Positions 1 through 64,000 of a stretch of 64,000 nucleotides of DNA are shown in pieces (the stretch's first letter is position 1; each line of letters opens with the position of its first letter). The notes under the pieces are model-generated. The model did no database searches and had not been told where the DNA came from. It saw only the letters and a program-made list of their open reading frames with translations. The DNA is taken from assembly GCA_030653975.1 (NCBI GenBank), contig JAURYH010000039.1, positions 1 through 64,000 of the forward strand, given 5' to 3'. Source of the stretch: Hydrogenophaga sp. Its GTDB lineage: Bacteria > Pseudomonadota > Gammaproteobacteria > Burkholderiales > Burkholderiaceae_C. Both the position numbers and the translations under genes were made by a program.

Positions 1-135
1 CTTGGCCGAACCACCGAACTTGGCCGACAGCACGGTGGTGATCGCCGCCGTCAGCGTCGTCTTGCCGTGGTCCACGTGACCGATGGTGCCGACGTTCACG
101 TGCGGCTTGGTCCGCTCAAATTTCTCTTTTGCCAT
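1..135 (-). CDS. tuf: Elongation factor Tu, N-terminal fragment (cut by window edge)
   Basis: This is the first 45 codons of EF-Tu, the GTPase that delivers aminoacyl-tRNA to the ribosome. The reverse strand reads [20 protein letters not shown] followed by VDHGKTT, which is the G1/P-loop (GHVDHGKT) of translational GTPases. The ATG is at 133-135. The gene runs off the left edge, so the rest cannot be checked. It lies directly downstream of tRNA-Thr on the same strand. tRNA-Tyr, tRNA-Gly, tRNA-Thr and tuf are a known co-transcribed order in proteobacteria, as in the E. coli tufB operon. No separate promoter is obvious in the 44 bp between tRNA and ATG. Confidence 0.97.
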
Positions 136-179
136 TTTTCAGCTCCAAAATCAAAATTGCCGAAACACCAGTACAAATA

Positions 180-254
<75 letters not shown>

Positions 255-316
255 CAAGATACCCGGACAACCCGGACATCTCAGAAAACTTCACACATCC
301 AGCCATCAAAAGCACA

Positions 317-390
317 TGGAGCGGGAGACGGGAATCGAACCCGCGTGATCAGCTTGGAAGGCTGGAGTTCTACCATTGAACTACTCCCGC
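317..390 (-). tRNA. tRNA-Gly (anticodon TCC)
   Basis: This is a 74-nt tRNA on the reverse strand. The acceptor stem is GCGGGAG with CTCCCGC, the anticodon loop is CTTCCAA (anticodon TCC, Gly), the T-arm is GCGGGTTCGAATCCCGT, and CCA is encoded. It is the middle member of the Tyr-Gly-Thr-tuf array. The spacers to its neighbours are 62 and 82 bp. Confidence 0.97.
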
Positions 391-472
391 CCGAACCGTC
401 TTCACACCCACAAGGGCTTCCAACATTCAGAGCGCCTCGATCTCAATCGCTCGCACATCACTCATCGATCAC

Positions 473-558
473 TGGTGGAGGGGGCTGGATTCGAACCAGC
501 GTACGCGTAAGCGGGCAGATTTACAGTCTGCTGCCTTTAACCACTCGGCCACCCCTCC
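473..558 (-). tRNA. tRNA-Tyr (anticodon GTA)
   Basis: This is an 86-nt class II tRNA with a long variable arm on the reverse strand. The acceptor stem GGAGGGG pairs with CCCCTCC, the anticodon loop is CTGTAAA (anticodon GTA, Tyr), the variable arm follows the anticodon stem, and CCA is encoded. It is the first gene of the tRNA-tuf array, so the promoter should lie in the short gap between 559 and the ung stop at 616. Confidence 0.97.
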
Positions 559-615
559 ATAGCGCAGCCCAGCATTATGCCATGGTTTTTAACCGGGTTG
601 CATCCCGATCCGTGA

Positions 616-1362
616 TCACCACGCCACAGGCGCTTGTCCGGACGATTTCAGCCAGTGGTTGACGGCTCCGAAATGGCCACAACCGAGGAACGGCAGCGGA
701 CCACGGCTCGCCGACAGGGGCGACGGGTGGTTGGCGCACAAGACCTGGTGGCGGGTACCGTCGATCAGCGCGGCTTTTTTCTGGGCGTGGGCACCCCACA
801 GCAAAAACAGCTTGGGGTCGCCGGTTTCGCTGCAGCACCGGATCAGCGCGTCGGTCAGCACTTCCCAGCCACGACCGGCATGGCAGGCGGGCTGGCCGTC
901 TTCCACCGTCAGGCAGGTGTTGAGCAGGAGCACGCCCTGCCCGGCCCAGCGCACCAGCGAGCCGTTGGCCGGCGTGGCCAGACCCAGGTCGCGCTGCAGT
1001 TCCTTGAACATGTTGCGCAGGCTGGGCGGAATCCTGACACCGGGGGGCACAGAAAACGCCAGGCCCTCGGCTTGACCGGGGCCGTGGTACGGGTCCTGGC
1101 CCAGGATCACCACCCGCACCTCGGACAGCGGCGTCAGTGCCAAGGCCCGCAACGGCTGCGGCGGGTAGATGACGGCACCACTGTCCAGCCGCTGCCGCAA
1201 GAAAGCTTGAAGCGCCTGCCCGGTGGCAGACGCCCAAAAATCGCCGACCAGCGCCGACCAGTCGGCCTGCACAGGCCACTGCGTGGGGTCGGCCGCTTGC
1301 AACTGCGGTGCCACGGATTCCTGAGCAGCTCCGGGAGCATTCCAATCCAGCGCACCTTGCAT
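616..1362 (-). CDS. ung: Uracil-DNA glycosylase, family 1
   Basis: The enzyme removes uracil from DNA to start base excision repair. The 248-residue product has the water-activating motif [10 protein letters not shown] (about 88-97, catalytic Asp90) and the C-terminal HPSPLS motif (about 212-217), both diagnostic of family 1 UDG. A longer in-frame start exists upstream but lies inside trpC. I chose the ATG at 1360-1362 because it begins 10 bp after the trpC stop. It is the last gene of the trp cluster and probably shares its transcript. The tRNA-tuf operon follows downstream on the same strand. Length is normal for the family with a short extra N-terminus. Confidence 0.95.
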
Positions 1363-1372
1363 AGGAAACCGC

Positions 1373-2173
1373 TCAGGCAAACAACTCGGCCAGCGCCAGG
1401 CCCGGCTCGGGCGCGCGCATGAAGGCCTCCCCCACCAGGAAAGCGTGCACACCCGCGGCTCGCATCTTGGTCACGTCGTCGCGGGCCAGGATACCGGACT
1501 CGGTGACCAGCAGGCGGTCGGCCGGCACGTCGGGCAGCATGTCGAGCGTGGTCTGCAGCGTCACATCAAAGGTGCGCAGGTTGCGGTTGTTGATGCCCAG
1601 CAGCGGCGTCCTGAGCTTGAGCGCGCGCTGCAACTCGGCGCGGTCGTGCACCTCGACCAGCACCGACATGTTCAGGCCCAGCGCCAGCGCCTCCAGATCG
1701 GCCATCTGCGCGTCGTCCAGACAGGCGGCAATCAGCAGGATGGCGTCGGCCCCCATGGCGCGTGCTTCGTAGACCTGGTACGGGTCTACCATGAAGTCCT
1801 TGCGCAGCACCGGCAGGTCGCAACTGGCGCGGGCCTGCTTGAGGAAATCCGGGCTGCCCTGGAAAAACTGCTTGTCGGTCAGCACCGACAGGCAGGCGGC
1901 GCTGACCTGGCCATCGCCTTCGGCGTAACTCTGGGCGATGTCGGCCGGGATGAAATCTTCGCGCAGCACGCCCTTGCTCGGGCTGGCTTTCTTGATTTCG
2001 GCGATCACCGCGGCTTGTCCGGCGGCGATCTTGGCGCGCAAGGCGCCTTCGAAGTCGCGCGTGAGCACGCGAGTCTCTGCGTCGTAGCGCACCACGTCGA
2101 GCGGCTTCTTGCGCTGGGCGGCGGCGATTTCTTCGTGCTTGACGGCCACGATCTTGTTGAGGATGTCGCTCAT
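1373..2173 (-). CDS. trpC: Indole-3-glycerol-phosphate synthase
   Basis: The enzyme converts CdRP to indole-3-glycerol phosphate, the fourth step of tryptophan synthesis. The 266-residue monofunctional TIM-barrel protein carries the IGPS signature around [13 protein letters not shown] (catalytic Lys), [36 protein letters not shown] and VTESGI. It is not fused to trpF. Its ATG overlaps the stop of a 46-residue upstream ORF (ATGA), which implies translational coupling. ung follows 10 bp downstream. Confidence 0.97.
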
Positions 2174-2310
2174 GGTTCTTTGTTTTCCTGGGATGGAGGC
2201 GCTTGCAGCACCTTCTTGATGACCCGGTGCATCACCACGCCGGCCACGATGAACAGCAGTGACACACCGATGGCGATCCAGGCCCCTTCGTTTTGCAGCC
2301 AGACGGGCAT
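2170..2310 (-). CDS. Small membrane protein between trpD and trpC
   Basis: This is a 46-codon ORF on the reverse strand, starting [11 protein letters not shown] and ending QENKEP. Residues about 10-26 ([17 protein letters not shown]) form one hydrophobic helix, followed by a basic stretch HRVIKK and a polar tail, so a single-span membrane peptide is likely. It starts 8 bp after the trpD stop, and its TGA overlaps the trpC ATG. That perfect fit between two operon genes is the main reason to believe it is translated. I do not recognise a family. Function is unknown; it may mainly couple translation of trpC. Confidence 0.7.
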
Positions 2311-2318
2311 GGTGTGTC

Positions 2319-3386
2319 TCAGGGACCGGTGCTGGCCGTGGTGGCCTGGGTGAAGTCGGTCAGCTCGCGCAGCTTTCCGGCGGCGGCGCCCGACCCGATG
2401 GCGCGGCGCGCCAGCGCGATGCCCTGGATCATGTCTTCGCAGACATTGGCGGCGTAGAGCGCCACACCCGCGTTGAGCGCTACGATGTCTTTGGCGGCCT
2501 TGAGGGCCGGGTCGTCGCTGTTGTTCAACACGCCCATCAGCATGGCCTTGGAATCGTCGGGCGTTTCCACGCGCAGGGTGCGGCTGCTCGCCATCGTGAG
2601 GCCGAAGTCTTCGGGGTGGATTTCGTATTCGGTGATCTCGCCGTTTTTCAGTTCACCCACCATGGTGGCGGCACCGAGCGAGACCTCGTCCATGCCGTCG
2701 CGGCCGTAGACCACCACCGCGTGCTCGGCGCCCAGGCGCTGCAGCGCGCGCACCTGGATGCCGACCAGATCGGGGTGGAACACGCCCATCAGGATGTTCG
2801 GCGCCGAGGCCGGGTTGGTGAGCGGACCGAGGATGTTGAAGATGGTCTTCATGCCCAGCTCGCGGCGCACTGGCGCCACGTTTTTCATCGCCGGGTGGTG
2901 GTTGGGCGCGAACATGAAGCCCACGCCGACCTGATCGAGGCAACGCGCAATGGCCTCGGGGGAGAGGTTGATGTTGATGCCCAGGCTCTCCAGCACGTCG
3001 GCGCTGCCGCTCTTGCTGGACACACTGCGCCCGCCGTGTTTGCTGACCTTGGCGCCGGCGGCCGCAGCGACGAACATGGAACAGGTGGAGATGTTGAAGG
3101 TGTGTGAGCCGTCGCCGCCGGTGCCCACGATGTCCACAAGATGGGTCTTGTCGGCCACGTGCACCTTGGTGGAGAACTCGCGCATGACCTGTGCGGCTGC
3201 GGTGATCTCGCCGATGGTTTCCTTCTTCACGCGCAGGCCGGTGATGAGCGCGGCCATCATGACCGGCGACATCTCGCCGCTCATGATCAGGCGCATCAGG
3301 TGCAGCATCTCGTCGTGGAAGATTTCGCGGTGTTCGATGGTGCGTTGCAGGGCTTCCTGCGGGGTGATCTTGTGGCTGTGGGGCAT
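2319..3386 (-). CDS. trpD: Anthranilate phosphoribosyltransferase
   Basis: The enzyme transfers phosphoribose from PRPP to anthranilate, the second step of the tryptophan pathway. The 355-residue protein has the glycosyltransferase family 3 N-terminal helical domain ([20 protein letters not shown]) and the PRPP-binding loop [45 protein letters not shown] and [10 protein letters not shown] follow, all typical of TrpD. The start at 3384-3386 matches the family N-terminus. It is separated from trpG by two genes, the threonine aldolase and the RhtB exporter, but all are co-oriented and tightly packed. Confidence 0.97.
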
Positions 3387-3401
3387 GGGTGTCTCCAGAA
3401 C

Positions 3402-4052
3402 TTAGCGAGAAGGATTGTCCGACATGGCCAGTTTGAGGCCAAAGCCGACGAACATGGCGCCCGCCGCGCGGTCCATCCAGTGCATGGTGCGCTGCACGGC
3501 GCTCACGCGGCCCGCAGCCCAGCCGGCGAGCCAGGCGTAACCGAAGTTGATGGGCAGCGAGTTGAGGTTGAACAGCAGGCCCAGCAGCAGGAAGGCCGTC
3601 ACCTTGTCGGGCGTGCCGGGCGCGATGAACTGCGGCACAAAGGCCAGGAAGAACAGCGCAACCTTGGGGTTGAGCACGTTGGTGAGGAAGCCGCGCCGGT
3701 AGATGCGCCCAAAGTCGGCAGGGACTTTGGTCAGAGCGGCATCGGTGGGCACCACCGAAGAGCCGCCCCTGGCCAACAGCAACTGGATGCCCATCCACAT
3801 CAGGTACGCGGCGCCGATCCACTTGAGCACGGTGAAGGCCGTGGCCGAGGCGGCGAGCAGCGCGCTCACGCCGAGTGCCGCCGCGAACACATGGACGAAG
3901 CAGCCGCTGACGATGCCCAGCGCGGCGATGATGCCGGCGCGCACGCCGCTCTTGAGGGCGTTGCTCACGATGTACAGCACATCGGGGCCCGGCGTGAGGT
4001 TGAGCAGCCAGCCCGCCGCGATGAACATGAGCAGTTGCGGGGTGTCGGGCAT
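3402..4052 (-). CDS. RhtB/LysE-family amino-acid exporter
   Basis: This is a 216-residue inner-membrane exporter of the RhtB subfamily. The hallmark N-terminus LLNLTPGPDVLYIV (about 16-29) is the conserved (N/T)PGPD motif. About six hydrophobic helices follow, with KSGVRAGIIAALG and LTNVLNPKVALFFLAFVPQF typical of the family. Family members export homoserine, threonine, homoserine lactones or other neutral amino acids; the substrate here is not determined. It lies between the threonine aldolase gene (20 bp upstream) and trpD (15 bp downstream), which hints at export of threonine or a related amino acid under trp-operon control. Confidence 0.9.
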   Translation of the reverse strand: MPDTPQLLMFIAAGWLLNLTPGPDVLYIVSNALKSGVRAGIIAALGIVSGCFVHVFAAALGVSALLAASATAFTVLKWIGAAYLMWMGIQLLLARGGSSVVPTDAALTKVPADFGRIYRRGFLTNVLNPKVALFFLAFVPQFIAPGTPDKVTAFLLLGLLFNLNSLPINFGYAWLAGWAAGRVSAVQRTMHWMDRAAGAMFVGFGLKLAMSDNPSR

Positions 4053-4072
4053 GGCGCTCTCCGGGCGGATGC

Positions 4073-5146
4073 TCAGTAGGGGCCGGTGCGCGAGGCGCTC
4101 GCCTGCCCCGCTGGCGCTTCGGCAAAGAAGCGGCGCACGGTGGCGATGGCGTGATCGATGCCGCCCGTATTCACGTCGAGGTGGGTCACGAAACGCAGAC
4201 CGATCAGGCCGGTGGCGAGCACGCCGTTCGCTTTCAGGAAATCCAGCAGCGCCGGGCCACGGCCATCGCCCACGTCGACAAAGACGATGTTGGTCTGGGC
4301 CGACTTCACCTTCAGGCCGTCGATCCCGCGCAGGCCCTCAGCCAGATGTCGGGCGTTGGCATGGTCTTCGGAGAGCCGCTCCACATGGTGGTCCAGCGCA
4401 TGCAGTGCACAGGCCGCCAGCAGGCCGGCCTGGCGCAAGCCGCCACCGGCCATCTTGCGGATGCGGCGGGCGCTCTGGATCAGTTCCTGCGAGCCACACA
4501 GCGCCGAGCCCACGGGCGCGCCCAGGCCTTTGCTAAAGCAGACCGAAAGGCTGTCGAACAGATCGGCGATCTCGCGCAGACGGTCGAAGGCGCTCTGCCC
4601 TGAAGCGACCGACGCCACGGCGGCGTTGAACACGCGCGCGCCATCCAGGTGCGTGACCAGCCCGTGTTCGCGCGCCAGCGCCGTGGCGTTGCGCAGGTAA
4701 TCGTCGGGCATCACATGCCCATTCCAGGTGTTTTCCAGACACAGCAGGCGGGTGCGCGCGAAGTGCGGGTCGTCCGGCTTGATGGCTGCCGCGATGTCGG
4801 CCAGCGCCATGCGGCCCTGCGCGTCCTGCAACAGCGGCTGTGGCTGCACACTGCCGAACACCGCGGCGCCACCGCCTTCGTAGCGGTAGGTGTGGGCCAG
4901 CTGGCCGACGATGTACTCGTCGCCCCGGCCGCAGTGCGCGAGGATGCCGCAGAGGTTGCTTTGCGTGCCCGAGGGCATGAAGAGCGCGGCTTCCTTGCCG
5001 GTGAGCGCCGCGATGCGCTCCTGCAGCGCGTTGACCGTGGGGTCGTCGCCGAACACGTCGTCCCCCAGCGGGGCCGCCATCATGGCGGCGCGCATGGCCG
5101 CCGTAGGTTGCGTGACGGTGTCGCTGCGCAGATCAATGGTCTTCAT
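4073..5146 (-). CDS. ltaE: Low-specificity L-threonine aldolase
   Basis: This PLP enzyme cleaves L-threonine or allo-threonine to glycine and acetaldehyde. The 357-residue protein starts [19 protein letters not shown], the classic aldolase N-terminus. It continues with [42 protein letters not shown] and the PLP-lysine segment [14 protein letters not shown]. The ATG overlaps the trpG stop (ATGA at 5143-5146), so it is translated with the trp genes. Its presence inside a tryptophan operon is unusual; a link through glycine/serine supply is possible but not shown by the sequence. Confidence 0.95.
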
Positions 5147-5739
5147 GCGGCCTGCTCCAGAAAGTTCTTCAGCATCGCATGTCCATGCTCGGTCAGGATG
5201 CTTTCCGGGTGGAACTGCACGCCTTCAATCGCCAGCGTCTTGTGCTTCACGCCCATGATCTCGCCATCCGGTGTCCAGGCGGTGACTTTCAGGCAGTCCG
5301 GGCAGGTTTCGCGGTCGATCGCCAGCGAGTGGTAGCGGTTGACGGTGAACTGCTCGGGCAGATCAGCAAACACGCCTTCCTGTGTGGTCGTGATGACGCT
5401 GGTCTTGCCGTGCATCAGCTCCTGCGCGCGGATGATCTTGCCGCCGAAGGCCGCGCCGATGCTCTGGTGGCCCAGGCACACGCCGAGGATGGGCAGCTTG
5501 CCGGCGAAGTGCTGGATCGCCGCCACCGAGATGCCGGCTTCGGCCGGCGAGCAAGGGCCGGGAGAAATGACCAGGCGGTCGACCTGCCCCGCGTCCACAC
5601 GGCGCTGGATCTCGTCGACGGTGATCTCGTCGTTGCGCACCACCGTCACGTCGGCGCCGAGTTCACCGAAGTACTGCACGATGTTGTAGGTGAAGGAGTC
5701 GTAGTTGTCGACCATCAGGAGTTGGATCTTTTTCTTCAT
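5143..5739 (-). CDS. trpG: Anthranilate synthase component II (glutamine amidotransferase)
   Basis: This subunit supplies ammonia to TrpE for anthranilate synthesis. It may also serve aminodeoxychorismate synthase, as TrpG/PabA does in many bacteria. The 198-residue class I amidotransferase begins [19 protein letters not shown]. It has the nucleophile elbow [13 protein letters not shown] (Cys about 86) and the His-Glu pair in GVQFHPES. A longer in-frame ORF extends into trpE; I chose the ATG at 5737-5739, 5 bp after the trpE stop, because family alignment begins there. The stop overlaps the start of the threonine aldolase gene. Confidence 0.96.
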
Positions 5740-5744
5740 GGTGT

Positions 5745-7244
5745 TCACTCCAGCCCTTCTTCCACCAGCTCCGCTGCACGCAAGAGCGCGCGGGCCTTGT
5801 GTTCTGTTTCCCTCCATTCCATCTCGGGAATGGAGTCGGCCACGACACCGGCCGCCGCCTGCACATACAGCGTCTGGTCCTTGATGATGCCGGTGCGGAT
5901 GGCGATGGCCACGTCCATGTCGCCCGCGTAGCTGAGGTAGCCGCAGGCGCCGCCATAGAGGCCGCGCTTGGTGGGCTCCAGCTGGTCGATCAGCTCCATC
6001 GCGTGCACCTTGGGCGCGCCGGTCAGCGTGCCGGCCGGGAAGGTGGCCTTGAGCACGTCCATGTTGGTCATGCCGTCCACCAGCGTGCCTTCGACGTTGC
6101 TCACGATGTGCATCACGTGGCTGTAACGCTCCACGGCGAAGGCTTCGGTCACCTTGACGCTGCCGATCTTGGCGATGCGACCGATGTCGTTGCGCGCCAG
6201 ATCGATCAGCATCACGTGTTCGGCGCGCTCTTTCGGGTCGTTGACCAGTTCGATCTCGGTCGCCTTATCCTTCTCCGGTGTGGCGCCGCGTGGGCGCGTG
6301 CCGGCGAGCGGCCGGATGATGACCTTCTGCCCTTCGTCCACCTGCTCCTGGCGCACCAGGATTTCGGGCGAGGCGCCCACCACGTGGAAATCCCCGAAAT
6401 GGTAGTAATACATGTAGGGCGAGGGGTTCAGCGAACGCAGCGCGCGGTAGAGCGAGAGCGGCGACTCGGTGTAGCGCTTCTTGATGCGCTGCCCCACCTG
6501 CACCTGCATGAAGTCGCCGCCGGCGATCAGCTCCTTGGCACGCTCCACCGCCGCGATGTAGTCGGCCTTGGCGAAGTCGCGCTCGGCCGGGAAACTCTGG
6601 CTGGGCTTGACCACCGGCGCGCTCACCGAATACTTCAACGCTTCCTTGAGCTCGCGCACACGCTTCTTGGCGTTGGCGTAGGCCTCGGGCTGGGCCGGGT
6701 CGGCGTAGACGATGAGGTAGAGCTTGCCCGAGAGGTTGTCGATGACGGCCAGCTCTTCGCACTGCAGCAGCAGGATGTCGGGGCAGCCCAGGGTGTCGGG
6801 CGGGCAGCTGGCTTCGAGCTTCTTCTCGATGTAGCGCACCGCGTCGTAGCCGAAGTAGCCGGCCAGGCCGCCGCAAAAACGCGGCAGGCCCGGGCGCAGC
6901 GCGACCTTGAAACGCTGCTGGTAGGCGGCGATGAAGTCCAGCGGGTTGCCGTGGTTGGTTTCCACCACGGTGCCGTCGCGCACCACCTCGGTGTGGGCTT
7001 CGGCGCCGAAGCCGCTGGCGCGCAGCAGGGTGCGCGCGGGCAGGCCGATGAAGCTGTAGCGGCCGAAGCGTTCGCCGCCGACGACGGATTCGAGCAGGAA
7101 GCTGTGTTTGCCGTCGCCGCGCCCGTGGGCCAGCTTCAGGTACAGCGAGAGCGGGGTTTCAAGGTCCGCAAAGGCCTCGGCCATCAGCGGGATGCGGTTG
7201 TAGCCCTGGCTGGCCAGGCTCTTGAATTCGAGTTCGGTGATCAT
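5745..7244 (-). CDS. trpE: Anthranilate synthase component I
   Basis: The enzyme makes anthranilate from chorismate with TrpG, the committed and feedback-inhibited step. It is a 499-residue chorismate-binding enzyme. The N-terminal region with [18 protein letters not shown] carries the LLES-type tryptophan feedback element. The C-terminal catalytic half has [73 protein letters not shown] and the GACGY motif. It is the first gene of the trp cluster. The 405-bp region upstream is shared with a divergent gene and should hold its promoter. Confidence 0.97.
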
Positions 7245-7405
7245 GTTCAGACGCTCCGTCGGCTTCTGGCTGCCTCGCAGCGGGGGAAACCGTTTTTCTG
7301 GGGTGCCCGGTCAGGCGCGCTGCCGGGTTCGGGGGCTGGGGTGGCGCGGGCTGGGATGGCCTGGGGGCTGCTCCGGAGTCTGCGCACCGCCGGGGGAGTG
7401 CACGT

Positions 7406-7489
7406 TTACGCTGGCTTGCGCCAGGGCCAGGCTCCCCGGCCATTGCGGCTCGGCAGACCACCTGAGAAGGCTGTGCGTGGGATGAACAT
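7406..7489 (-). CDS. Candidate trp leader peptide (speculative)
   Basis: This is a 27-codon ORF on the trpE strand, starting MFIPRTAF and ending AWPWRKPA. It contains a TGG-CCC-TGG pair close to its end, as expected for a tryptophan attenuator peptide. A CTGGC-GCAA-GCCAG hairpin overlaps the Trp codons and the stop. It ends 161 bp upstream of the trpE ATG. Against it: no strong Shine-Dalgarno sequence, no terminator with a U-run before trpE, and high GC makes chance ORFs common. It is offered as a candidate only. Confidence 0.3.
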   Translation of the reverse strand: MFIPRTAFSGGLPSRNGRGAWPWRKPA

Positions 7490-7604
7490 GGGGCCAAAGT
7501 GTAGCAAAGCTGTCGCCCTCCCGGCCAGAAAACGCGGCCGATGGCAGGGTTCTCCGGTGAAACCCTGTTGCGTTCGGCCATGGGGGTGATGAAAATGCAT
7601 TTTT

Positions 7605-7618
7605 AGAACGGTCGTTCT
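7605..7618. promoter_or_regulatory. Perfect inverted repeat, candidate repressor operator
   Basis: AGAACGGTCGTTCT is a perfect palindrome (6-bp arms, 2-bp spacer) in an AT-rich stretch 31 bp before the ATG of the CHI-like gene. GAACG-N2-CGTTC sites of this shape are typical of TetR-family operators. No TetR gene is present nearby, so the binding protein is unknown. Confidence 0.5.
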
Positions 7619-7649
7619 TTTTTTCAACACCTCTGTTGGACCTCACGCC

Positions 7650-8261
7650 ATGAAAAACCCCCATCGCCGCATTTCGCGCTCCATGGCTGGCCCGTTGTTG
7701 GGGCTGTGCCTCTGTCTGGGGGCGCTGCAGGCCACGGCAGCCACGGTCGAACTCAGCGGCGTCAAGCTGGAAGACCCGGTGAGCGTGGCGGGCAGTTCGC
7801 TGCAGCTCAACGGCGCCGGCGTGCGCTACAAGGCGGTGTTCAAGGTCTACACCGCCGGGCTGTACCTGAGCCAGAAAGCGGGCACGCCCGATGAGGTGCT
7901 GGCCGCGCCGGGTCCCAAGCGCATGACGATCACCATGCTGCGCGAAATCGACTCGGCCGAACTCGGCAAGCTGTTCTCTCGCGGCATGGAAGACAACATG
8001 GAACGCAGCGCGTTTTCCAAACTGATACCCGGCGTGATACGCATGAGCCAGGTGTTCAGCGACCACAAGAAACTCAAGGAAGGCGAGACCTTCGTGCTGG
8101 ACTGGATTCCCGGCACCGGCACGGTGCTCACCATCAAGGGCAATGTCGAGGGCGAACCGTTCAAGGAGCCTGAGTTTTTCAATGCGCTGATGCGCATCTG
8201 GCTCGGCCCCAAGCCGGCCGACTGGCAGCTCAAGGACGCGCTGCTGGGCAAGAAGAAATAA
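7650..8261 (+). CDS. Secreted chalcone isomerase-like domain protein
   Basis: This is a 203-residue protein with an N-terminal signal peptide. Basic MKNPHRRISR is followed by the hydrophobic segment LLGLCLCLGALQATA, with cleavage likely after ATA or AAT near residue 30. The rest matches the bacterial chalcone-isomerase-like fold (Chalcone_3 type): KLEDPVSVAGSSLQLNGAG, YKAVFKVYTAGLYLS, a MEDNM segment and FNALMRIWLG at the end. Bacterial members are periplasmic and of unknown biochemical role; some bind fatty acids. It stands alone, divergent from trpE and convergent with gph, and is probably controlled at the palindrome 31 bp upstream. Confidence 0.85.
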   Translation: MKNPHRRISRSMAGPLLGLCLCLGALQATAATVELSGVKLEDPVSVAGSSLQLNGAGVRYKAVFKVYTAGLYLSQKAGTPDEVLAAPGPKRMTITMLREIDSAELGKLFSRGMEDNMERSAFSKLIPGVIRMSQVFSDHKKLKEGETFVLDWIPGTGTVLTIKGNVEGEPFKEPEFFNALMRIWLGPKPADWQLKDALLGKKK

Positions 8262-8284
8262 GGCCGTAAAGGCGCGGGTCGCGC

Positions 8285-8980
8285 TCAGTCCAGCAGCTCG
8301 GCCAACGAATCCACCAGCAGATCGTGCGGCGCCGCGGCGATCGGGTCGCCATGGTTGTAGCCGTAGGTCACCAGGGCCACCGGGCAGCCGGCAGCGCGTG
8401 CGGCGATGCCGTCGTTCTGCGAATCGCCCACCATCAGGGTCTGCCCAGGCAACGTGCCCAGCGCTTCGCAGGTTTTCAACAGCGGCAGCGGATCGGGCTT
8501 CTTGCGCTCGAAGCTGTCGCCACCGAACACCTGCTCGAAAAATCCCTCCAGACCCTTGGCCTGCAGCAGTCCCTGTGCAAACGCCAGTGGTTTGTTGGTC
8601 AGGCAAGCGAGCCGCAGGCCGGCGGTGCGCAGGCCTTGCAGCCCGTCGAGCACGCCGGGGAACACATCGGCAAACTGGCCGTTGATGCGCCGGTAATGGT
8701 GCTGGTACTGGCGCCAGGCACGCTCGTACAGGGCATCCACACTCAGGGCCGGACACGCCTGGCCACAACCGATGACTTCGGGGTGCCGCAACTGTTCGGC
8801 CAGCAGGCTGCGGATCAGGTGCTCCGAACCCTTGCCCACCGTGCGCTCGACGGCGGCACGGTCCACCCCGGGCAGGCCCAGATCGGCCATGGTGCGGTTG
8901 AGCGCCACTTCGAAGTCGCCCAGCGTGTCCACCATCGTGCCGTCGAGGTCCACGATGACCGCTGTGATGCCCCGGAACAT
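8285..8980 (-). CDS. gph: Phosphoglycolate phosphatase (HAD superfamily)
   Basis: The enzyme dephosphorylates 2-phosphoglycolate formed during DNA repair or by Rubisco oxygenation. The 231-residue HAD protein has motif I VDLDGTMVDT (nucleophile Asp), motif II LTNKP, motif III lysine in KKPDPLPLL and motif IV VGDSQND. The ATG at 8978-8980 overlaps the rpe stop (TGATG); a GTG one codon earlier is an alternative start. rpe-gph-trpE is a common proteobacterial order. Here the run from gph to trpE is broken by a gene on the opposite strand. Confidence 0.94.
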   Translation of the reverse strand: MFRGITAVIVDLDGTMVDTLGDFEVALNRTMADLGLPGVDRAAVERTVGKGSEHLIRSLLAEQLRHPEVIGCGQACPALSVDALYERAWRQYQHHYRRINGQFADVFPGVLDGLQGLRTAGLRLACLTNKPLAFAQGLLQAKGLEGFFEQVFGGDSFERKKPDPLPLLKTCEALGTLPGQTLMVGDSQNDGIAARAAGCPVALVTYGYNHGDPIAAAPHDLLVDSLAELLD

Positions 8981-9660
8981 CACGCCAGGGCCACACGCAT
9001 CTGGTCGATCACACGCTTGTAATCGGGCTTGCCGAAGATCGCGCTGCCGGCCACGAAAGTGTCGGCGCCCGCGTCGGCCACGCGGCGGATGTTGTCGACC
9101 TTGATGCCGCCGTCCACCTCCAGCCGGATGTCCTTGCCGCTGGCTTCGATGCGCTTCTTCGCCGCTTCGATCTTGCGCAGCGCGGAGTCGATGAAGCTCT
9201 GGCCGCCGAAGCCGGGGTTCACGCTCATGATCAGGATCAGGTCGATGTCATCGATCAAATAGTCCAGCACGTCCAGCGGCTCGGCCGGGTTGAAGGTCAG
9301 ACCGGCCTTGGCGCCCCGGGCCTTGATCGCCTGCACGCTGCGGTGCACATGGGCCGAGGCGTCGGGGTGGAAGCTCACCAGGTCGGCACCGGCGTCGATG
9401 AAGGCGCCCGCGAGCGCGTCCACCGGCTGGATCATCAGGTGCACGTCGATCGGCACCGGCGTGCCGTCGGGCTTCTTCGCGTGCGGTTTCAGCGCCTGGC
9501 AGACCATCGGCCCGAAGGTCAGGTTGGGCACGTAGTGGTTGTCCATGACGTCGAAGTGGATCCAGTCGGCGCCGGCGGCGATGACGTTTTTCACTTCCTC
9601 GCCCAGACGGGCGAAGTCGGCGGACAGGATGGACGGGGCGATGCGGTAGGTGTGGGACAT
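8980..9660 (-). CDS. rpe: Ribulose-phosphate 3-epimerase
   Basis: The enzyme interconverts ribulose-5-phosphate and xylulose-5-phosphate in the pentose phosphate and Calvin pathways. The 226-residue TIM-barrel begins [20 protein letters not shown] and has [20 protein letters not shown] (catalytic Asp and metal-binding His). [22 protein letters not shown] and LEVDGGIK also fit. The start at 9658-9660 matches the family; an upstream in-frame extension has no homology. It is translationally coupled to gph and divergent from apaG, with 88 bp between. Confidence 0.96.
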
Positions 9661-9757
9661 GGGCGGGAGGCCGCCGGGAGGCGGGTCAAAAAGTGGCGTT
9701 CTCCGGCATTTTCGCAGGCCTGGCAAGGACTTGCCGCATCGCGGTAACATGCCGCTC

Positions 9758-10159
9758 ATGTCGAAATACCAGTTGACCTGCGAGGTCGAGCCCCAGTACC
9801 TGAGCGAGCAGTCCTCGCCCGACGAGGATCTCTACGCCTTTGCCTACACCATCACCATCACCAACACCGGGGGTGTGACGGCACAGCTGATCTCGCGCCA
9901 CTGGATCATCGACGACGCCCAGGGCCACACCGAAGAGGTCAAGGGCCTGGGTGTGGTGGGCAACCAGCCGCTGCTGCGGCCCGGCGAATCCTTCCAGTAC
10001 ACCAGCGGCACGCGCCTGCAGACGCCCAACGGCACCATGCGCGGCAGTTTTTTCTGTGTCGCCGAGGATGGCGAGCGGTTTGAAGCCCTGGTGCCCGAGT
10101 TCGCGCTCAGCGCCGGCGCTTCCGGTGCGGGTCCGGGCGCAGCGCGCGTGCTCCACTGA
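9758..10159 (+). CDS. apaG: ApaG domain protein (Co2+/Mg2+ efflux protein ApaG)
   Basis: This is a 133-residue fibronectin-type-III-like protein. The family signature is complete: [64 protein letters not shown] and MRGSFFC. ApaG is linked genetically to cobalt/magnesium resistance, but its biochemical role is not settled. Start ATG 9758 gives MSKYQLT; another ATG three codons upstream (9749) is possible. It overlaps no neighbour and is divergent from rpe. Confidence 0.93.
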
Positions 10160-10211
10160 CCGCCGTCACGGGCAGCGGCGCGGGCACGCGCTGGCCCACA
10201 TCCACGCTTTC

Positions 10212-12437
10212 ATGACACTCACCGACCTGCTCGACACGCTGGACCCGGACGCGCCCCTCGCGCAGCGCCACCTCTGGCTGATGGACGCGTTGCGCTGGAT
10301 GCGCGGCGTAGGCGAAGATCCCCAGGCCAGCGTGGGGCGCGTGCGCCAGCTGCTGGCCACGGTCCGTGAAGACCCGGCGTGGCTGGCCCGCTGGCACCGC
10401 TGGTGGGCCCGTTTCCTGCAGACGGTGGACCTCACGCCGCTGCTGGCCGACTTCGGCTTCGCTCCACGCACGGCCTTTTTGAGCGAACTCGGCCACCGCC
10501 TGCGCCGCAAGCTGCTGCCCGGCACGCCCGAGACCAACGACATCACCGACCTGTTCGGGCTGTTGCTGCCGGGCCGCTTTGACGTGCGCTGGCTGCAGGC
10601 ACTGGACACCCGGACGCTGGAAGACATCCGTCTGCTGCTGCTCAGCGACGCACCCACGGCACCCGATCCACAGGCCCCGTCGCACTGGCAGGCGACCCTG
10701 CTCGACGCCCTGGTCTTTTGCGTCGGCCAGGTCAGCGCCACCGGTTTCGCCAGCGAGATCCGCGGCCGCATGAGCCACGAAGAGCGCGCCCGGCGCGCCT
10801 TTCACGCGCTGCCGGTGCAGGCGGAGGCCGTGCGCCGCAGCGCCCTGCGCCACGGCGCGCGCAGCGGACAGGTGCGGCACGAGGTGAACAAGCTGCGCCG
10901 CCAGCTCGATGTGTGCCGCGTTGCGGCCCAGTCGGTCTACGCGCACCTGGATGAACACGGCGTCTCGGTCGGCATCGTGTTCCGGCTGCGGCAGCTGGCC
11001 GAACGCATCGTGCGCATCCAGCAACTGCTCGACTGCATGCTCTCCGAGCAGCCCGACCGGGCCACGGCCGCGCTGCTGGCCGATCTGGCGCAACTCGGGC
11101 AGGACAACCGCAGCATCCGCGCCCTGGTCGCCCACAGCTCCGGCCTCACGGCGGCCAAGGTGGCCGAACGCAGCGCCGAAACCGGCGAACGCTACATCAC
11201 CCGCAACGCCAGCGAATACCGCCAGATGCTGGGCATGGCCGGCGGCGGCGGCGCCGTCCTGGGCCTGACCACCTGGGTCAAGTTCGGCGTCACCGCGCTG
11301 GCCCTCTCGGCCTTCTGGGCCGGCTTCGCCGCCGGGCTGAACTACGCGCTGTCTTTCGTGCTGATCCAGTTGCTGCACTTCACCGTGGCGACCAAACAGC
11401 CCGCCGTGACCGCGCCGGCCATGGTCGCCAAGCTGCGCGACATCCAGCAACGCGGTGCGGTGCGGCGATTTGTCGACGAGGTGGCCCACCTGTTCCGGTC
11501 GCAGATCGCCGCCATCCTGGGCAACGTCGGCCTGGTGGTGCCGGTGGTGGTTCTGATCAGCGTCGTGCTGGTGCAGGCCACGGGCACGCCCATGATCGAT
11601 GCGGGCGAGGCCTCCCACGTGCTGGCGTCCCTGCACCTGCTCGGTCCGAGTGTCCTGTTCGCGGCGTTCACCGGCGTGCTGCTGTTCGCCTCCAGCATCA
11701 TCGCCGGCTGGGTGGAGAACTGGTTTGTCTACTACCGGCTCGACTCCGCCATCCGCTACAACCCCCGTTTCACGCAGGTGCTGGGCGCCCAACGCGCCGC
11801 GCGCTGGGCGCAGTTCTTCCGCGACAACATCTCCGGCCTGGCCGCCAACATCTCGCTGGGTTTCATGCTCGGCCTGGTGCCGGCATTTGCCCAGTTCTTC
11901 GGCCTCGGGCTCGACATCCGCCACGTGACCCTGGCCGCCGGGCAGCTCGCGGCGGCGGCGGCGGCCCTGGGGCCGGCGGCGCTCTTCGATGCCGGCTTCT
12001 GGTGGGCCGTGGCGGGCGTGCTGGTGATCGGCCCGCTGAACCTGTTCGTCAGCTTCTACCTGGCGTTTCGCCTCGCCCTGAAGGCGCAAAACATCAGCGA
12101 CGTCAACCGCAGCCTGATCCACCTCGCCCTGCGCCGCCGCCTGCGCAGCCATCCGCTGGGATTTTTCCTGCCGCCGCGCACCGCGGCGGCGGCGCCGACC
12201 GAAGACGTCAGCGACATCGAAGCGGCCTGGGCCGCCGACACCCGGCACGACGCCATGGACGAAGCCAGCCGGCGCTGGGCCGAAGCCTACCTGGCGCGCG
12301 CGGCCGACGCCAGCGCACCCGCTGAAGACCTCTGGGAGCGCAGCATCACCAGCCCGAACACCGCGCCGGCACCGGGCACCGATGCGCCCGCCGCGGGCGA
12401 CGACAGCGCGCGCCTGACCGACCTGCGCACCCCATGA
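10212..12437 (+). CDS. Gcr-type 'site-specific recombinase' family membrane protein
   Basis: This 741-residue protein matches a family annotated as site-specific recombinase (Gcr/SpecificRecomb), common in Burkholderiales and Neisseria. The N-terminal 340 residues are soluble and helical. From about 345 there is a series of hydrophobic segments (GMAGGGGAVLGLTTWVKFG, ALSAFWAGFAAGL, VGLVVPVVVLISVVLVQA, LLGPSVLFAAFTGVLLF, GVLVIGPLNLFVSFYLAF), so it looks like a multi-pass inner-membrane protein. I see no tyrosine- or serine-recombinase catalytic motif, and the name should be treated as historical. The C-terminal 90 residues are acidic and low-complexity. The stop overlaps the thiL start. Start chosen at ATG 10212 (MTLTDLLDTLD); longer frames overlap apaG. 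Confidence 0.8.
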   Translation: MTLTDLLDTLDPDAPLAQRHLWLMDALRWMRGVGEDPQASVGRVRQLLATVREDPAWLARWHRWWARFLQTVDLTPLLADFGFAPRTAFLSELGHRLRRKLLPGTPETNDITDLFGLLLPGRFDVRWLQALDTRTLEDIRLLLLSDAPTAPDPQAPSHWQATLLDALVFCVGQVSATGFASEIRGRMSHEERARRAFHALPVQAEAVRRSALRHGARSGQVRHEVNKLRRQLDVCRVAAQSVYAHLDEHGVSVGIVFRLRQLAERIVRIQQLLDCMLSEQPDRATAALLADLAQLGQDNRSIRALVAHSSGLTAAKVAERSAETGERYITRNASEYRQMLGMAGGGGAVLGLTTWVKFGVTALALSAFWAGFAAGLNYALSFVLIQLLHFTVATKQPAVTAPAMVAKLRDIQQRGAVRRFVDEVAHLFRSQIAAILGNVGLVVPVVVLISVVLVQATGTPMIDAGEASHVLASLHLLGPSVLFAAFTGVLLFASSIIAGWVENWFVYYRLDSAIRYNPRFTQVLGAQRAARWAQFFRDNISGLAANISLGFMLGLVPAFAQFFGLGLDIRHVTLAAGQLAAAAAALGPAALFDAGFWWAVAGVLVIGPLNLFVSFYLAFRLALKAQNISDVNRSLIHLALRRRLRSHPLGFFLPPRTAAAAPTEDVSDIEAAWAADTRHDAMDEASRRWAEAYLARAADASAPAEDLWERSITSPNTAPAPGTDAPAAGDDSARLTDLRTP

Positions 12438-13444
12438 AACCCCGTGAAGACGCCGCGCCCGCCCCGGGCGCCGAGTTCGACCTCATCCGCCGGCACTTCC
12501 AGCGCGCAGAGGCGCCAACGACCCCCGCCGTGGCGCTGGGCATCGGTGACGATTGCGCCCTGCTGCAACCCAGCCCCGGCCACCAGCTCGCCATCTCCAG
12601 CGACATGCTGGTCGAAGGCGTGCACTTTTTCCATGATGTGGTGCCCGAGGCACTGGGGCACAAGGCCCTGGCCGTCAACCTCAGCGACCTCGCGGCCATG
12701 GGCGCCCGGCCGCTGGGTTTCACGCTCGCGCTGGCCCTGCCCCGGGCAGACGACGCCTGGCTCGCGGCCTTCTCGCGCGGGCTCTTCGCGCTGGCCGACG
12801 CGCACGCCTGCCCGCTGGTCGGTGGCGACACCACGCGCGGACCGCTCAACCTCTGCATCACCATCTTTGGCGAGTTGCGGCCGGGCCAGGCGCTGCGGCG
12901 CGATGCGGCGCAGGTCGGCGACGACCTCTACCTCAGCGGTTTGGTCGGTGAAGCCCGGCTGGCGCTTGAACTGCTGCGCGGCACCCCCTGGGCCACCGCC
13001 CACAGCGCGCCCGATGCCCTGTCCCGGCTGCGCGAACGGCTGGAGCGCCCAGCGCCCCGCGTCGCGCTCGGCCAGGCGCTGGCGGGCCTGGCCCACGCGG
13101 CGATCGACGTGAGCGACGGTCTCGCCGGCGATCTGGGCCACATCCTGCGCGCCAGCGGCGCCGGGGCCGAGATCGAACTCGACGCCCTGCCCCTGCCGCC
13201 CGACCTGGTGCGCCTGCCCGAAGCCCAGCGGCTCGAATGCCTGCTGCACGGCGGCGACGACTACGAACTGCTGTTCACGGCGGCGCCAGACGCCCGCGAA
13301 CAGGTGTTGGCCGCGGCCCGCGACAGCCAGACGCCGGTGCAGCGCATCGGCCGCATCACCGCCGGTGCGGGGCCACTGCGCCTGATCGGCCCACAAGGAA
13401 GGACAGTGGCCGTGCCCACACGCGGGTTCGACCACTTCGCCTGA
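12434..13444 (+). CDS. thiL: Thiamine-monophosphate kinase
   Basis: The enzyme phosphorylates thiamine monophosphate to thiamine pyrophosphate, the last step of TPP synthesis. The 336-residue AIR-synthase-fold protein has GAEFDLIRRHF near the N-terminus, GIGDDCALLQ (metal/ATP site) and SSDMLVEGVHF. NLSDLAAMGARPLGFTLALALP, PLVGGDTTRG, AIDVSDGLAGDLGHIL and LHGGDDYELLFT also fit. Its ATG overlaps the upstream stop (ATGA). pgpA follows 48 bp downstream; thiL-pgpA is a conserved pair in proteobacteria. Confidence 0.96.
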   Translation: MKPREDAAPAPGAEFDLIRRHFQRAEAPTTPAVALGIGDDCALLQPSPGHQLAISSDMLVEGVHFFHDVVPEALGHKALAVNLSDLAAMGARPLGFTLALALPRADDAWLAAFSRGLFALADAHACPLVGGDTTRGPLNLCITIFGELRPGQALRRDAAQVGDDLYLSGLVGEARLALELLRGTPWATAHSAPDALSRLRERLERPAPRVALGQALAGLAHAAIDVSDGLAGDLGHILRASGAGAEIELDALPLPPDLVRLPEAQRLECLLHGGDDYELLFTAAPDAREQVLAAARDSQTPVQRIGRITAGAGPLRLIGPQGRTVAVPTRGFDHFA

Positions 13445-13492
13445 CCGGTCCTCCCGGCAGCCGCCAACGCACCCGCGTTCCATAATCGACCC

Positions 13493-14050
13493 ATGATGGT
13501 TGACACCGATCTCCCGACGCGTGAGACCCCCACGCCACCCGCCGCCCAAATCGCCCCGATCGCTCACCCGGGCGTGCGCTTCCTGCTCGCGCACCCGGCG
13601 CATTTCATCGCGCTGGGCGCCGGGTCGGGTCTGGCCCGCTGGGCCCCGGGCACCGTGGGCACGCTCTGGGCCTGGGCCGTCTTCGCCCTGCTGCAACCCC
13701 GCATGTCCGACGCCGGCTGGGCGGCCCTGATCGGGCTGGGCACCCTGATCGGCTGGTGGGCCTGCACCGTGACGGCCCAGCACATGCGCATTGCCGATTC
13801 GGGCCATATCGTGTGGGACGAGGTGGTCGCCTTCTGGCTCGTGCTCTGGCTCGTCTCGCCCACCAGCCTCTGGGGCCAGCTCTACGCCTTCGCACTGTTT
13901 CGGGTGTTCGATGCCGTGAAGATCGGCCCCATGGCCTGGGCCGACCGGACCTTGAAGGGCTTCGGCCCGCGCGGCGGCTTCGGCATCCTGCTCGACGATT
14001 TTGCGGCGGCACTGTGCACGCTGCTCGTCATCGCAGCCTGGAGATTCTGA
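13493..14050 (+). CDS. pgpA: Phosphatidylglycerophosphatase A
   Basis: The enzyme dephosphorylates phosphatidylglycerol phosphate to phosphatidylglycerol at the inner membrane. The 185-residue protein shows GSGLARWAPGTVGTLWAW, a membrane segment, then DSGHIVWDEVVAFWLVLW with the acidic residues of the PgpA active site. AFALFRVFDAVKIGP and the terminal GFGILLDDFAAAL follow. Two consecutive ATG codons (13493, 13496) are possible starts. The next gene begins 1 bp after the stop. Confidence 0.95.
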   Translation: MMVDTDLPTRETPTPPAAQIAPIAHPGVRFLLAHPAHFIALGAGSGLARWAPGTVGTLWAWAVFALLQPRMSDAGWAALIGLGTLIGWWACTVTAQHMRIADSGHIVWDEVVAFWLVLWLVSPTSLWGQLYAFALFRVFDAVKIGPMAWADRTLKGFGPRGGFGILLDDFAAALCTLLVIAAWRF

Positions 14051-14051
14051 G

Positions 14052-14540
14052 ATGCCCCCGATCCCTGAACTGGTTGAGCAACTGGCCAGCGAACTCAAGG
14101 CACGCGGCCAGATGATGGTCACGGCCGAAAGCTGCACCGGTGGCCTGATCGCCGGCGCCTGCACCGAACTCAGCGGCTCCAGCGACTGGTTCGAACGCGG
14201 TTTCGTCACCTATTCCAACGCCGCCAAGACCGAGCTGCTGGGCGTGCCCGCGGCGCTGATCGGGGCGCACGGCGCGGTGAGCGAGCCGGTGGCGCAGGCC
14301 ATGGCAGCGGGCGCCGTGGCCAACGCCCATGCGCACTGGTCGGTGGCCGTGACCGGCGTCGCCGGCCCCACCGGCGGCAGCCCTGAAAAGCCGGTCGGCA
14401 CCGTGTGGTTCGGCTGGGCCACACCCGCTGGCGTGTTCACCGAGCACCGGCGTTTTGACGGCGACCGTGCTGCGGTGCGCCAGGCGACGGTGGCGCACGC
14501 GCTGACCGGACTGCTCGCCCGCCTCACCTCAGGCCGCTGA
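14052..14540 (+). CDS. Nicotinamide-nucleotide amidase (CinA C-terminal family)
   Basis: This stand-alone 162-residue CinA C-terminal domain protein resembles PncC, which deamidates NMN to NaMN in NAD recycling. Diagnostic segments are MVTAESCTGGLIAGACTELSGSS, GFVTYSNAAKTELLGVP, GAVSEPVAQAMA and SVAVTGVAGPTGGSPEKPVGTVWFGW (each matches the family along its length). The start ATG 14052 lies 1 bp after the pgpA stop; an earlier in-frame ATG lies inside pgpA. Its 3' end overlaps the convergent epimerase gene by 12 bp. Confidence 0.93.
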   Translation: MPPIPELVEQLASELKARGQMMVTAESCTGGLIAGACTELSGSSDWFERGFVTYSNAAKTELLGVPAALIGAHGAVSEPVAQAMAAGAVANAHAHWSVAVTGVAGPTGGSPEKPVGTVWFGWATPAGVFTEHRRFDGDRAAVRQATVAHALTGLLARLTSGR

Positions 14541-15509
14541 ACGCCAGGTCCGGGCCAGGCCCTCGCTGTACGGCGTGGGCCGCAGGCCGAAGGCCTGTTC
14601 GATCTTGCCGCTCTCGAAGCGGTAGCCGTGTTGGTACTGGTACATCATCTCGCGGTTCTCGCGCAGCACCGGCACGAACCAGCCCATCGCATGAAGCAGC
14701 CAGGCCGGCGCCACCTGCAGGCGATCGGGCTGACCGGCCAGCGCGCACACGGCCCGCGCCAGCGCCCGGCCGGTCACCGCCGCACCGTCCAGCGACTGCG
14801 CCGTGGGCAGGTGCCAGGTCTGACCGAACGCCTCGGGTGCCTGCCCCAGTGCGGCCAGCGCGCGCCCGGCATCGGGCGTGAAGGTGAAGGTGTGCGCCAG
14901 ATCCGGGTTGCCCACCCACTGCGGCGCTTTGCCGGCGCGCAGGCGAGCGAAGAACACCGCTTCGAGCAAGCTCAACCGGGCACCCGGGCCATAGAAGTCG
15001 GCCGAGCGCGCGATCAGCGCCTGCAGCTCGCCGCGCCGCATGGCGTCGAGCAGCGTGGAGGCGATGGCCGCGCGCACCTCGCCCTTGCGGCTGCAGGGGT
15101 TGAACGGCGTGTCTTCGGTCATGGCGCCGCCCACCCGGCCATAGGCGTAGACGTTGTCGAAGAACACCAGGCGCGCGCCGTGACGGCGGCAGGCGTCGAT
15201 GGTGTTCTGCATCACCCGCGGCCACTGCGCCTGCCAGACGGCCGCGTCGTAGGCCAGCCCCGCCACCAGGTACACCACCTCGCTGCCGGCCACCGCCTCG
15301 GCGGTGGCGCGCGCGTCCAGCAGATTGGCGGTCTTCAGCTGATCGCTGGCCTGCACCGCCGCCGGATGGCGCCCCACCTGGCGCACCTGCCGACCCTGGC
15401 GCGCCAGTTCCAGCGACAGCTCGCGGGCGATCACGCCACCCGCGCCCAGGACCGTGTGCAGGCCGGAGCCTGAAGAAGAAGAAGAAGAAGCGGTGTGTGG
15501 TTCAGCCAT
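14529..15509 (-). CDS. NAD-dependent epimerase/dehydratase family protein
   Basis: This is a 326-residue extended-SDR-like protein. The Rossmann glycine motif is VLGAGGVIARELS (about 20-32), atypical in having GAGGVIA in place of GATGFIG. LVFFDNVYAYG contains the active-site Tyr, but the usual Lys three residues later is not evident. DFYGPG and the C-terminal AFGLRPTPYSEGLARTW fit the family. Substrate is unknown. The N-terminus holds a Ser run (SSSSSSGSG) encoded by a (GAA)6 tract on the plus strand. It is divergent from a shortened LysR gene, which may once have regulated it. Confidence 0.8.
   Translation of the reverse strand: MAEPHTASSSSSSGSGLHTVLGAGGVIARELSLELARQGRQVRQVGRHPAAVQASDQLKTANLLDARATAEAVAGSEVVYLVAGLAYDAAVWQAQWPRVMQNTIDACRRHGARLVFFDNVYAYGRVGGAMTEDTPFNPCSRKGEVRAAIASTLLDAMRRGELQALIARSADFYGPGARLSLLEAVFFARLRAGKAPQWVGNPDLAHTFTFTPDAGRALAALGQAPEAFGQTWHLPTAQSLDGAAVTGRALARAVCALAGQPDRLQVAPAWLLHAMGWFVPVLRENREMMYQYQHGYRFESGKIEQAFGLRPTPYSEGLARTWRSAA
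15472..15490. repeat. (GAA)6 microsatellite in epimerase N-terminus
   Basis: Six GAA units (TTC on the coding strand) encode the Ser run of the epimerase-family protein. The repeat unit is three bases, so length changes would alter the number of serines without a frameshift. Confidence 0.9.
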
Positions 15510-15581
15510 GCGGTCATTGTGGGCGCCCGGATCGGGCGGCACAATCCACCGGATGTGCACACCGGTTGTGCATTTCTGAAC

Positions 15582-16013
15582 ATGTCCGACTTCAACTGGC
15601 AGCTGATTCCTTCGTTCCTGGCGGCGCACCAGCATGGCAGCCTGCTGGCCGCGGCGCGTGCGCTGGGCATCAGCCAGCCCACGGTGGGCCGGCATGTGAC
15701 GCAACTGGAAGCGCAACTCGGCACGCCGCTGTTCGAGCGCACAGGTCGGGGACTCGTGCCGACACCCGCCGCCCTGCGGCTGGCCGAAGCGGCGCGGGCC
15801 ATGGAGGCCGGCGCGCAGACGCTGATGCGCGGTGCGCAACAGGCCCAGGCCACGCTCGCGGGCACGGCGCAGGGCACGCTGGTGGCGGTGCTGTCCGATC
15901 TGCCGATGCCGGCGATGCCGGTCTGGCTGGTGGTGCACCGCGAGATCCGCACCAGCCGGCGCATCCGTGAGGTGGTGGATTTTCTGGCGCGCGAATGGCC
16001 GCCGATGTTGTGA
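15582..16013 (+). pseudogene. LysR-type regulator with internal deletion of effector domain
   Basis: This is a 143-residue ORF. Residues 1-65 are a normal LysR winged HTH (AAARALGISQPTVGRHVTQLEAQLG and LFERTGRGLVPTPA). After the linker helix and the usual GTAQGTL start of the effector domain (about 103), the sequence jumps straight to VAVLSDLPMPAMPVWLVVHR and IREVVDFL, which is the normal C-terminal end. About 150 residues of the co-inducer-binding domain are missing, without a frameshift. LysR proteins are usually about 300 residues. It may be an in-frame deletion pseudogene or a DNA-binding-only protein. It is divergent from the epimerase gene. Confidence 0.75.
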
Positions 16014-16023
16014 ACGAACCGGC

Positions 16024-17166
16024 ATGGAACCCTTCAAGAACCTCATCAACACCGGCACGGTGCAACGCGCAGGGCAACACCTGCAACGCGTGTGGCCGGC
16101 GTTCGACCGCCAGGGCTTTGAACTCCGCGCCGCCAGTGGCCTGGACGCCCTCGAATTCAAGGCCCGCGCCATGCAGCTCGCCGACGCGCTGGAGTCGGCC
16201 CTGCCCGCCGACTTTGCCGACGCCGCCAGCGTGCTCGAAGCCAGCCTCGCGCCACCCATTCCGCTGGACGCCCGGGGCGAACCTGCGGGCCTGAGCGACG
16301 CACAGGGCGAACAGGGACTCTCGGGCTGGGTCGTGTGGTCCATGGGGGACTATGTGGCCCGCCGCGGCATGGACGATGTGCCACGCGCCCTGCGCTGCCT
16401 GCACGCGCTCACGCAGCGTTTCTCGGCCGAGTTCGCGATCCGCCCTTTCATCCAGCGGGCACCTGACGCGGTGCTGGCGACGCTGGCGCAATGGGTCGAA
16501 GACCCGAGCGTCCATGTGCGCCGGCTGGTGAGCGAAGGCAGCCGCCCGCGCCTGCCCTGGGGTTTGCGGCTGCAGGCGCTGGTGGCCGACCCCACGCCCA
16601 CGCTGCCCCTGCTGCCCGCCCTGCAGGACGACCCGAGCGCCTACGTGCGCCGCAGCGTGGCCAACCACCTGAACGACATCGCCAAGGACCACCCCGAACT
16701 CGTCGCGGGCTGGGTGCGCGAGCACCTGCGTGCGGCCGGTCCGGCGCGCACCGCCCTGTTGCGCCACGCCAGCCGCAGCCTGATCAAACGGGGCCACGCG
16801 CCCACCCTGTCTGCCTGGGGACTGGGCCAGGGCCTGCTGGGCCGGGTTTCGCTCAGCCTCTCGGCCACCCGCGCCGCCGTGGGCGACGAGATCGCGCTGT
16901 CGGTGTCGCTGGCCTCCAGCAGCGCACAGCCACAGGACTTGCTGGTGGACTACGTGGTGCACCACGTTCGCGCCAACGGCTCCACCTCGCCCAAGGTGTT
17001 CAAGGGCTGGAAGCTCACGCTGGGCGCCCGCGAGCAGCGCGCACTGAGCAAACGCCACAGCCTGCGCCCTGTCACCACACGGGTGCTCTACCCCGGCAAA
17101 CACCGCATCGAGCTGCAGGTGAACGGCCAGACGCGGGCCCATGCGGACTTCGATCTGGTGAACTGA
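16024..17166 (+). CDS. DNA alkylation repair glycosylase, AlkC-like (HEAT repeats plus Ig-like domain)
   Basis: This is a 380-residue protein. The first 270 residues are a HEAT-like helical solenoid of the AlkC/AlkD family (WSMGDYVARRG, DPSVHVRRLVSEGSRPRLPW, DDPSAYVRRSVANHLNDIAKDHPEL), families that excise alkylated bases without base flipping. The last 105 residues (RVSLSLSATRAAVGDEIALS to FDLVN) look like a beta-sandwich, as in the Ig-like C-terminal domain known for AlkC. Both parts together favour AlkC over AlkD. Start is ATG 16024 (MEPFKNLIN), 10 bp after the LysR remnant. Substrate preference (3-methyladenine/3-methylcytosine in known AlkC) is inferred from family. Confidence 0.8.
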   Translation: MEPFKNLINTGTVQRAGQHLQRVWPAFDRQGFELRAASGLDALEFKARAMQLADALESALPADFADAASVLEASLAPPIPLDARGEPAGLSDAQGEQGLSGWVVWSMGDYVARRGMDDVPRALRCLHALTQRFSAEFAIRPFIQRAPDAVLATLAQWVEDPSVHVRRLVSEGSRPRLPWGLRLQALVADPTPTLPLLPALQDDPSAYVRRSVANHLNDIAKDHPELVAGWVREHLRAAGPARTALLRHASRSLIKRGHAPTLSAWGLGQGLLGRVSLSLSATRAAVGDEIALSVSLASSSAQPQDLLVDYVVHHVRANGSTSPKVFKGWKLTLGAREQRALSKRHSLRPVTTRVLYPGKHRIELQVNGQTRAHADFDLVN

Positions 17167-17369
17167 TCCCGCCGTCCGCCCCTCGGATCGCCCCTCACAG
17201 GGTGCAATGCGTCACACCACTGATGCATCCACACCAAAAAGGCGCCCCAGGGCCGGCGTTGTCACTTCTGACAGGCTGCCAGCGCCCTGTATGGCCCGCG
17301 CCGCTAAGGTACCGGTTGCGCCCACTGGCCCCAGCACCGACGGCAGGTCCTTGTCACACACCCCAAGCC

Positions 17370-17837
17370 ATGAGATTCCAGCAACTGCTTCAACGCCTGC
17401 CCTGGCTGCCCTCGTTCATGCCCAACCGTTCCGCGCCGGGGGCATCGCGTCTGTCCACGCCGGGCCCGACCACCCCCTGGCGGCCCGAGCGCCTCGACAC
17501 CCAGGCAGCGATCATTCACCATTTGGAATGGTGTGTGCTGTTCAACGAACACCTGGCGGTGGATTCGACCCAGACCCACCCCATCAGGCCGCTGCCCGAT
17601 GCGCACCACTGCGATCTCGGCCAGTGGCTGGCCCGGATGCACCCGCGCATGGCCGACCGGGACCCGCGCTTTCTCGATCTGCAGCAGGAGCACCGCCGAC
17701 TTCACTCCATGGCGTTTCAGGCGCTGGCGCTGGCCCGCAACAACAGCATGGCCCGCGCGAGCACCCTGCTCAACACCGACTTCGAGCGCAGCCGCGCCAA
17801 AGTACTCAGGCTGCTGCGCGAAATGCAAAAGGATTGA
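17370..17837 (+). CDS. CZB-domain (chemoreceptor zinc-binding) protein
   Basis: This is a 155-residue cytosolic protein. Residues about 45-150 match the CZB domain, a helical bundle that binds zinc through three His and one Cys: HHLEWCVLFNEHL, the core motif HHCDLGQWL, and QEHRRLHSMAFQAL. CZB domains sense zinc or hypochlorous acid and usually attach to chemoreceptors or diguanylate cyclases; here it stands alone after a 45-residue basic/proline-rich N-terminus. The ATG at 17370 begins MRFQQLLQRLPWLP. No chemotaxis gene is adjacent, so the partner is unknown. Confidence 0.8.
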   Translation: MRFQQLLQRLPWLPSFMPNRSAPGASRLSTPGPTTPWRPERLDTQAAIIHHLEWCVLFNEHLAVDSTQTHPIRPLPDAHHCDLGQWLARMHPRMADRDPRFLDLQQEHRRLHSMAFQALALARNNSMARASTLLNTDFERSRAKVLRLLREMQKD

Positions 17838-17840
17838 CAG

Positions 17841-17890
17841 GAGCCCCCCAGGGGGACCACGCCCTTGGACCGGCAAAGCCGGATCACCGG
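17841..17890 (-). repeat. C-family palindromic repeat, copy 1
   Basis: This is a minus-oriented copy of a repeat also present at 54841-54920, 58657-58707 and 61641-61690. It holds the palindrome CCGGCTTTGCCGG-like core (here ACCGGCAAAGCCGG) next to CCCCCC/GGGGG arms. It follows the CZB stop by a few bases and could serve as a transcription terminator. Confidence 0.75.
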
Positions 17891-17968
17891 CGTGTGCTGG
17901 GCGCGCGCCAGCATTTTCGCCATTTGCAGAGCGGGCTCACACGCGGTGAACGGGCGCGGCAAACGGGC

Positions 17969-18775
17969 TCAGGCGCCGTGACACTTCTTGAACTTCTTGC
18001 CGCTGCCGCACCAGCAGGGATCGTTGCGGCCCGGCTCCACCGCCTTGCGCGCCGGCTCCACGCGCGGCCCCAGGCTCTGCCAGATCTGGCGCAGGTCGTA
18101 CACCGCCCAGATCGCCGCACCAAACGCATTCAGGCGCTCGTCGCTCACGCTCGGCGGGCCGTCTTCGCTGTGCATGCACACCGTGGGTTCGTCGGTGTCG
18201 TCTTCGGTCAGGACCACGATCGCTTCCAGCGCGTCGTTGAGCATCGCCACGACTTCCTTGTCGCGCGGCTCGGCCCATTCTTCGGCCCAGTTTTCCACCA
18301 CGAACATGAAACCCAGCGCCCAGACCTGCGCAAACGCCGGCAGCTCCTGGTCCCCGATCTCGGCGCGCTCCGCCTCGGGCAAAGCCGCGACGGCGCCGCG
18401 CACGTCCATCACCTCGGGGTGGTAGCTGCGTTCGTCTTCCAGCGTCTCCACGTTCGCACCCAGCGCGCTGGCCACCTCGTTCCAGCGGCGTGTCCACAGG
18501 GTCATGAACTGCGCGTATTGCGCTTCATCGGCGAACCAGGTGTCGCCCTCTTCGCCGCTGCTCACGCCAGGCTGGCTGTCGCCCGTGCCCAGCAACAGGG
18601 GCAGGAACTCGTCGGGCAACACCAGGCGGCGCGTGCACAGCAGCGCGGCCATGGCGCCTTCGCAGAACTCCCACTGCGGCACGTCTTCGCCGCGCGTGCG
18701 CAGGTCGTCCAGGATGGCGTCGAGTGCGTCGAAATCGTCGTTGTCCATCGGCTGGACCGGGGTTTCAGAGCTCAT
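17969..18775 (-). CDS. UPF0149 (YecA) family protein with C-terminal SEC-C motif
   Basis: This is a 268-residue acidic protein. The first 190 residues match the YecA/UPF0149 fold (FCEGAMAALLCTRRLVLPDEFLPLLLG, AFAQVWALGFMFVVENW). The extreme C-terminus is a SEC-C zinc motif, GRNDPCWCGSGKKFKKCHG, with the CxC-x8-CH ligands. SEC-C domains bind zinc and often contact the ribosome or SecA partners. The specific role is unknown. Start ATG 18775 gives MSSETPVQP; the longer in-frame ORF upstream has no supporting homology. Confidence 0.88.
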   Translation of the reverse strand: MSSETPVQPMDNDDFDALDAILDDLRTRGEDVPQWEFCEGAMAALLCTRRLVLPDEFLPLLLGTGDSQPGVSSGEEGDTWFADEAQYAQFMTLWTRRWNEVASALGANVETLEDERSYHPEVMDVRGAVAALPEAERAEIGDQELPAFAQVWALGFMFVVENWAEEWAEPRDKEVVAMLNDALEAIVVLTEDDTDEPTVCMHSEDGPPSVSDERLNAFGAAIWAVYDLRQIWQSLGPRVEPARKAVEPGRNDPCWCGSGKKFKKCHGA

Positions 18776-18888
18776 GTTGGGGCGGGGTCGGGTTTTGGGA
18801 TGCGGGCAGTGTAGCCCCTTGCCCCCGCTGAGATCCGCAGGCTCGACCCGCCTCAAAGCCCTCGCGCCGGTGATCGGCCACAACCGCC

Positions 18889-19011
18889 TCATGCTGGAAA
18901 AGATCCGCACCAGAATCCACCCGCGTCATGGGCAAAGTGGCCGCCCCGCTCAACGAAAACACCGAGGTTCAATGCATCGTCTTCGATTTCGATGGTGATG
19001 TGATCTTCCAT
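18889..19011 (-). CDS. Possible 40-residue hypothetical protein
   Basis: This is a short ORF on the same strand as its neighbours, starting MEDHITIEIEDDALNLGVF and ending in CGSFPA. It begins 17 bp after the qorB stop. The N-terminal alternation ITIEIED looks protein-like, but there is no recognised family and no clear ribosome-binding site. It is reported as a weak candidate in an otherwise empty 253-bp gap (18776-19028). Confidence 0.25.
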   Translation of the reverse strand: MEDHITIEIEDDALNLGVFVERGGHFAHDAGGFWCGSFPA

Positions 19012-19028
19012 CTGTCTGGCCGAGCGGG

Positions 19029-19883
19029 TCAGCCCGCCAGCGCCGCCTTCACCACGGCCGCCAGCGGCGTGGTCGGGCGGCCAATCAGCTGGCTCAGCTG
19101 GTGGCTGTCGTCGAACAGACCGCCTTTGGAGGCCCCCACGTCGGAGTCGGCCAGCAGCGCGGCGAAGCCTTCGGGCAGGCCCACCTGAACCAGCGCCGCC
19201 TTGTAGCCGGCTTCGGGCAGGTCGTTGTAGACCACGGGTTTGCCGGACTGCTGGGCGATTTCGGCAGCGAGTTCGGTGAGGGTGTAGGCGGTGTCGCCCG
19301 CCAGTTCGTACACACGGCCGGCCTGGCCTTCTTGCGTGAGCACGGCGGCCGCTGCGGCAGCGTAGTCGGCCCGGGCGGCAGAGGCGATGCGGCCGTCTTT
19401 CCCGCTGCCGATGACGGCGCCGTGTTGCACGGCGGCGCCGACGCTGGCGGTGTGGTTTTCGGTGTACCAGCCGTTGCGCAGCAGCACATGGGGCAGGCCC
19501 GAGGCGCGCAACATGGCTTCGGTTTCTTTGTGTTCGGCGGCCAGGCCGAGCGGCGAGCTGTCGGCGCGCAGGATGCTGGTGTAGGCCAGCAGCTTGACGC
19601 CGGCTTTCTGTGCGGCGGCGATGACGGCGGCGTGCTGCGGGGCGCGCTGGCCGACTTCGCTGGACGAGATGAGCAGCAGCTTGTCCACGCCCCGGAAGGC
19701 CGCTTCGAGTGTGGCGGGCTGGCTGTAGTCGGCCTGGCGCACCTGCACGCCGAGCGCGGCGAGGTCGGCGGCTTTTTCAGGGCTGCGCACGGCGGCCACG
19801 ATCTGGCTGGCGGGCACGGTCTTCTGCAGGTTCTGGATGACGAGGCGGCCGAGCTGGCCGGTGGCGCCGGTGATGGCAATCAT
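19029..19883 (-). CDS. qorB: NAD(P)H:quinone oxidoreductase / NmrA-like SDR (YtfG/QorB type)
   Basis: This is a 284-residue atypical SDR of the NmrA/QorB group. It begins MIAITGATGQLGRLVIQNL (NADP-binding GATGQLG), then VRQADYSQPATLEAAF, LLISSSEVGQR, LAYTSILRAD, LRNGWYTENH, VYELAGDTAYTLTELA and NDLPEAGYKAALVQVGLP, all close to E. coli YtfG. YtfG reduces quinones with NADPH. It is divergent from an HxlR-family gene, the same arrangement as E. coli ytfG/ytfH, which supports control by that regulator. Confidence 0.88.
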   Translation of the reverse strand: MIAITGATGQLGRLVIQNLQKTVPASQIVAAVRSPEKAADLAALGVQVRQADYSQPATLEAAFRGVDKLLLISSSEVGQRAPQHAAVIAAAQKAGVKLLAYTSILRADSSPLGLAAEHKETEAMLRASGLPHVLLRNGWYTENHTASVGAAVQHGAVIGSGKDGRIASAARADYAAAAAAVLTQEGQAGRVYELAGDTAYTLTELAAEIAQQSGKPVVYNDLPEAGYKAALVQVGLPEGFAALLADSDVGASKGGLFDDSHQLSQLIGRPTTPLAAVVKAALAG

Positions 19884-19943
19884 GGAAAAGCTCCTTGTGT
19901 GAAAACGGTGAGGAGCGGAGAATACCGATCAAACAAACTTTTC

Positions 19944-19969
19944 GTAAGTACGTACATAAAGGTAAGTAC
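19944..19969. promoter_or_regulatory. GTAAGTAC direct repeat, candidate HxlR operator
   Basis: GTAAGTAC occurs at 19944-19951 and 19962-19969, 18 bp apart, in the 89-bp gap between qorB and the hxlR-family gene. The first copy extends into a GTACGTAC palindrome. The second lies 3 bp before the regulator ATG. HxlR proteins bind as dimers to such short repeats, so autoregulation and repression of qorB are plausible. Confidence 0.5.
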
Positions 19970-19972
19970 CCA

Positions 19973-20434
19973 ATGAACACCAACGAGCCGACTTTGAACG
20001 CCGAAGCCCCGGCCATTGCCACGCTGATGGAGCGCGGCGAGCTGTTCGCGGCCGAGTGCCCCTCGCGCGCCGTGCTGCAGCACGTGACCAGCCGCTGGGG
20101 CGTGCTGGTGCTGGTGGCGCTGCTGGCGGGCACGCACCGCTTCAGCGACCTGCGCCGCAAGATCGGCGGCGTGAGCGAGAAGATGCTGGCGCAGACGCTG
20201 CAGTGGCTGGAGGGCGATGGTTTCGTGCTGCGCACGCAATACCCTGTTGTGCCGCCACACGTGGAATACAGCCTCACGCCCATGGGCGTGGAGGTGGCGC
20301 GTCAGGTGGAGGGTCTGGCGGACTGGATCGAGGTCAACCTCGGCCGCATCCTGAGCGGGCGGCGCGAGCGGGCCGATGCGCTGGCGACCCAGCCGCTGCC
20401 CGGCGTGCGCGGCGGTGTGCGGACACCGGCATGA
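19973..20434 (+). CDS. HxlR-family transcriptional regulator (YtfH type)
   Basis: This is a 153-residue winged-HTH regulator. CPSRAVLQHVTSRWGVLVLVALLAGTHRFSDLRR is the HxlR signature helix-turn-helix with the N-terminal Cys (about 29) often used for quinone/electrophile sensing. ISEKML-type segment GGVSEKMLAQTLQWLEGDGFVLR and YSLTPMGVEVARQ follow. It is divergent from qorB, its probable target. Start ATG 19973. The stop TGA overlaps the ATG of a 66-bp repeat that follows directly. Confidence 0.9.
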   Translation: MNTNEPTLNAEAPAIATLMERGELFAAECPSRAVLQHVTSRWGVLVLVALLAGTHRFSDLRRKIGGVSEKMLAQTLQWLEGDGFVLRTQYPVVPPHVEYSLTPMGVEVARQVEGLADWIEVNLGRILSGRRERADALATQPLPGVRGGVRTPA

Positions 20435-20496
20435 GCGCCGCGCCGGGCCGTTCCCAAGCAAGCTCGCACCGCAGCCCGCAGGGCGAAGGTACTCCA
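20431..20496 (+). repeat. Start-codon repeat, type A, copy 1 (66 bp)
   Basis: The unit begins with ATGAGC at the hxlR stop (ATGA overlap) and ends just before GTGAGC, 66 bp later. Its core GCCGGGCCGTTCCCAAGCAA and the segment CTCGCACCGCAGCCC recur on the minus strand at 45066-45131 with the same length. The end carries GAAGG seven bases before GTG, a Shine-Dalgarno sequence plus start codon. It is followed head-to-tail by a type B unit, and its reading frame runs into that unit. Confidence 0.85.
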
Positions 20497-20561
20497 GTGA
20501 GCGCCGCCCGGCCGCTCCGAAGGCGCTCGGCCCCGCAGTGCGCAGCACGGAGGGTAGTCCG
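20497..20561 (+). repeat. Start-codon repeat, type B, copy 1 (65 bp)
   Basis: This 65-bp unit starts GTGAGCGCCGCCCGG and ends GGAGGGTAGTCCG just before the GTG start of the next gene. It matches 53143-53207 base for base except a few substitutions. It carries a strong Shine-Dalgarno (GGAGGG) eight to nine bases before GTG. The mini-frame that enters from the ATG at 20431 ends at TGA 20563-20565, overlapping that GTG. Confidence 0.85.
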
Positions 20562-20807
20562 GTGAACACAGCGCCGGGACCCTTGAGTCTGCGGCCTGTC
20601 AACGAGGGCGTGTTCGCCGTGCTGGACGCCGCCGGCCAGCACGTGGGCAACCTCAAGCGCATCGGCGCGGTGTGGAAGTTCAAGGCCGTGGGCAGCACGG
20701 CACAGGGCGAGAACGTGCCCGGCGGCGGACCGCTGACGGAGCGGCACAACACGGCGTTTGAGCGGCCGGACCCGGCCGAGGTGAGCGCCGGCTTGCTGGC
20801 GGGCTGA
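20562..20807 (+). CDS. Hypothetical 81-residue protein
   Basis: This begins at a GTG supplied by the edge of a type B repeat with SD GGAGGG, and reads MNTAPGPLSLRPVNEGVFAV. The body (VLDAAGQHVGNLKRIGAVWKF, KAVG, GENVPGGGPLTERHN) is polar with no membrane segment or signal peptide. I do not recognise a family. It follows hxlR on the same strand with only the two repeats between, so it may be co-transcribed. Its translation seems to depend on the repeat-borne initiation site. Confidence 0.6.
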   Translation: MNTAPGPLSLRPVNEGVFAVLDAAGQHVGNLKRIGAVWKFKAVGSTAQGENVPGGGPLTERHNTAFERPDPAEVSAGLLAG

Positions 20808-20828
20808 GCTCAGCCGTTTGCCGGGAAA

Positions 20829-21221
20829 TCAGGTGCTGGCAAAACGCCCGCGCAGGTAACCGATGATCGCGGCCGAGTCGGTCAGCCACTGGCTCTGACC
20901 CGCCGCGTCGGTGATCTTCAGGCAAGGCACCTTGGTGGCGCCGCTGCCCTGCAGCAGCTCGGCGCGGTTCGCAGCATCGTGCTGGGCGTCGCGCTGCTCG
21001 ATGGGCAGGGAGAGGCGGCGCATTTCCTGCCGCACCTTGATGCAGAACGGGCAGGTGCTGAACTGGTAGAGCGCGAGGTTCTGGCACTGCAGATTGACGG
21101 TGGTCTGCAGCGCGGGTTCGCGCACCACGCCGCGCGGCTGGGTGAGACGCTCTTTCAGCAACATGAAGGGGCCAAGCACGGTGCGCAGGGTCTTGAAGAA
21201 GGCACGGATGATGGGTTTCAT
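20829..21221 (-). CDS. Glutaredoxin-domain protein
   Basis: This is a 130-residue protein with a short N-terminal amphipathic or membrane-associated segment (MKPIIRAFFKTLRTVLGPFM) followed by a glutaredoxin fold. The redox motif CPFC is at about 57-60 in YQFSTCPFCIKVRQEMRR. GATKVPCLKI is the cis-Pro loop, and LTDSAAIIGYLRGRF is the C-terminal helix. It may reduce disulfides with glutathione; gshA and gshB are elsewhere in the window. The ATG overlaps the stop of the PIN gene (ATGA). Confidence 0.88.
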   Translation of the reverse strand: MKPIIRAFFKTLRTVLGPFMLLKERLTQPRGVVREPALQTTVNLQCQNLALYQFSTCPFCIKVRQEMRRLSLPIEQRDAQHDAANRAELLQGSGATKVPCLKITDAAGQSQWLTDSAAIIGYLRGRFAST

Positions 21222-21673
21222 GGGGTGGTTTCGGTGGGTTGGCGGGTGACGGGCGTCCACTGGCGGCTCACGCTCACGCCGAGCCTGGCCAGGCGCTTGG
21301 CCATGCACAGCACGGCTTTGTCCTTGCTCAGCAACACGGCGGTGTGCGCGGCGGCGAGGTCGATGAACTTCTGGTCGTCGGCATCTTTGCAGACGTAGGG
21401 CGCCTTGGGGGCGGTGTCCGCGAGCTGGGCGCGGGCATCGAAGGTGGAGAGCACGGCCTCGGCGGTCAGTGACCGGGCCACCAGGCGCTTGACCACCTGC
21501 GGATAGGCCAGCACGCGGTTCAGTTCTTCACGCATCACGGGCGTGGCCAGCCAGCGGGTCTGCGGGTCGGCCAGGACCGCGCGCAGCGGCACCGTGGCCG
21601 GGTCTTCGTAGACGAAGAGATCGAGCACGACGTTGGTGTCGATCACCAGCGTCACCGATGTGCCCGCGCTCAT
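21218..21673 (-). CDS. PIN-domain protein, putative toxin component
   Basis: This 151-residue PIN-family ribonuclease-like protein matches the group annotated as putative toxin-antitoxin toxin, PIN family. Acidic residues are placed as expected: LVIDTNVVLDLF (Asp 11), REELNRVL (Glu), and KDADDQKFIDLAAA (two Asp). No antitoxin gene lies beside it. Instead it is wedged by ATGA overlaps between rlmL and the glutaredoxin gene. That suggests an RNA-processing role in a housekeeping operon rather than a mobile toxin. Confidence 0.8.
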   Translation of the reverse strand: MSAGTSVTLVIDTNVVLDLFVYEDPATVPLRAVLADPQTRWLATPVMREELNRVLAYPQVVKRLVARSLTAEAVLSTFDARAQLADTAPKAPYVCKDADDQKFIDLAAAHTAVLLSKDKAVLCMAKRLARLGVSVSRQWTPVTRQPTETTP

Positions 21674-23004
21674 GCGGCCGGCGGGGCGGCGTCGGGGGTC
21701 CGCCGTGCAGTAAGGTCAAAGCGGAACAGGCGGCATTCGATAGGGCCGTTCCACAGCGGTACGCGGCGCGATTCCTTGAAGCGCATCTTGCCGGGCAGCT
21801 TGAGGTCGGGCGTGAGCAGCCAGGCGCTCCAGCCGGCGTAGTGGCTTTTCCAGTGGGCCGCGAGCTGCTGGAAGAACTCGCTGCCGTCGCCACCATCGCT
21901 CATCTGCGCGCTCTCGCGTCCGAGGCCGGGCGCGGGGGGCGCGGCCTTGCCGGCGGTGAAGGTGCGCGGGGCGCGCGGTTCCATGCGCTGGGCGCGGGCG
22001 CTGGCGTTTTCTCCAGCCACACCGGCGGCAGCGATGCGCTCGCCGTAGGGCGGGTTGAGCAGCATCACACCGGGTTTCTGGGTGGGCGGCATACGCTGCA
22101 GGGCGTCGCCGCCGCGCAGTTCAATGGCGTGGGCCACGCCCGCGCGCTCGGCGTTGCGCTGCGCGAAATCGACCATGCGGAACGAGACGTCGCTGCCGAA
22201 GACGATGGGCGCATGGTCTTCGGGCCAAGGGCGCATGTCGCGTTCGGCTTCGTCCTGGATGGCGTGCCACACATGCTGCTGGAACGGCAGCATTTTTTCA
22301 AACGCGAAGCGGCGCAGCATCCCGGGCGGGATGTTGAGCGCGATCTGCGCGGCCTCGATCACCACCGTACCGCTGCCGCAGCAGGGGTCGTACAGCGGGG
22401 TGATGGCGTCCAGCGTTTCGGCTTCGCCGCCGTTCCAGCCAGTGGCGGCGATCATGGCCGCGGCCAGCGTTTCCTTCAGCGGTGCATCGCCCTTGTCTTC
22501 GCGCCAGCCTCGCTTGAACAGCGGCTCACCCGAGGTGTCGATGTAGAGCGTGAGTTCTTCGGTGGTCACGTGGGCGTAGATGCGCACGTCGGGCCAGGTG
22601 GTGTCCACGCTGGGGCGTTCGCCGCGCTTGTCGCGGAAGCGATCACAGATCGCGTCCTTGATCTTCAGTGCGGCGAAGTTCAGGCTGGTCAGCGGGCTGT
22701 GCTGCGCGGTGATCTCGACCTTGATGGTCTGCGCCGGGGTGAACCAGATCTCCCAGGCGATCTCGCTGGCGGCGTTGTACAGGTCCTGCTCGCTGCGGTA
22801 ACCGCCGTGCCACAGCTGCACCAATACCCGTTGAGAGAGTCGGCTGTGCAGGTTCAGGCGCATGGCGTCGCGCCACGAGGCCATCACGCCCACACCACCG
22901 CGCGCCTTGAACGCCAGCGGCTCGTTGGTGATGCGCTGCACTTCGTCGGCGAGCATGTCCTCCACGCCGGCCGCACAGGGGAGAAACAACTTCAATTGGT
23001 TCAT
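21670..23004 (-). CDS. rlmL: THUMP-domain 23S rRNA guanine methyltransferase (RlmL N-terminal-type)
   Basis: This is a 444-residue SAM-dependent RNA methyltransferase that would form m2G2445 in 23S rRNA. The THUMP domain covers about 45-155. The Rossmann methyltransferase follows with DPCCGSGT at about 206-213 and the catalytic NPPYGER at 317-323. It lacks the RlmK half found in E. coli RlmKL. Between NPPYGER and the final DGSEFFQQLAAHWK segment there is an extra, low-complexity stretch of about 50 residues rich in Ala, Arg and Pro. The stop overlaps the PIN gene start. Confidence 0.9.
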   Translation of the reverse strand: MNQLKLFLPCAAGVEDMLADEVQRITNEPLAFKARGGVGVMASWRDAMRLNLHSRLSQRVLVQLWHGGYRSEQDLYNAASEIAWEIWFTPAQTIKVEITAQHSPLTSLNFAALKIKDAICDRFRDKRGERPSVDTTWPDVRIYAHVTTEELTLYIDTSGEPLFKRGWREDKGDAPLKETLAAAMIAATGWNGGEAETLDAITPLYDPCCGSGTVVIEAAQIALNIPPGMLRRFAFEKMLPFQQHVWHAIQDEAERDMRPWPEDHAPIVFGSDVSFRMVDFAQRNAERAGVAHAIELRGGDALQRMPPTQKPGVMLLNPPYGERIAAAGVAGENASARAQRMEPRAPRTFTAGKAAPPAPGLGRESAQMSDGGDGSEFFQQLAAHWKSHYAGWSAWLLTPDLKLPGKMRFKESRRVPLWNGPIECRLFRFDLTARRTPDAAPPAA

Positions 23005-23013
23005 GGTGCGTAT

Positions 23014-23089
23014 CGCCGCCGGGCCGCCCCAAGGCGAAACAGCCGCCTCGGGGGGCAGCGACCCGCGAAGCGGCGGAGCGTGGGGGTCA
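23014..23089 (+). repeat. R-family GC-rich palindromic repeat, copy 1
   Basis: This copy starts CGCCGCCGGGCCGCCCC, holds the palindromes CCTCGGGGGG and CCGCGAAGCGG, and ends GGAGCGTGGGGGTCA. The last bases of the repeat form the rpoN stop codon on the other strand. The family recurs at 24769-24844, 24850-24898 (short) and, inverted, 57379-57444. Confidence 0.85.
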
Positions 23090-24736
23090 TAACGACTTCC
23101 TAAGGTTGGCCGGTGCGATGCGCAGTGCCTCGCGGTACTTGGCCACGGTGCGGCGCGCGCATTCGATGCCCTGCTCCTTGAGCAGGTCGGAGAGCTGGTT
23201 GTCCGACAGCGGCTTCTTCGGATCTTCCGAGGCGATGAACTGCTTGAGCAGGGCGCGTACCGCGGTGCTGGACGCGTTGCCGCCGGTTTCGGTGCCGAGC
23301 GAAGAGCCGAAGAAGTACTTGAGCTCGTAGGTGCCGAAGGGCGTGGCCATGTACTTGGCGGTGGTCACGCGGCTGATGGTGGACTCGTGCAGGCCGAGCT
23401 CGTCGGCGATCTCGCGCAGCACCAGCGGGCGCATGGCGAGCTCACCGTGCATGAAGAAGTTGCGCTGGCGTTCGACGATGGCCGAGGACACGCGCAGGAT
23501 GGTGTCGAAGCGCTGCTGGATGTTCTTGATGAACCAGCGCGCTTCCTGCAGTCGCTGCTGCATGGCAGCGTGGCCGGCTTCGCCGCCGTTGTCCCGGCCG
23601 CCGCGGTTTTGCCGCATGGCGTTGGCGTACACGTCGTGCACGCGCAGGCGCGGCATCACGTCGGGGTTGAGGATGACCTTGAAGCCCCGGCCGGCGCGTG
23701 TGACGATGACGTCGGGCACAACCACGTTGCGCTCGACATCGATGAAACGGCGCCCGGGTTTGGGTTCCAGCCGGGCGATGATGGCCAGCGCGGCGCGGGC
23801 GGTTTCATCGTCGATGCCGCACAGGGCACACAGGCGCTTGATGTCGCGTTTGGCCACCAGCTCCATGGACTGGTTGCAGATGGCGAGCGCCGCGCGCGCT
23901 TCGGGGGAGTTGCGCAGCTCCTCGATCTGCAGCCGCAGGCATTCGCCGAGGTTGCGCGCGCCCACGCCGGTGGGCTCCATGTGCTGCAGCCAGCCCAGGG
24001 CCATGCGCAGCTGCGCTTCAACGGCCTCCAGCTCTTCGATGGCCGGCGAGGCGGCCTCGCGACCGTGCATGAGCCGCCAGAAGCCGAGGGCGAGTTCGGC
24101 CATGTCGTCTTCGAGGTAGGCATCGTCGTTGAGCGATTCGATGAGGAAATACAGCGCCGCGGCGTCCTCGTCGCTCAGGCGCAGGCAGCGGGCCTGCTCG
24201 TGCAGGTGGTCCTGCAGGCTGACGGGACTGCGGGCCAGGTCGGCTGCGCTGGCGGTTTCGTCGTCGCCACCGGAGCCGCTGTTGCGCGCCGGTGCGTCGC
24301 CGCCCCATTCGCTGTCGTCGGGCGCCATCTCGACCGTGCCGTCGCCTTCCCAGCTCTCTTCGACCGGGGTGGCACCGTCAAGCCGGCTTTCAATTTCGTC
24401 GCCAGGGCCGCTGTCGGCGGGGGCGTCGGACGTGCTGCTGACGCGGTCGGTCAGCGGGCCGTCGTATTCGGCCGGCGCAGCCACGGCGTCGGCCACCGGC
24501 AGCGCGGCCTCGGCGATCTGTTCGCCGGCGCTCACCGGCGCATCGACCTGCTCCAGACCGAAAGCCTCGCGCTCGGCGATCTCTTCCGTGCGCTCCAGAA
24601 ACGGGTTTTCGTCGAGCATCTGCTCGACCTCCTGCGCCATTTCCAGCGTGGAGAGTTGCAGCAGACGGATCGATTGCTGCAACTGGGGCGTGAGCGCCAG
24701 GTGCTGCGATACACGCAGGGACAGGCCTTGCTTCAT
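23087..24736 (-). CDS. rpoN: RNA polymerase sigma-54 factor
   Basis: This is a 549-residue alternative sigma factor for enhancer-dependent promoters. Region I is Gln/Leu-rich (SLRVSQHLALTPQLQQSIRL), needed for activator response. Region II (about 50-150) is acidic and variable. The core-binding domain follows, then the HTH near ESTISRVTTAKYMATPFG, and the RpoN box ARRTVAKYRE at about 527-536. Start ATG 24736 (MKQGLSLRVS). It lies downstream of lptA-lptB, a conserved neighbourhood. Two R-family repeats separate it from lptB, and the stop codon lies at the edge of a third. Confidence 0.97.
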   Translation of the reverse strand: MKQGLSLRVSQHLALTPQLQQSIRLLQLSTLEMAQEVEQMLDENPFLERTEEIAEREAFGLEQVDAPVSAGEQIAEAALPVADAVAAPAEYDGPLTDRVSSTSDAPADSGPGDEIESRLDGATPVEESWEGDGTVEMAPDDSEWGGDAPARNSGSGGDDETASAADLARSPVSLQDHLHEQARCLRLSDEDAAALYFLIESLNDDAYLEDDMAELALGFWRLMHGREAASPAIEELEAVEAQLRMALGWLQHMEPTGVGARNLGECLRLQIEELRNSPEARAALAICNQSMELVAKRDIKRLCALCGIDDETARAALAIIARLEPKPGRRFIDVERNVVVPDVIVTRAGRGFKVILNPDVMPRLRVHDVYANAMRQNRGGRDNGGEAGHAAMQQRLQEARWFIKNIQQRFDTILRVSSAIVERQRNFFMHGELAMRPLVLREIADELGLHESTISRVTTAKYMATPFGTYELKYFFGSSLGTETGGNASSTAVRALLKQFIASEDPKKPLSDNQLSDLLKEQGIECARRTVAKYREALRIAPANLRKSL

Positions 24737-24768
24737 GCCAGAGCTTCCAGCAGCGCGAAACGGAGATT

Positions 24769-24844
24769 CGCCGCCGGGCCGCCCCAAGGCGAATCAGCCC
24801 CCTCGGGGGGCAGCGCGCCGCGCAGCGGGAAAGCGTGGGGGTCA
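24769..24844 (+). repeat. R-family GC-rich palindromic repeat, copy 2
   Basis: This near-identical copy of the element at 23014 lies between rpoN and lptB. It runs from CGCCGCCGGGCC through CCCCTCGGGGGG and GCCGCGCAGCGGG to GCGTGGGGGTCA. It is followed after five bases by a shorter copy, giving a tandem pair. Confidence 0.85.
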
Positions 24845-24849
24845 CAAGA

Positions 24850-24898
24850 CGCCGCCGGGCCGCCCCAAGGCGAATCAGCCCCCTCGGGGGGCAGCGAA
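24850..24898 (+). repeat. R-family repeat, copy 3 (truncated)
   Basis: The first 49 bases of the R element, through CCCCCTCGGGGGGCAGCGA; the second half with the CCGCGAAGCGG hairpin is missing. It sits in tandem behind copy 2 within the 193-bp lptB-rpoN gap. Confidence 0.8.
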
Positions 24899-24929
24899 GT
24901 ACATGAAATGACAGGCGTGGTGGTCATGC

Positions 24930-25715
24930 TCACATGCGGAAGTTCTCGCCGAGGTAGACACGGCGTACTTCGGCGTTTTCCACGATCTCGGCGGTGGGAC
25001 CGCTGGCCAGGACATGGCCGTCGCTGATGATGTAGGCGTGGTCGCAGATACCCAGGGTTTCGCGCACGTTGTGGTCGGTGATCAGCACACCGATGCCCCT
25101 GGACTTCAGAAAACCGATGATGTGCTGGATCTCCAGCACCGCAATCGGGTCGATGCCGGCAAAGGGTTCGTCCAGCAGGATGAAGCGCGGGCGCGTGGCC
25201 AGGGCCCGGGCGATTTCCACCCGGCGCCGCTCGCCGCCGGAGAGGGCGGGCGCGGGCGAATCGCGCAGATGGTCCACCCGCAGGTCCTTGAGCAGTTCAT
25301 CAAGGCGGCTGCCGATTTCTGCTTCGGTCAGGGGTTTGCCGTCCACATCGTGCTGCAGCTCCAGAACGGCGCGCACGTTTTGCGCCACCGTGAGTTTGCG
25401 GAAGATCGAGGCCTCTTGTGGCAGGTAACCCAGGCCCAGCCGGGCACGGCGGTGGATCGGCAAGCCTTCGATGCGCTGGCCGTCGAGCAGGATCTGCCCG
25501 CCATCGGCGCGCAGCAGGCCCACGATCATGTAGAACGAGGTGGTCTTGCCGGCGCCGTTCGGGCCCAGCAGGCCGACCACTTCACCTTTGTCGACCTTGA
25601 GCGAGACATCCTTGACCACCGTGCGGCTGCCATAGGATTTCTTCAGACCCCGGACTTCCAGACTGCTGCGCACCGCCATCGCCTGAGGCGTGCTGGCCAT
25701 GGGCATGGTCGTCAC
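24930..25715 (-). CDS. lptB: LPS export ABC transporter ATPase
   Basis: This is the cytoplasmic ATPase of the LptB2FGC machine that extracts lipopolysaccharide from the inner membrane. The 261-residue protein has Walker [10 protein letters not shown], the LptB-typical [15 protein letters not shown], signature [16 protein letters not shown], Walker [16 protein letters not shown] and the switch His in [12 protein letters not shown]. The first codon is probably GTG 25715, overlapping the lptA stop (GTGA); ATG codons at 25706 or 25700 are alternatives because the first 17 residues are not conserved. Upstream is lptA, downstream rpoN. Confidence 0.96.
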
Positions 25716-26353
25716 TTCTGCTTCTCGTTGAGATCGGTGCTGGGTCGCAGCCTGGCAGGATCGGTCGGGGCAGGCGCCGGGTCGGTGGACGCCGCATCGG
25801 GAATGGGCGTGAGCATGGCGCGCACGCGACCCGAGGGGTTGGCGGCCGTGCGGTTGGCGGGTCCACCCTTGACGGTGAACACCTCGGTCAGGCTGTTGTA
25901 GGTGATCTGGTTGCCCACACTTTCGTCGTTCAGCTGGGTGCCGCGGTAGCGGCGCAAGACGGCGCTGCCGGTGAACACCACGGTCTGGGCCTTGCCGTCG
26001 TATTCAATGCGCTCGCCCTCGCCTTCGATCCACTCGTCCAGGCCCTCGCGCTTCTGGCGGAAGAAACCAGGCGCGGCCGCCGTGCCGGTCACCACGCCGA
26101 ACTGGTTGCCCTGCGGATCCTGGCGCACGTCCATCTTGCTGCCCCGCATGACGATGGTGCCCTTGGTGATCAGGACGTTGCCGGTGAACACGCTGGTCTG
26201 CCGCGTGTCTTCGTAGCGCAGCGCGTCCGCCTCGATGTTCATGGGCTTGTCTTTGTCGGCCAGCTCCGCGTGGGCCGCGCCTGCCAGCACCAGACCGGCC
26301 ATCGTGGCAAAGTGACTGCGGATCCATGGGGGGGGAAAGTGGTGTGTGGGCAT
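25712..26353 (-). CDS. lptA: LPS transport periplasmic bridge protein
   Basis: LptA forms the periplasmic bridge for LPS between LptC and LptD. The 213-residue protein has an N-terminal signal sequence (hydrophobic [14 protein letters not shown], cleavage near residue 32). The OstA/LptA jellyroll core follows: [57 protein letters not shown] and [19 protein letters not shown] Pro/Ala-rich tail is typical of betaproteobacteria. The ATG at 26353 is preferred over one at 26380 because it starts a sensible signal peptide. lptC is not adjacent. Confidence 0.93.
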
Positions 26354-26444
26354 GGCTTTAATAGGGCACAAATCTTGCATTCATTGTAACGGTGCAAAGA
26401 CCACTTGTCGGTGTCGAGCGCTCAATGAGCCGGCCCGAAAAGCA

Positions 26445-26469
26445 CAAGACCCGCCTGCAGCGGGTCTTG
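26445..26469 (-). terminator. Hairpin terminator after dsbA-type gene
   Basis: A 10-bp perfect stem CAAGACCCGC/GCGGGTCTTG with a 5-base loop lies 24 bp past the dsbA stop. On the minus strand it is followed by GTGCTTTTCG, a short T-run. It separates the dsbA transcript from lptA. Confidence 0.75.
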
Positions 26470-26492
26470 CTCGCGGCACGGGGAACCCGGGA

Positions 26493-27131
26493 TCAGGTTT
26501 TGCGTGCTTCAGCAATGAGTGAATCGGCAATCAGCATCGTGCGCGGACCCTGCCCACTGATGTAGAAACGGCCCGCCACACCCAGCGCTGGCGTGCCTTC
26601 AACGTCATAAGCGTTCTGCAGCCCGATGGCGGCCTCGGCCATCCTGATGGCACTGCCGTTGAAGAAACCGGTGAATTTTTCGCGGTCAACACCCTGCTTC
26701 TCCACCCAGGCGGTGATGGCCGGCGCCGTGGTCAGCGGCAGGCGCTCTTCGTGAAAGGCCTTGAACACCTTCTGGTGCAGGGAATCGACCAGGCCCATGG
26801 ATTCCAGCGCGAAATACAGGCGCTGCATGGGCACAAAAGCCGTGTTGAAGGCCACCGGCACGCGGCGCACCTTCACATCGGCGGGCAGCTTCCTGATCCA
26901 GGCGTCGAGCAGCGGCTCGAAATGGTGACAATGGATGCAGGAGTAGGCAAAAAACTCCACCACTTCCACCTGCCCCGGTGGCGTGCTGACCGGCACCGGC
27001 TTGCTCAGGCGGACAAAGTCCTTGCCCTCCTGGAACCCGACGCGCTGCGCCCATGCGGGGCTGAGTCCCAGGCCACTGGCGGCGAGGGCACCGGCAGCCA
27101 GCAGAGAACGGGATAAATCGCGGCGTTGCAT
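26493..27131 (-). CDS. dsbA: Thiol:disulfide interchange protein DsbA
   Basis: This is a periplasmic oxidase that introduces disulfide bonds into exported proteins. The 212-residue precursor starts MQRRDLSRSLLAAGALAAS, a signal peptide cleaved after AWA near residue 28. The thioredoxin-fold active site is CIHC at 65-68 (FFAYSCIHCHHFEP), where E. coli DsbA has CPHC. The cis-Pro is in VEGTPALGVAG. CIHC may change the redox potential. The start at ATG 27131 is preceded by the SPOR-domain gene 73 bp upstream. Confidence 0.93.
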   Translation of the reverse strand: MQRRDLSRSLLAAGALAASGLGLSPAWAQRVGFQEGKDFVRLSKPVPVSTPPGQVEVVEFFAYSCIHCHHFEPLLDAWIRKLPADVKVRRVPVAFNTAFVPMQRLYFALESMGLVDSLHQKVFKAFHEERLPLTTAPAITAWVEKQGVDREKFTGFFNGSAIRMAEAAIGLQNAYDVEGTPALGVAGRFYISGQGPRTMLIADSLIAEARKT

Positions 27132-27204
27132 CGAATCAAACTCCTTGTGTTGACCTGCTTGGTCTCCCGGGGCCGTGAAAAAGTTCCGGGACACCGTGCC
27201 AGAC

Positions 27205-27888
27205 TCAGCGCTGAACGCGCACCAGGGCGGCATCCACCCCGTTGACCTCGAGTTGCTCCAGCGTGGCGTCGGCCATGGCTTTCTGGCTGAACGGTCCGAC
27301 GCGCACCCGGAAAACGGGGCGCCCGGACTGCTCCCGTTCGCTGATGTCGGCCGCCATACCCAGCATGGCGAGTCGGGCGCGCTGGGCTTCGGCTTCCTCG
27401 GGCGCGCGGAACGCGCCCGCCTGCACGAAGTAGGTGAAAGGATCGGCTGGCACCGCCGCGCCGGCCGCCGGTGCGGCCCCATTGTCCGCACCGGTGCGCG
27501 CCCGCATCAGGTCGCCCAGGGGATCGGCCTGGGTCGGCGCTGGCGCTGGCTGCCCGGCGACGGGCTTGTCGGCGGCCGTTGCGGCAGGGCTGTCTGCCGC
27601 TTCAGCCCCGGCTGAAGCGGGCGCCGGCTCCGGGCTCACAACCGGTGGTGGCAGGGTGGCCGGGCTGCCGGCCAGACCGGCATTCGGATTCCAGCCTTGG
27701 TTGCGCTCGGCCTCCTCAACATCCTGCGCCGCCTTGCGCGACACGCCCCGGTCAACAAAGGGCACCGGCACGCGCGTGACGTAGACCGCCACCGACAGCG
27801 CAATGCCCAGCCCCACGAGCAGGCCCACCACGAAGCCCACGATGGTGCTGCCGTGCTGTTTGTGTGCCTGCAATGTCTGTTGTTTCAT
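27205..27888 (-). CDS. SPOR-domain membrane protein (FtsN-like)
   Basis: This is a 227-residue protein with one N-terminal transmembrane helix (TIVGFVVGLLVGLGIALSVAVYV, about 15-37). A Pro/Ala-rich periplasmic linker follows, then a C-terminal SPOR domain from about 150 (FTYFVQAGAFRAPEEAEAQR, VFRVRVGPFSQKAMADATLEQL). SPOR domains bind denuded peptidoglycan at the septum. The architecture is that of FtsN, and it lies between argS and dsbA, a position common for this gene in Burkholderiales. ATG 27888 (MKQQTLQAH) is preferred over the upstream in-frame ATG at 27906. An essential division role is inferred. Confidence 0.85.
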   Translation of the reverse strand: MKQQTLQAHKQHGSTIVGFVVGLLVGLGIALSVAVYVTRVPVPFVDRGVSRKAAQDVEEAERNQGWNPNAGLAGSPATLPPPVVSPEPAPASAGAEAADSPAATAADKPVAGQPAPAPTQADPLGDLMRARTGADNGAAPAAGAAVPADPFTYFVQAGAFRAPEEAEAQRARLAMLGMAADISEREQSGRPVFRVRVGPFSQKAMADATLEQLEVNGVDAALVRVQR

Positions 27889-27902
27889 ATGGGGTTTCCG
27901 CT

Positions 27903-29576
27903 TCACATCTTTTGCGGGGCGCTGACGCCCAGCACCGCGAGGCCATTGTGCAACACCTGCGCCGTGGCTTTCACCAGCGCCAGACGGGCCAGTTTCACCG
28001 CCTCGTTGTCCACCAGGATGCGCTCGGCGTCGTAGTAGCTGTGGTAGCTGGCGGCCAGCTCGCGCAGGTAGAAGGTGACGTCGTGCGGCGCGAAATCGCG
28101 CGCGGCGTCGGCCAGCATGGCGGGGTATTTCGCCAGCAGCAGCATCAGCGCATGAGCGGCCGGGCTGTCCAGCGCCGAGAGGTCGGCGTCCTCCAGCGAG
28201 GCCGCGTCACCGCCCCAGGAAGCCAGCACCGAGCAGATGCGCGCATGCGCGTATTGCACGTAGTAGACCGGGTTGTCGTTGTTCTTCTGCACCGCCAGGT
28301 CGACGTCAAAGGTGTATTCGGTGTCGGGCTTGCGGCTGAGCAGGAAGAAGCGCACCGCATCCTTCGACGTCCATTCGATCAGGTCGCGCAACGTCACGTA
28401 GCTGCCGGCGCGTTTGCTGATCTTCACCTCTTCGCCGCCTTTGACCACGCGCACCATGGTGTGCAGCACGTAGTCGGGGTAACCCTGCGGAATGCCGACG
28501 TTCGCGGCCTGCAGGCCGGCGCGCACGCGGGCGATGGTGCCGTGGTGGTCGGTACCCTGGATGTTGATCACCTTGGTGAAGCCGCGCTCCCACTTGCTGA
28601 TGTGGTAAGCCACATCGGGCACGAAGTAGGTGTAGGAGCCGTCGCCCTTGCGCATGACGCGGTCCTTGTCGTCACCGTAGTCGGTGGACCTGAGCCACAG
28701 CGCGCCGTCCTGTTCGTAGGTCTTGCCGGCGTCGCGCAGCTTCTGCACCGTGGCGTCCACCTTGCCGCTGGTGTACAGGCTCGACTCCAGATAGTAGTGG
28801 TCGAACTTGACGGCGAAGGCCTGCAGATCCAGATCCTGTTCGTGGCGCAGGTAGGCGACGGCGAAAAGGCGGATGTCGTCGAGCGCATCCACGTCGCCGC
28901 TGGCGGTGAATTCGCGGTCGTCGGAATGCACCGTCTTTTTCGCCAGGTAGTCGTTGGCGATGTCCTGGATGTAGTCGCCGTTGTAGGCGGCCTCGGGCCA
29001 TTGTTCGTCGCCGGGCTTGAAGCCTTTGGCGCGCAACTGCGTGCTGTTGGCCAGCGTCCCGATCTGCACGCCGGCGTCGTTGTAATAGAACTCGCGGTGC
29101 ACGTCCCAGCCCTGCGTCTGGTACAGGCTGCAGATCGCGTCACCGAGCGCGGCCTGGCGGCCGTGGCCCACGTGCAGCGGGCCGGTGGGGTTGGCGGAGA
29201 CGAACTCGACCATCAGGCGCTGGCCGTTGGAGGGCTGAACACCGAAGCCCGCACCGGCTTCCAGCACTTCTTTCACGATCTGCTGCTTGGCGGCAGGCTT
29301 CAGGCGGATGTTGATGAAGCCGGGGCCGGCGATGTCGATGTCGCTCACCCATTGCTGGTACACCGGCTGCTCCAGCAAGGCGGTGCGCAGGCTTTCGCCG
29401 ACCTGGCGCGGGTTGAGCTTGAGCGGCTTGGCCAGCTGCATGGCCGCGGTCACGGCGAAATCGCCGTGCGCCGCCACCTTGGGCGATTCGAAGGCGGCCT
29501 TGACGCCCGCGCCGGGCGAGAGCGCGTCGAGCGCGGTGGCCAGACCGGCCAGCAGTTCCTGTTTGATCTTGAGCAT
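27903..29576 (-). CDS. argS: Arginyl-tRNA synthetase
   Basis: The enzyme charges tRNA-Arg. This 557-residue class I synthetase has the N-terminal Arg-tRNA-synthetase domain, and the HIGH-equivalent HVGHGR at 135-140 after [12 protein letters not shown]. The nucleotide-binding loop is KISKRAG, and the DALR anticodon-binding domain is at the C-terminus ([19 protein letters not shown]). Length is standard. The SPOR-domain gene starts 14 bp after its stop, so the pair is probably one transcript. Confidence 0.97.
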
Positions 29577-29614
29577 AGGGATGGGATTTTAGGCGGCTGG
29601 CCTCTTCACACGTT

Positions 29615-30541
29615 TCAGCTCGACACGGCGCCTTCCGGCGCCTCGCCCGCGAGCCAGCGGGCCCAGTGGTCGGTGCAGGCGCGCACCTTGGGCAGGCGGT
29701 GGCGCTCGGGCAGCATCACGGCGTAGATGGGCACACGGCTGCGGTCGAACCAGGTGTCGAGCACCGGCACCAGTGCGCCGCTGGCGAAGTGCGCGCGGGT
29801 GAGCAGGTCGTTGAGCCGGGCGATGCCCACCCCCTGCAGCGCCAGCGCCATCGTGAGCGCCGAGTTGTCGCTGCGCGTGTGCCCCTTCGCCAGGTAGAAG
29901 GCGCCCGCGGGCTGCTGCGCCCGCGGATCCCAGGGCCAGCGGTTGAGCCCCGGGCTGGCGCTGCTGGTGATGAGGCGGTGCGCGGCCAGCTCGTCCGGGT
30001 GCTGCGGGCTGCCGAAACGCCGCAGGTAGGCCGGCGAGGCGCAGAGCTGGCGCCCATGTTCGGCGATCTGGCGCGCCACCAGGTTGTCGCCCTGGGGCGA
30101 TCCGGTGCGGATCGCGATGTCCACCCCTTCGCGCGCCATGTCGTTCATGCGGTCGTCGGCCAGCACCTCCACCTGCAGCTGTGGAAAGGCCTCGTACAGC
30201 GAAGGCAGGCTGGGGGCGATCACGGTTTCCGCCAGCACCGGGCTCACCGCCAGCAGCACCCAGCCGCTGGGGCCGCTGCGGCGGTGACTCAATGCGGCGG
30301 CCAGCTCGTCGCGCGTGTCCACCAGCCGGCGCGCGTGGGCGGCAAAGGTGTCGCCCTCGTCGGTGAGCGACAGGCCGTGGGTGCTGCGGTGCATCAGGCG
30401 CGCGCCGCAGCGCGCTTCCAGCCGCACCAGGGTGCGCGACACCTGGCTCACCGGCATGTCGCGTTCACGCGCCACCGCCGAGAGCGAGCCCAGTTCGGCC
30501 ACGCGCAGGAACAGGGCGGCATCGTCCAGATCGAGTTTCAT
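29615..30541 (-). CDS. LysR-family transcriptional regulator
   Basis: This is a full-length 308-residue LysR protein. The winged HTH spans 1-62 (DDAALFLRVAELGSLSAVARE, VSQVSRTLVRLEARCGARLMHR). The effector domain includes VAIR-like VDIAIRTGSPQGDNLVARQIAEHGRQLC, typical of the AaeR/DsdC-like subgroup that often controls a nearby dehydrogenase. ATG 30541 (MKLDLDDAALF) is chosen; ATG 30550 is possible. It is divergent from a small hypothetical gene with a 115-bp shared promoter region; its target is unknown. Confidence 0.88.
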   Translation of the reverse strand: MKLDLDDAALFLRVAELGSLSAVARERDMPVSQVSRTLVRLEARCGARLMHRSTHGLSLTDEGDTFAAHARRLVDTRDELAAALSHRRSGPSGWVLLAVSPVLAETVIAPSLPSLYEAFPQLQVEVLADDRMNDMAREGVDIAIRTGSPQGDNLVARQIAEHGRQLCASPAYLRRFGSPQHPDELAAHRLITSSASPGLNRWPWDPRAQQPAGAFYLAKGHTRSDNSALTMALALQGVGIARLNDLLTRAHFASGALVPVLDTWFDRSRVPIYAVMLPERHRLPKVRACTDHWARWLAGEAPEGAVSS

Positions 30542-30656
30542 GGATGGCATCGTAGTGGTTTTGCAAAAAATGCAAAACCCATCTGTGATTTCTGCGGTTT
30601 CCGACAGTCGGTCAAGACAATAAAGTGAAAACACCCCTGATGCACCGGAGACCACC

Positions 30657-30959
30657 ATGCCCCGCCACCCCCTGCCCGATCCCCACGACTACCCCAGTGC
30701 CCGCCGCGGTGCCGAACGCCTGCGGCGCGAGGCCCTGGACGACTTCTGGCGCGGCGCCGACGCCGCCTGGGCCCGCATCCAGCTCGACGCGGGCGCCCGC
30801 CTGGTTCGCAGCACGCAGCGCCTACAGGCCCGGCTCCGGGCCCTCCGCCGCGCCCACGCCCCGGCAGAAACGCATGGTCAGCTGCAACCAGAAAGCCGGT
30901 CAGAGAACCTGGCGGGCGACCAGCGCAAGGCCTTCTTGAACACGTGCCTGAAGGGCTGA
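30657..30959 (+). CDS. Hypothetical 100-residue basic protein
   Basis: This is an ORF with a good Shine-Dalgarno (GGAG eight bases before ATG). It starts MPRHPLPDPHDYPSARRG and is rich in Arg and Ala (AERLRREALDDFWRGADAAW, QRLQARLRALRRAHAP), probably a long amphipathic helix. No signal peptide or membrane segment. I recognise no family. It is divergent from the LysR gene and could be its target, and it converges with the ArgP-like gene 10 bp away. Confidence 0.6.
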   Translation: MPRHPLPDPHDYPSARRGAERLRREALDDFWRGADAAWARIQLDAGARLVRSTQRLQARLRALRRAHAPAETHGQLQPESRSENLAGDQRKAFLNTCLKG

Positions 30960-30969
30960 GTGTGAGCGG

Positions 30970-31881
30970 TCAGGCCGGCGGCAGCGGTGGCAGTGTGCTG
31001 TGCGCCGCAGCCTTGACCGCCTGTGTCAGGCGCTGGGCCGACAGCGGCTCGCGCGCCCAGTGCTGCCAGTAGAGCACCACGTCCACCGTGGCGCCGGGCA
31101 GCACTTCCTGCAGCCCCGGCCGCCGGGCCAGGTGCTGCTCGGGCACCATGCCCCAGCCCAGGCCGAGTTCGATCGCGGTCTCGAACGCTTCCACCGCGGG
31201 CGCGAAGTGCCGCGGGTAGTTCGGCTGCTTCAGGCCGAAGTGCTGCGCCAGAAACGCATCCTGCAGCGCGTCCTTGCGGTTGAAGATGATGGCCGGTTGT
31301 GCCAGCAGCTTGTGCGGCGACACCGCACCGCGCGGTGTGCGGCAGCGCTGCACCACGGCCGGCGCGGCCACGCAGCGGTAACGCATCACGCCCAGCGGCT
31401 CGGCCACGCAGCCCCGCATGGGTTGCGCGAGCGTGGTCACGCAACCAATCACGTCGCCGCTCTTGAGCGCGTCGTGCGTGTGGTCCTGGTCGTCGATCAG
31501 GATTTCCAGCAACAAGCGGTGGCGCTGCAGCAGCGGCGCCACACCGGGCAGAAACCAGCCCGCCACCGAATCGGCGTTGATGGCCACACTCAGGCTCTGC
31601 CAGGCGGCGCCCGCGCCACGCGGCTCGCCCCCCTGCAAGCCGGCCAGCAGGTCGGCCTCCATCATCTGCAACTGCTTCACGTGCGCCAGCAGCGCCTGCC
31701 CGGAGGCGGTGGCGCGCACCGTCTTGCCCCGCACCAGCAGGCGCTGGCCCAGGTGCGACTCCAGCGACTTGATGCGCAGGGACACGGCGGCCAGCGTCAG
31801 ATTCAGGGCCTGTGCGGCCGGTCCGAAACCGCCGTGTTCGATCACGGCGGCCAGGGCTTGCAGTTGGCGAGCGTCCAGCAT
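30970..31881 (-). CDS. argP: LysR-family regulator ArgP-like
   Basis: This is a 303-residue LysR protein that matches ArgP (IciA), which activates the arginine/lysine exporter in response to lysine and arginine. The HTH LDARQLQALAAVIEHGGFGPAA fits, as does LTLAAVSLRIKSLESHLGQRLLVR. The effector region carries ADSVAGWFLPGV, LEILIDDQDHTHDALKSGDVIGCVTTL, PMRGC and LGWGMVPEQ, all ArgP-specific in pattern. A LysE/ArgO exporter gene lies at 38526, the expected target, separated by the ethanolamine cluster. It overlaps nothing. Confidence 0.85.
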   Translation of the reverse strand: MLDARQLQALAAVIEHGGFGPAAQALNLTLAAVSLRIKSLESHLGQRLLVRGKTVRATASGQALLAHVKQLQMMEADLLAGLQGGEPRGAGAAWQSLSVAINADSVAGWFLPGVAPLLQRHRLLLEILIDDQDHTHDALKSGDVIGCVTTLAQPMRGCVAEPLGVMRYRCVAAPAVVQRCRTPRGAVSPHKLLAQPAIIFNRKDALQDAFLAQHFGLKQPNYPRHFAPAVEAFETAIELGLGWGMVPEQHLARRPGLQEVLPGATVDVVLYWQHWAREPLSAQRLTQAVKAAAHSTLPPLPPA

Positions 31882-31900
31882 GGATGAGGAAAACTTGATC

Positions 31901-31916
31901 GAACCGAAGACGGTTC
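31901..31916 (-). terminator. Small hairpin after eutC
   Basis: A 6-bp stem GAACCG/CGGTTC with a 4-base loop lies 8 bp past the eutC stop. On the minus strand a weak T-run (AAGTTTTCC) follows a few bases later. It may be a weak terminator of the eut transcript or part of the argP leader just downstream. Confidence 0.4.
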
Positions 31917-31924
31917 AGACCAGT

Positions 31925-32749
31925 TTAACCAGCTTCCGGTGCTGCAGGCGAGTGGGCCACCATGGGCAGGCCGCTGTGGTCTTTGAGTTCCACACCGGTC
32001 ACGCCCAGGCGCAGGGCCTCGTGCACCAGCCAGGCGAGGCGCCGCGCGGCGGTGAGCGGGTCTTGTCCAGCGGGCCGCACGTTGGAGATGCAGTTGCGCT
32101 GCGCGTCGGTGCAACCCACGCGGGGCGCGTGGGTGAGGTAGATGCCCACGCTGTCGGGTGAACTCAGGCCAGGGCGCTCGCCCACGACCATGGCGACCAT
32201 GCGCGCGCCAAGCTGTTCGCCCACCTCGTCGGCCACGGCCACGCGCGCCTGGCTCACCAGCACCAGAGGGCTGAGCGACAACGGCCCGTCCAGCGCCGCA
32301 CGGATGGCCGCCAGCAGCGGCACGGCATGGCGCTGGATGCCCAGGGCCGACAGCCCGTCGCCCACGACCAGCGCCACATCCGGGGATGCGCCACTGGTGT
32401 GCCAGGCCTGCAGTGCCGCCACACTGTCCTCGTCGAGTCGGCGTCCCAGATCGGGGCGCAGCAGGTATTCGTGGCGGTCGCGGGCTCGGCTGCGCAGCGT
32501 CAGCGGCGCGGGCCAGCCATCGGCCTGCAACTGTTCGGCCAGCGTGGCCACGTCGAGCGGCAAGTGGACGGCGTCGCGCGCCTGCGCGTGGGCGAGCGAG
32601 AAGCCCAGCACCTCGTGCGTGGGCAGGCTGACCCCGCTGCGGCCGAGCGCGATGCGTGCGGGCGTGTAGCGCCTGAGGTGCGCCCAGGGGTCGGCACCGG
32701 TCTCGATTTCGGTTTCGGTGCCAGGCACGGGGGTCTGGTCCGGTGTCAT
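31925..32749 (-). CDS. eutC: Ethanolamine ammonia-lyase small subunit
   Basis: This is the light chain of the adenosylcobalamin-dependent lyase that splits ethanolamine to acetaldehyde and ammonia. The 274-residue protein has TPARIALGRSGVSLPTHEVL, FSLAHAQARDAVHLPLD, RDRHEYLLRPDLGRRL, VVGDGLSALGIQRHAVPLL, MVVGERPGLSSPDSVGIYLT and GCTDAQRNCISNVRP, the conserved EutC blocks. The ATG at 32747-32749 overlaps the eutB stop (ATGA); an in-frame ATG seven codons upstream lies inside eutB. It ends the TRAP-eutBC operon. Confidence 0.96.
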   Translation of the reverse strand: MTPDQTPVPGTETEIETGADPWAHLRRYTPARIALGRSGVSLPTHEVLGFSLAHAQARDAVHLPLDVATLAEQLQADGWPAPLTLRSRARDRHEYLLRPDLGRRLDEDSVAALQAWHTSGASPDVALVVGDGLSALGIQRHAVPLLAAIRAALDGPLSLSPLVLVSQARVAVADEVGEQLGARMVAMVVGERPGLSSPDSVGIYLTHAPRVGCTDAQRNCISNVRPAGQDPLTAARRLAWLVHEALRLGVTGVELKDHSGLPMVAHSPAAPEAG

Positions 32750-34140
32750 GCGGGCTCCGGCAGGGTCCACAGGCGTTGCAGCAACGCGCCTTGCGCGGCG
32801 GCCGGCAGCAGGCGGCCATCGGCCCCCGTCACACCCACGCCCTGCAGCCAGGCCTCGAACTCGGGTGCGCGTTTCAGGCCCAGCAGCTCGCGCAGCACCA
32901 GCGCGTCGTGGAACGAGGTGCTCTGGTAGTTCAGCATGACGTCGTCGGCGCCGGGCACACCGATCATGAAATTCAGCCCCGCCGTGGCCAGCAGCACCAT
33001 GAGGTTGTCCATGTCGTCCTGGTCGGCCTCGGCGTGGTTGGTGTAGCAGATGTCGCAGCCCATGGGCAGGCCCAGCAGCTTGCCGCAGAAGTGGTCTTCC
33101 AGCCCAGCGCGGGTGATCTGCTTGCCGTCGTACAGGTACTCGGGGCCGATGAAGCCGACCACGGTGTTCACCAGCAGCGGCCGGTAGCGCCGCGCCACCG
33201 CGTAGGCGCGGGCTTCGCAGGTCTGCTGGTCCACGCCGTGGTGGGCGTTGGCCGACAGGGCGCTGCCCTGGCCGGTCTCAAAATACATCACGTTGTGGCC
33301 CACCGTGCCCCGCCCCAGCGCCTGGGCCATGGCGTGCGCTTCGTCGAGCAGGGCGAGATCGATGCCGAAGGACTGGTTGGCGGCCTGGGTGCCGGCGATG
33401 GACTGGAACACCAGGTCCACCGGCGCGCCCAGCTGCATGGCCTGCATGGTGTTGGTGACGTGGGTGAGCACGCAGGTCTGGGTGGGGATGGCGCCGCGCG
33501 CCAGCACCTCGGCCAGCAGGTGGTTCAGCCGCACCAGGTCGGGCACGCTGTCGGACACCGGGTTGATGCCGACCACCGCATCGCCCGCGCCGTGCATCAG
33601 GCCGTCGATCAGGCTGGCGACGATGCCGGCCGGGTCGTCGGTGGGGTGGTTGGGCTGCAGCCGCACCGAGAGGTGGCCGCGCAGGCCCTGGGTGTTGCGA
33701 AAGCGGGTGATCACCTCGCAGCGGCGCGCCACCAGCATCAGGTCCTGGTTGCGCATGAGCTTGCTCACGGCGGCCACCATCTCGGGCGTGAGGCCGGGCG
33801 CGAGCCGGCGCAGCGCCTCGGGCGTGGCTTGGGCGCCGAGCAGCCAGTCGCGAAAACCGCCCACGGTGAGCGAGGCCACCGGGGCGAAGGCGGCGGCGTC
33901 GTGGCCGTCGATGACGAGCCGGGTCACCTCGTCGTCTTCGTAGGGGATGAGTGCTTCGTCAAGAAAGCGCCGCAGCGGCACGTCGGCCAGCACCCAGCGC
34001 GCGGCCACGCGCTCCTGCTCGGTGGCGGCGGCCAGGCCGGCCAGGCAGTCGCCCGAGCGCAAGGGCGTGGCCTTGGCCATGACTTCGCGCAGGCTGCCGA
34101 AGCGGAAGGTCTGCAGACCCAGGGTGGCAGTGAGGTTCAC
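32746..34140 (-). CDS. eutB: Ethanolamine ammonia-lyase large subunit
   Basis: This is the catalytic subunit of ethanolamine ammonia-lyase. The 464-residue TIM-barrel protein has GDCLAGLAAATEQERVAA, GINPVSDSV, QTCVLTHVTNTMQAMQLG, FQSIAGTQAANQSFGIDLAL, NVMYFETGQGSALSANAHHG, GPEYLYDG and GCDICYTNHAEADQDDM, all standard EutB motifs around the B12 and ethanolamine sites. The first codon is GTG 34138-34140. No eutA reactivase, microcompartment or acetaldehyde dehydrogenase gene is in the cluster, so the reactivation factor and downstream enzymes must be elsewhere. Confidence 0.97.
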   Translation of the reverse strand: MNLTATLGLQTFRFGSLREVMAKATPLRSGDCLAGLAAATEQERVAARWVLADVPLRRFLDEALIPYEDDEVTRLVIDGHDAAAFAPVASLTVGGFRDWLLGAQATPEALRRLAPGLTPEMVAAVSKLMRNQDLMLVARRCEVITRFRNTQGLRGHLSVRLQPNHPTDDPAGIVASLIDGLMHGAGDAVVGINPVSDSVPDLVRLNHLLAEVLARGAIPTQTCVLTHVTNTMQAMQLGAPVDLVFQSIAGTQAANQSFGIDLALLDEAHAMAQALGRGTVGHNVMYFETGQGSALSANAHHGVDQQTCEARAYAVARRYRPLLVNTVVGFIGPEYLYDGKQITRAGLEDHFCGKLLGLPMGCDICYTNHAEADQDDMDNLMVLLATAGLNFMIGVPGADDVMLNYQSTSFHDALVLRELLGLKRAPEFEAWLQGVGVTGADGRLLPAAAQGALLQRLWTLPEPA

Positions 34141-34167
34141 GTCAGCCTCTCGGGAGATTTCCGGTGT

Positions 34168-35508
34168 TCAGGATCCTGCGAAGCGCTCCGGCAGCCACAG
34201 GGCGATCTGCGGGAAGATCATCACCAGGGCGATGGCGAGTGCCATCAGCAGCACGAAGGGCACGATGGACAGGTAGATGTCCTTGATCGTGAACTCGGGC
34301 GGTGACATCGCGCGCATCAGGAACAGGTTGTAGCCGAACGGCGGTGTGAGGTAGGCGATCTGGCAGGTGAGCACGTACAGCACGCCGAACCAGATGGGCG
34401 AAAAACCCAGCGTGTCGATGATGGGGATGTACAGGGGCGCCACGATGATGAGCATGGCCGTGTCGTCCAGGAAGATGCCCATGACCACGAAGGAGACGAT
34501 CATCAGCGTCAGCACCTGCCAGGGAGTGAGGCCCCAGTCTTCCAGGAAGAGCGCTTCCACGGCCCGCACCGCGCCCAGGCCGTCGAACACGGCCGCAAAG
34601 GCCAGCGCGGCCATCATGATCCACATGAACATCGCGCTGGCGTTGAGCGTCTGGCGCAGCGCGTTGGTGAACACCAGCCAGGTCAGCCGCCGGCGGATGA
34701 AGGCGATCACGATGGACGCCAGCGCGCCGATGGCCGAGCTCTCGACCAGGCTGGCATAGCCGAGGAAGAACGAGCCGATCACGGCCGCCATCAGCAGCAA
34801 GGGCAGAATGCCGGCGCTGAGCACGTGAAGCTTTTCGGCCAGGGTGTGGCGGTTCTGTTCGGGCGGGATGGCGGGGCCCAGCTCGGGCTGCAGCCAGCAG
34901 CGCACCACGATGTAGACCAGGAACAGTGCCGCCAGCAGCAGGCCCGGCACGATGCCGGCCAGCCACAGCGCGTCCACCGGCTGGCGCGCGATCATGGCGT
35001 AGAGCACCAGCACCACGCTGGGTGGCACCAGAATGCCCAGCGAACTGCCGGCCTGGATGATGCCGCTGATCATGCGTTTGTCGTAGTTGCGCTTGACCAG
35101 TTCGGGCAGCGCCACGCTGCAGCCAATGGCCATGCCGGCCACCGACAGGCCGTTCATGCAGGAGATCATCACCATCAGGAACAGCGTGCCCACGCCCAGC
35201 CCGCCACGCAGCGAACCCATCCACACATGCAGTGCGTGATACAGGTCGTTGGCAATGCCGGATTCCGCCAGCATGTAGCCCATGAAGATGAACATGGGCA
35301 GCGTGAGCAGCGGGTACCAGTTGAAGAGCTTGATGGCGGCGTTGAAGCCCATGTCGGTGGCGCCGCCATCGCCGCCCCACAGCCACATGGCGGCGGCCAC
35401 GCCCACGAACCCCATGACCCCGAACACCCGCTGGCCCGTGGCCATCAGGAGCATGAGGCACGAGAACATCAGGACGATGATGACTTCCGGCGAGAGACTG
35501 AGTTCCAT
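34168..35508 (-). CDS. TRAP transporter large permease (DctM)
   Basis: This is a 446-residue, about 12-helix inner-membrane permease of the TRAP (ATP-independent, binding-protein-dependent) family. It begins MELSLSPEVIIVLMFSCLML. MFIFMGYMLAESGIANDLYH, GMAIGCSVALPELVKRNYDK, GSSLGILVPPSVVLVLYAM and GIFLDDTAMLIIVAPLYIPI are DctM signatures. It lies 6 bp downstream of the small permease and 27 bp upstream of eutB, so it very likely imports ethanolamine or a related amine. That substrate is inferred from context only. Confidence 0.94.
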   Translation of the reverse strand: MELSLSPEVIIVLMFSCLMLLMATGQRVFGVMGFVGVAAAMWLWGGDGGATDMGFNAAIKLFNWYPLLTLPMFIFMGYMLAESGIANDLYHALHVWMGSLRGGLGVGTLFLMVMISCMNGLSVAGMAIGCSVALPELVKRNYDKRMISGIIQAGSSLGILVPPSVVLVLYAMIARQPVDALWLAGIVPGLLLAALFLVYIVVRCWLQPELGPAIPPEQNRHTLAEKLHVLSAGILPLLLMAAVIGSFFLGYASLVESSAIGALASIVIAFIRRRLTWLVFTNALRQTLNASAMFMWIMMAALAFAAVFDGLGAVRAVEALFLEDWGLTPWQVLTLMIVSFVVMGIFLDDTAMLIIVAPLYIPIIDTLGFSPIWFGVLYVLTCQIAYLTPPFGYNLFLMRAMSPPEFTIKDIYLSIVPFVLLMALAIALVMIFPQIALWLPERFAGS

Positions 35509-35514
35509 GTTTTT

Positions 35515-36057
35515 TTAGGGGTTCGCCGTGTCGATCGGGTGGCCCACGGCGCGCGCGATGTCCTTGCACAGCTCGGACAGCGACTGCAGCAGCATGAGCG
35601 CCATGCCCGTGGTCATGATGATCTTGACCGGCGCCATGTAGGGGCGCCAGAGCGAGCGGCTGCGCTGCCCGGTTTCCAGCGCGTAGGCGGTGCTTTCCCA
35701 GCCGCCGACCACGAGCATCACCAGGAAAAAAATGAGAAAGACGGAGGTGAGCGAGTCCACCACGCTGCGGGTGCGGGGCTGCCAGCGCGAATAGAACACG
35801 TCCATGCGCACATGCACGCCCCGCTGCATCGTCCAGGCGCCGCCCAGCAGGTAGTACGACACCAGGGTGAACTGGGCCATTTCAATGACCCAGACCGAAC
35901 GCACATCAATGGCCTGCGACGCAATGCCCCAGACCAGCACGGCCAGCATCAGCACCAGCAGCCACATGGCGAACTGGCCCACCCAGGCGTTGATCGCGTC
36001 CACCCCCCGCGTGAAGCGGCGGGCGCTGCGCCACAGGAATCCCTGCGTGCCCGACAT
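35515..36057 (-). CDS. TRAP transporter small permease (DctQ)
   Basis: This is a 180-residue four-helix membrane protein of the DctQ family. Hydrophobic segments lie at about 22-45 (FAMWLLVLMLAVLVWGIAS), 60-80 (AQFTLVSYYLLGGAWTM), 100-130 (VDSLTSVFLIFFLVMLVVGG) and 145-170. RGVHVRMDVFYSRW is the conserved family segment. Its ATG overlaps the stop of the binding-protein gene, and the large permease follows 6 bp later, completing the P-Q-M operon. Confidence 0.92.
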   Translation of the reverse strand: MSGTQGFLWRSARRFTRGVDAINAWVGQFAMWLLVLMLAVLVWGIASQAIDVRSVWVIEMAQFTLVSYYLLGGAWTMQRGVHVRMDVFYSRWQPRTRSVVDSLTSVFLIFFLVMLVVGGWESTAYALETGQRSRSLWRPYMAPVKIIMTTGMALMLLQSLSELCKDIARAVGHPIDTANP

Positions 36058-37160
36058 CAGCCGTAGCGGTAGGGTTTGCCGGCCTTGGCCATCAGCGCGT
36101 TGTACTTGCGGAACACCGCCACCACTTTGGCGGCGGTGGGGGTTTTCTTGGCCTTTTCATCCCAGAACTTCACGGCTTCGGCTTCCACCGTGGCCCATTC
36201 CGCGTCGGGGATGGCCGTGAGCTTGAGCTTGGGACCGTTGACGCGCAGCTCGGCCTCACCACCCCAGTACCAGTGCTGGCGGTAGTAGTGCGAGCTGTCC
36301 ATGGCCAGCCTGAACAGGGCCTGCAGGTGCGGTGGCACCTTTTTCCACGAGTTGGTGTTGGCAAAGAAGTGGCCGATCCAGGCACCCGAGATGTTGTTGG
36401 TGAGGAAGTACTTGGTGCCGTCGGCCCAGCCCACGGTGTAGTCCTCGGTGATGCCGCTCCAGGCCACGCCGTCGAGCTCGCCGGTCTTGAGCGCCATGAC
36501 CACGTCTTCGTAGGGCAGGTCCACCGGCACCACACCGAAGCGCGAAAGGAACTGGCCCGCTGTGGGGAAGGTGTAGATCTTCTTGCCCTTGAGGTCGGCC
36601 AGCTTGTTGATGGGGGTGCGGGTCGCGAAATGGCAGGGGTCCCAGGCGCCGGCGCTCAGCCAGGTGACGTTGTCGACCTTGGCGTAGGACTCTTCCCAGA
36701 TCTTGTCCAGACCGAACTGGTTGAACAGCACGGGCACGTCCAGGCTGTAGCGGGTGGCGAAGGGAAAGTAGCCGCCGAACTCGCGCACGTCGGCCGGCGA
36801 AGCCATGGAATCGTCGTCGCTCTGCACCGCGTCCAGCGTGCCTTTCTGCATGGCGCGCACCAGTTCACCCGTGGGCACCAGCTGGTCGGCGTAGTACAGC
36901 TCGATCGTCATTTCGCCGTTGGCCGCCTTGTTGAAGGCGTCGATGGCGGGCTTGATGACGTGTGCACCCAGGGCCGCACCCGCGTAGGTCTGCATGCGCC
37001 ATTTGATGCCGGTCTTTTTCTGGGCGAGCACAAAAGGTGCCGCGCTCAGTGCGGCTGCGCCGACAGCAGCGCTCTTGAGCGCCTGTCGGCGCGAAGGCAC
37101 GGTTTCGGGGCTCTGGGCGGCTTCAACGGGCTGGACACGCGGTGGGGTCGGCTGGGACAT
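36057..37160 (-). CDS. TRAP transporter substrate-binding protein (DctP), Tat-exported
   Basis: This is a 367-residue periplasmic binding protein. It carries a twin-arginine signal: SRRQALKS at 23-30, hydrophobic AAVGAAALSAAPFVLA, cleavage near 46. Export by Tat means it folds in the cytoplasm. The DctP fold follows: KWRMQTYAGAALGAHVIKPA, GEMTIELYYADQLVPTGELV, AMQKGTLDAVQSDDDSM, LKGKKIYTF, VDLPYEDVVMALKTGELDGVAW. It is the first gene of the TRAP-eutBC operon and divergent from the EutR-like regulator. The ligand is proposed to be ethanolamine. Confidence 0.93.
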   Translation of the reverse strand: MSQPTPPRVQPVEAAQSPETVPSRRQALKSAAVGAAALSAAPFVLAQKKTGIKWRMQTYAGAALGAHVIKPAIDAFNKAANGEMTIELYYADQLVPTGELVRAMQKGTLDAVQSDDDSMASPADVREFGGYFPFATRYSLDVPVLFNQFGLDKIWEESYAKVDNVTWLSAGAWDPCHFATRTPINKLADLKGKKIYTFPTAGQFLSRFGVVPVDLPYEDVVMALKTGELDGVAWSGITEDYTVGWADGTKYFLTNNISGAWIGHFFANTNSWKKVPPHLQALFRLAMDSSHYYRQHWYWGGEAELRVNGPKLKLTAIPDAEWATVEAEAVKFWDEKAKKTPTAAKVVAVFRKYNALMAKAGKPYRYG

Positions 37161-37245
37161 GGGGGCTCCGGGAGAAAAAAGGGATGGGAATGACGGGTCG
37201 CGGATGACTTCGCGTGGATTCTGGTAGCGCTCCAGCGGCCCGTGT

Positions 37246-37299
37246 TATCCCGGATCGGAAACACGCCCCACATCGGCGCACTTTTTCCGAAACGGGATA
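37246..37299. promoter_or_regulatory. 16-bp inverted repeat between TRAP-eut operon and regulator
   Basis: TATCCCGGATCGGAAA (37246-37261) and TTTCCGAAACGGGATA (37284-37299) are inverted copies matching at 14 of 16 positions, 22 bp apart. They lie in the 240-bp gap between the divergent dctP and the EutR-like gene, 101 bp before the regulator ATG. This is the best candidate operator for the AraC-type regulator of the ethanolamine operon. Confidence 0.6.
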
Positions 37300-37400
37300 G
37301 CCGCAGCGCGGCGGCCACGGGTTTGCCCGCAGTCAACGCATGGCACGGAACTTGATACTTCTGGCTCACCCCGGCGCCGCGCGCACCGAAGGAGCCCGCC

Positions 37401-38375
37401 ATGTCCGTTGCCAGCACCAACCTGTCTGCCTGCTTTCGCGTCAAACGCACGCGAGAGGTGGACGTGCACGCCCGCAACCTTGCCGCCTGGGACCAGGACT
37501 ACGTGCAAACCTCGCCCGGCGTGTTCCAGGGCCAGGTGCGCGAACTGTTTGATGGGCCGCTGCAGGCCTTCGAGGAGGTGGCCAACTGCGCCACCAACCA
37601 GCACTGTCGGCCCTGGCAGGGCGGCGTCTGGCTGGGCCTGTCGGTGCCCGAACAGCCCGCCGGCCTGCGCTTCATGGGCCGGCCGGTCGGTGGCCACGAA
37701 CTGATGATCTCCGACGGCAGCGAGGCCTTTGACCTGCAGGTGCCGGCCGGCCACGGCCTGTACGGTCTGGTGTTCGACCCGCGCGAACTGCTGGGGCATG
37801 TGCACGCGCGCGACCAGGCCGTGACATCCCCGGCGCGCATCCCGGGGGTGCGCTTGCAGACGCTCACCCCCACCCAGCGCTTCCGTCTGGTGGGTCTGCT
37901 GCGCGAGGTGCTGCGCGGCCTGGAGGCCGACCCCGGCGCACTGGCGCACGAAGCCAGCCGCCGCAGCCTGCGCGAAGCCTTGATGACCGTGCTGGCCGAC
38001 ACCCTGATGCCCGCCGACCAGGCCGACGCCGTCACCCCGCGCCAGCAGCGCCGGCAGGACGTGGTGCGCCGCGTGCGCGAACTCGTCACCGAACAGCCGC
38101 AGGACTACCTGGGCGTGGAACGCCTGTGTTCGGAACTGCACATCACCCGGCGCACGCTGCAGAACTGCTTCCAGGACAGCCTGGGCATCAGCCCCGCCAG
38201 CTACCTGCGTCTGGTGCGCCTGAACGCGGTGCGCCGCGAACTGCGCAACGGCACCGCAGACCAGACCATCGGCGACGTGGCCGCGCGCTGGGGCTTCTGG
38301 CACATGGGCCACTTCAGCCACGACTACAAGGCCCTGTTCGGGGAAACGCCCTCACACACCCGGCTGGCGGCCTGA
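37401..38375 (+). CDS. eutR: AraC-family regulator of the eut operon (EutR-like)
   Basis: This is a 324-residue AraC/XylS protein. The N-terminal 210 residues are a sensor domain (DVHARNLAAWDQDYVQTSPGVF, CRPWQGGVWLGLSVPEQPAGL), similar in arrangement to EutR. The C-terminal 100 residues hold two HTHs (YLGVERLCSELHITRRTLQNCFQ and IGDVAARWGFWHMGHFSHDYK LFGETPS). EutR activates eut genes in response to ethanolamine and adenosylcobalamin. Strong SD GGAG. Divergence from the TRAP-eutBC operon supports the assignment; the effector is inferred. Confidence 0.82.
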   Translation: MSVASTNLSACFRVKRTREVDVHARNLAAWDQDYVQTSPGVFQGQVRELFDGPLQAFEEVANCATNQHCRPWQGGVWLGLSVPEQPAGLRFMGRPVGGHELMISDGSEAFDLQVPAGHGLYGLVFDPRELLGHVHARDQAVTSPARIPGVRLQTLTPTQRFRLVGLLREVLRGLEADPGALAHEASRRSLREALMTVLADTLMPADQADAVTPRQQRRQDVVRRVRELVTEQPQDYLGVERLCSELHITRRTLQNCFQDSLGISPASYLRLVRLNAVRRELRNGTADQTIGDVAARWGFWHMGHFSHDYKALFGETPSHTRLAA

Positions 38376-38399
38376 GAGGCTGAGTGGGGCCGGTCAAAA

Positions 38400-38525
38400 T
38401 CAAGCAATTTTTAACCGACTTGATTTGTGATTGAAATGATTTAAATAACAGCCGGGCTGCGGCAGACTCCGGGCCATGACCGATGCACCCGTGACGGGTG
38501 CCGGCGAACGCCACCGAGAACCGCC
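38400..38525 (+). promoter_or_regulatory. AT-rich promoter region of the lysE/dav cluster
   Basis: The gap between eutR and the exporter gene contains an unusually AT-rich patch (about 38400-38448) with three GATT repeats spaced 7 and 9 bp, in an otherwise GC-rich context. It is the likely promoter and regulator site of the exporter-davBA genes. An ArgP-type LysR protein would be the natural activator. No exact -35/-10 pair can be defined with confidence. Confidence 0.4.
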
Positions 38526-39167
38526 ATGACCCTGAGCTTCCCCACCTTCTCCGCCGGCATGCTGCTGAGCATGTCCCTGATCATGGCCATCGGTCCACAG
38601 AACGCGCACGTGCTGCGCATGGGTCTGCAGCGCCAGCACCTGTGGCTCACGGTGGCGGTGTGCGCCGTGGCCGACATCGTCCTCATCTCGCTCGGCGTGC
38701 TCGGTCTGGCCCAGCTCGGCGGCCTCTCCGACAAGCTGCTCGGTGCGCTCGTGGGCGCGGGCGTGCTGTTTCTGGGCGTCTACGGTTGGCAGGCGTTTCA
38801 GCGTTTCCTGAAGCCCCAGACACCGGCCGCGTCGGCCGACGATGGCGCCACTCAGCCGCGCGCCCCGGCACCGGCAACCCCACGCCAGGCGGTGCTCTCG
38901 GCGCTGGCCTTCTCGGTGCTCAACCCGCACGCCTGGCTCGACACCGCCGTGCTCATCGGCAGCGCCTCGCTGGCTTATGGCCAGGGCAGCACCACGTTTG
39001 GCCTCGGTGCGGCCGCCGGCTCGGTGGTCTGGTTCGTTTTGCTCGGCGCTGCTGCGTTCTGGCTTGGCCGGCGCCTCAATTCGCTGCACATCTGGCGCTT
39101 GCTGGACGGCGCCGTGGCGCTGATGATGTGGGGCACGGCCGCGTGGCTTCTGACCAGCCTGTTTTGA
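38526..39167 (+). CDS. LysE/ArgO-family basic amino-acid exporter
   Basis: This is a 213-residue inner-membrane exporter of the LysE/ArgO subfamily, which exports lysine and arginine. FSAGMLLSMSLIMAIGPQNAHVLRMGLQR (family GPQNA motif) and VCAVADIVLISLGVLGLAQLG are conserved. ALAFSVLNPHAWLDTAVLIGS and GAAAGSVVWFVLLGAAAFWLG are also conserved. Six hydrophobic helices can be counted. It is followed 10 bp later by davB. The pairing with a lysine-degradation enzyme and with an ArgP-like regulator at 30970 points to lysine as the substrate. Confidence 0.9.
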   Translation: MTLSFPTFSAGMLLSMSLIMAIGPQNAHVLRMGLQRQHLWLTVAVCAVADIVLISLGVLGLAQLGGLSDKLLGALVGAGVLFLGVYGWQAFQRFLKPQTPAASADDGATQPRAPAPATPRQAVLSALAFSVLNPHAWLDTAVLIGSASLAYGQGSTTFGLGAAAGSVVWFVLLGAAAFWLGRRLNSLHIWRLLDGAVALMMWGTAAWLLTSLF

Positions 39168-39177
39168 GACCCCCACC

Positions 39178-40851
39178 ATGACCGCTACCCGTGCACCTGA
39201 CGCCCCCGTCACCATCTTCGGTCCGGACTTCCCCTTCGCCTTTGACGACTGGATCACCCACCCGCAGGGACTGGGCGAGCTGCCACCGGAACGGCTGGGC
39301 AGCGAGGTCGCCATCGTGGGCGCGGGCATGGCCGGCATGGTGGCGGCCTACGAGCTGATGAAGCTGGGCTTGAAGCCCGTGGTCTACGAGGCCTCGCGCA
39401 TGGGCGGGCGGCTGCGCTCGCAGCCGTTTGAAGGCGGTCAGGGCGTGGTGGCCGAGCTCGGCGGCATGCGCTTTCCGGCGTCGAGCACGGCGTTTTTCCA
39501 CTACGTGAACCGGCTCGGCCTGCAAACCCGCCCCTTCCCCAACCCGCTCACCCCCGCCGCCGGCTGCACCGTGATCGACCTCGAAGGCCAGACCCACTGG
39601 GCGCGCGATCTGGCCGACCTGCCGCCGCTGTTTGCCGAGGTGGCCGAGGCCTGGGCCAGCGCGCTGGAAGACGGCGCCGGCTACAGCGGCCTGCAGCAGG
39701 CGCTGCGCGAGCGCGACGTGCCGCGCCTCAAGGCCCTGTGGGACCGCCTGGTGCCGCTGTGGGACGACCGCACGTTTTACGACTTCGTGGCGCAGTCACC
39801 GGCGTTTGCCGCGCTCTCGTTCCGCCACCGCGAGGTGTTTGGCCAGGTGGGTTTCGGCACCGGTGGCTGGGACTCGGACTTCCCCAACTCCATGCTGGAA
39901 ATCCTGCGCGTGGTGCTCACCGGCTGCGACGAGGACCAGCACCTGATCGTGGGCGGCGCCCAGCAGGTGCCGGTGGGCCTGTGGCACCACGCGCCCGCCG
40001 CGCACGAGCTGTGCCACTGGCCGGCGGGCACCACGCTGTCCGGCCTGCACCACGGCGCGCCGCGCCCTGGCGTGACGGCCATCGCGCGCGCGCCCGACGG
40101 CCAGCTCGCGCTGACCGACACCTGGGGCAACACGCGCCACTACCCGGCCGCGCTCACCACCTGCCAGAGCTGGCTGCTGACCACACAGATCGCGGTGGAA
40201 GAGTCGCTGTTTTCGCAGAAGCACTGGATGGCGCTGGACCGCACGCGCTACATGCAGTCGAGCAAGACCTTTGTCATGGTCGACCGCCCGTTCTGGAACG
40301 ACCTGAAGGCCAACGGCTGGCCCACGCTGGGCATGACGCTCACCGACCGCCTCACGCGCGGCACCTACCTGTTCGACAACGGCCCCGACCAGCCTGGCGT
40401 GATCTGCCTAAGTTACGCCTGGATGGGCGACGCGCTCAAGATTCTGCCGCACAGCACACACAAGCGCGTGCAGCTTGCACTTTCGGCGCTGCAGAAGATC
40501 TACCCCGACGTGGACATCGCCAGCCACATCGTGGGCGACCCGATCAGCGTGTCGTGGGAAGCCGACCCGCATTTCCTCGGCGCCTTCAAGGGCGCCCTGC
40601 CCGGCCACTACCGCTACAACCACCGCATGTACAGCCACTTCATGCAGGACGCCTTTCCCGAAGCCGAGCGCGGCATCTTCATCGCCGGCGACGACGTGTC
40701 GTGGACGCCGGCCTGGGTCGAGGGCGCGGTGCAGACCTCGCTCAACGCGGTCTGGGGCATCGTGCGCCACCTGGGCGGCCACAGCCACGCGGCCAACCCG
40801 GGGCCGGGCGACGTGTTCGCGCGCATCGGTCCGATGGCCTTGCCGGAGTAG
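39178..40851 (+). CDS. davB: L-lysine 2-monooxygenase
   Basis: This FAD enzyme oxidatively decarboxylates L-lysine to 5-aminovaleramide. The 557-residue protein matches Pseudomonas DavB throughout: VTIFGPDFPFAFDDWI, the FAD-binding VAIVGAGMAGMVAAYE at about 43-58, VYEASRMGGRLRSQ, AELGGMRFPASSTAF, VGFGTGGWDSDFPNSMLEI, RGTYLFDNG and IFIAGDDVSWTPAWVEGAVQ. Length agrees with the known enzyme (about 560). It sits between the exporter and davA, giving an operon for lysine overflow and catabolism. Downstream davT/davD genes are not in this window. Confidence 0.95.
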   Translation: MTATRAPDAPVTIFGPDFPFAFDDWITHPQGLGELPPERLGSEVAIVGAGMAGMVAAYELMKLGLKPVVYEASRMGGRLRSQPFEGGQGVVAELGGMRFPASSTAFFHYVNRLGLQTRPFPNPLTPAAGCTVIDLEGQTHWARDLADLPPLFAEVAEAWASALEDGAGYSGLQQALRERDVPRLKALWDRLVPLWDDRTFYDFVAQSPAFAALSFRHREVFGQVGFGTGGWDSDFPNSMLEILRVVLTGCDEDQHLIVGGAQQVPVGLWHHAPAAHELCHWPAGTTLSGLHHGAPRPGVTAIARAPDGQLALTDTWGNTRHYPAALTTCQSWLLTTQIAVEESLFSQKHWMALDRTRYMQSSKTFVMVDRPFWNDLKANGWPTLGMTLTDRLTRGTYLFDNGPDQPGVICLSYAWMGDALKILPHSTHKRVQLALSALQKIYPDVDIASHIVGDPISVSWEADPHFLGAFKGALPGHYRYNHRMYSHFMQDAFPEAERGIFIAGDDVSWTPAWVEGAVQTSLNAVWGIVRHLGGHSHAANPGPGDVFARIGPMALPE

Positions 40852-40877
40852 ATGAAACACCCCCGCCACACACCTCC

Positions 40878-41687
40878 ATGAATATCGCGCCGCTCACCCT
40901 CGCCCTCTGGCAAACCGCCTACGCGAGCACCCCAGCCGAAGCGCTGCAGCGGCTCGACGACGCGGCTGCCCGGGCCCGCGCGCAGGGCGCGCAGCTGCTG
41001 CTGTGTCCCGAGATGGGCCTCACCGGTTACGCCATCGGTCCCGGGCGCGTGCGGGCCCTGGCCGAACCGGCCGATGGTGCGCTGGCGCAGGCGGTGACCG
41101 TCATCGCGCAGCGCCACGGCGTTGCCATCGTCTACGGCTACCCCGAACACCACCCGCACGGCGGCCAGCCCTTCAACGCCGTGCAGGCCATCGGCCCCGA
41201 CGGCCAGTCGCTGGCCCGCTACCGCAAGACCCACCTCTATGGCGCCATGGACCGCGCACAGTTCAGCGCGGGCGACGCGGCCTCGCAGGTGTTCACCTGG
41301 CGCGGCTGGCGCCTGGGCCTGCTGATCTGCTACGACGTGGAATTCCCCGAGACCGTGCGCCTGCTGGCGCTGCAAGGCGTGGACGCGGTGCTGGTGCCCA
41401 CGGCCAACATGGCGGCGTTCGACGAGGTACCGGAGCTGCTGGTGCCCGCCCGGGCCTGCGAAAACCGGGTGTTCGTGGCCTACGCCAACGCCTGCGGCAG
41501 CGAACCGGGCATTCACTACGGCGGACTGAGCACGGTGGCGGGCCCCGACGGCGGCGTGTGGACCCGTGCCGGGCGCGACGCTGCGCTGCTGCGGACAACC
41601 CTGACGCGGGAAACGCTGGACGGTGCGCGCCGGTCGTCCCCGTTGCCCGCGCGGCGCACGGATCTCTACGGACCGCTGGCGGCTTGA
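40878..41687 (+). CDS. davA: 5-aminovaleramidase (nitrilase superfamily)
   Basis: The enzyme hydrolyses 5-aminovaleramide, the DavB product, to 5-aminovalerate and ammonia. The 269-residue carbon-nitrogen hydrolase has the complete Glu-Lys-Cys triad: CPEMGLTGY (E45), YRKTHLYG (K117) and ICYDVEFPE (C151). PNANMAA-type segment VPTANMAAFDE and NRVFVAYANACG also fit the family. It begins 26 bp after davB and is part of the same plus-strand operon. Confidence 0.94.
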   Translation: MNIAPLTLALWQTAYASTPAEALQRLDDAAARARAQGAQLLLCPEMGLTGYAIGPGRVRALAEPADGALAQAVTVIAQRHGVAIVYGYPEHHPHGGQPFNAVQAIGPDGQSLARYRKTHLYGAMDRAQFSAGDAASQVFTWRGWRLGLLICYDVEFPETVRLLALQGVDAVLVPTANMAAFDEVPELLVPARACENRVFVAYANACGSEPGIHYGGLSTVAGPDGGVWTRAGRDAALLRTTLTRETLDGARRSSPLPARRTDLYGPLAA

Positions 41688-41721
41688 CGCTCGCAGGGCC
41701 GAAAGGATCAGCGGCCGGGGT

Positions 41722-42507
41722 TCAGATTTCCGCCGCGCCCGGCGCCTGCGAACGGATGAAATCCAGCACCGACGCGCCCTGGGTGTTGGTGAACAGCGAA
41801 CGGTCACCCACCTCGCAGTTGGCCACCGTGCCGGACGACGTGAGTCCGACCACGCCCTGGCGCCCGCCCACCGCCCGGTAGACCGGGCCACCGGAATCCC
41901 CCGCGCAGGCGTTGCTGAGCTTGCCGGTGTAGGTGAAGCCCACATGGTTGTCGTTGACCGTGGTCAGGCTCGCAAAACCCACCGCCAGCTCGAACCCCGG
42001 ACCGCCCCAGCCCGAGAGAAACACCGAGTCACCCACGCTCGACGGCTGGCTGACCAGCAGCGGCATGGTGGGGTTGGGCATGGCGCCGGGCAGGGTCACC
42101 ACGGCCGCATCGTTCACATAGCCCGTGCTGATCTGCGCGAAGCCGGGATGGGGCACCCAGCCGCTGGCGTTCAACGCGGTGACGCTGCCGTCGGCGCGCC
42201 ACACGGCGGCCGCCACCCGGCGCGTGCCGGCGGGCACACAATGCGCCGCCGTCAACACCTTCACCGGCGTGAGCAGCACGCCCGAGCAGATGTTGGAATT
42301 GCCCTCTGCCCCCACCACGACCAGCAGGATCACCGGCGTTTTTTCCGGCGTGGCGCAGTTGCTGCCATTGGCGATCTTGGGCTGCACGCCCACGCTGCCA
42401 CACAGTTCCGCCGCGCTGGGCAGCGACACCTCGTCACCGCCACCACCGCCGCAGGCACCCAGCAGCAAGGCCATCACCACGCCCAGGTATTTGCATCCGT
42501 TTTTCAT
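41722..42507 (-). CDS. Trypsin-like serine protease, lipoprotein
   Basis: This is a 261-residue S1-family protease. The signal peptide ends in a lipobox (LLGAC, lipidated Cys 19), followed by GGGGGDE, typical of an exposed lipoprotein linker. The triad is visible: His 89 in VLTAAHC, Asp 133 in YVNDAAVVTL and Ser 205 in CAGDSGGPVY. SGWGGPG and paired Cys residues fit the fold. It is probably anchored in the outer membrane facing the periplasm or surface. It converges with davA and stands apart from other genes; target unknown. Confidence 0.88.
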   Translation of the reverse strand: MKNGCKYLGVVMALLLGACGGGGGDEVSLPSAAELCGSVGVQPKIANGSNCATPEKTPVILLVVVGAEGNSNICSGVLLTPVKVLTAAHCVPAGTRRVAAAVWRADGSVTALNASGWVPHPGFAQISTGYVNDAAVVTLPGAMPNPTMPLLVSQPSSVGDSVFLSGWGGPGFELAVGFASLTTVNDNHVGFTYTGKLSNACAGDSGGPVYRAVGGRQGVVGLTSSGTVANCEVGDRSLFTNTQGASVLDFIRSQAPGAAEI

Positions 42508-42569
42508 GTTTGCCCTATGAACTCGACCGCTCACCAGCGGCGGCCCGCAGCCCCGACTGTAGCGCCAGA

Positions 42570-43502
42570 TCAGGTGCGCCCGGACGACCAGAAATCGGGC
42601 TGGCCGTAGTGGTGTTTGAGGAAGTCGATCCACAGCCGCACGCGCAGTGCCAGGTGCTTGCGCTGCGGAAACAGCGCGTAGATGCCGTTGGGCGGCGCAG
42701 CGTAGTCCTCCAGCAAGGCCTCCAGCCGCCCGGCCGCGACGTCGGCTTCCACCTCCCAGAGGCTGCGCCAGGCGATGCCGTAGCCAGCCAGGCACCACTC
42801 GTGCAACACCTGCCCGTCCGAACAGTCCAGCGGACCGCCCGGGCGCAGGTGCACGATGTCGGCGCCCTCGCCCGCCGAGGCCGGCACCGTGAAGGCCCAG
42901 CCGCGCGTCTGCGAGGCATCGCTGGACAGGGTAAGGCAGTCGAACCGCGCCAGGTCGGCCGGTGTGGCGGGCCGGCCGTGTTGCTGCAGGTACTTCGGCG
43001 TGGCCACGCACAGCCGGCGGTTGTCGGCCAGGCGCACACTCACGAGCGACGAGTCCGGCAGGTCCCCCACGCGCACGGCGCAGTCGTAGGCTTCCCCCGC
43101 CACGTCGACCACACGGTCGCTGAGGTTGAGCGAGATCGTCACCTCGGGGTGCAGTTCGCGAAAGTGCGGCACCAGCGGCGCCACGTGGCGGCGGCCGAAA
43201 CCGGCCGGCGCGGTGAGGCGCAGGTGCCCGCTGGCTTTCACGCCGCCGGCGCTGACGCTGGCCTCGGCGTTGGCCAGGTCGGTCAGCAGGCGCTGGCAGT
43301 CTTCGAGGAAGGCGCTGCCTTCGTGCGTGAGGGTGATGCGGCGCGTGGTGCGCACCATGAGCTTGACACCGAGACGCGACTCCAGGCCATCGAGCCGGCG
43401 GCCAATGATGGCCGGCGCCACGCCCTCGGCCTTGGCAGCAGCGGTGAGGCTGCCGCGGGTGGCCACGGAGGCGAAGGTTTCGAGCTGCTTGAGCTTGTCC
43501 AT
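42570..43502 (-). CDS. LysR-family transcriptional regulator
   Basis: This is a 310-residue LysR regulator. The HTH MDKLKQLETFASVATRGSLTAAAKAEGVA spans the first 30 residues, with RRLDGLESRLGVKLMVRTTR after it. The effector domain has LRLTAPAGFGRRHVAPLVPHF, DRVVDVAGEAYDCAVRVGDLPDSSLVSVRLADN and the C-terminal FLKHHYGQPDFW. This is the CrgA/PA-type subgroup, often controlling adjacent oxidoreductases. ATG 43502 is chosen; an in-frame ATG 11 codons earlier is less likely. No divergent partner gene is obvious. Confidence 0.88.
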   Translation of the reverse strand: MDKLKQLETFASVATRGSLTAAAKAEGVAPAIIGRRLDGLESRLGVKLMVRTTRRITLTHEGSAFLEDCQRLLTDLANAEASVSAGGVKASGHLRLTAPAGFGRRHVAPLVPHFRELHPEVTISLNLSDRVVDVAGEAYDCAVRVGDLPDSSLVSVRLADNRRLCVATPKYLQQHGRPATPADLARFDCLTLSSDASQTRGWAFTVPASAGEGADIVHLRPGGPLDCSDGQVLHEWCLAGYGIAWRSLWEVEADVAAGRLEALLEDYAAPPNGIYALFPQRKHLALRVRLWIDFLKHHYGQPDFWSSGRT

Positions 43503-43629
43503 GGATCCGCAGATTACCTCAACAAAAGAGAGCAATCAACGGAAATCACGCATCAACTCATGACCAAATTTGCCACACTGTGAAGCCGCATGGCCGGCAG
43601 CTCAGGCGCCCCCGTTGCTCATCCACAGC

Positions 43630-44010
43630 TCAGTTGCACTGCGCTTCGACGTTGGGGACAGGGCCGCAACCCAGCCCACCCCTGGCGGTACAGGCGTTGT
43701 TGGCCGCGGTCTGGGCATCGAAGGCCGTACCACCTGCCGCCGCGGCGATGACAATGCCGCCACCTGCCGTGCCCGCGGCCACCGCGCCGCACTGCTCGAA
43801 CTGGAGCACCACCCTGCAATCATGGGCATCGCACGCGTCACGCGCCTCGTCGTTGGCGATCGACTGCGTCAGCTCGCCGGACGAGATCGCCACGCGCCGC
43901 GTCGAGTCGCTCACGGCCACCGATCCATAACCATCGTCATTGCCGCCGCAAGCGGTCAGCAGAACGGAAACCACGCACGCAGCGCACAGGCGCCACAGAG
44001 ATGTCTTCAT
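43630..44010 (-). CDS. DUF4189-like lipoprotein
   Basis: This is a 126-residue protein with a signal peptide and lipobox (VVSVLLTACG, Cys about 20). The mature part contains SIANDEARDACDAHDCRVVLQFEQCGAV and a second half NNACTARGGLGCGPVPNVEAQC, resembling DUF4189 domains (repeated A..AC…CRVV…CGA patterns with paired Cys). Role unknown; members are secreted or lipid-anchored. Start ATG 44010 (MKTSLWRL) begins the signal peptide. No operon partner. Confidence 0.65.
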   Translation of the reverse strand: MKTSLWRLCAACVVSVLLTACGGNDDGYGSVAVSDSTRRVAISSGELTQSIANDEARDACDAHDCRVVLQFEQCGAVAAGTAGGGIVIAAAAGGTAFDAQTAANNACTARGGLGCGPVPNVEAQCN

Positions 44011-44144
44011 ATCCAGCCCCTCGGAAAAACACAACCGGCATGAGCGCGAAACCCGCGCTCTGCGAAGAGTCTATTCCAGCCGGGAGGCTGGCTCCACCAG
44101 GGAAGCCGTCCGGGCTCCGGCTGTCGGGGCGGCCTTGCTGAACC

Positions 44145-45065
44145 TCAGGTTCGCCAGCCCTTGGGCAGGCCGGCTTCCGGCGTCATGCCGTAGACCGGTT
44201 CGCCGGGCAGGCCGGCCTTGAGCGGCTCCCGCGCGGCGATGAGTTTCTGCAGGTCCACCCCGGTGGACACGCCCATGGCTTCGAACATGAAGACCAGGTC
44301 TTCGGTGACCACGTTGCCGCTGGCGCCGGGCGCATAGGGGCAGCCGCCCAGGCCGCCGAGCGAGCTGTCGAAGCTGCGCACGCCGACGTCGAACGCAGCC
44401 AGGCAGTTGGCCAGGCCCAGGCCGCGCGTGTTGTGCAGGTGGGCGGCGCCGGCGTGATCGCCCAGCTCGGCGCGCAGGCGGGTGAAGAGGCGGCGCACCT
44501 GGGCCGGGTGGGCCATGCCGGTGGTGTCGGACAAACCCACTTCGTCCACGCCCGCGTCCGCACAGGCGAGCGCGAGGCGGATCACGTCGTCTTCATCCAC
44601 CGCGCCCTGCAGCGTGCAGCCAAACGCGGTGGACAGGCCCACCTCCACCGGCACCCCGGGCGCCTCGGCGTTGCGCAGCGCGACCACGCTGCGCAGCTCT
44701 TCGACCATCTGCTCGCGCGTCTTGCGCACGTTGGCCAGCGAGTGCGCTTCGCTGGCCGACACCGGCAGGGTGAGCTTGTGCACGCCCGCGGCCAGCGCGG
44801 CTTGTGCGCCGCGCCGGTTCGGCACCAGCACCATCACGCACAGGCCGGGCAGCGTCAGCGCGTGCCGCACCACGTCGACCACATCGGCCATCTGCGGCAG
44901 CAGCTTGGCCGGCACGAAGGAGCCGACCTCGATCTCGCGCAAACCGGCCGCGGCCAGCGCATCGATCCAGCGGCACTTGTCGGCCGTGGACATGACGCCC
45001 TGGACGGACTGCAGCCCGTCGCGCGGGCCGACTTCGCTGATATGGACCTGGGGGGCGTTGCTCAC
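44145..45065 (-). CDS. mvaB: Hydroxymethylglutaryl-CoA lyase
   Basis: The enzyme cleaves HMG-CoA to acetyl-CoA and acetoacetate, the last step of leucine degradation. The 306-residue TIM-barrel protein has VGPRDGLQSVQG, LVPNRRGAQAALAAGV, the metal/catalytic GLSDTTGMAHP and HLHNTRGLGLAN, and the signature GGCPYAPGASGNVVTED. The start is GTG 45063-45065 at the end of a type A repeat. An ATG at 45129-45131, at the other end of the repeat, is in frame and would add 22 residues encoded by the repeat. It follows the CoA-transferase gene. Confidence 0.93.
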   Translation of the reverse strand: MSNAPQVHISEVGPRDGLQSVQGVMSTADKCRWIDALAAAGLREIEVGSFVPAKLLPQMADVVDVVRHALTLPGLCVMVLVPNRRGAQAALAAGVHKLTLPVSASEAHSLANVRKTREQMVEELRSVVALRNAEAPGVPVEVGLSTAFGCTLQGAVDEDDVIRLALACADAGVDEVGLSDTTGMAHPAQVRRLFTRLRAELGDHAGAAHLHNTRGLGLANCLAAFDVGVRSFDSSLGGLGGCPYAPGASGNVVTEDLVFMFEAMGVSTGVDLQKLIAAREPLKAGLPGEPVYGMTPEAGLPKGWRT

Positions 45066-45131
45066 GGGAGCACCTTCGCCCTCCGGGCTGCGGTGCGAGA
45101 TTGCTTGGGAACGGCCCGGCACGGTGCTCAT
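45066..45131 (-). repeat. Start-codon repeat, type A, copy 2 (66 bp)
   Basis: The unit begins (minus strand) ATGAGCACCGTGCCGGGCCG, 10 bp after the CoA-transferase stop, and ends just before the GTG start of the HMG-CoA lyase gene. Length and core are identical to the copy at 20431. It supplies GAAGG about seven bases before GTG. The unit is in frame with the lyase. Confidence 0.85.
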
Positions 45132-45141
45132 GGTTTCCCCC

Positions 45142-46362
45142 TCAGCCCGCGACGACGCGCTGTGCGTGCAGGCGCTGGATGTCGGCTTCGGCATAGCCCA
45201 TGCCCCGCAACAGCTCCACCGTGTGCTGCCCCAGGGTGGGCGGCTGCAGGCGCACGCCCAGGCGGTGACCGTCCATGGTGAAGGGGAACAGCGTGGTCTT
45301 GGCGGTCTGGCCGGCGCGCGCACCGTCGGGCAGGGTGATGTCGGCCAGGCCGCCGGTGGCGAGCAGGTGCTCGTCTTCGTATAGCTCTTCGGGCTTGCGG
45401 ATGGGAGCGAAGGGCAGGCCCACCTTTTCAAACAGCGCGGCCAGCTCGGCGGCGCTGCGGCCCGCCAGCCGCTCGCGCAGGATGGGCAGCAAGTGCGGGC
45501 GCTGCTTGACGCGTGCGTTGTTGTCGGGGTAACGCGGATCGGCCTTGAGGTCGGCAAAACCCAGCGCGTCGCAGAAGGTGTCCCACTGCGCGTCGCTCAC
45601 CGCCGCCAGGAAGATCTGCTCGCCGTCCTTGACCGTGAACACGTCGTACACCGCCCAGGCCGAGATGCGCTCGGGCATGGGCGCAGCCGCCTGACCGGTG
45701 ATGGCGTACTGCAGCATGTGCTGGCCGACAAGGAACACGTTGTTCTCGAACAGCGCGCTCTGCACCTCCTGGCCTTTGCCGGTGATGCCGCGCTGGATCA
45801 GCGCGCCCAGCGCGCCGATGGCGCCGAACATGCCCCCCATGATGTCGTTCACGCTGGTGCCAGCGCGCAGCGGATCGCCGGGGCGTCCGGTCATGTAGGC
45901 CAGGCCGCCCATCATCTGGACCACCTCGTCGAGCGCGGTGCGGTGATCGTAGGGGCCGGGCAGAAAGCCCTTGAGGCTGATGTAGATGCAGCGCGGGTTC
46001 ACCTGTGACAGGGCCGCGTAGTCAAGCCCGTATTTGCCCATGGTGCCAGGCTTGAAATTCTCGGCCACCACGTCGGCGCCGGCCGCGAGCTTGCGCGCCA
46101 GTTCGGCGCCCTCGGGCCTGCGCAGGTCGATGGCGATGCTTTTCTTGTTGCGGTTGAAGAGCGGGAAGAAGCCCGCGCCCGAGCCCAGCAGGTGGCGCGT
46201 GCGATCGCCGTCGATGGGCTCGACCTTGATGACTTCAGCCCCCATGTCGGCCAGCACCATGCCACAGGTGGGGCCCATGACCATGTGGGTGAACTCGACC
46301 ACACGCAGGCCCTTGAGCGGCTGCGGGATGTCGGCGGAAGGGGCGTTGGGCTCGGCGTTCAT
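45142..46362 (-). CDS. CaiB/BaiF family CoA-transferase
   Basis: This family III CoA-transferase moves CoA between organic acids. The 406-residue protein has LKGLRVVEFTHMVMGPTCGMVLADMGAEVIKVEP (N-terminal CoA-binding region), FNRNKKSIAIDLRRPEG, ADVVAENFKPGTMGKYGLDY (Asp nucleophile region), GLAYMTGRPGDPLR and LPFAPIRKPEELYEDEHLLA. Start ATG 46362 (MNAEPNAPS) or 46392 (MSTLINETG) are both plausible; the first conserved residue follows either. It precedes HMG-CoA lyase, so an acyl-CoA such as HMG or a dicarboxylate is a reasonable substrate. Confidence 0.9.
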   Translation of the reverse strand: MNAEPNAPSADIPQPLKGLRVVEFTHMVMGPTCGMVLADMGAEVIKVEPIDGDRTRHLLGSGAGFFPLFNRNKKSIAIDLRRPEGAELARKLAAGADVVAENFKPGTMGKYGLDYAALSQVNPRCIYISLKGFLPGPYDHRTALDEVVQMMGGLAYMTGRPGDPLRAGTSVNDIMGGMFGAIGALGALIQRGITGKGQEVQSALFENNVFLVGQHMLQYAITGQAAAPMPERISAWAVYDVFTVKDGEQIFLAAVSDAQWDTFCDALGFADLKADPRYPDNNARVKQRPHLLPILRERLAGRSAAELAALFEKVGLPFAPIRKPEELYEDEHLLATGGLADITLPDGARAGQTAKTTLFPFTMDGHRLGVRLQPPTLGQHTVELLRGMGYAEADIQRLHAQRVVAG

Positions 46363-46560
46363 GGTTCCGGTTTCGTTAATCAAGGTGCTCATCATGCCAA
46401 CGCCCTCAGCCGCTGATCGGACCCTCATGGTCCGCGTGGGCGCAAAGGGCGCCCTTTGTCGGCGTCCAGGCGGCAGATCATGATGGATTCCGGCCACCGG
46501 ATGAAGGGCCGTACCACGCCCCGATCATCACAAAGAGTCGTACAGGCGCCCCGTCGATCA

Positions 46561-46857
46561 GCCGGCAACGTTCGTGAGCACAGCAACGTCATCGAGCGCT
46601 CCGTGCTGATGAGCACAGAGGGCCGCATTTCCTCCGCCGATCTCCTGCTCTCGCCCAGCGCGCCCGTGAACTTCGTCGACAAGCCATCGGAGCTGCCCGA
46701 GTTCACCCGCAACGACGAACTGGAACGCTCTCACCTGGTGCGCGCCCTGGAAGAAACACACTGGAACCTGCCGGCGGCGGCCATGATGCTGGACGTGAGC
46801 GTCGACTCGCTGCAGCAACGCATGGACCGCCCCGGTCTTTATGCGCCAGCCAAGTGA
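46561..46857 (+). pseudogene. C-terminal remnant of a sigma-54-dependent activator
   Basis: This reading frame starts mid-domain: SAGNVREHSNVIERSVLMST corresponds to the LPGNVRELxNVIERAVLL end of the AAA+ domain of NtrC-type activators, and HLVRALEETHWNLPAAAMMLDV is the Fis-type HTH. The AAA+ Walker motifs and GAFTGA loop are absent. An in-frame ATG exists at 46456, but the 35 residues before the homology look random. It is probably the tail of a regulator lost by deletion. It lies between the CoA-transferase (minus) and glcB (plus). Confidence 0.7.
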
Positions 46858-46917
46858 CGACTGCCCTTCAACAGCGGCAAACTACCTTCAAATAAGTCAC
46901 TTATCAATCGGACTCCA

Positions 46918-46949
46918 GTTATTTAATACCGATCCAGGTATCGAATAAC
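46918..46949. promoter_or_regulatory. 32-bp palindrome upstream of malate synthase
   Basis: GTTATTTAATACC (46918-46930) and GGTATCGAATAAC (46937-46949) form inverted arms matching at 11 of 13 positions around a 6-bp centre. The sequence is AT-rich and lies about 130 bp before the glcB ATG, in a 220-bp gap. It has no T-run, so an operator is more likely than a terminator. The regulator is unknown. Confidence 0.55.
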
Positions 46950-47077
46950 ATCATCCCTCATGTGTCCAGCTTGGGGAATTTCCCCTTCCGGTGCAGCGCG
47001 CGGCACCCTGCTCGCCCGTGCAGCCCGGTGCACCCGACACCCCTGACCCATTCGTTTCACCAGTTCGAGGTATTGCC

Positions 47078-49294
47078 ATGTCCGCCACCACCGCACGCAC
47101 CACCGTCCACGGTCTGCAAGTCGCCACCGAGCTCTACGAGTTCATCAACACCAGCGTGCTGCCCGGCACCGGTGTCGCCAGCGCCACCTTCTGGAAAGGC
47201 TTCGACGCCATCGTGGCCGACCTGGCCCCGAAGAACGCCGCCCTGCTGGCCGAGCGCGACCGTCTGCAGGCTGAGCTGGACACCTGGCACGGCGCCAACC
47301 CCGGCCCGATCCGCGACATGGTGGCTTATCGCAAGTTCCTGGAGACCATCGGCTACCTGGTGCCTGAGCCCAAGAAGGTGAAGGCCACCACGAAAAACGT
47401 GGACGACGAGCTGGCCGTCCAGGCCGGTCCGCAGCTGGTGGTGCCGATCCTGAACGCGCGCTACGCACTCAACGCCGCCAACGCGCGCTGGGGCAGCCTG
47501 TACGACGCGCTCTACGGCACCGACGTGCTGAGCGAAGACAAGGGCTGCGAGAAAGTCGGCAAAAAAGGCGGCTACAACCCCAAGCGCGGCGCCAAGGTCA
47601 TCGAATACGCACGCTACGTGCTCGACCGCACCGCCCCGCTGAAGAAGGGTTCGCACGTCGGCTCCACCGGCTACAAGGTCAACAAGGACGGTGAACTGGT
47701 CGTCGGCCTGGCCGAAGGCGGCACCAGCAAACTGGCCGACAAGAGCCAGTTCATCGGCTACCAGGGCGAGGCCAAGGCCCCGACCGCCGTGCTGCTCAAG
47801 CACAACGGCCTGCACCTGGAGATCCAGATCAACCGCGCCACAGCCATCGGCAAGTCCGACGCCGCCGGCGTGAGCGACCTCGTGGTCGAAGCCGCGCTCT
47901 CCACCATCCTCGACCTGGAAGACTCCGTGGCCGCCGTGGACGCCGAGGACAAGGTGCTGGCCTACCGCAACTGGCTCGGCATCCTGCAGGGCACGCTGAC
48001 CGAAGAGGTGAGCAAGGGCGGCAAGAGCTTCACGCGCGGCCTCAACGCCGACCGCGAGTACACCGGCGCCAACGGCAAGAAAGTGCGCCTGCACGGCCGC
48101 TCGCTCATGTTCGTGCGCAACGTCGGCCACCTCATGACCAACCCCGCCGTGCTGTGGGGACCGGAAGGCAAGGAAATCCCCGAAGGCATCCTGGACGCGA
48201 TGGTCACCACCACCATCGCCATGCACGACCTCAAGCGCACCAAGAAAGACGCGATCCGCAACTCGCGCAAGGGCTCGGTCTACATCGTCAAACCCAAGAT
48301 GCACGGCCCGCGCGAAGTGGCGTTTGCCGGCGAGCTGTTTGGCCGCGTCGAGCAGGTGCTGGGCCTGCCCGAGAGCACCGTCAAGCTCGGCATCATGGAC
48401 GAAGAGCGCCGCACCTCGGTCAACCTCAAGGCCTGCATCGAAGCCGCCGCCAGCCGCGTGGCCTTCATCAACACCGGCTTCCTCGACCGCACCGGCGACG
48501 AGATGCACAGCGCCATGCTGGCCGGCCCCATGGTGCGCAAGGGCGACATGAAGACCAGCGCCTGGATCCAGAGCTACGAGCGCAACAACGTGCTGGTGGG
48601 CCTGTCCTGCGGTCTGCGCGGCAAGGCGCAGATCGGCAAGGGCATGTGGGCCATGCCCGACCTGATGAAGGCCATGATGGAGCAGAAGATCGCCCACCCC
48701 AAGGCCGGCGCCAACACCGCCTGGGTGCCCAGCCCCACCGGCGCCACGCTGCACGCCCTGCACTACCACCAGGTGCTGGTGTCCGACGTGCAGAAGGAGC
48801 TGGAGAAGATCGACGCGGCCAAAGAGCGCGACAACCTGCTCACCGGCCTGCTGACCATCCCCGTGAGCGCCAACCCGAACTGGACCGCGGCCGAGAAGCA
48901 GCAGGAGCTGGACAACAACGCCCAGGGCATCCTCGGTTACGTGGTGCGCTGGGTCGATCAGGGCGTGGGCTGCTCCAAGGTGCCCGACATCCACAACGTG
49001 GGCCTGATGGAAGACCGCGCCACGCTGCGCATCAGCAGCCAGCACATGGCCAACTGGCTGCACCACGGCGTGGTGACGGAGAAAGAAGTGCGCGCCACGT
49101 TTGAACGCATGGCCGCCGTGGTGGACCAGCAGAACGCCAGCGACCCGTTCTATAAGAAGATGGCCGGCAACTTCAAGACGAGCATGGCCTACCAGGCCGC
49201 CTGCGACCTGGTGTTCAAGGGCCTGGCCCAGCCCAGCGGCTACACCGAGCCGCTGCTGCATGCCTGGCGTTTGAAAGTGAAGGCCGCAGCCTGA
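47078..49294 (+). CDS. glcB: Malate synthase G
   Basis: The enzyme condenses glyoxylate and acetyl-CoA to malate, needed for growth on glycolate, acetate and purines. The 738-residue protein has the full isoform G arrangement: [94 protein letters not shown] and [20 protein letters not shown] 47078 gives [14 protein letters not shown]. It is monocistronic, followed by a terminator. It would also consume acetyl-CoA if acetaldehyde from ethanolamine is oxidised. That link is inference. Confidence 0.97.
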
Positions 49295-49308
49295 TCCCCG
49301 CATTCACT

Positions 49309-49341
49309 CCCTCTCCCTCTGGGAGAGGGCAGGGGTGAGGG
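49309..49341 (+). repeat. CCCTCTCCCTC-type intergenic palindrome
   Basis: CCCTCTCCCTCTGGGAGAGG followed by GCAGGGGTGAGGG is a widespread proteobacterial REP-like palindrome. It lies 15 bp past the glcB stop, just before a stronger terminator hairpin. Confidence 0.8.
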
Positions 49342-49358
49342 CTCCCCATCCCTACCCA

Positions 49359-49380
49359 AACGGCGCCCTCGGGCGCCGTT
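49359..49380 (+). terminator. Terminator after glcB
   Basis: AACGGCGCCC-TC-GGGCGCCGTT is a perfect 10-bp stem with a 2-base loop, ending in TTGTG. It lies 65 bp after the glcB stop and before a small hypothetical gene. Confidence 0.75.
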
Positions 49381-49417
49381 GTGCATGGCGCGGACCAGGC
49401 GCGCAGACAATCACGGC

Positions 49418-49717
49418 ATGACGCCTCAATACCTGATCTTCGACGCCAGCGACGATGGCGAAGGCACCGGCACCTGGGACGCCATGGCCAGCGTGCGCGC
49501 GGCCGAGCTGCCCGCGGTGATGGCCGAGGTGCAGACCGTGCTGACCTGGGCCGAGAACCACAGCCCCGGACCGCGCGGCCCGCTGGACGATGGCGGTGTG
49601 TGGGACGCCGACCAGCAGGTGCAGACCGATGGCGACTGGACCACGGTGACGCTGACGATCACCGGGCCCTGGGAATGGGGCGAGGCGCTGGTGGGCCGGT
49701 TCGCGCCGAGCGACTGA
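49418..49717 (+). CDS. Hypothetical 99-residue protein
   Basis: This is a small acidic protein starting MTPQYLIFDASDDGEGTGTW. It contains AMASVRAAELPAVMAEVQTVL, a conserved-looking WAEN and PRGPLDDGGVWDADQQ, then a strand-rich end WTTVTLTITGPWEWGEAL. It is compact and probably alpha/beta, with no membrane segment. I recognise no functional family. It sits alone between the glcB terminator and the convergent enoyl-CoA hydratase gene. Confidence 0.7.
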   Translation: MTPQYLIFDASDDGEGTGTWDAMASVRAAELPAVMAEVQTVLTWAENHSPGPRGPLDDGGVWDADQQVQTDGDWTTVTLTITGPWEWGEALVGRFAPSD

Positions 49718-49744
49718 AACGCTGTGGGCGTTGCGGGCGCAGCC

Positions 49745-50554
49745 TCAGCGCCCTTTGAACACCGCCGCCCGCTTCTCCACAAACGAGGCCACGCCCTCTT
49801 TCGCATCCTCACTGTTGGCCAGCCGCTGCTGCACCGCATCGAACTCGGCCATCGCCACCAGAGGCCCCTGCTCCACCGCCTTCCACGCGTTGAGCCGCGT
49901 GGCCACCACCGCCAGCGGCGCTTGCTGTGCGATGGCGTTGGCGATGCGCAAGGCTTCATCGAACTCGGTGCCCGCAGGCACGGTGCGCTGCACGAAGTTC
50001 AGCCGCAAGGCTTCGGCGCTGTCGAACTCATCACCGGTCAGCAGGTGCAGCAAGGCGTTGCCCAGGCCCGCGCGCTCGGCCATGCGCAGCGTGGCGCCGC
50101 CCGTGGCCATGATGCCGCGCTTGACCTCCAGTTGCGAGAAGCGGCAGTCATCCGCCGCCACCACGATGTCGGCCGCGAGCATGAGTTCGATGCCGAGCGT
50201 GTAGGTGATGCCTTTGACCGCGACCACCATCGGCTTGATGCGGCGGCGCCAGCCGGCGTCGCCCAGGTTGAGCGGGTCCACCAGGCCGTGCGGCACGGCG
50301 GTCTCGCCGCGCTGCATGAGCGGCGCGAAGCTGGGCAGATCCAGGCCGGCGGTGAAGTGCCCGCCGTGGGCATGCAGCAGGCCCACACGCAGCGCCGGAT
50401 CGTCGTCGAGCCGGGTGTAGGCCTCGGCCAGCGTGCGCAGCATGGCCGGCGTGAAGCCGTTGCGTTTGGTGGGTCGATCGATGCCGATCAACAGCACATG
50501 GCCGCGCAGCTCGGTGGTGATGCGACCTTCGTCGGGGGGTGTGGCGGTGTTCAT
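49745..50554 (-). CDS. Enoyl-CoA hydratase/isomerase family protein
   Basis: This is a 269-residue crotonase-fold enzyme of acyl-CoA metabolism. GFTPAMLRTLAEAYTRLDDDPALRVGLL and the oxyanion-hole segment GGHFTAGLDLPSF (with a Gly-Leu-Asp) fit. So do KPMVVAVKGITYTLGIELML, AADIVVAADDCRFSQLEVKRGI and AERAGLGNALLHLLTGDEFDSAEALR. The second catalytic Glu common in enoyl-CoA hydratases is not clear, so an isomerase or other crotonase activity is possible. It precedes the cytochrome c genes (convergent strand order: same minus strand, downstream). Confidence 0.88.
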   Translation of the reverse strand: MNTATPPDEGRITTELRGHVLLIGIDRPTKRNGFTPAMLRTLAEAYTRLDDDPALRVGLLHAHGGHFTAGLDLPSFAPLMQRGETAVPHGLVDPLNLGDAGWRRRIKPMVVAVKGITYTLGIELMLAADIVVAADDCRFSQLEVKRGIMATGGATLRMAERAGLGNALLHLLTGDEFDSAEALRLNFVQRTVPAGTEFDEALRIANAIAQQAPLAVVATRLNAWKAVEQGPLVAMAEFDAVQQRLANSEDAKEGVASFVEKRAAVFKGR

Positions 50555-50622
50555 GTCGCGATGGTAGTGACCCGACGCCCCACAGTGCGGTCACCCAGGC
50601 GCCACGCCATTCAGCACCGCGC

Positions 50623-51882
50623 TCAGCGCACGCGCTGCACCTCCAGCGAGGACACCGCGCCCGCGGCATTGCCCCAGCTCTGGCGGACGAAGCTGGCCAC
50701 GGCGGCCACCTCCACATCGCTCAGCAGGGTGCGGAAGGGCGGCATGCCGTAGGGCTGCGGATGGCCGGCGGTGGCGGGCGCAAAGCCGCCACGGAGGATC
50801 GCCTGCAGGGTGTTGACCGGCGAGCTCTGGGTGACGGCGCGGTTGCCCGCGAGCGGCGGGTAGGCGCCGGCAGCGCCCTGTCCGGCCGCGCCATGGCAAT
50901 CCACACAATGCCGCTGGTAGAGCTGCTCGCCGAGACGCATCGGGGTGCTGTCGGCGGCACTGAAAGCGACCTCGGGCTCTTCGAGCACGGGCAGGGCCTT
51001 GAGGTAGGTGGCCATGGCGCGCAGGTCGTCGGTCTGCAGGTGTTGCGTGCTGTGAAAAACAACGTCGGCCATCGGCCCCATGACGCTGGCACCGTCGACG
51101 CGGCCCTGCTGCAGCAGGGCCACGATGCGCTCGGTGGCCCACTGCTGCACGCCGGCCTGGCGCGGGTCGCTCAGCGAAGGGGCGAACCAGTGGCCGTCGG
51201 GCAGGTCGCTGGCGCCGAAGGCCGCGCTGGCGCCACCGAGGGCATCGCGCGCGCTGTGGCAGGCGGCACAGTGGGCCGGCCCGTTGACGAGGTAGGCGCC
51301 CCGGTTCCACTCGGCCGACTGCGCGGGGTCGGGCTGGAAACGCCCCGGCGTGAAGTTCAGCAGGCGCCACACCACCAGCGCGGCCTGGGTGTCGTAGGGA
51401 AAGCGCAGCGTGTGCGACCGGTTGGCCTGGTGCACCGGGGGCAGGCTGCGCAGGTGGGCGTGCAGTGCATCCACGTCGGCCTCGGTCATGAGGGTGGTGT
51501 GGGCGTAGGGGAAGGCGGGGTAGAGCAGACGACCGTCGCGCGAACGGCCTTCGTGCAGGGCGCGGCGGAAGGCTTCGGGCGACCAGCGGCCGAGGCCGGT
51601 TTCTGGATCGGGCGTGAGGTTGCCGGCGACCACGGTGCCGAAGGGCGTTTCGATGCCGTGGCCGCCCGCATAGGGCGCACCGCCGCGCGCGGTGTGACAG
51701 GCCATGCAGTTGCCGGCGCGCGCGAGGTAGGCGCCACGGGCCACCTGTTCCGCATCAGGCGGCGCCAAGGCCTCCGCGACCGGCAGGGCAGGACCCCGCA
51801 ACTCGGACCACACGGCGGCCACCAGCACACCGCAGGCCAGCAGCAACACCGCCAGGGCGGCGCGCAGGGGCGTGACTTTCAT
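50623..51882 (-). CDS. Triheme cytochrome c (dehydrogenase electron-transfer subunit type)
   Basis: This is a 419-residue periplasmic/membrane-anchored c-type cytochrome with three heme motifs: CMACH (59-63), CAACH (205-209) and CVDCH (326-330). The N-terminus is hydrophobic (LRAALAVLLLACGVLVAAV), a signal anchor. Triheme proteins of this design (segments FGTVVAGNLTPDPETGLGRW, PVHQANRSHTLRFPY) are the cytochrome subunits of membrane alcohol/gluconate-type dehydrogenases. No catalytic dehydrogenase subunit lies beside it. Its ATG overlaps the stop of the diheme cytochrome gene (ATGA). Confidence 0.9.
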   Translation of the reverse strand: MKVTPLRAALAVLLLACGVLVAAVWSELRGPALPVAEALAPPDAEQVARGAYLARAGNCMACHTARGGAPYAGGHGIETPFGTVVAGNLTPDPETGLGRWSPEAFRRALHEGRSRDGRLLYPAFPYAHTTLMTEADVDALHAHLRSLPPVHQANRSHTLRFPYDTQAALVVWRLLNFTPGRFQPDPAQSAEWNRGAYLVNGPAHCAACHSARDALGGASAAFGASDLPDGHWFAPSLSDPRQAGVQQWATERIVALLQQGRVDGASVMGPMADVVFHSTQHLQTDDLRAMATYLKALPVLEEPEVAFSAADSTPMRLGEQLYQRHCVDCHGAAGQGAAGAYPPLAGNRAVTQSSPVNTLQAILRGGFAPATAGHPQPYGMPPFRTLLSDVEVAAVASFVRQSWGNAAGAVSSLEVQRVR

Positions 51883-52607
51883 CGAGCCCCCCCGCTGCCC
51901 TGGGGCGAGAGGCCACATTTCAGCGGCAGGGCCTCGGTGGTCGGCGGCGCCGGGCGGGTGTTGGCCGGCAGGGGCTGCGCAGCAAGCCAGCTCACCACGG
52001 CCGCGACATCGGCCGGTTGCAGGCGCTGCGCAACATGGGCCATGCAATCGGGTGCAAAGGCTTTGCGCAAGCCGGTCTGCCAGGCGCCGAGCTGGCCGAT
52101 CAGGTAGTCGCGTGGCAACCCCAGCAGGCCGGGCACGGCGGGGTTGACGCCGGTCAGGGCCGCGCCGTGGCAGGCGGTGCAGGCGGGCAGTTCGCGCGCC
52201 GCATCGCCTTGCCGCACCAGGGCTTCGCCGCGCGCGAGTTCGTCCGCCTGTGCTTCGGAGGGTTGGGGTGGCGGGTAAGGCAGATTCAGCCCGGCGAAGT
52301 GGCCCGCGATGTCGCGCAGGTAGGCATCGCTCAGGTGGTCGAGCAGATCGCTCATGCCGGCGTTGTTGCGCCGACCGTCTCGGAAGTGCAGCAACTGGTG
52401 GTACAGGTAATCCGCCGGTTTGCCGGCGATGCGCGGGAAGTAGCCGGCGTTGGTGGCGCGGCCCTCCTGGCCGTGACACAGGGTGCAGGCCATCAGGCGC
52501 TGAGCCAGGGTGTCGGGCACGGTGTGCCGCGGCTCGGCAGCGAGGGCGGCACCATGAAAAAGCAGTGCCGCGAGGACGATGGAAAGGGGGGTTCGAAGGT
52601 GGGGCAT
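51879..52607 (-). CDS. Diheme cytochrome c
   Basis: This is a 242-residue exported cytochrome c4-like protein. The signal peptide is MPHLRTPLSIVLAALLFHGA with cleavage after ALAA near 24. Two heme-binding motifs are CTLCH (41-45) and CTACH (143-147). The segments GRATNAGYFPRIAGKPADYLYHQLLHFRDGRRNN and YLRDIAGHFAGLNLPYPPP repeat in the second half, as in cytochrome c4 (two fused class I domains). It probably passes electrons between the triheme protein and a terminal oxidase. It is divergent from the CWC-protein gene. Confidence 0.9.
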   Translation of the reverse strand: MPHLRTPLSIVLAALLFHGAALAAEPRHTVPDTLAQRLMACTLCHGQEGRATNAGYFPRIAGKPADYLYHQLLHFRDGRRNNAGMSDLLDHLSDAYLRDIAGHFAGLNLPYPPPQPSEAQADELARGEALVRQGDAARELPACTACHGAALTGVNPAVPGLLGLPRDYLIGQLGAWQTGLRKAFAPDCMAHVAQRLQPADVAAVVSWLAAQPLPANTRPAPPTTEALPLKCGLSPQGSGGAR

Positions 52608-52667
52608 GGGCGGTTTGAAAGTACCACAGGCACCGGGCCGATACACTGCCCGGATTGTTCCATTTCC

Positions 52668-52913
52668 ATGCAGACCACCACCTTGCCCACCGACCCGACC
52701 CTTTGCCCGCTCTGTGGCGGCGACAACCGCTGCGCGATGGAGATCCAGCGCGCCACCGGCGTGAAACAGGCGCCGTGCTGGTGCACCTCGTTGACCTTCA
52801 GCGCCGAACTGCTGGACCGCCTGCCCGAGGCGGCGCGGGGCCAGGCGTGCATCTGCGGCCACTGTCTGGCAGCCTTCCAGACCGGTCAAAATCCCAACGG
52901 GAGCACCGCGTGA
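52668..52913 (+). CDS. Cysteine-rich CWC-family protein
   Basis: This is an 81-residue zinc-ribbon-like protein of the cysteine-rich CWC group. Pairs CPLCGGDNRC (13-22), CWC near 38 and CICGHC near 61-66 are the conserved Cys ligands. The family is small and of unknown function, found mainly in beta- and gammaproteobacteria. The stop and the start of the next small ORF overlap (TGATG). Confidence 0.8.
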   Translation: MQTTTLPTDPTLCPLCGGDNRCAMEIQRATGVKQAPCWCTSLTFSAELLDRLPEAARGQACICGHCLAAFQTGQNPNGSTA

Positions 52914-53146
52914 TGGGCTGGCTGGACCGCTTCCCGCTGGTCTGGCTGGCGGTCATCGCCATCTGGCTGGCCGTGGCACCGGTGCTGCCCGAGCCGCACC
53001 TGATCGAAAAGCTGCGCCTGCTGTCGCAGGGCACGCTCACCCGGCCGCTCGACATCTTCGACCTGGCTTTGCACAGCGTGCCGCCGATCTTGCTGGCGCT
53101 GCGCCTGTGGCGCGACGCCCGGCGCCGCCGCAAGCCGCGCCCATGA
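52913..53146 (+). CDS. Small membrane protein
   Basis: This is a 77-residue protein starting MGWLDRFPLVWLAVIAIWLAV with one or two hydrophobic helices (9-25 and about 51-62, LALHSVPPILLALRL) and a strongly basic tail RDARRRRKPRP. I recognise no family. It is coupled to the CWC gene by TGATG and followed directly by a type B repeat whose ATG overlaps its TGA, so it belongs to the CWC-MFS plus-strand transcript. Confidence 0.7.
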   Translation: MGWLDRFPLVWLAVIAIWLAVAPVLPEPHLIEKLRLLSQGTLTRPLDIFDLALHSVPPILLALRLWRDARRRRKPRP

Positions 53147-53207
53147 GCGCCGCCCGACCGTTCCGAAGGCGCTCAGCCCCGCAGTGCGAAGCACGGAGGG
53201 TAGTCCA
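53143..53207 (+). repeat. Start-codon repeat, type B, copy 2 (65 bp)
   Basis: The unit starts ATGAGCGCCGCCCGACCG overlapping the upstream stop (ATGA) and ends GGAGGGTAGTCCA just before the GTG start of the MFS gene. Same length as the copy at 20497. It encodes a 22-codon mini-frame whose TGA (53209-53211) overlaps the MFS GTG (GTGA), with SD GGAGGG inside it. Confidence 0.85.
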
Positions 53208-54701
53208 GTGAGCGCCCCCCAAGCCGACCACTCCATCACCGCGCTGCGCGAGCGCTATGGCGAGCGCTACCGCTGGCTGCTGCTGCTCTCGGTGATGGTG
53301 GGCACCATGGCGGCCATCATGTCGTCGACCGTCATCAACGTGGCGATCCCCGACATGAGCCAGCACTTCACGCTCGGCCAGGAACGCGCGCAGTGGGTCA
53401 CCTCGGGCTTCATGGCCGCCATGACCGTGTCGATGCTGACCACGCCCTGGCTGCTGGCGCGCTACGGCTACCGGCGCACCTACTCGGGCTGCATGTGGCT
53501 GCTGATGGCCGGTGGCGTGGCCGGCGGCTTCGCCAACGACTTCCCGCTGGTGCTCGCCGCGCGCGTGGCCGAAGGCCTGGCGGCGGGCGTGGTGCAACCC
53601 ATTCCGGCCATCATCATCCTGCGCGCCTTCGAACCGAGCGAGCAGGGCCGCGCCAGCGGCGTCTTCGGCATGGGCGTGGTGCTGGCGCCGGCCATCGGCC
53701 CCAGCATCGGCGGCCTGCTGGTGGACGGCTTCGGCTGGCGCTCGATCTTCTTCATGGTGGTGCCGTTCTGCATCGCGTCGCTCTGGCTGGCACAGCGCTT
53801 CGTGCCCGGCACGGCACCGGGGGGTGGCGCCGCCAACACCCAGGGCGCCGGGCTGGACTGGCGCGGTCTGCTGCTGGCCTCCGCGGGTACGCTCTGCCTG
53901 CTCAATGGCCTGGTCGAGCTGCAGGGTGGCACGGCCGCCAGCGCCGCCCTGCTGGGCGGCGCGGCGCTGGCCCTGCTGCTGTTCGTCTGGCTGCAGCGGC
54001 GCACGCTCAAGCGCCGGCTGCGGCGACCCGACGAGGGCACCGAGCCGCTGATGAACCTCTCGCTGTTTGCCGACCGGCGCTTCGCCATGGGCAGCATCGT
54101 GGCGTTCATCTACGGCATCGCACTGTTCGGCTCGACCTACCTGCTGCCGGTCTACATGCAGATGGGGCTGGGGCTCTCGCCCTCCTACGTGGGCAGCATC
54201 CTGCTGCCGGCGGGCCTGGTGCTGGCGGTCACCATCGCCATCGTCGGGCGCCTGGCCGACCGCCAGCCCACGCACCGGCTGGTGAGCATCGGGCTGGTGC
54301 TGCTGGCGGCCTCGTTCGCGCTCATGTTCACGATCGACCTGCGCCGGCCCAGCCACATCATCCCGCTGCTGGTGACCTGGGCGATCCTGGGCCGCATCGG
54401 TCTCGGTTTCATCCTGCCCTCGCTCAACATCGGCGCCATGCGCGGCCTGGACCGCACGCACATCCCGCAGGGGTCGAGCGTGATCAACTTCCTGCGCATG
54501 CTGGGCGGTGCCGCGGGCGTCAGCCTGTGCGGCATCGTGCTCGAATGGCGCGTCACCGCCCACGGCTTCCGGCTCGACACGGCCCACCCCAGCCCGGAGC
54601 GGCTGGCCGCGTTTGACGAGACCTTCGGGCTGCTGGCGGCGATCTGCGCGCTGGCCCTGGTCGCCGCGTGGCGACTGCGTGCGGAACGCGCGGTTGACTG
54701 A
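53208..54701 (+). CDS. MFS drug:H+ antiporter, DHA2 (EmrB/QacA) family
   Basis: This is a 497-residue, probably 14-helix inner-membrane pump. Motif A-like LARYGYRRTYSGC, motif D1 MAAIMSSTVINVAIPDMSQHF and the antiporter motif C GVVLAPAIGPSIGGLLVDGFGWRSIFF are clear. Helix loops MARLADRQPTHRLVSIG-type segment RLADRQPTHRL follows helix 8. Substrates of DHA2 pumps are lipophilic drugs or bile/fatty acids. The start is the GTG provided by the preceding repeat (GGAGGGTAGTCCAGTG). No emrA partner gene is adjacent. Confidence 0.9.
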   Translation: MSAPQADHSITALRERYGERYRWLLLLSVMVGTMAAIMSSTVINVAIPDMSQHFTLGQERAQWVTSGFMAAMTVSMLTTPWLLARYGYRRTYSGCMWLLMAGGVAGGFANDFPLVLAARVAEGLAAGVVQPIPAIIILRAFEPSEQGRASGVFGMGVVLAPAIGPSIGGLLVDGFGWRSIFFMVVPFCIASLWLAQRFVPGTAPGGGAANTQGAGLDWRGLLLASAGTLCLLNGLVELQGGTAASAALLGGAALALLLFVWLQRRTLKRRLRRPDEGTEPLMNLSLFADRRFAMGSIVAFIYGIALFGSTYLLPVYMQMGLGLSPSYVGSILLPAGLVLAVTIAIVGRLADRQPTHRLVSIGLVLLAASFALMFTIDLRRPSHIIPLLVTWAILGRIGLGFILPSLNIGAMRGLDRTHIPQGSSVINFLRMLGGAAGVSLCGIVLEWRVTAHGFRLDTAHPSPERLAAFDETFGLLAAICALALVAAWRLRAERAVD

Positions 54702-54920
54702 TCTGCGGTGGACCTGCGCAACCCGACAAAAGCGGTGCCCCACAACGACCTGTCCGCCGCACAATAGACCCTTCACCATTCATAGGCCTCCAGCCCGAGG
54801 TGCAGCGTCGGAGCGAGGGTGTCCCTCCTCCAGCACACGCCGTGGAACCGGCTTTGCCGGGCCACAGGGCGTGGTCCCCCCTTCCAGGGGGGAAGCCGCG
54901 CAGCGGCGCAGGGGGGTCGC
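54702..54920. other. Noncoding gap with C-family repeat
   Basis: From the MFS stop to the MITE there is no credible gene. 54841-54920 is a C-family repeat. The part before it (54702-54840) shows no clear promoter, hairpin or ORF. Confidence 0.6.
54841..54920 (+). repeat. C-family palindromic repeat, copy 2
   Basis: The copy reads GTGGAACCGGCTTTGCCGGG, CCACAGGGCGTGGTCCCCCC, TTCCAGGGGGGAAGCCGCGC and AGCGGCGCAGGGGGGTCGC in sequence. It is the longest copy here, with three nested palindromes. It ends where the MITE begins. Confidence 0.75.
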
Positions 54921-55192
54921 TTAGGGCCTGTCCACACTGTTATTCCAAGATGCGTTGCGGATCAAAAAAACCATGCGCAAGGCGCGAAACGCAGCCGGGG
55001 TCGCCCCCCGGCAAGGCTTCGCAACGCCGCGCATGGCCTTTTTGGCCTCAACCCGAAGGGAATGGGTTGAAAACAGCGCCACTCGTTGTTGCACGCCTAG
55101 GCCAGACACCCGGTCTGGCCGTCGTCGCGCGCCTAGATGGGCGCTGTTTTCAACCCATTCGCACTTGGAATAACAGTGTGGACAGGCCCTAA
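54921..55192. mobile_element. MITE with perfect 29-bp terminal inverted repeats
   Basis: This is a 272-bp non-coding element. Its ends are perfect 29-bp inverted repeats (54921-54949 and 55164-55192, beginning TTAGGGCCTGTCCACACTGT). If the outer TA is a target duplication (TTA before, TAA after), the element proper is 54924-55189 and starts GGGCC. A second inverted repeat (GAATGGGTTGAAAACAGCGCC and its complement) lies inside, near 55060-55160. There is no transposase gene. TA duplication fits IS5- or IS630-type transposases. The right end touches the ATG of the next gene. Confidence 0.85.
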
Positions 55193-55969
55193 ATGTGCCA
55201 ACTGCTCGGACTCAACTGCGCCACCCCCACCGACGCCTCGTTCAGCTTCACCGGCTTCTGCCAGCGCGGTGGTGGAACCGACCACCACGCTGACGGCTGG
55301 GGCATTGCTTTCTTCGAGGGCCGCGGCCTGCGGCTGTTTGTGGACCACCAGAGCGCGGCCCGGTCGCCGATGGCCGGGTTCCTGCAAAGCTACCCGCTCA
55401 AGAGCCGCAACATCATCGCCCACGTGCGCAAGGCCACCATCGGCGAGGTGGCACTGGAAAACGCCCACCCGTTCTCGCGCGAACTCTGGGGCCGCCACTG
55501 GGTGTTTGCCCACAACGGTGACCTGAAAGACTACTTTCCCCACCTGCACAGCCACTTCCAGCCCATCGGCAGCACCGACAGCGAACGCGCGTTCTGCTGG
55601 CTGATGCAGGAACTCTCCAAATCCCACGCCAGCCTCCCCAGCACCGAAGAGCTCACGCTCACGTTGCGTGAACTCGTGCCCCAGGTGCGCCACTTCGGCA
55701 GCTTCAATTTCCTGCTCTCCAACGGCGAGGCGCTGTGGGCCCACTGCAGCACCAGGCTGCACTGGCTGGTGCGCCAGCACCCGTTTGCGCCAGCCACCCT
55801 GATGGACCGCGACTGGACCGTCAACTTTGCCGAACTCAACCACCCCGGTGACCGGGCAGCGGTGATCGTCACCACGCCCCTCACCCACAACGAAACCTGG
55901 ACCGCCTTCGAGCCCGACGAGCTCAAGGTGTTCGTGGACGGCCTGCCCGTGCTGGAGAAGAGCGCTTGA
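55193..55969 (+). CDS. Class II glutamine amidotransferase (YafJ-like)
   Basis: This is a 258-residue Ntn-type glutamine amidotransferase. The nucleophile Cys is residue 2 (MCQLLGLN). [30 protein letters not shown] and the oxyanion segment VFAHNGDL are conserved, and [16 protein letters not shown] follows. The protein lacks a synthase partner domain. YafJ-type members are stand-alone and of unknown acceptor. The ATG is directly at the end of the MITE, so its native ribosome-binding site has been replaced by MITE sequence. Confidence 0.9.
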
Positions 55970-56298
55970 CCGCCTGGCTGACCCTGGGGATCGCGATCGT
56001 GGCCGAGGTCATCGGCACCACCGCGCTCAAGGCCAGCGAAGGGTTCACGCGGCTCGGCCCATCGGTGGTCGTGGTGGCGGGCTATGCGGTGGCGTTCTAT
56101 TGCCTCTCGCTGGTGCTCAGGACCATTCCGGTGGGCGTGACCTATGCCATCTGGTCGGGCCTGGGCATCGTGCTCATCACGCTGGTGGCCTTTGTGGTGT
56201 ATGGCCAGAAGATCGACCTGGCCGGCCTGCTCGGCATGGGCCTGATCATCGCGGGCGTGGCCGTGCTCAACGTCTTTTCAAAAACCGCCACCCATTGA
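55966..56298 (+). CDS. SMR-family multidrug efflux protein (EmrE-like)
   Basis: This is a 110-residue, four-helix small multidrug resistance protein. Helix 1 carries the essential membrane Glu ([14 protein letters not shown]14). VYAIWSGLG-like segment [18 protein letters not shown] (helix 3) and [19 protein letters not shown] (helix 4) match EmrE. It exchanges lipophilic cations for protons. The start is TTG 55966, overlapping the amidotransferase stop (TTGA), so the two genes are translationally coupled. Confidence 0.9.
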
Positions 56299-56319
56299 AG
56301 CACGCGCCACGGTGCGCAC

Positions 56320-56883
56320 TCAGAGCACCTTGAACAGCTTCTCGCGCAACTCGGGCAGGCGCTTGGCACCCATGCCGTGGTTGGACATGCTGCTCGCCCA
56401 GGCGTGGTAGACCACGCGCAGCTGCTCGGTGGTCTCGGCATGAAAGATGTCGTGCACCAGCGAAATGCGCATGTTCTGGCCAATGATCGAGTTGATGGAG
56501 TTGATCATGAAGTTGCGCGCCATCTCGTTGTCTTTGGCGCTGCGCGAGTCGGCACTCGGCAGGCCCGGTATCTCGCTGGACGACGACCCGGCCGCCTCAT
56601 TCGCCGGCACCGCGGCGGCAGCGGCCGGCGCTGGCGAGGCCATGGGTTTGGCGCGCACCTGCGCCTCGACGCAATCCAGCGTCAGCAGCTGGGCCAGGAT
56701 CTCTTCGATGTCGCCGCTGCCGCTCAGAAAGGCGGCGAGTTCGCTGCCCGAGCGCTTGCCATCGATCACCACCAGGATGCGGCGCACCAAGGGCGACAAA
56801 CCGAGCGAGCGGGTCTGGATTTCCTGTTGTCCAACGGCGGTCTTGGCGTAGACAGCGGTGGTCAGATCAAAAGTTTCGGACAT
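56320..56883 (-). CDS. Conserved hypothetical protein, two-domain
   Basis: This is a 187-residue protein. Residues 1-75 (DLTTAVYAKTAVGQQEIQTRSLGLSPLVRRILVVIDGKRSGSEL, given here only as its pattern of a small winged-helix-like fold) resemble a Burkholderiales domain of unknown role. Then a Pro/Ala/Ser linker (80-115) and a C-terminal helical part with ARNFMINSINSIIGQNMRI. No enzyme motif, signal peptide or membrane helix. It converges with the SMR gene 22 bp away. Function unknown. Confidence 0.7.
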   Translation of the reverse strand: MSETFDLTTAVYAKTAVGQQEIQTRSLGLSPLVRRILVVIDGKRSGSELAAFLSGSGDIEEILAQLLTLDCVEAQVRAKPMASPAPAAAAAVPANEAAGSSSSEIPGLPSADSRSAKDNEMARNFMINSINSIIGQNMRISLVHDIFHAETTEQLRVVYHAWASSMSNHGMGAKRLPELREKLFKVL

Positions 56884-57087
56884 GGAACGGGTGGTGTGTC
56901 GGTATGGGCAGGGCGCCCTGAACACCCGCTTTTACTGCACCCGTTCGCGAGCAACAAGGCGGGAATGCCATGAGATCGCATGAAAGCACTTCTTTTGACT
57001 GACAAATCCGGACCCGAAATCCCTTGCAAACGAGGCACCCGTGGTGCATGCACGACACACGCCCGCTCAAGGGGTGTTGCCATGCAA
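56884..57087. other. Intergenic region upstream of the 56320 gene
   Basis: This 204-bp gap lies between the start of the conserved hypothetical gene and the stop of the VF530 gene, both on the minus strand. It should hold the promoter of the former. I see no repeat copy, hairpin or credible ORF here. Confidence 0.5.
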
Positions 57088-57474
57088 TTAAGTGCGACCC
57101 CGTGCACCACCGGCCCGCCGCTCTTCGCGCAGCATGAAAAGGTACAGGCCTTCGACCTTCTCGCGCGCCCACGGCGTCTTGCGCAGAAAGCGCAGGCTGG
57201 AACCCACGCTCGGGTCCACGTTGAAGCAGCGCACCGGAATACGCTGGCCCAATTCTTCCCAGCCGTAGTGGTCGGCCAGCGCGGTGACGATGGCCTCCAG
57301 CGTCAGGCCGTGCAGCGGGTTGCGCGCCTGGAATGCATCGGCGCCCCCAAGCGTCTTCCCGCTTTGCGCGGGAATCCGGGGCTCCGCCGCTTCGCGGGTC
57401 GCTGCCCCCCGAGGGGGCTGGCCTTGCTTGGGGCGGCCCGGCGCTGCGGCCGCGGCGTCGTCTTCTTCCGTCAT
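57088..57474 (-). CDS. VF530 (DUF2132) protein with repeat-derived N-terminal insert
   Basis: This is a 128-residue protein. From about residue 50 it is a normal VF530/DUF2132 domain ([59 protein letters not shown]). Residues about 12-33 ([20 protein letters not shown]) are translated R-family repeat (57379-57444). VF530 proteins are otherwise about 70-90 residues, so the N-terminal 48 residues are an addition. The ATG overlaps the gshB stop on the same strand. Function of the family is unknown. Confidence 0.85.
57379..57444 (-). repeat. R-family repeat, copy 4, inside a coding sequence
   Basis: This is an inverted copy of the GC-rich R element (CGCCGGGCCGCCCCAAGCAA, GCCCCCTCGGGGGGCAGCGA, CCCGCGAAGCGGCGGAGC on the minus strand). 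It is in frame in the VF530 gene and carries no stop in that frame. The terminal GTGGGGGTCA part of the element is missing. Confidence 0.85.
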
Positions 57475-58415
57475 CTCAGGGCGGCCTCCAGCGCATCGAC
57501 GAACATCGCTGGCACGTCGAAGCCGGTCTGGTCGGTGATCTCCTGGAAGCAGGTCGGGCTGGTGACGTTGATCTCGGTCACCTTGTTGCCGATCATGTCC
57601 AGCCCCACCAACAGCAGGCCGCGCGCGGCCAGCACGGGCGCGATGGCTTCGGCCACGGCGCGGTCTTCGTTCGACAGCGGCTGGGCCACACCCTTGCCGC
57701 CGGCCGCGAGGTTGCCGCGCACCTCGTTGCCCTGGGGAATGCGCGCCAGCACAAACGGCGCCACTTTTCCGCCGATCAGCAGCAGGCGTTTGTCGCCGGC
57801 CGCGATCTCGGGCAGAAAAGCCTGCGCCATCACGCTCGTGGCACCCCCTTCGTTGAGCGTCTCCACGATGGAGCCCAGGTTCATGCCGTCGGGACCGACA
57901 CGGAAGATACCCACGCCACCCATGCCATCCAGCGGCTTCAGGATGATGTCGCGGTGCTCGGCGTGGAACGCCCGCAGTTCGTTGGCATTGCGCGTCACCA
58001 GGGTCGGTGGCGCGAAGGCCGCGAACTCCATCAAGGCGAGCTTTTCAGGGTGGTCGCGCAGCGCACGCGGGCTGTTGAACACCTTCGCGCCCTCGCGCTC
58101 GGCCTGTTCAAGCAGGTGCGTGGTGTAGAAGAACTCGCTGTCAAACGGCGGGTCCTTGCGCATGAGCACGGCATCAAAGCTGTGCACAGGCTCCAGCGCC
58201 TCGCTGGTCACGGTGTACCAGTCGTCGGCGTGGTTGTTGAGCTGCAGATGGCGCACCTGCGCGATCACGGACTGGCCACTGCGCCAGCTCATGAAACGCG
58301 GCTCGGTGCTGGCCACGCGGTGGCCGCGCTTCTGCAGCTCGCGCATCATGGCAAAGGTGGTGTCCTTGTAGATCTTGAAGGACTCGATGGGGTCGGCGAC
58401 GAAGAGGATGTTCAT
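57471..58415 (-). CDS. gshB: Glutathione synthetase
   Basis: The enzyme joins gamma-glutamylcysteine and glycine with ATP. The 314-residue ATP-grasp protein starts [20 protein letters not shown] and has [58 protein letters not shown] and [26 protein letters not shown] and [22 protein letters not shown] complete it, all standard GshB. An in-frame ATG further upstream is not supported. gshA lies 324 bp upstream on the same strand, and the VF530 gene is coupled downstream. Confidence 0.97.
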
Positions 58416-58739
58416 GGTGTGTCGGTTTTCTGAGCCCTGTACTGTTGCACAAACAGCGCGAGCGCGTCGGCGACCACGCCTCATATGGGTTCGCATTCAA
58501 GCGCAGGACAAGGCGGGCGCCGCAGACCATGCTGTAACGGCCACGTCGAACCAACGCAGTTATCCGTTTGAAGGCGAAACCGCATCAGAGTGCCGGACCG
58601 ATAACACCACCGGCTCCACAAAGGCATGTCCGAGGCGCGTGACCCCACCGTGGAGGCGGTGGAACCGGCTTTGCCGGACCACGCGCACCGCCCTTGGGGG
58701 CGGCGCACTTGCACGAAGCGAACCAGGACGGGCGTGGGC
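58416..58739. other. Noncoding region between gshA and gshB with a C-family repeat
   Basis: This 324-bp gap lies between the gshA stop and the gshB start. It contains the C-family repeat at 58657-58707, which could act as a gshA terminator, and should hold a gshB promoter nearer 58416-58600. I see no credible ORF or RNA gene. Confidence 0.6.
58657..58707 (+). repeat. C-family palindromic repeat, copy 3
   Basis: GGTGGAACCGGCTTTGCCGG, ACCACGCGCACCGCCCTTGG, GGGCGGC in order. It shares the GGAACCGGCTTTGCCGG core with the copies at 54841 and 61641. Confidence 0.75.
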
Positions 58740-60032
58740 CTACTCGTAGACTTCAGCATCCGGGTCGGTGGCTTCCAGCTCGTAGCTCGCCGCCAACATG
58801 GCCAGACGGCCGATCACGCCGTACATGTAGAAGCGGTTGGGCACGCTGGCACCGGGCTTCACCCCGGGCTGCGGCAGCTGCGAACTCTGCTCGAAAGCCA
58901 GCGGCACGAAGCTGGAACCCGGCGCGTTGAGGTTCTCGTCCACCCCGCGCTGGGCATGCACCCGGTAGAAGCCACCCACCACATAGCGGTCCATCATGTA
59001 GACCACGGGTTCAGCCACCGCCGCGTTGATGCGCTCGTTGGTCAGCACGCCTTCCTGGATGATGACCTCGTGCACCGGCTGGCCGGCCTGGACCGTGGCC
59101 ATGCGCTCGCGCGTGCCCACCGACAGGGCATCGATGTCCTTGGCATCGCGCACGGTGAGGATGCCCATGCCACCGGTGCCGTTGTCGGCCTTGATCACGA
59201 CGAATGGCTTTTCGTTGATGCCGTATTCCTTGTACTTGCGGCGGATCTTGCCCAGCAGCGCGTCGGTGTTGCTGCGCAGGCATTCCAGACCGTATTCCTC
59301 GGCGAAATTCACCTGGCCGCACTGGTTGAACATCGGGTTGATCAGCCAGTGGTCCATGCCCAGCAGCTTGCCAAAGCGCTTGGACACCTCTTCATACGCC
59401 TTGAAGTGGTTGCTCTTGCGGCGCGTGCCCCAGCCTGCGTGCAGCGGCGGCAGCAGGTACTGCTCGTGCAGGTCCTCCAGGATGCCGGGCACACCGGCGC
59501 TCAGGTCGTTGTTGAGCAGGATGGTGCAGGGGTCGAAATGCTTGAGGCCCAGGCGGCGCCGGCTGCGGATGAGCGGCTCCAGCGTGACCGACTCGCCACC
59601 CGGCAGGTCGATCGTGGTGGGGGCGGTGATGTCGTTGGACAGCGAGCCCAGGCGCACATTGAGGCCGGCCTGGTAGAAGATGCGCTGCAGTTGCCGCAGG
59701 TTGCTGAGGTAGAACACGTCGGTGCTGTTCTCGGGCACCAGCAACAGGTTCTTGGCCTCGGGGCAGATCTTCTCAATCGCTGCCATGGCGGCCTGCACCG
59801 CCAGCGGCAACATCTCGGGCGTGAGGTGGTTCCAGCCGCCGGGGTAGAGGTTGGTGTCCACCGGCGCCAGCTTGAAGCCCGCGTTGCGCACGTCCACCGA
59901 GCTGTAGAACGGCGGCGTGTGCTCCATCCACTCCAGCCGGAACCAGCGCTCGATCACCGGCGTGGATTCGAGGATGCGCTGCTCAAGTTCGTTGATGGGG
60001 CCTGTCAGGGCGGTAACAAGATGCGGGACCAT
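58740..60032 (-). CDS. gshA: Glutamate-cysteine ligase (betaproteobacterial type)
   Basis: The enzyme makes gamma-glutamylcysteine, the first step of glutathione synthesis. The 430-residue protein belongs to the separate GshA family of beta- and some gammaproteobacteria, not the E. coli type: MVPHLVTALTGPINELEQRI, FRLEWMEHTPPFYSSVDVRNAG, DTNLYPGGWNHLTPEML, LLPPLHAGWGTRRKSNHF and FVVIKADNGTGGMGILTVRD. MMDRYVVGGFYRVH and FYMYGVIGRLAMLAASYE complete it. ATG 60032; the longer upstream frame is spurious. gshB follows after a 324-bp gap. Confidence 0.95.
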   Translation of the reverse strand: MVPHLVTALTGPINELEQRILESTPVIERWFRLEWMEHTPPFYSSVDVRNAGFKLAPVDTNLYPGGWNHLTPEMLPLAVQAAMAAIEKICPEAKNLLLVPENSTDVFYLSNLRQLQRIFYQAGLNVRLGSLSNDITAPTTIDLPGGESVTLEPLIRSRRRLGLKHFDPCTILLNNDLSAGVPGILEDLHEQYLLPPLHAGWGTRRKSNHFKAYEEVSKRFGKLLGMDHWLINPMFNQCGQVNFAEEYGLECLRSNTDALLGKIRRKYKEYGINEKPFVVIKADNGTGGMGILTVRDAKDIDALSVGTRERMATVQAGQPVHEVIIQEGVLTNERINAAVAEPVVYMMDRYVVGGFYRVHAQRGVDENLNAPGSSFVPLAFEQSSQLPQPGVKPGASVPNRFYMYGVIGRLAMLAASYELEATDPDAEVYE

Positions 60033-60264
60033 GGGTGCCTTTTTGTGGGAACTTCCTGGCCCATTGTAGGGAGCGGAAGTTGCGGTCGAAAGGCGGAAAT
60101 GGGGGCGATCGGTGCACCTGCAAGGCAGGCGCGACCGAAATTCAGGATTACCGCAAATCCGCCGCGCCAGGAGAGGTTCCATCCAGGGACACCGCCGGGC
60201 CGGATTTACCGGACGGCTGGTGTCGCTTCCTCGCAGGGGGAGGCGCCGAAGGCGGCGTGGAAGG
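60033..60264. other. Intergenic region, gshA upstream/proA downstream
   Basis: This 232-bp gap holds the gshA promoter. Near its proA end (about 60222-60260) a GC-rich hairpin-prone stretch (CGCAGGGGGAGGCGCCGAAGG) looks like another family-type intergenic repeat and may terminate proA. No ORF is credible. Confidence 0.45.
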
Positions 60265-61545
60265 TCAGTTCCTTGTTTCACCCTCACCGAGCACCACATA
60301 TTTCAGGGACGTGAGGCCCTCGACGCCCACCGGACCACGGGCGTGAAATTTGTCGGTGCTGATGCCGATTTCGGCGCCCAGTCCGAACTCGAATCCGTCT
60401 GCGAAGCGGGTGCTCGCATTCACCATGACGCTGGCCGAATCCACCTCGCGCAGGAAGCGCTGGGCGTGCACATGGTCGGTGGTGAGGATGGCGTCGGTGT
60501 GGTGGCTGGAGTATTTGTTGATGTGCGCGATGGCTTCGTCCACCCCTTCGACGACCTTGATGCTGATCACCGGTGCGAGGTATTCCTCGGACCAGTCGGC
60601 CTCGGTGGCGTCTTTCAGTTTCGCGCCCTGCACCGTGGCCAGGATGGCCTTTGACGCCGGGCACACCCGCATCTCCACCCCCTTGGCGGCGTAGATCGCG
60701 CCGATTTTCGGCAGAAACTCCGCCGCCACCGCGCGCGCCACCAGCAGGCTCTCGGTGGCGTTGCAGGGGCTGTATTTCTGCGTCTTGGCGTTGTCGGCCA
60801 CCGTCACCGCCATGGTGATGTCGCAAGGGTCGTCCACGTAGGTGTGGCAGTTGCCGTCCAGATGCTTGATCACCGGCACCTTGGCCTCGGCGCTGATGCG
60901 CTCGATCAGGCCTTTGCCGCCGCGCGGGATGATCACGTCCACGTACTGCGGCATGGTGATGAGCTGGCCGACGGCGGCGCGGTCGGTGGTGGGCACGAGC
61001 TGCACCGCGTCGGCCGGCAGGCCGGCGGTGGCCAGCGCCTGCTGCACCAGCGAAGCCAGGGCGCGGTTGGAGTCGATGGCTTCCGAGCCACCACGCAGGA
61101 TGCAGGCGTTGCCGCTCTTGATGGACAGCGATGCGGCCTCGATGGTCACGTTCGGCCGGCTCTCGTAGATCATGCCGAACACGCCGATCGGCACGCGCAT
61201 CTGGCCGACGCGAATGCCGCTGGGCATCTGCTTCAGGCCGGAGATTTCACCAATGATGTCGGCCATGGCCGCGAGCTGCTCACAGCCTTCGGCGCAGGTT
61301 TCGATGACTTTGGGCGTGAGCTTGAGGCGGTCCACCATCGGCTCGGCCAGGCCGGCGGCGCGCGCACGCTCCAGGTCCTTGGCGTTTTCCAGCTGGAGTG
61401 CGTCCACATTGGCGCGCAGCAAGGCGGCCAGGCCTCGAAGGGCCCTGAGTTTGGTCGCCGCGCTGGCCTTGGCCATGAGCGCCGAGGCCGCCTTGGCCTG
61501 CAGCCCCAGGGTGTTCATGAGTTCGGTGGTGTTGGTCGCGTTCAT
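60265..61545 (-). CDS. proA: Gamma-glutamyl phosphate reductase
   Basis: This NADPH enzyme reduces gamma-glutamyl phosphate to glutamate semialdehyde for proline. The 426-residue aldehyde-dehydrogenase-fold protein has [62 protein letters not shown] and [16 protein letters not shown]. The catalytic-Cys region is [15 protein letters not shown], and [21 protein letters not shown] is the C-terminal signature. ATG 61545 ([13 protein letters not shown]). proB is not here. It lies between holA (upstream) and gshA (downstream) on the same strand. Confidence 0.97.
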
Positions 61546-61640
61546 GGTGCGATTTTCGCACCTTGCCCAACACCATGCGCCCACCACTGTCCGACTTCGA
61601 ATCAGCGACGAGGACAAAGCGGCATGCACCCACGCACACG

Positions 61641-61690
61641 CCGAGGAAACGGCTTCGCCGGGCCAAAGGCGTGGTCCCCTGGGAAGGGAG
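61641..61690 (+). repeat. C-family palindromic repeat, copy 4
   Basis: CGAGGAAACGGCTTCGCCGG, GCCAAAGGCGTGGTCCCCTG, GGAAGGGAG in order. It lies just before the holA stop (61693) and may end holA transcription. Confidence 0.7.
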
Positions 61691-61692
61691 GG

Positions 61693-62745
61693 TTACTTCA
61701 GCGCGCAGGCCTGCGCCACCCGCAAGGCCATGCGGTTCAAAGCCCCCCAGGGATCCGCGGGCCAGTCGGACTGCTTGAGTCCCTTGACAATGCCATCCAC
61801 CGTGTGCGCGTCCTGCAGCCACTGGGCCAACGTAGCCGGTTTGAGCAACGGCAGCACGCGCTCCATCAGTTTTTCCTTCACGCCCCAGACACGGTTTTCG
61901 CGCAGGGCCATGGGCAACGGGCGGCCCGCGTCCATCGCGCCGCGGACCCGGTTGAGCGTACGGATGTCTTCCGCCAGCGCCCAGTGCACCAGCACCGCGG
62001 CCTCGCCCTCGGCCTGCAATCCGTCGAGCATGCGCTGCACACGCAGCACCTGACCGCCGAGCACCGCCTCGGCAAGTTTGAACGGGGTGTAGCGCGCCAC
62101 GTTGAGCACCGCGTTTTCGACCTGCTCCAGCGACAACTCGCCGGCCGGATGCAGCAGGCCAAGCTTCTGGATTTCCTGGTGCGCGGCCAGCAGGTTGCCC
62201 TCGACCCGGTCGGCAAAAAACTGCAGCGTGCGCTGACCCTCTTCCCCTGCGGCCACGCGCTGACCTTGCTGCTGCAGGCGCTGCGCGATCCAGGCCGGCA
62301 GCGCCTGGCGCTCGACCGGGTCCACCTTGACCGTCACGCCAAAACTGTCCAGCGCAGCAAACCAGGCGCCTTTCAGGGTGGCGGCATCCAGCCGGGGCAG
62401 GCTCACCAGCGTGAGCGTGCTGTGATTGTCCCGTGCGGCCTCGGCCATCTGCTGCAACACCTGTGAACCATCCTTGCCGGGCTTTCCCGAGGGCACACGG
62501 ATCTCGATCAGCTGCTTGTCGGCAAACAGGCTCATGGAGCCGCCGCTGGCCAGCACCTCGCCCCAGTCAAAGTGCGCACCGGCCACCGTGTGCACGGTGC
62601 GTTCGGTGTAGCCCTGCTCGCGGGCGGCGGCACGGATCGCGTCGGCCGCTTCCTGGATCAGCAGCGGCTCGTCGCCATGCAGGGTGTACAGGCTCTTGAG
62701 CCCTCGCTGCAGCTGGCTGGCGAGCTGCATTGCAGGAACCTGCAT
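61693..62745 (-). CDS. holA: DNA polymerase III delta subunit
   Basis: This is the clamp-loader subunit that opens the beta sliding clamp. The 350-residue AAA+-related protein has LYTLHGDEPLLIQEAADAIRAAA, LFADKQLIEIRVPSGKPGKDGS, WIAQRLQQQGQRVAAGE and LAAHQEIQKLGLLHPAGELSLEQVENAV. VHWALAEDIRTLNRVR also fits, consistent with HolA. lptE precedes it by 7 bp, and leuS-lptE-holA is a conserved gene order in many proteobacteria. Confidence 0.95.
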   Translation of the reverse strand: MQVPAMQLASQLQRGLKSLYTLHGDEPLLIQEAADAIRAAAREQGYTERTVHTVAGAHFDWGEVLASGGSMSLFADKQLIEIRVPSGKPGKDGSQVLQQMAEAARDNHSTLTLVSLPRLDAATLKGAWFAALDSFGVTVKVDPVERQALPAWIAQRLQQQGQRVAAGEEGQRTLQFFADRVEGNLLAAHQEIQKLGLLHPAGELSLEQVENAVLNVARYTPFKLAEAVLGGQVLRVQRMLDGLQAEGEAAVLVHWALAEDIRTLNRVRGAMDAGRPLPMALRENRVWGVKEKLMERVLPLLKPATLAQWLQDAHTVDGIVKGLKQSDWPADPWGALNRMALRVAQACALK

Positions 62746-62752
62746 GGCGCCC

Positions 62753-63346
62753 TTACAGCGACTTCACCGCCGCCAGGCGGCGCATGACCTGCTGCACAAT
62801 GTCGCTCTGCATGTCGTTGAACATCAGTTGTTCTTCGGCCGCTTTGGCCAAAGCACCAGTTTCGGTGAAGCTGATGTCGCGCTCCAGCAGCATTTCGGTT
62901 TCGTCGATCAGGTATTTGCCGCTCGTTGTGCTCAAGCGGAAACGAAAGCGTGTGCGCAACTGCAGCTCACGCACCTGACCCGAAGCGGTCTGCCCCACCA
63001 CCGCGCGCTCGCGCTGGTCCAACAGAACTTCCAGCACGACCTGAACCGGCGACTGGCCAGCCGCCGCAGCCGTGTTCATCACCTGAATGCCCGCCGTGGC
63101 GAGTTCGCGCTGCAGGGCCCGAGAGACCGGCGTGCTGATCTGGTTCGAAACCCGCAGCGATGAGAACGCAAAGCTGGGCGCCTGGCGAAGCGCAAACCCG
63201 CAGCCACTCAACCCTCCCACCACCAACAGGACCCCGGTGCCGACCAATCCGGTCCACACCGCGCGCCGGCGGGCATCGGCCGGCAGATCCCTTGAGATGG
63301 GGGCAGAAAATGGGGTCATGGCGGATGGTTGTGAAATTGGCTTCAT
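62753..63346 (-). CDS. lptE: LPS-assembly lipoprotein
   Basis: LptE is the outer-membrane lipoprotein that plugs LptD for LPS insertion. The 197-residue precursor has a late signal anchor (AVWTGLVGTGVLLVVGGLSGCGFALR, lipidated Cys near 49) because the ATG at 63346 adds a cytoplasmic-like 28-residue stretch. ATG 63319 (MTPFSAPIS) is an alternative. The mature part, FAFSSLRVSNQISTPVSRALQREL and LQLRTRFRFRLSTTSGKYLIDETEMLLERDISF, matches LptE. leuS lies 11 bp upstream; holA follows. Confidence 0.92.
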   Translation of the reverse strand: MKPISQPSAMTPFSAPISRDLPADARRRAVWTGLVGTGVLLVVGGLSGCGFALRQAPSFAFSSLRVSNQISTPVSRALQRELATAGIQVMNTAAAAGQSPVQVVLEVLLDQRERAVVGQTASGQVRELQLRTRFRFRLSTTSGKYLIDETEMLLERDISFTETGALAKAAEEQLMFNDMQSDIVQQVMRRLAAVKSL

Positions 63347-63357
63347 GGCGCAGGGTT

Positions 63358-64000
63358 TTATACCACCACGTTGACCAGCCGGCCCGGCACCACCACCACC
63401 TTTTTCGGGGCAGCGCCATGGGCCAGTTTCTGGAACGCTTCGCTCGCCAACGCCGCCGCTTCGATGGCGGCCTTGTCGGCACTGGCCGGCACGGTCACGC
63501 TGCCGCGCAGCTTGCCGTTGATCTGCAGCATCAGCTCGATCTCGTCGCGCTGCAGCGCGGCCTCGTCGGCCTGCGGCCAGGGCGCGTCAAGCAGTTCGCC
63601 AGAGGCGGCGGCGTAGCCGAGTCCGGTCCAGAGGCTGTGCGCGATGTGCGGCGTGGCCGGGTAGATGCAGCGCAGCAGGATGCCGAAGCCTTCGGCCAGC
63701 GCGGCGTTGTCGCCGGCCGAGCCGTCGGGCTTGAAGTCGTCGAGCGCGTTGAGCATCTTCATCGCGCCCGAGACCACGGTGTTGTATTGCATGCGCTGGT
63801 AGTCGTAGTCCACCTGCTTGAGCACGGTGTGCACTTCCAGGCGCAGCGCCTTGGCCGCCCTGGAGAACGATTGCTGGCCCACGCTGGTGGCCAGCGCGCC
63901 CAGGTCCGCCGTGGCACAGAGCTTGTTGCCAAAGCCCCAGACACGGCGCAGAAAGCGGTAGCTGCCTTCCACCGCCGCGTCGTTCCACTCCAGCGTGGCT
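63358..64000 (-). CDS. leuS: Leucyl-tRNA synthetase, C-terminal fragment (cut by window edge)
   Basis: This is the last 213 codons of LeuRS. The visible part is the anticodon-binding helical domain and C-terminal extension: TLEWNDAAVEGSYRFLRRVW, RLEVHTVLKQVDYDYQRMQYN, TVVSGAMKMLNALDD, GILLRCIYPATPHIAHSLW, LLDAPWPQADEAAL and IELMLQINGKLRGSVTVP. The catalytic core lies beyond the window. The stop is TAA at 63358-63360. lptE follows 11 bp downstream. Confidence 0.97.
   Translation of the reverse strand, partial: ATLEWNDAAVEGSYRFLRRVWGFGNKLCATADLGALATSVGQQSFSRAAKALRLEVHTVLKQVDYDYQRMQYNTVVSGAMKMLNALDDFKPDGSAGDNAALAEGFGILLRCIYPATPHIAHSLWTGLGYAAASGELLDAPWPQADEAALQRDEIELMLQINGKLRGSVTVPASADKAAIEAAALASEAFQKLAHGAAPKKVVVVPGRLVNVVV

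What the first reader, a model, noticed from the sequence alone, without database searches (positions are those of the whole stretch)
20431..20564. A repeat that carries a start codon at one end and SD plus GTG start of the next gene at the other
Two units stand in tandem here (66 bp type A at 20431, 65 bp type B at 20497). Single units lie at 45066-45131 (A, minus strand) and 53143-53207 (B). Each lies between co-directional genes. It begins ATGAGC, GTGAGC at an internal tandem joint, overlapping the upstream stop as ATGA (20431, 53143) or 10 bp after it (45131). It ends with a purine-rich SD and GTG, the start codon of the next gene (GTGAGC or GTGAAC). Lengths are exactly conserved within each type. 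A and B share a skeleton (ATGAGCGCC, CCGTTCC, CGCAG, CTCC before GTG), so they look like diverged forms of one element. Type B encodes a 22-codon mini-frame whose TGA overlaps the downstream GTG (GTGA), so translation could pass from gene to mini-ORF to gene. Type A is in frame (66 bp) and could add 22 residues. The shared TGAGC at both ends could be a target duplication. This would be a mobile translation-initiation cassette, which I do not know from the literature.
Basis: partly seen in the sequence, partly recalled or inferred. Interest (0 to 1): 0.78.

Follow-up and report, generated by a model that had tools for sequence, protein, structure and literature searches.

The report
Mobile repeat inserted at start codons
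A 65-66 base-pair repeat, scattered by the dozen through some Hydrogenophaga genomes, has jumped into genes exactly at their start codon and brings a ribosome-binding sequence and a second start codon with it, which may let a gene be interrupted at its very first letters without being switched off.

Summary
The unit is a family: 38 units read in this genome (Hydrogenophaga, Comamonadaceae), 111 in a relative, and matches in 18 of 141 genera sampled in the family. In four genomes, 96 of 105 confidently called arrays lie between co-directional genes, in gene orientation; in 71 of 96 the upstream stop is the unit's own 5' NTGA, and in 81 of 96 the next start codon is its 3' end. Seven other genera agree (28 of 29; 24 and 24 of 28). 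At 12 of 14 sites read, including all three in the window, relatives carry the gene start without the unit: precise insertions at start codons. The target is NTGA, mostly NTGAGC, present on both sides afterwards, which fits tandem arrays. A Shine-Dalgarno-like core precedes the second start in 164 of 170 units, against 60 of 151 first starts. Length is mostly 66 (frame stays open) or 65 (TGA overlaps the second start); the third frame is rare (6 of 170). One conserved hairpin shows compensatory changes. No mobilising enzyme was found and translation was not measured. My searches found no published description; the published BRE repeat could not be compared.

The parts
20431..20496 (+). Type A unit, 66 bp, first of a tandem A-B array; starts ATGAGC, whose TGA (20432-20434) is the stop of the upstream HxlR-type regulator gene
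   Evidence: empty site in G051, G073, G068, G040, G054 and G008
20497..20561 (+). Type B unit, 65 bp, second of the array; starts GTGAGC, ends with GGAGG before GTG 20562
   Evidence: the G062 contig begins inside a B at this gene and G079 has a diverged A
20431..20565 (+). 44-codon frame through A and B, ending in the TGA that overlaps GTG 20562
20562..20807 (+). Downstream small gene without a Pfam match, start GTGAAC at the 3' end of the array
45066..45131 (-). Type A unit, 66 bp, at the start codon of an HMGL-like gene, 10 bp after the stop of a CoA-transferase family III gene; in frame, so native ATG 45131 would add 22 residues
44145..45065 (-). HMGL-like gene, start GTGAGC at the 3' end of the unit
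53143..53207 (+). Type B unit, 65 bp, at an overlapping stop-start; mini-frame of 22 codons ending in the TGA that overlaps GTG 53208
53208..54701 (+). MFS transporter gene, start GTGAGC at the 3' end of the unit

Best explanation
A and B are diverged forms of one very small non-autonomous mobile element that inserts into start codons of the form NTGA, mostly NTGAGC (Met-Ser). Shown: insertion puts about 60-61 bp between two copies of (N)TGA(GC), so that the upstream gene keeps its TGA stop, a start codon remains at the 5' end, and a second start (usually GTG) stands at the 3' end. Shown: the unit carries a Shine-Dalgarno-like core, mostly 7-8 nt before the second start, and is mostly either 66 bp with an open frame into the gene or 65 bp with a mini-frame whose TGA overlaps the second start. 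Shown: arrays of up to four units exist, some of mixed type, as expected if each insertion recreates the target. Inferred: the insertion is translationally transparent. Ribosomes either read through (22 extra residues) or stop and restart at the overlap using the unit's Shine-Dalgarno, so operon coupling survives and such insertions escape purging. Inferred: an enzyme encoded elsewhere recognises the conserved hairpins and the NTGAGC target.
For: Empty sites exactly at the start codon in relatives: 3 of 3 window sites and 12 of 14 own sites read (a 13th has matches across the joint that were not read); 11 of these 12 show NTGAGC in at least one relative. The HMGL-like start hit by an A here carries a B in G073, behind another upstream sequence. 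Position: of 105 confident arrays in 4 genomes, 96 co-directional in gene orientation, 2 fully opposite; 71 of 96 with the upstream stop at the 5' NTGA, 81 of 96 with an in-frame start at the 3' end (both within 1 nt), 62 of 96 both. Crude background: 10 of 50 co-directional pairs of the window with an NTGA overlap, binomial p 7e-30. Seven further genera: 28 of 29 co-directional; 24, 24 and 20 of 28. GC after the 3' NTGA: 77 of 111 vs 3 of 31, p 2e-9. SD-like core by one rule: second start 164 of 170 units, first start 60 of 151 arrays. Length modulo 3: 73, 91 and 6 of 170 for frames 0, 2 and 1; 72 of the 73 stay open through the second start, 90 of the 91 end in the overlapping TGA. Compensatory changes: 13 cells, 0 of 500 shuffles as high; 4 cells, 1 of 500. 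Plasmid annotation: V. paradoxus CDS ends at 1508, next starts at 1570; Diaphorobacter pDCB2 1506 and 1568.
Against: No mobilising enzyme found; unit ends are not inverted repeats of each other; no longer relative with the same ends was seen, but no dedicated search was made. No expression data. The 65/66 classes may partly reflect founder lengths (29 of 43 A-65 units share one deletion). Second start lost: over all 17 rows no link with an in-frame first start (p 0.59); over the 9 that I picked by hand as destroyed codons, 6 of 9 against 40 of 119, p 0.07. Third-position excess in A-66: p 0.055. For A, the number of pairs with a change on both sides is 3 against 1.5 in shuffles (28 of 500). 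Four window units do not fold clearly better than shuffles (z -1.6 to +1.0). Of 150 arrays, 31 had weak gene calls and 14 lay at contig edges. In 2 of 4 annotated plasmid sites the upstream gene is not co-directional.
Confidence: 0.78

Rival explanations
1. An element that inserts at any NTGAGC in the genome; only insertions at start codons survive because those are harmless. No start-codon recognition and no function for the host.
For: The target motif is asymmetric and mostly NTGAGC, which fixes orientation; the unit preserves reading. Most [AG]TGAGC in the window lie inside genes (104 of the 115 outside the units), where insertion would be purged.
Against: Outside the units the window has 8 intergenic [AG]TGAGC against 3 at starts, so harmless non-start sites should be common among copies; yet 81 of 96 are at starts. 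Crude gene calls and small numbers.
Confidence: 0.4
2. Host-recruited translation signals: units are kept because they add a Shine-Dalgarno and improve coupling of overlapping genes.
For: SD-like core before the second start in 164 of 170 units vs 60 of 151 first starts; preference for overlapping gene pairs.
Against: Related species lack the unit at the same genes, and 20 of 67 genus genomes (13 of 44 good ones) show no A match at E<=1e-8 (B was not counted there), so the genes do not need it.
Confidence: 0.2
3. A hairpin-recognised single-strand element moved by the RAYT-like (Y1) transposase.
For: Conserved hairpins, ends that are not inverted repeats, insertion next to a short motif. A Y1 transposase gene is present in 58 of 67 genus genomes.
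Against: No A, B or C unit in 15 loci around the Y1 gene; the gene is present also in genomes without A matches; no orientation bias to replication (10 of 22 and 20 of 34 leading).
Confidence: 0.15
4. Ordinary conserved N-terminal coding sequence or intergenic spacer inherited with the genes.
For: Open frame with a recurring peptide, MSAAPGRSQASSHRSPQGEGTPVS, in type A.
Against: Genes behind the three window units are unrelated; orthologues lack the unit cleanly.
Confidence: 0.01

Closest known systems
Rickettsia palindromic elements (RPE)
   Same: Small dispersed element with an open frame, found fused in frame in genes (passages of PMC10969869 and PMC2229807).
   Different: RPE are about 150 bp and lie in genes or between them; here 65-66 bp, at start codons, with a start codon and a Shine-Dalgarno-like core supplied.
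Bacterial MITEs (ERIC/RU-1, Correia/NEMIS, RUP)
   Same: Short, non-autonomous, mobile, some with open frames fused to genes (passages).
   Different: No terminal inverted repeats here; orientation and start-codon placement nearly fixed.
REP elements and RAYT transposases
   Same: Hairpin repeats between genes in many copies (passages of PMC2817692).
   Different: REPs flank their transposase gene; A/B units do not in 15 loci.
Beta-proteobacterial repeat element, BRE (Hot et al. 2011, PMC3110155)
   Same: 75-91 bp and 69% GC in Bordetella, tandem with no or few bases between, counted also in Comamonadaceae (Polaromonas, Acidovorax, Delftia, Rhodoferax); some overlap ORF ends (section 14 read).
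   Different: Longer; section 14 states no start-codon rule. Its letters are in a figure and a supplement that I could not see, so identity with A, B or type C was not tested.
IS200/IS605-derived elements
   Same: No terminal inverted repeats, hairpins, no large target duplication (insertion beside a short motif is recalled).
   Different: No transposase with these ends seen; no replication-strand bias.

Membership tests
MITE | Short, without a gene for its own movement, mobile | tested here: met
   65-66 bp; presence/absence between relatives
MITE | Terminal inverted repeats | tested here: not met
   by inspection of the consensus: the two ends are not inverted copies; hairpins are internal
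MITE | Target site duplication | tested here: inconclusive
   TGA(GC) on both sides fits duplication or insertion 3' of NTGA
MITE | Autonomous relative with the same ends | not tested
   none noticed among listed matches (lists cut); no dedicated search
REP/RAYT | Repeats flank the RAYT gene | tested here: not met
   0 of 15 Y1-transposase loci from 14 genomes
REP/RAYT | Copy number follows presence of the cognate RAYT | tested here: inconclusive
   Y1 gene in 58 of 67 genomes, A matches in 47 of 67
IS200/IS605-like | Hairpins, no terminal inverted repeats, no large target duplication | tested here: met
IS200/IS605-like | Strand bias to replication (recalled as a feature) | tested here: not met
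   leading 10 of 22 (G073) and 20 of 34 (G050), ori taken at dnaA
IS200/IS605-like | Y1 transposase acts on it | not testable with these tools
   needs biochemistry
RPE | In-frame open insertion | tested here: inconclusive
   72 of 123 A units are in frame 0, only 1 of 47 B units
BRE | Sequence match to the published repeat | not testable with these tools
   letters in a figure and a supplement not available here

The most novel reading that the evidence does not exclude
A mobile element whose insertion machinery recognises translation start sites: a start-codon cassette that carries its own mini-frame, Shine-Dalgarno, hairpin and new start, and that adds either a 22-residue N-terminal tag or a hairpin-controlled restart to dozens of unrelated genes.
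Probability: 0.35. Interest if true: 0.88.

Novelty: new variant of a known kind. Interest (0 to 1): 0.77.

Why it matters
Mobile elements usually persist by landing in spare DNA, by keeping a frame open, or by splicing out. This one lands on start codons and appears to hand back a working start. It offers natural, repeated experiments in translational coupling (gene starts with 0, 1, 2, 3 or 4 units), may affect which gene starts are annotated in Comamonadaceae, and raises a testable question: how can a DNA insertion find start codons?

Tried and rejected
Rfam: only three tRNAs in the window at gathering scores. Phages and, for one exact type-A pattern, viral contigs: nothing. Y1 transposase as mover: not linked. 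Replication-strand bias: none. Tandem arrays made only by duplication: rejected as sole cause, because mixed arrays (AB, BA, AAB, AAAB) exist; A units of one G008 array are only slightly more alike than others (0.910 vs 0.875). Codon-phase constraint in A-66: borderline. Loss of the second start only where the first is in frame: p 0.59 on all 17 rows, p 0.07 on 9 picked by hand. Type C repeat: looked at briefly. Ten paper searches listed no paper that I recognised as describing such an element; I saw passages of four papers, passages and one section of a fifth, and only listings of the rest.

Rows dropped: the place lists were cut, so the census covers listed matches; of the merged sites I used 32 of 33 (own genome), 23 of 23 (G073), 34 of 34 (G050) and 60 of 62 (G008). 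Model alignments used 16 of the 19 printed A cores (three repeats of the same letters left out) and 11 of 12 B cores (one chimera left out). The structure counts used 32 A and 20 of 22 picked B units, two A-headed chimeras left out. The empty-site test used 14 of the 33 own arrays (full units, confident genes, both TGAs found); at one of them (L014) the script cut the left flank three bases early.

Full report
What is in the window. The A-B pair at 20431-20561 stands between an HxlR-type regulator gene and a small gene without a Pfam match; the single A at 45131-45066 between a CoA-transferase III gene and an HMGL-like gene; the single B at 53143-53207 before an MFS transporter gene. The A at 45131 reads in frame into the gene; the B at 53143 encodes 22 codons and a TGA overlapping GTG 53208; the A-B pair reads as 44 codons ending in the TGA overlapping GTG 20562.

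A family of repeats. A BLAST of the pair found 43 rows in the own genome, 37 at E<=1e-5. Models built from unit cores only, without the terminal ATGAGC and start codon so as not to prejudge the ends, gave for A and B 30 and 15 matches in the own genome, 24 and 11 in G073, 23 and 28 in G050, and 114 and 15 in G008 (A and B matches partly overlap). In the stretches that I fetched, 38, 26, 42 and 111 distinct units were read. In the genus, 47 of 67 genomes have an A match at E<=1e-8; in the family, 20 of 150 genomes and 18 of 141 genera at E<=1e-10, own genus included; in 16 genomes of other families of the order, 0 at E<=1e-6. The genus is Hydrogenophaga: same-genus handles G082, G057, G046 and G078 share letters with records named H. 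taeniospiralis, H. sp. 2FB, H. intermedia (MAG) and a Hydrogenophaga MAG, and G008 is MAG FW.011. Rhodoferax and Acidovorax MAG records also hold the type A pattern (list cut). Among plasmids, 5 of 72,556 records match: four Variovorax and one Diaphorobacter.

Position. I grouped the fetched sites into arrays and called reading frames on both sides with a codon model trained on the window. Of 150 arrays, 14 lay at contig edges and 31 had a weak call. Of the remaining 105, 96 lie between co-directional genes in the same orientation, 2 are fully opposite, 3 have an opposite downstream gene and 4 an opposite upstream gene. Of the 96, 71 have the upstream stop at the 5' NTGA, 81 have an in-frame start at the 3' end and 62 have both, each within 1 nt. 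A crude gene list of the window gives 10 NTGA overlaps in 50 co-directional pairs. In 41 arrays from seven other genera, 29 were confident: 28 co-directional, with 24, 24 and 20 of 28. Of four annotated plasmid sites, two show the full pattern (V. paradoxus: CDS ends 1508, next starts 1570; Diaphorobacter pDCB2: 1506 and 1568); in the two other Variovorax plasmids the unit stands at the start of a hydrolase gene and the upstream gene is on the other strand.

Empty sites. At 20431, G051, G073, G068, G040, G054 and G008 have the same pair with a plain ATGA or GTGA junction, G079 has a diverged A, and the G062 contig begins inside a B. At 45131, G070 and G062 have a plain ATG, while in G073 the same HMGL-like start carries a B, behind another upstream sequence: an independent hit on one start codon. 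At 53143, G062 and G076 have a plain GTGA overlap. I then took 14 of the 33 own arrays, joined their flanks without the unit and searched seven relatives. For 12 of 14 I read at least one relative with the uninterrupted site and the start codon exactly at the joint; for a 13th, one search lists matches across the joint in G062 and G073 that I did not read. At several of the sites some relatives give two pieces with a gap, as if filled. Eleven of the 12 show NTGAGC in some relative. After insertion the 5' side is ATGAGC in most (99 of 150 arrays, GTGAGC in 16) and the 3' side is NTGA followed by the native sequence. In two of the 12 (45131 and the L014 site) the TGA of the unit's 5' end is not the upstream stop, so the start codon, not the stop, is the common factor.

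Target. GC follows the 3' NTGA in 77 of 111 arrays against 3 of 31 ordinary NTGA starts in the window. Left/right first letters are A/G in 64, A/A in 31, G/G in 7, G/A in 6 and A/T in 3 of 111, so the right G probably belongs to the unit. The simplest reading is TGAGC duplicated around a 60-61 bp insert; insertion 3' of NTGA without duplication is not excluded. Each unit ends in a new target, which fits tandem arrays of up to four units, some mixed.

Reading logic. For the 170 of 217 units with an NTGA found at both ends, lengths are: A 66 in 69, 65 in 43 and others in 11 of 123; B 65 in 43 of 47. Modulo 3, 73 are in frame 0, 91 in frame 2 and 6 in frame 1. In 72 of the 73 the frame from the first start is open through the second; in 90 of the 91 the first stop is the TGA overlapping the second start. 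In seven other genera the lengths were 65 (13), 66 (14) and 63 (1). The 65-bp A class mostly shares one deletion (29 of 43), the rest having it elsewhere, so founder effects remain possible. By one rule, an SD-like core stands before the second start in 164 of 170 units and before the first start in 60 of 151 arrays; the commonest are AAGG at 7 nt (A) and GGAGG at 8 nt (B). These facts fit an insertion that lets translation pass. Weaker hints: third-position excess in A-66 (p 0.055), and destroyed second starts where the first is in frame (6 of 9 vs 40 of 119, p 0.07, picked by hand; all 17 rows p 0.59).

Structure. A and B can form two hairpins: TGAGC pairs with GCTC(A/G) around an inner stem, and a tip stem GCCC-NNN-GGGC or GTGC-NNN-GCAC follows. 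On 32 A units, 13 cells change on both sides and keep the pair (0 of 500 shuffles as high), though the number of such pairs is only 3 (28 of 500); on 20 B units, 4 cells in 4 pairs (1 of 500). Most of the A signal is in the tip stem and is shared by related units. Four window units do not fold clearly better than shuffles.

What moves it. Unknown. A Y1 transposase gene is nearly universal in the genus (58 of 67) but no unit lies in 15 loci around it. There is no replication-strand bias (10 of 22 and 20 of 34 leading). I noticed no longer element with these ends but made no dedicated search.

Known or not. RPE, MITEs, REP/RAYT and IS200/IS605 each share some features and each fails or leaves open a defining one (see membership test). 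The nearest published repeat by taxon and tandem habit is BRE (PMC3110155; section 14 read); its text reports copies usually between genes, some overlapping ORF ends, but no start-codon rule, and its letters were not available. Ten searches of the open-access library listed nothing that I recognised as describing an element inserted at start codons.

Judgement. Shown: a mobile repeat inserted precisely at NTGA(GC) start codons in many species and in several genera, leaving a stop-start overlap and a Shine-Dalgarno-like core. Inferred: that it is translationally transparent and that this is why it persists. Open: whether insertion itself recognises start codons or only survives there, and which enzyme acts.

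Noticed in passing
window 23013-23092, 24768-24847, 24849-24928, 57381-57443: A third repeat (type C, about 80 bp, CGCCGGGCCGCCCCAAG...CCCCCTCGGGGGGCAGCG) with a head like that of type A; read on the other strand some copies begin right after a TGA (6 of 15 distinct copies). It may be the published BRE or a relative (not tested).
   Followed up: partly
window 17852-17897, 54830-54864, 61634-61679: Another repeat with a palindromic core (GGACCGGCAAAGCCGG and like).
   Followed up: no
window 54908-55205: 42-nt inverted repeat (86%) with 214 nt between its arms, overlapping the start of an ORF at 55193-55969; may be the end of an insertion sequence.
   Followed up: no
L335 1697-1713 and 2527-2543: Inverted repeat TAATCGGGGTCAGATTC on both sides of the Y1 (RAYT-like) transposase gene of G050, perhaps its cognate repeat.
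   Followed up: no
L025 1489-1558, L030 1505-1566: Units with an A head and a B-like tail or tip stem, suggesting recombination between A and B.
   Followed up: partly
L384, L385 (G164): Tandem units with 63-bp spacing in another genus, also a multiple of three.
   Followed up: partly
L378, L383 (G124), L170 (G008): Arrays whose second start codon is destroyed while the preceding one is in frame, so the gene may be made only with an N-terminal extension.
   Followed up: partly
L153 (G073), around the HMGL-like gene start: The same start codon that carries an A in the window carries a B in G073, behind a different upstream sequence.
   Followed up: yes
window 183-558: Three tRNA genes in a row on the minus strand.
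   Followed up: no
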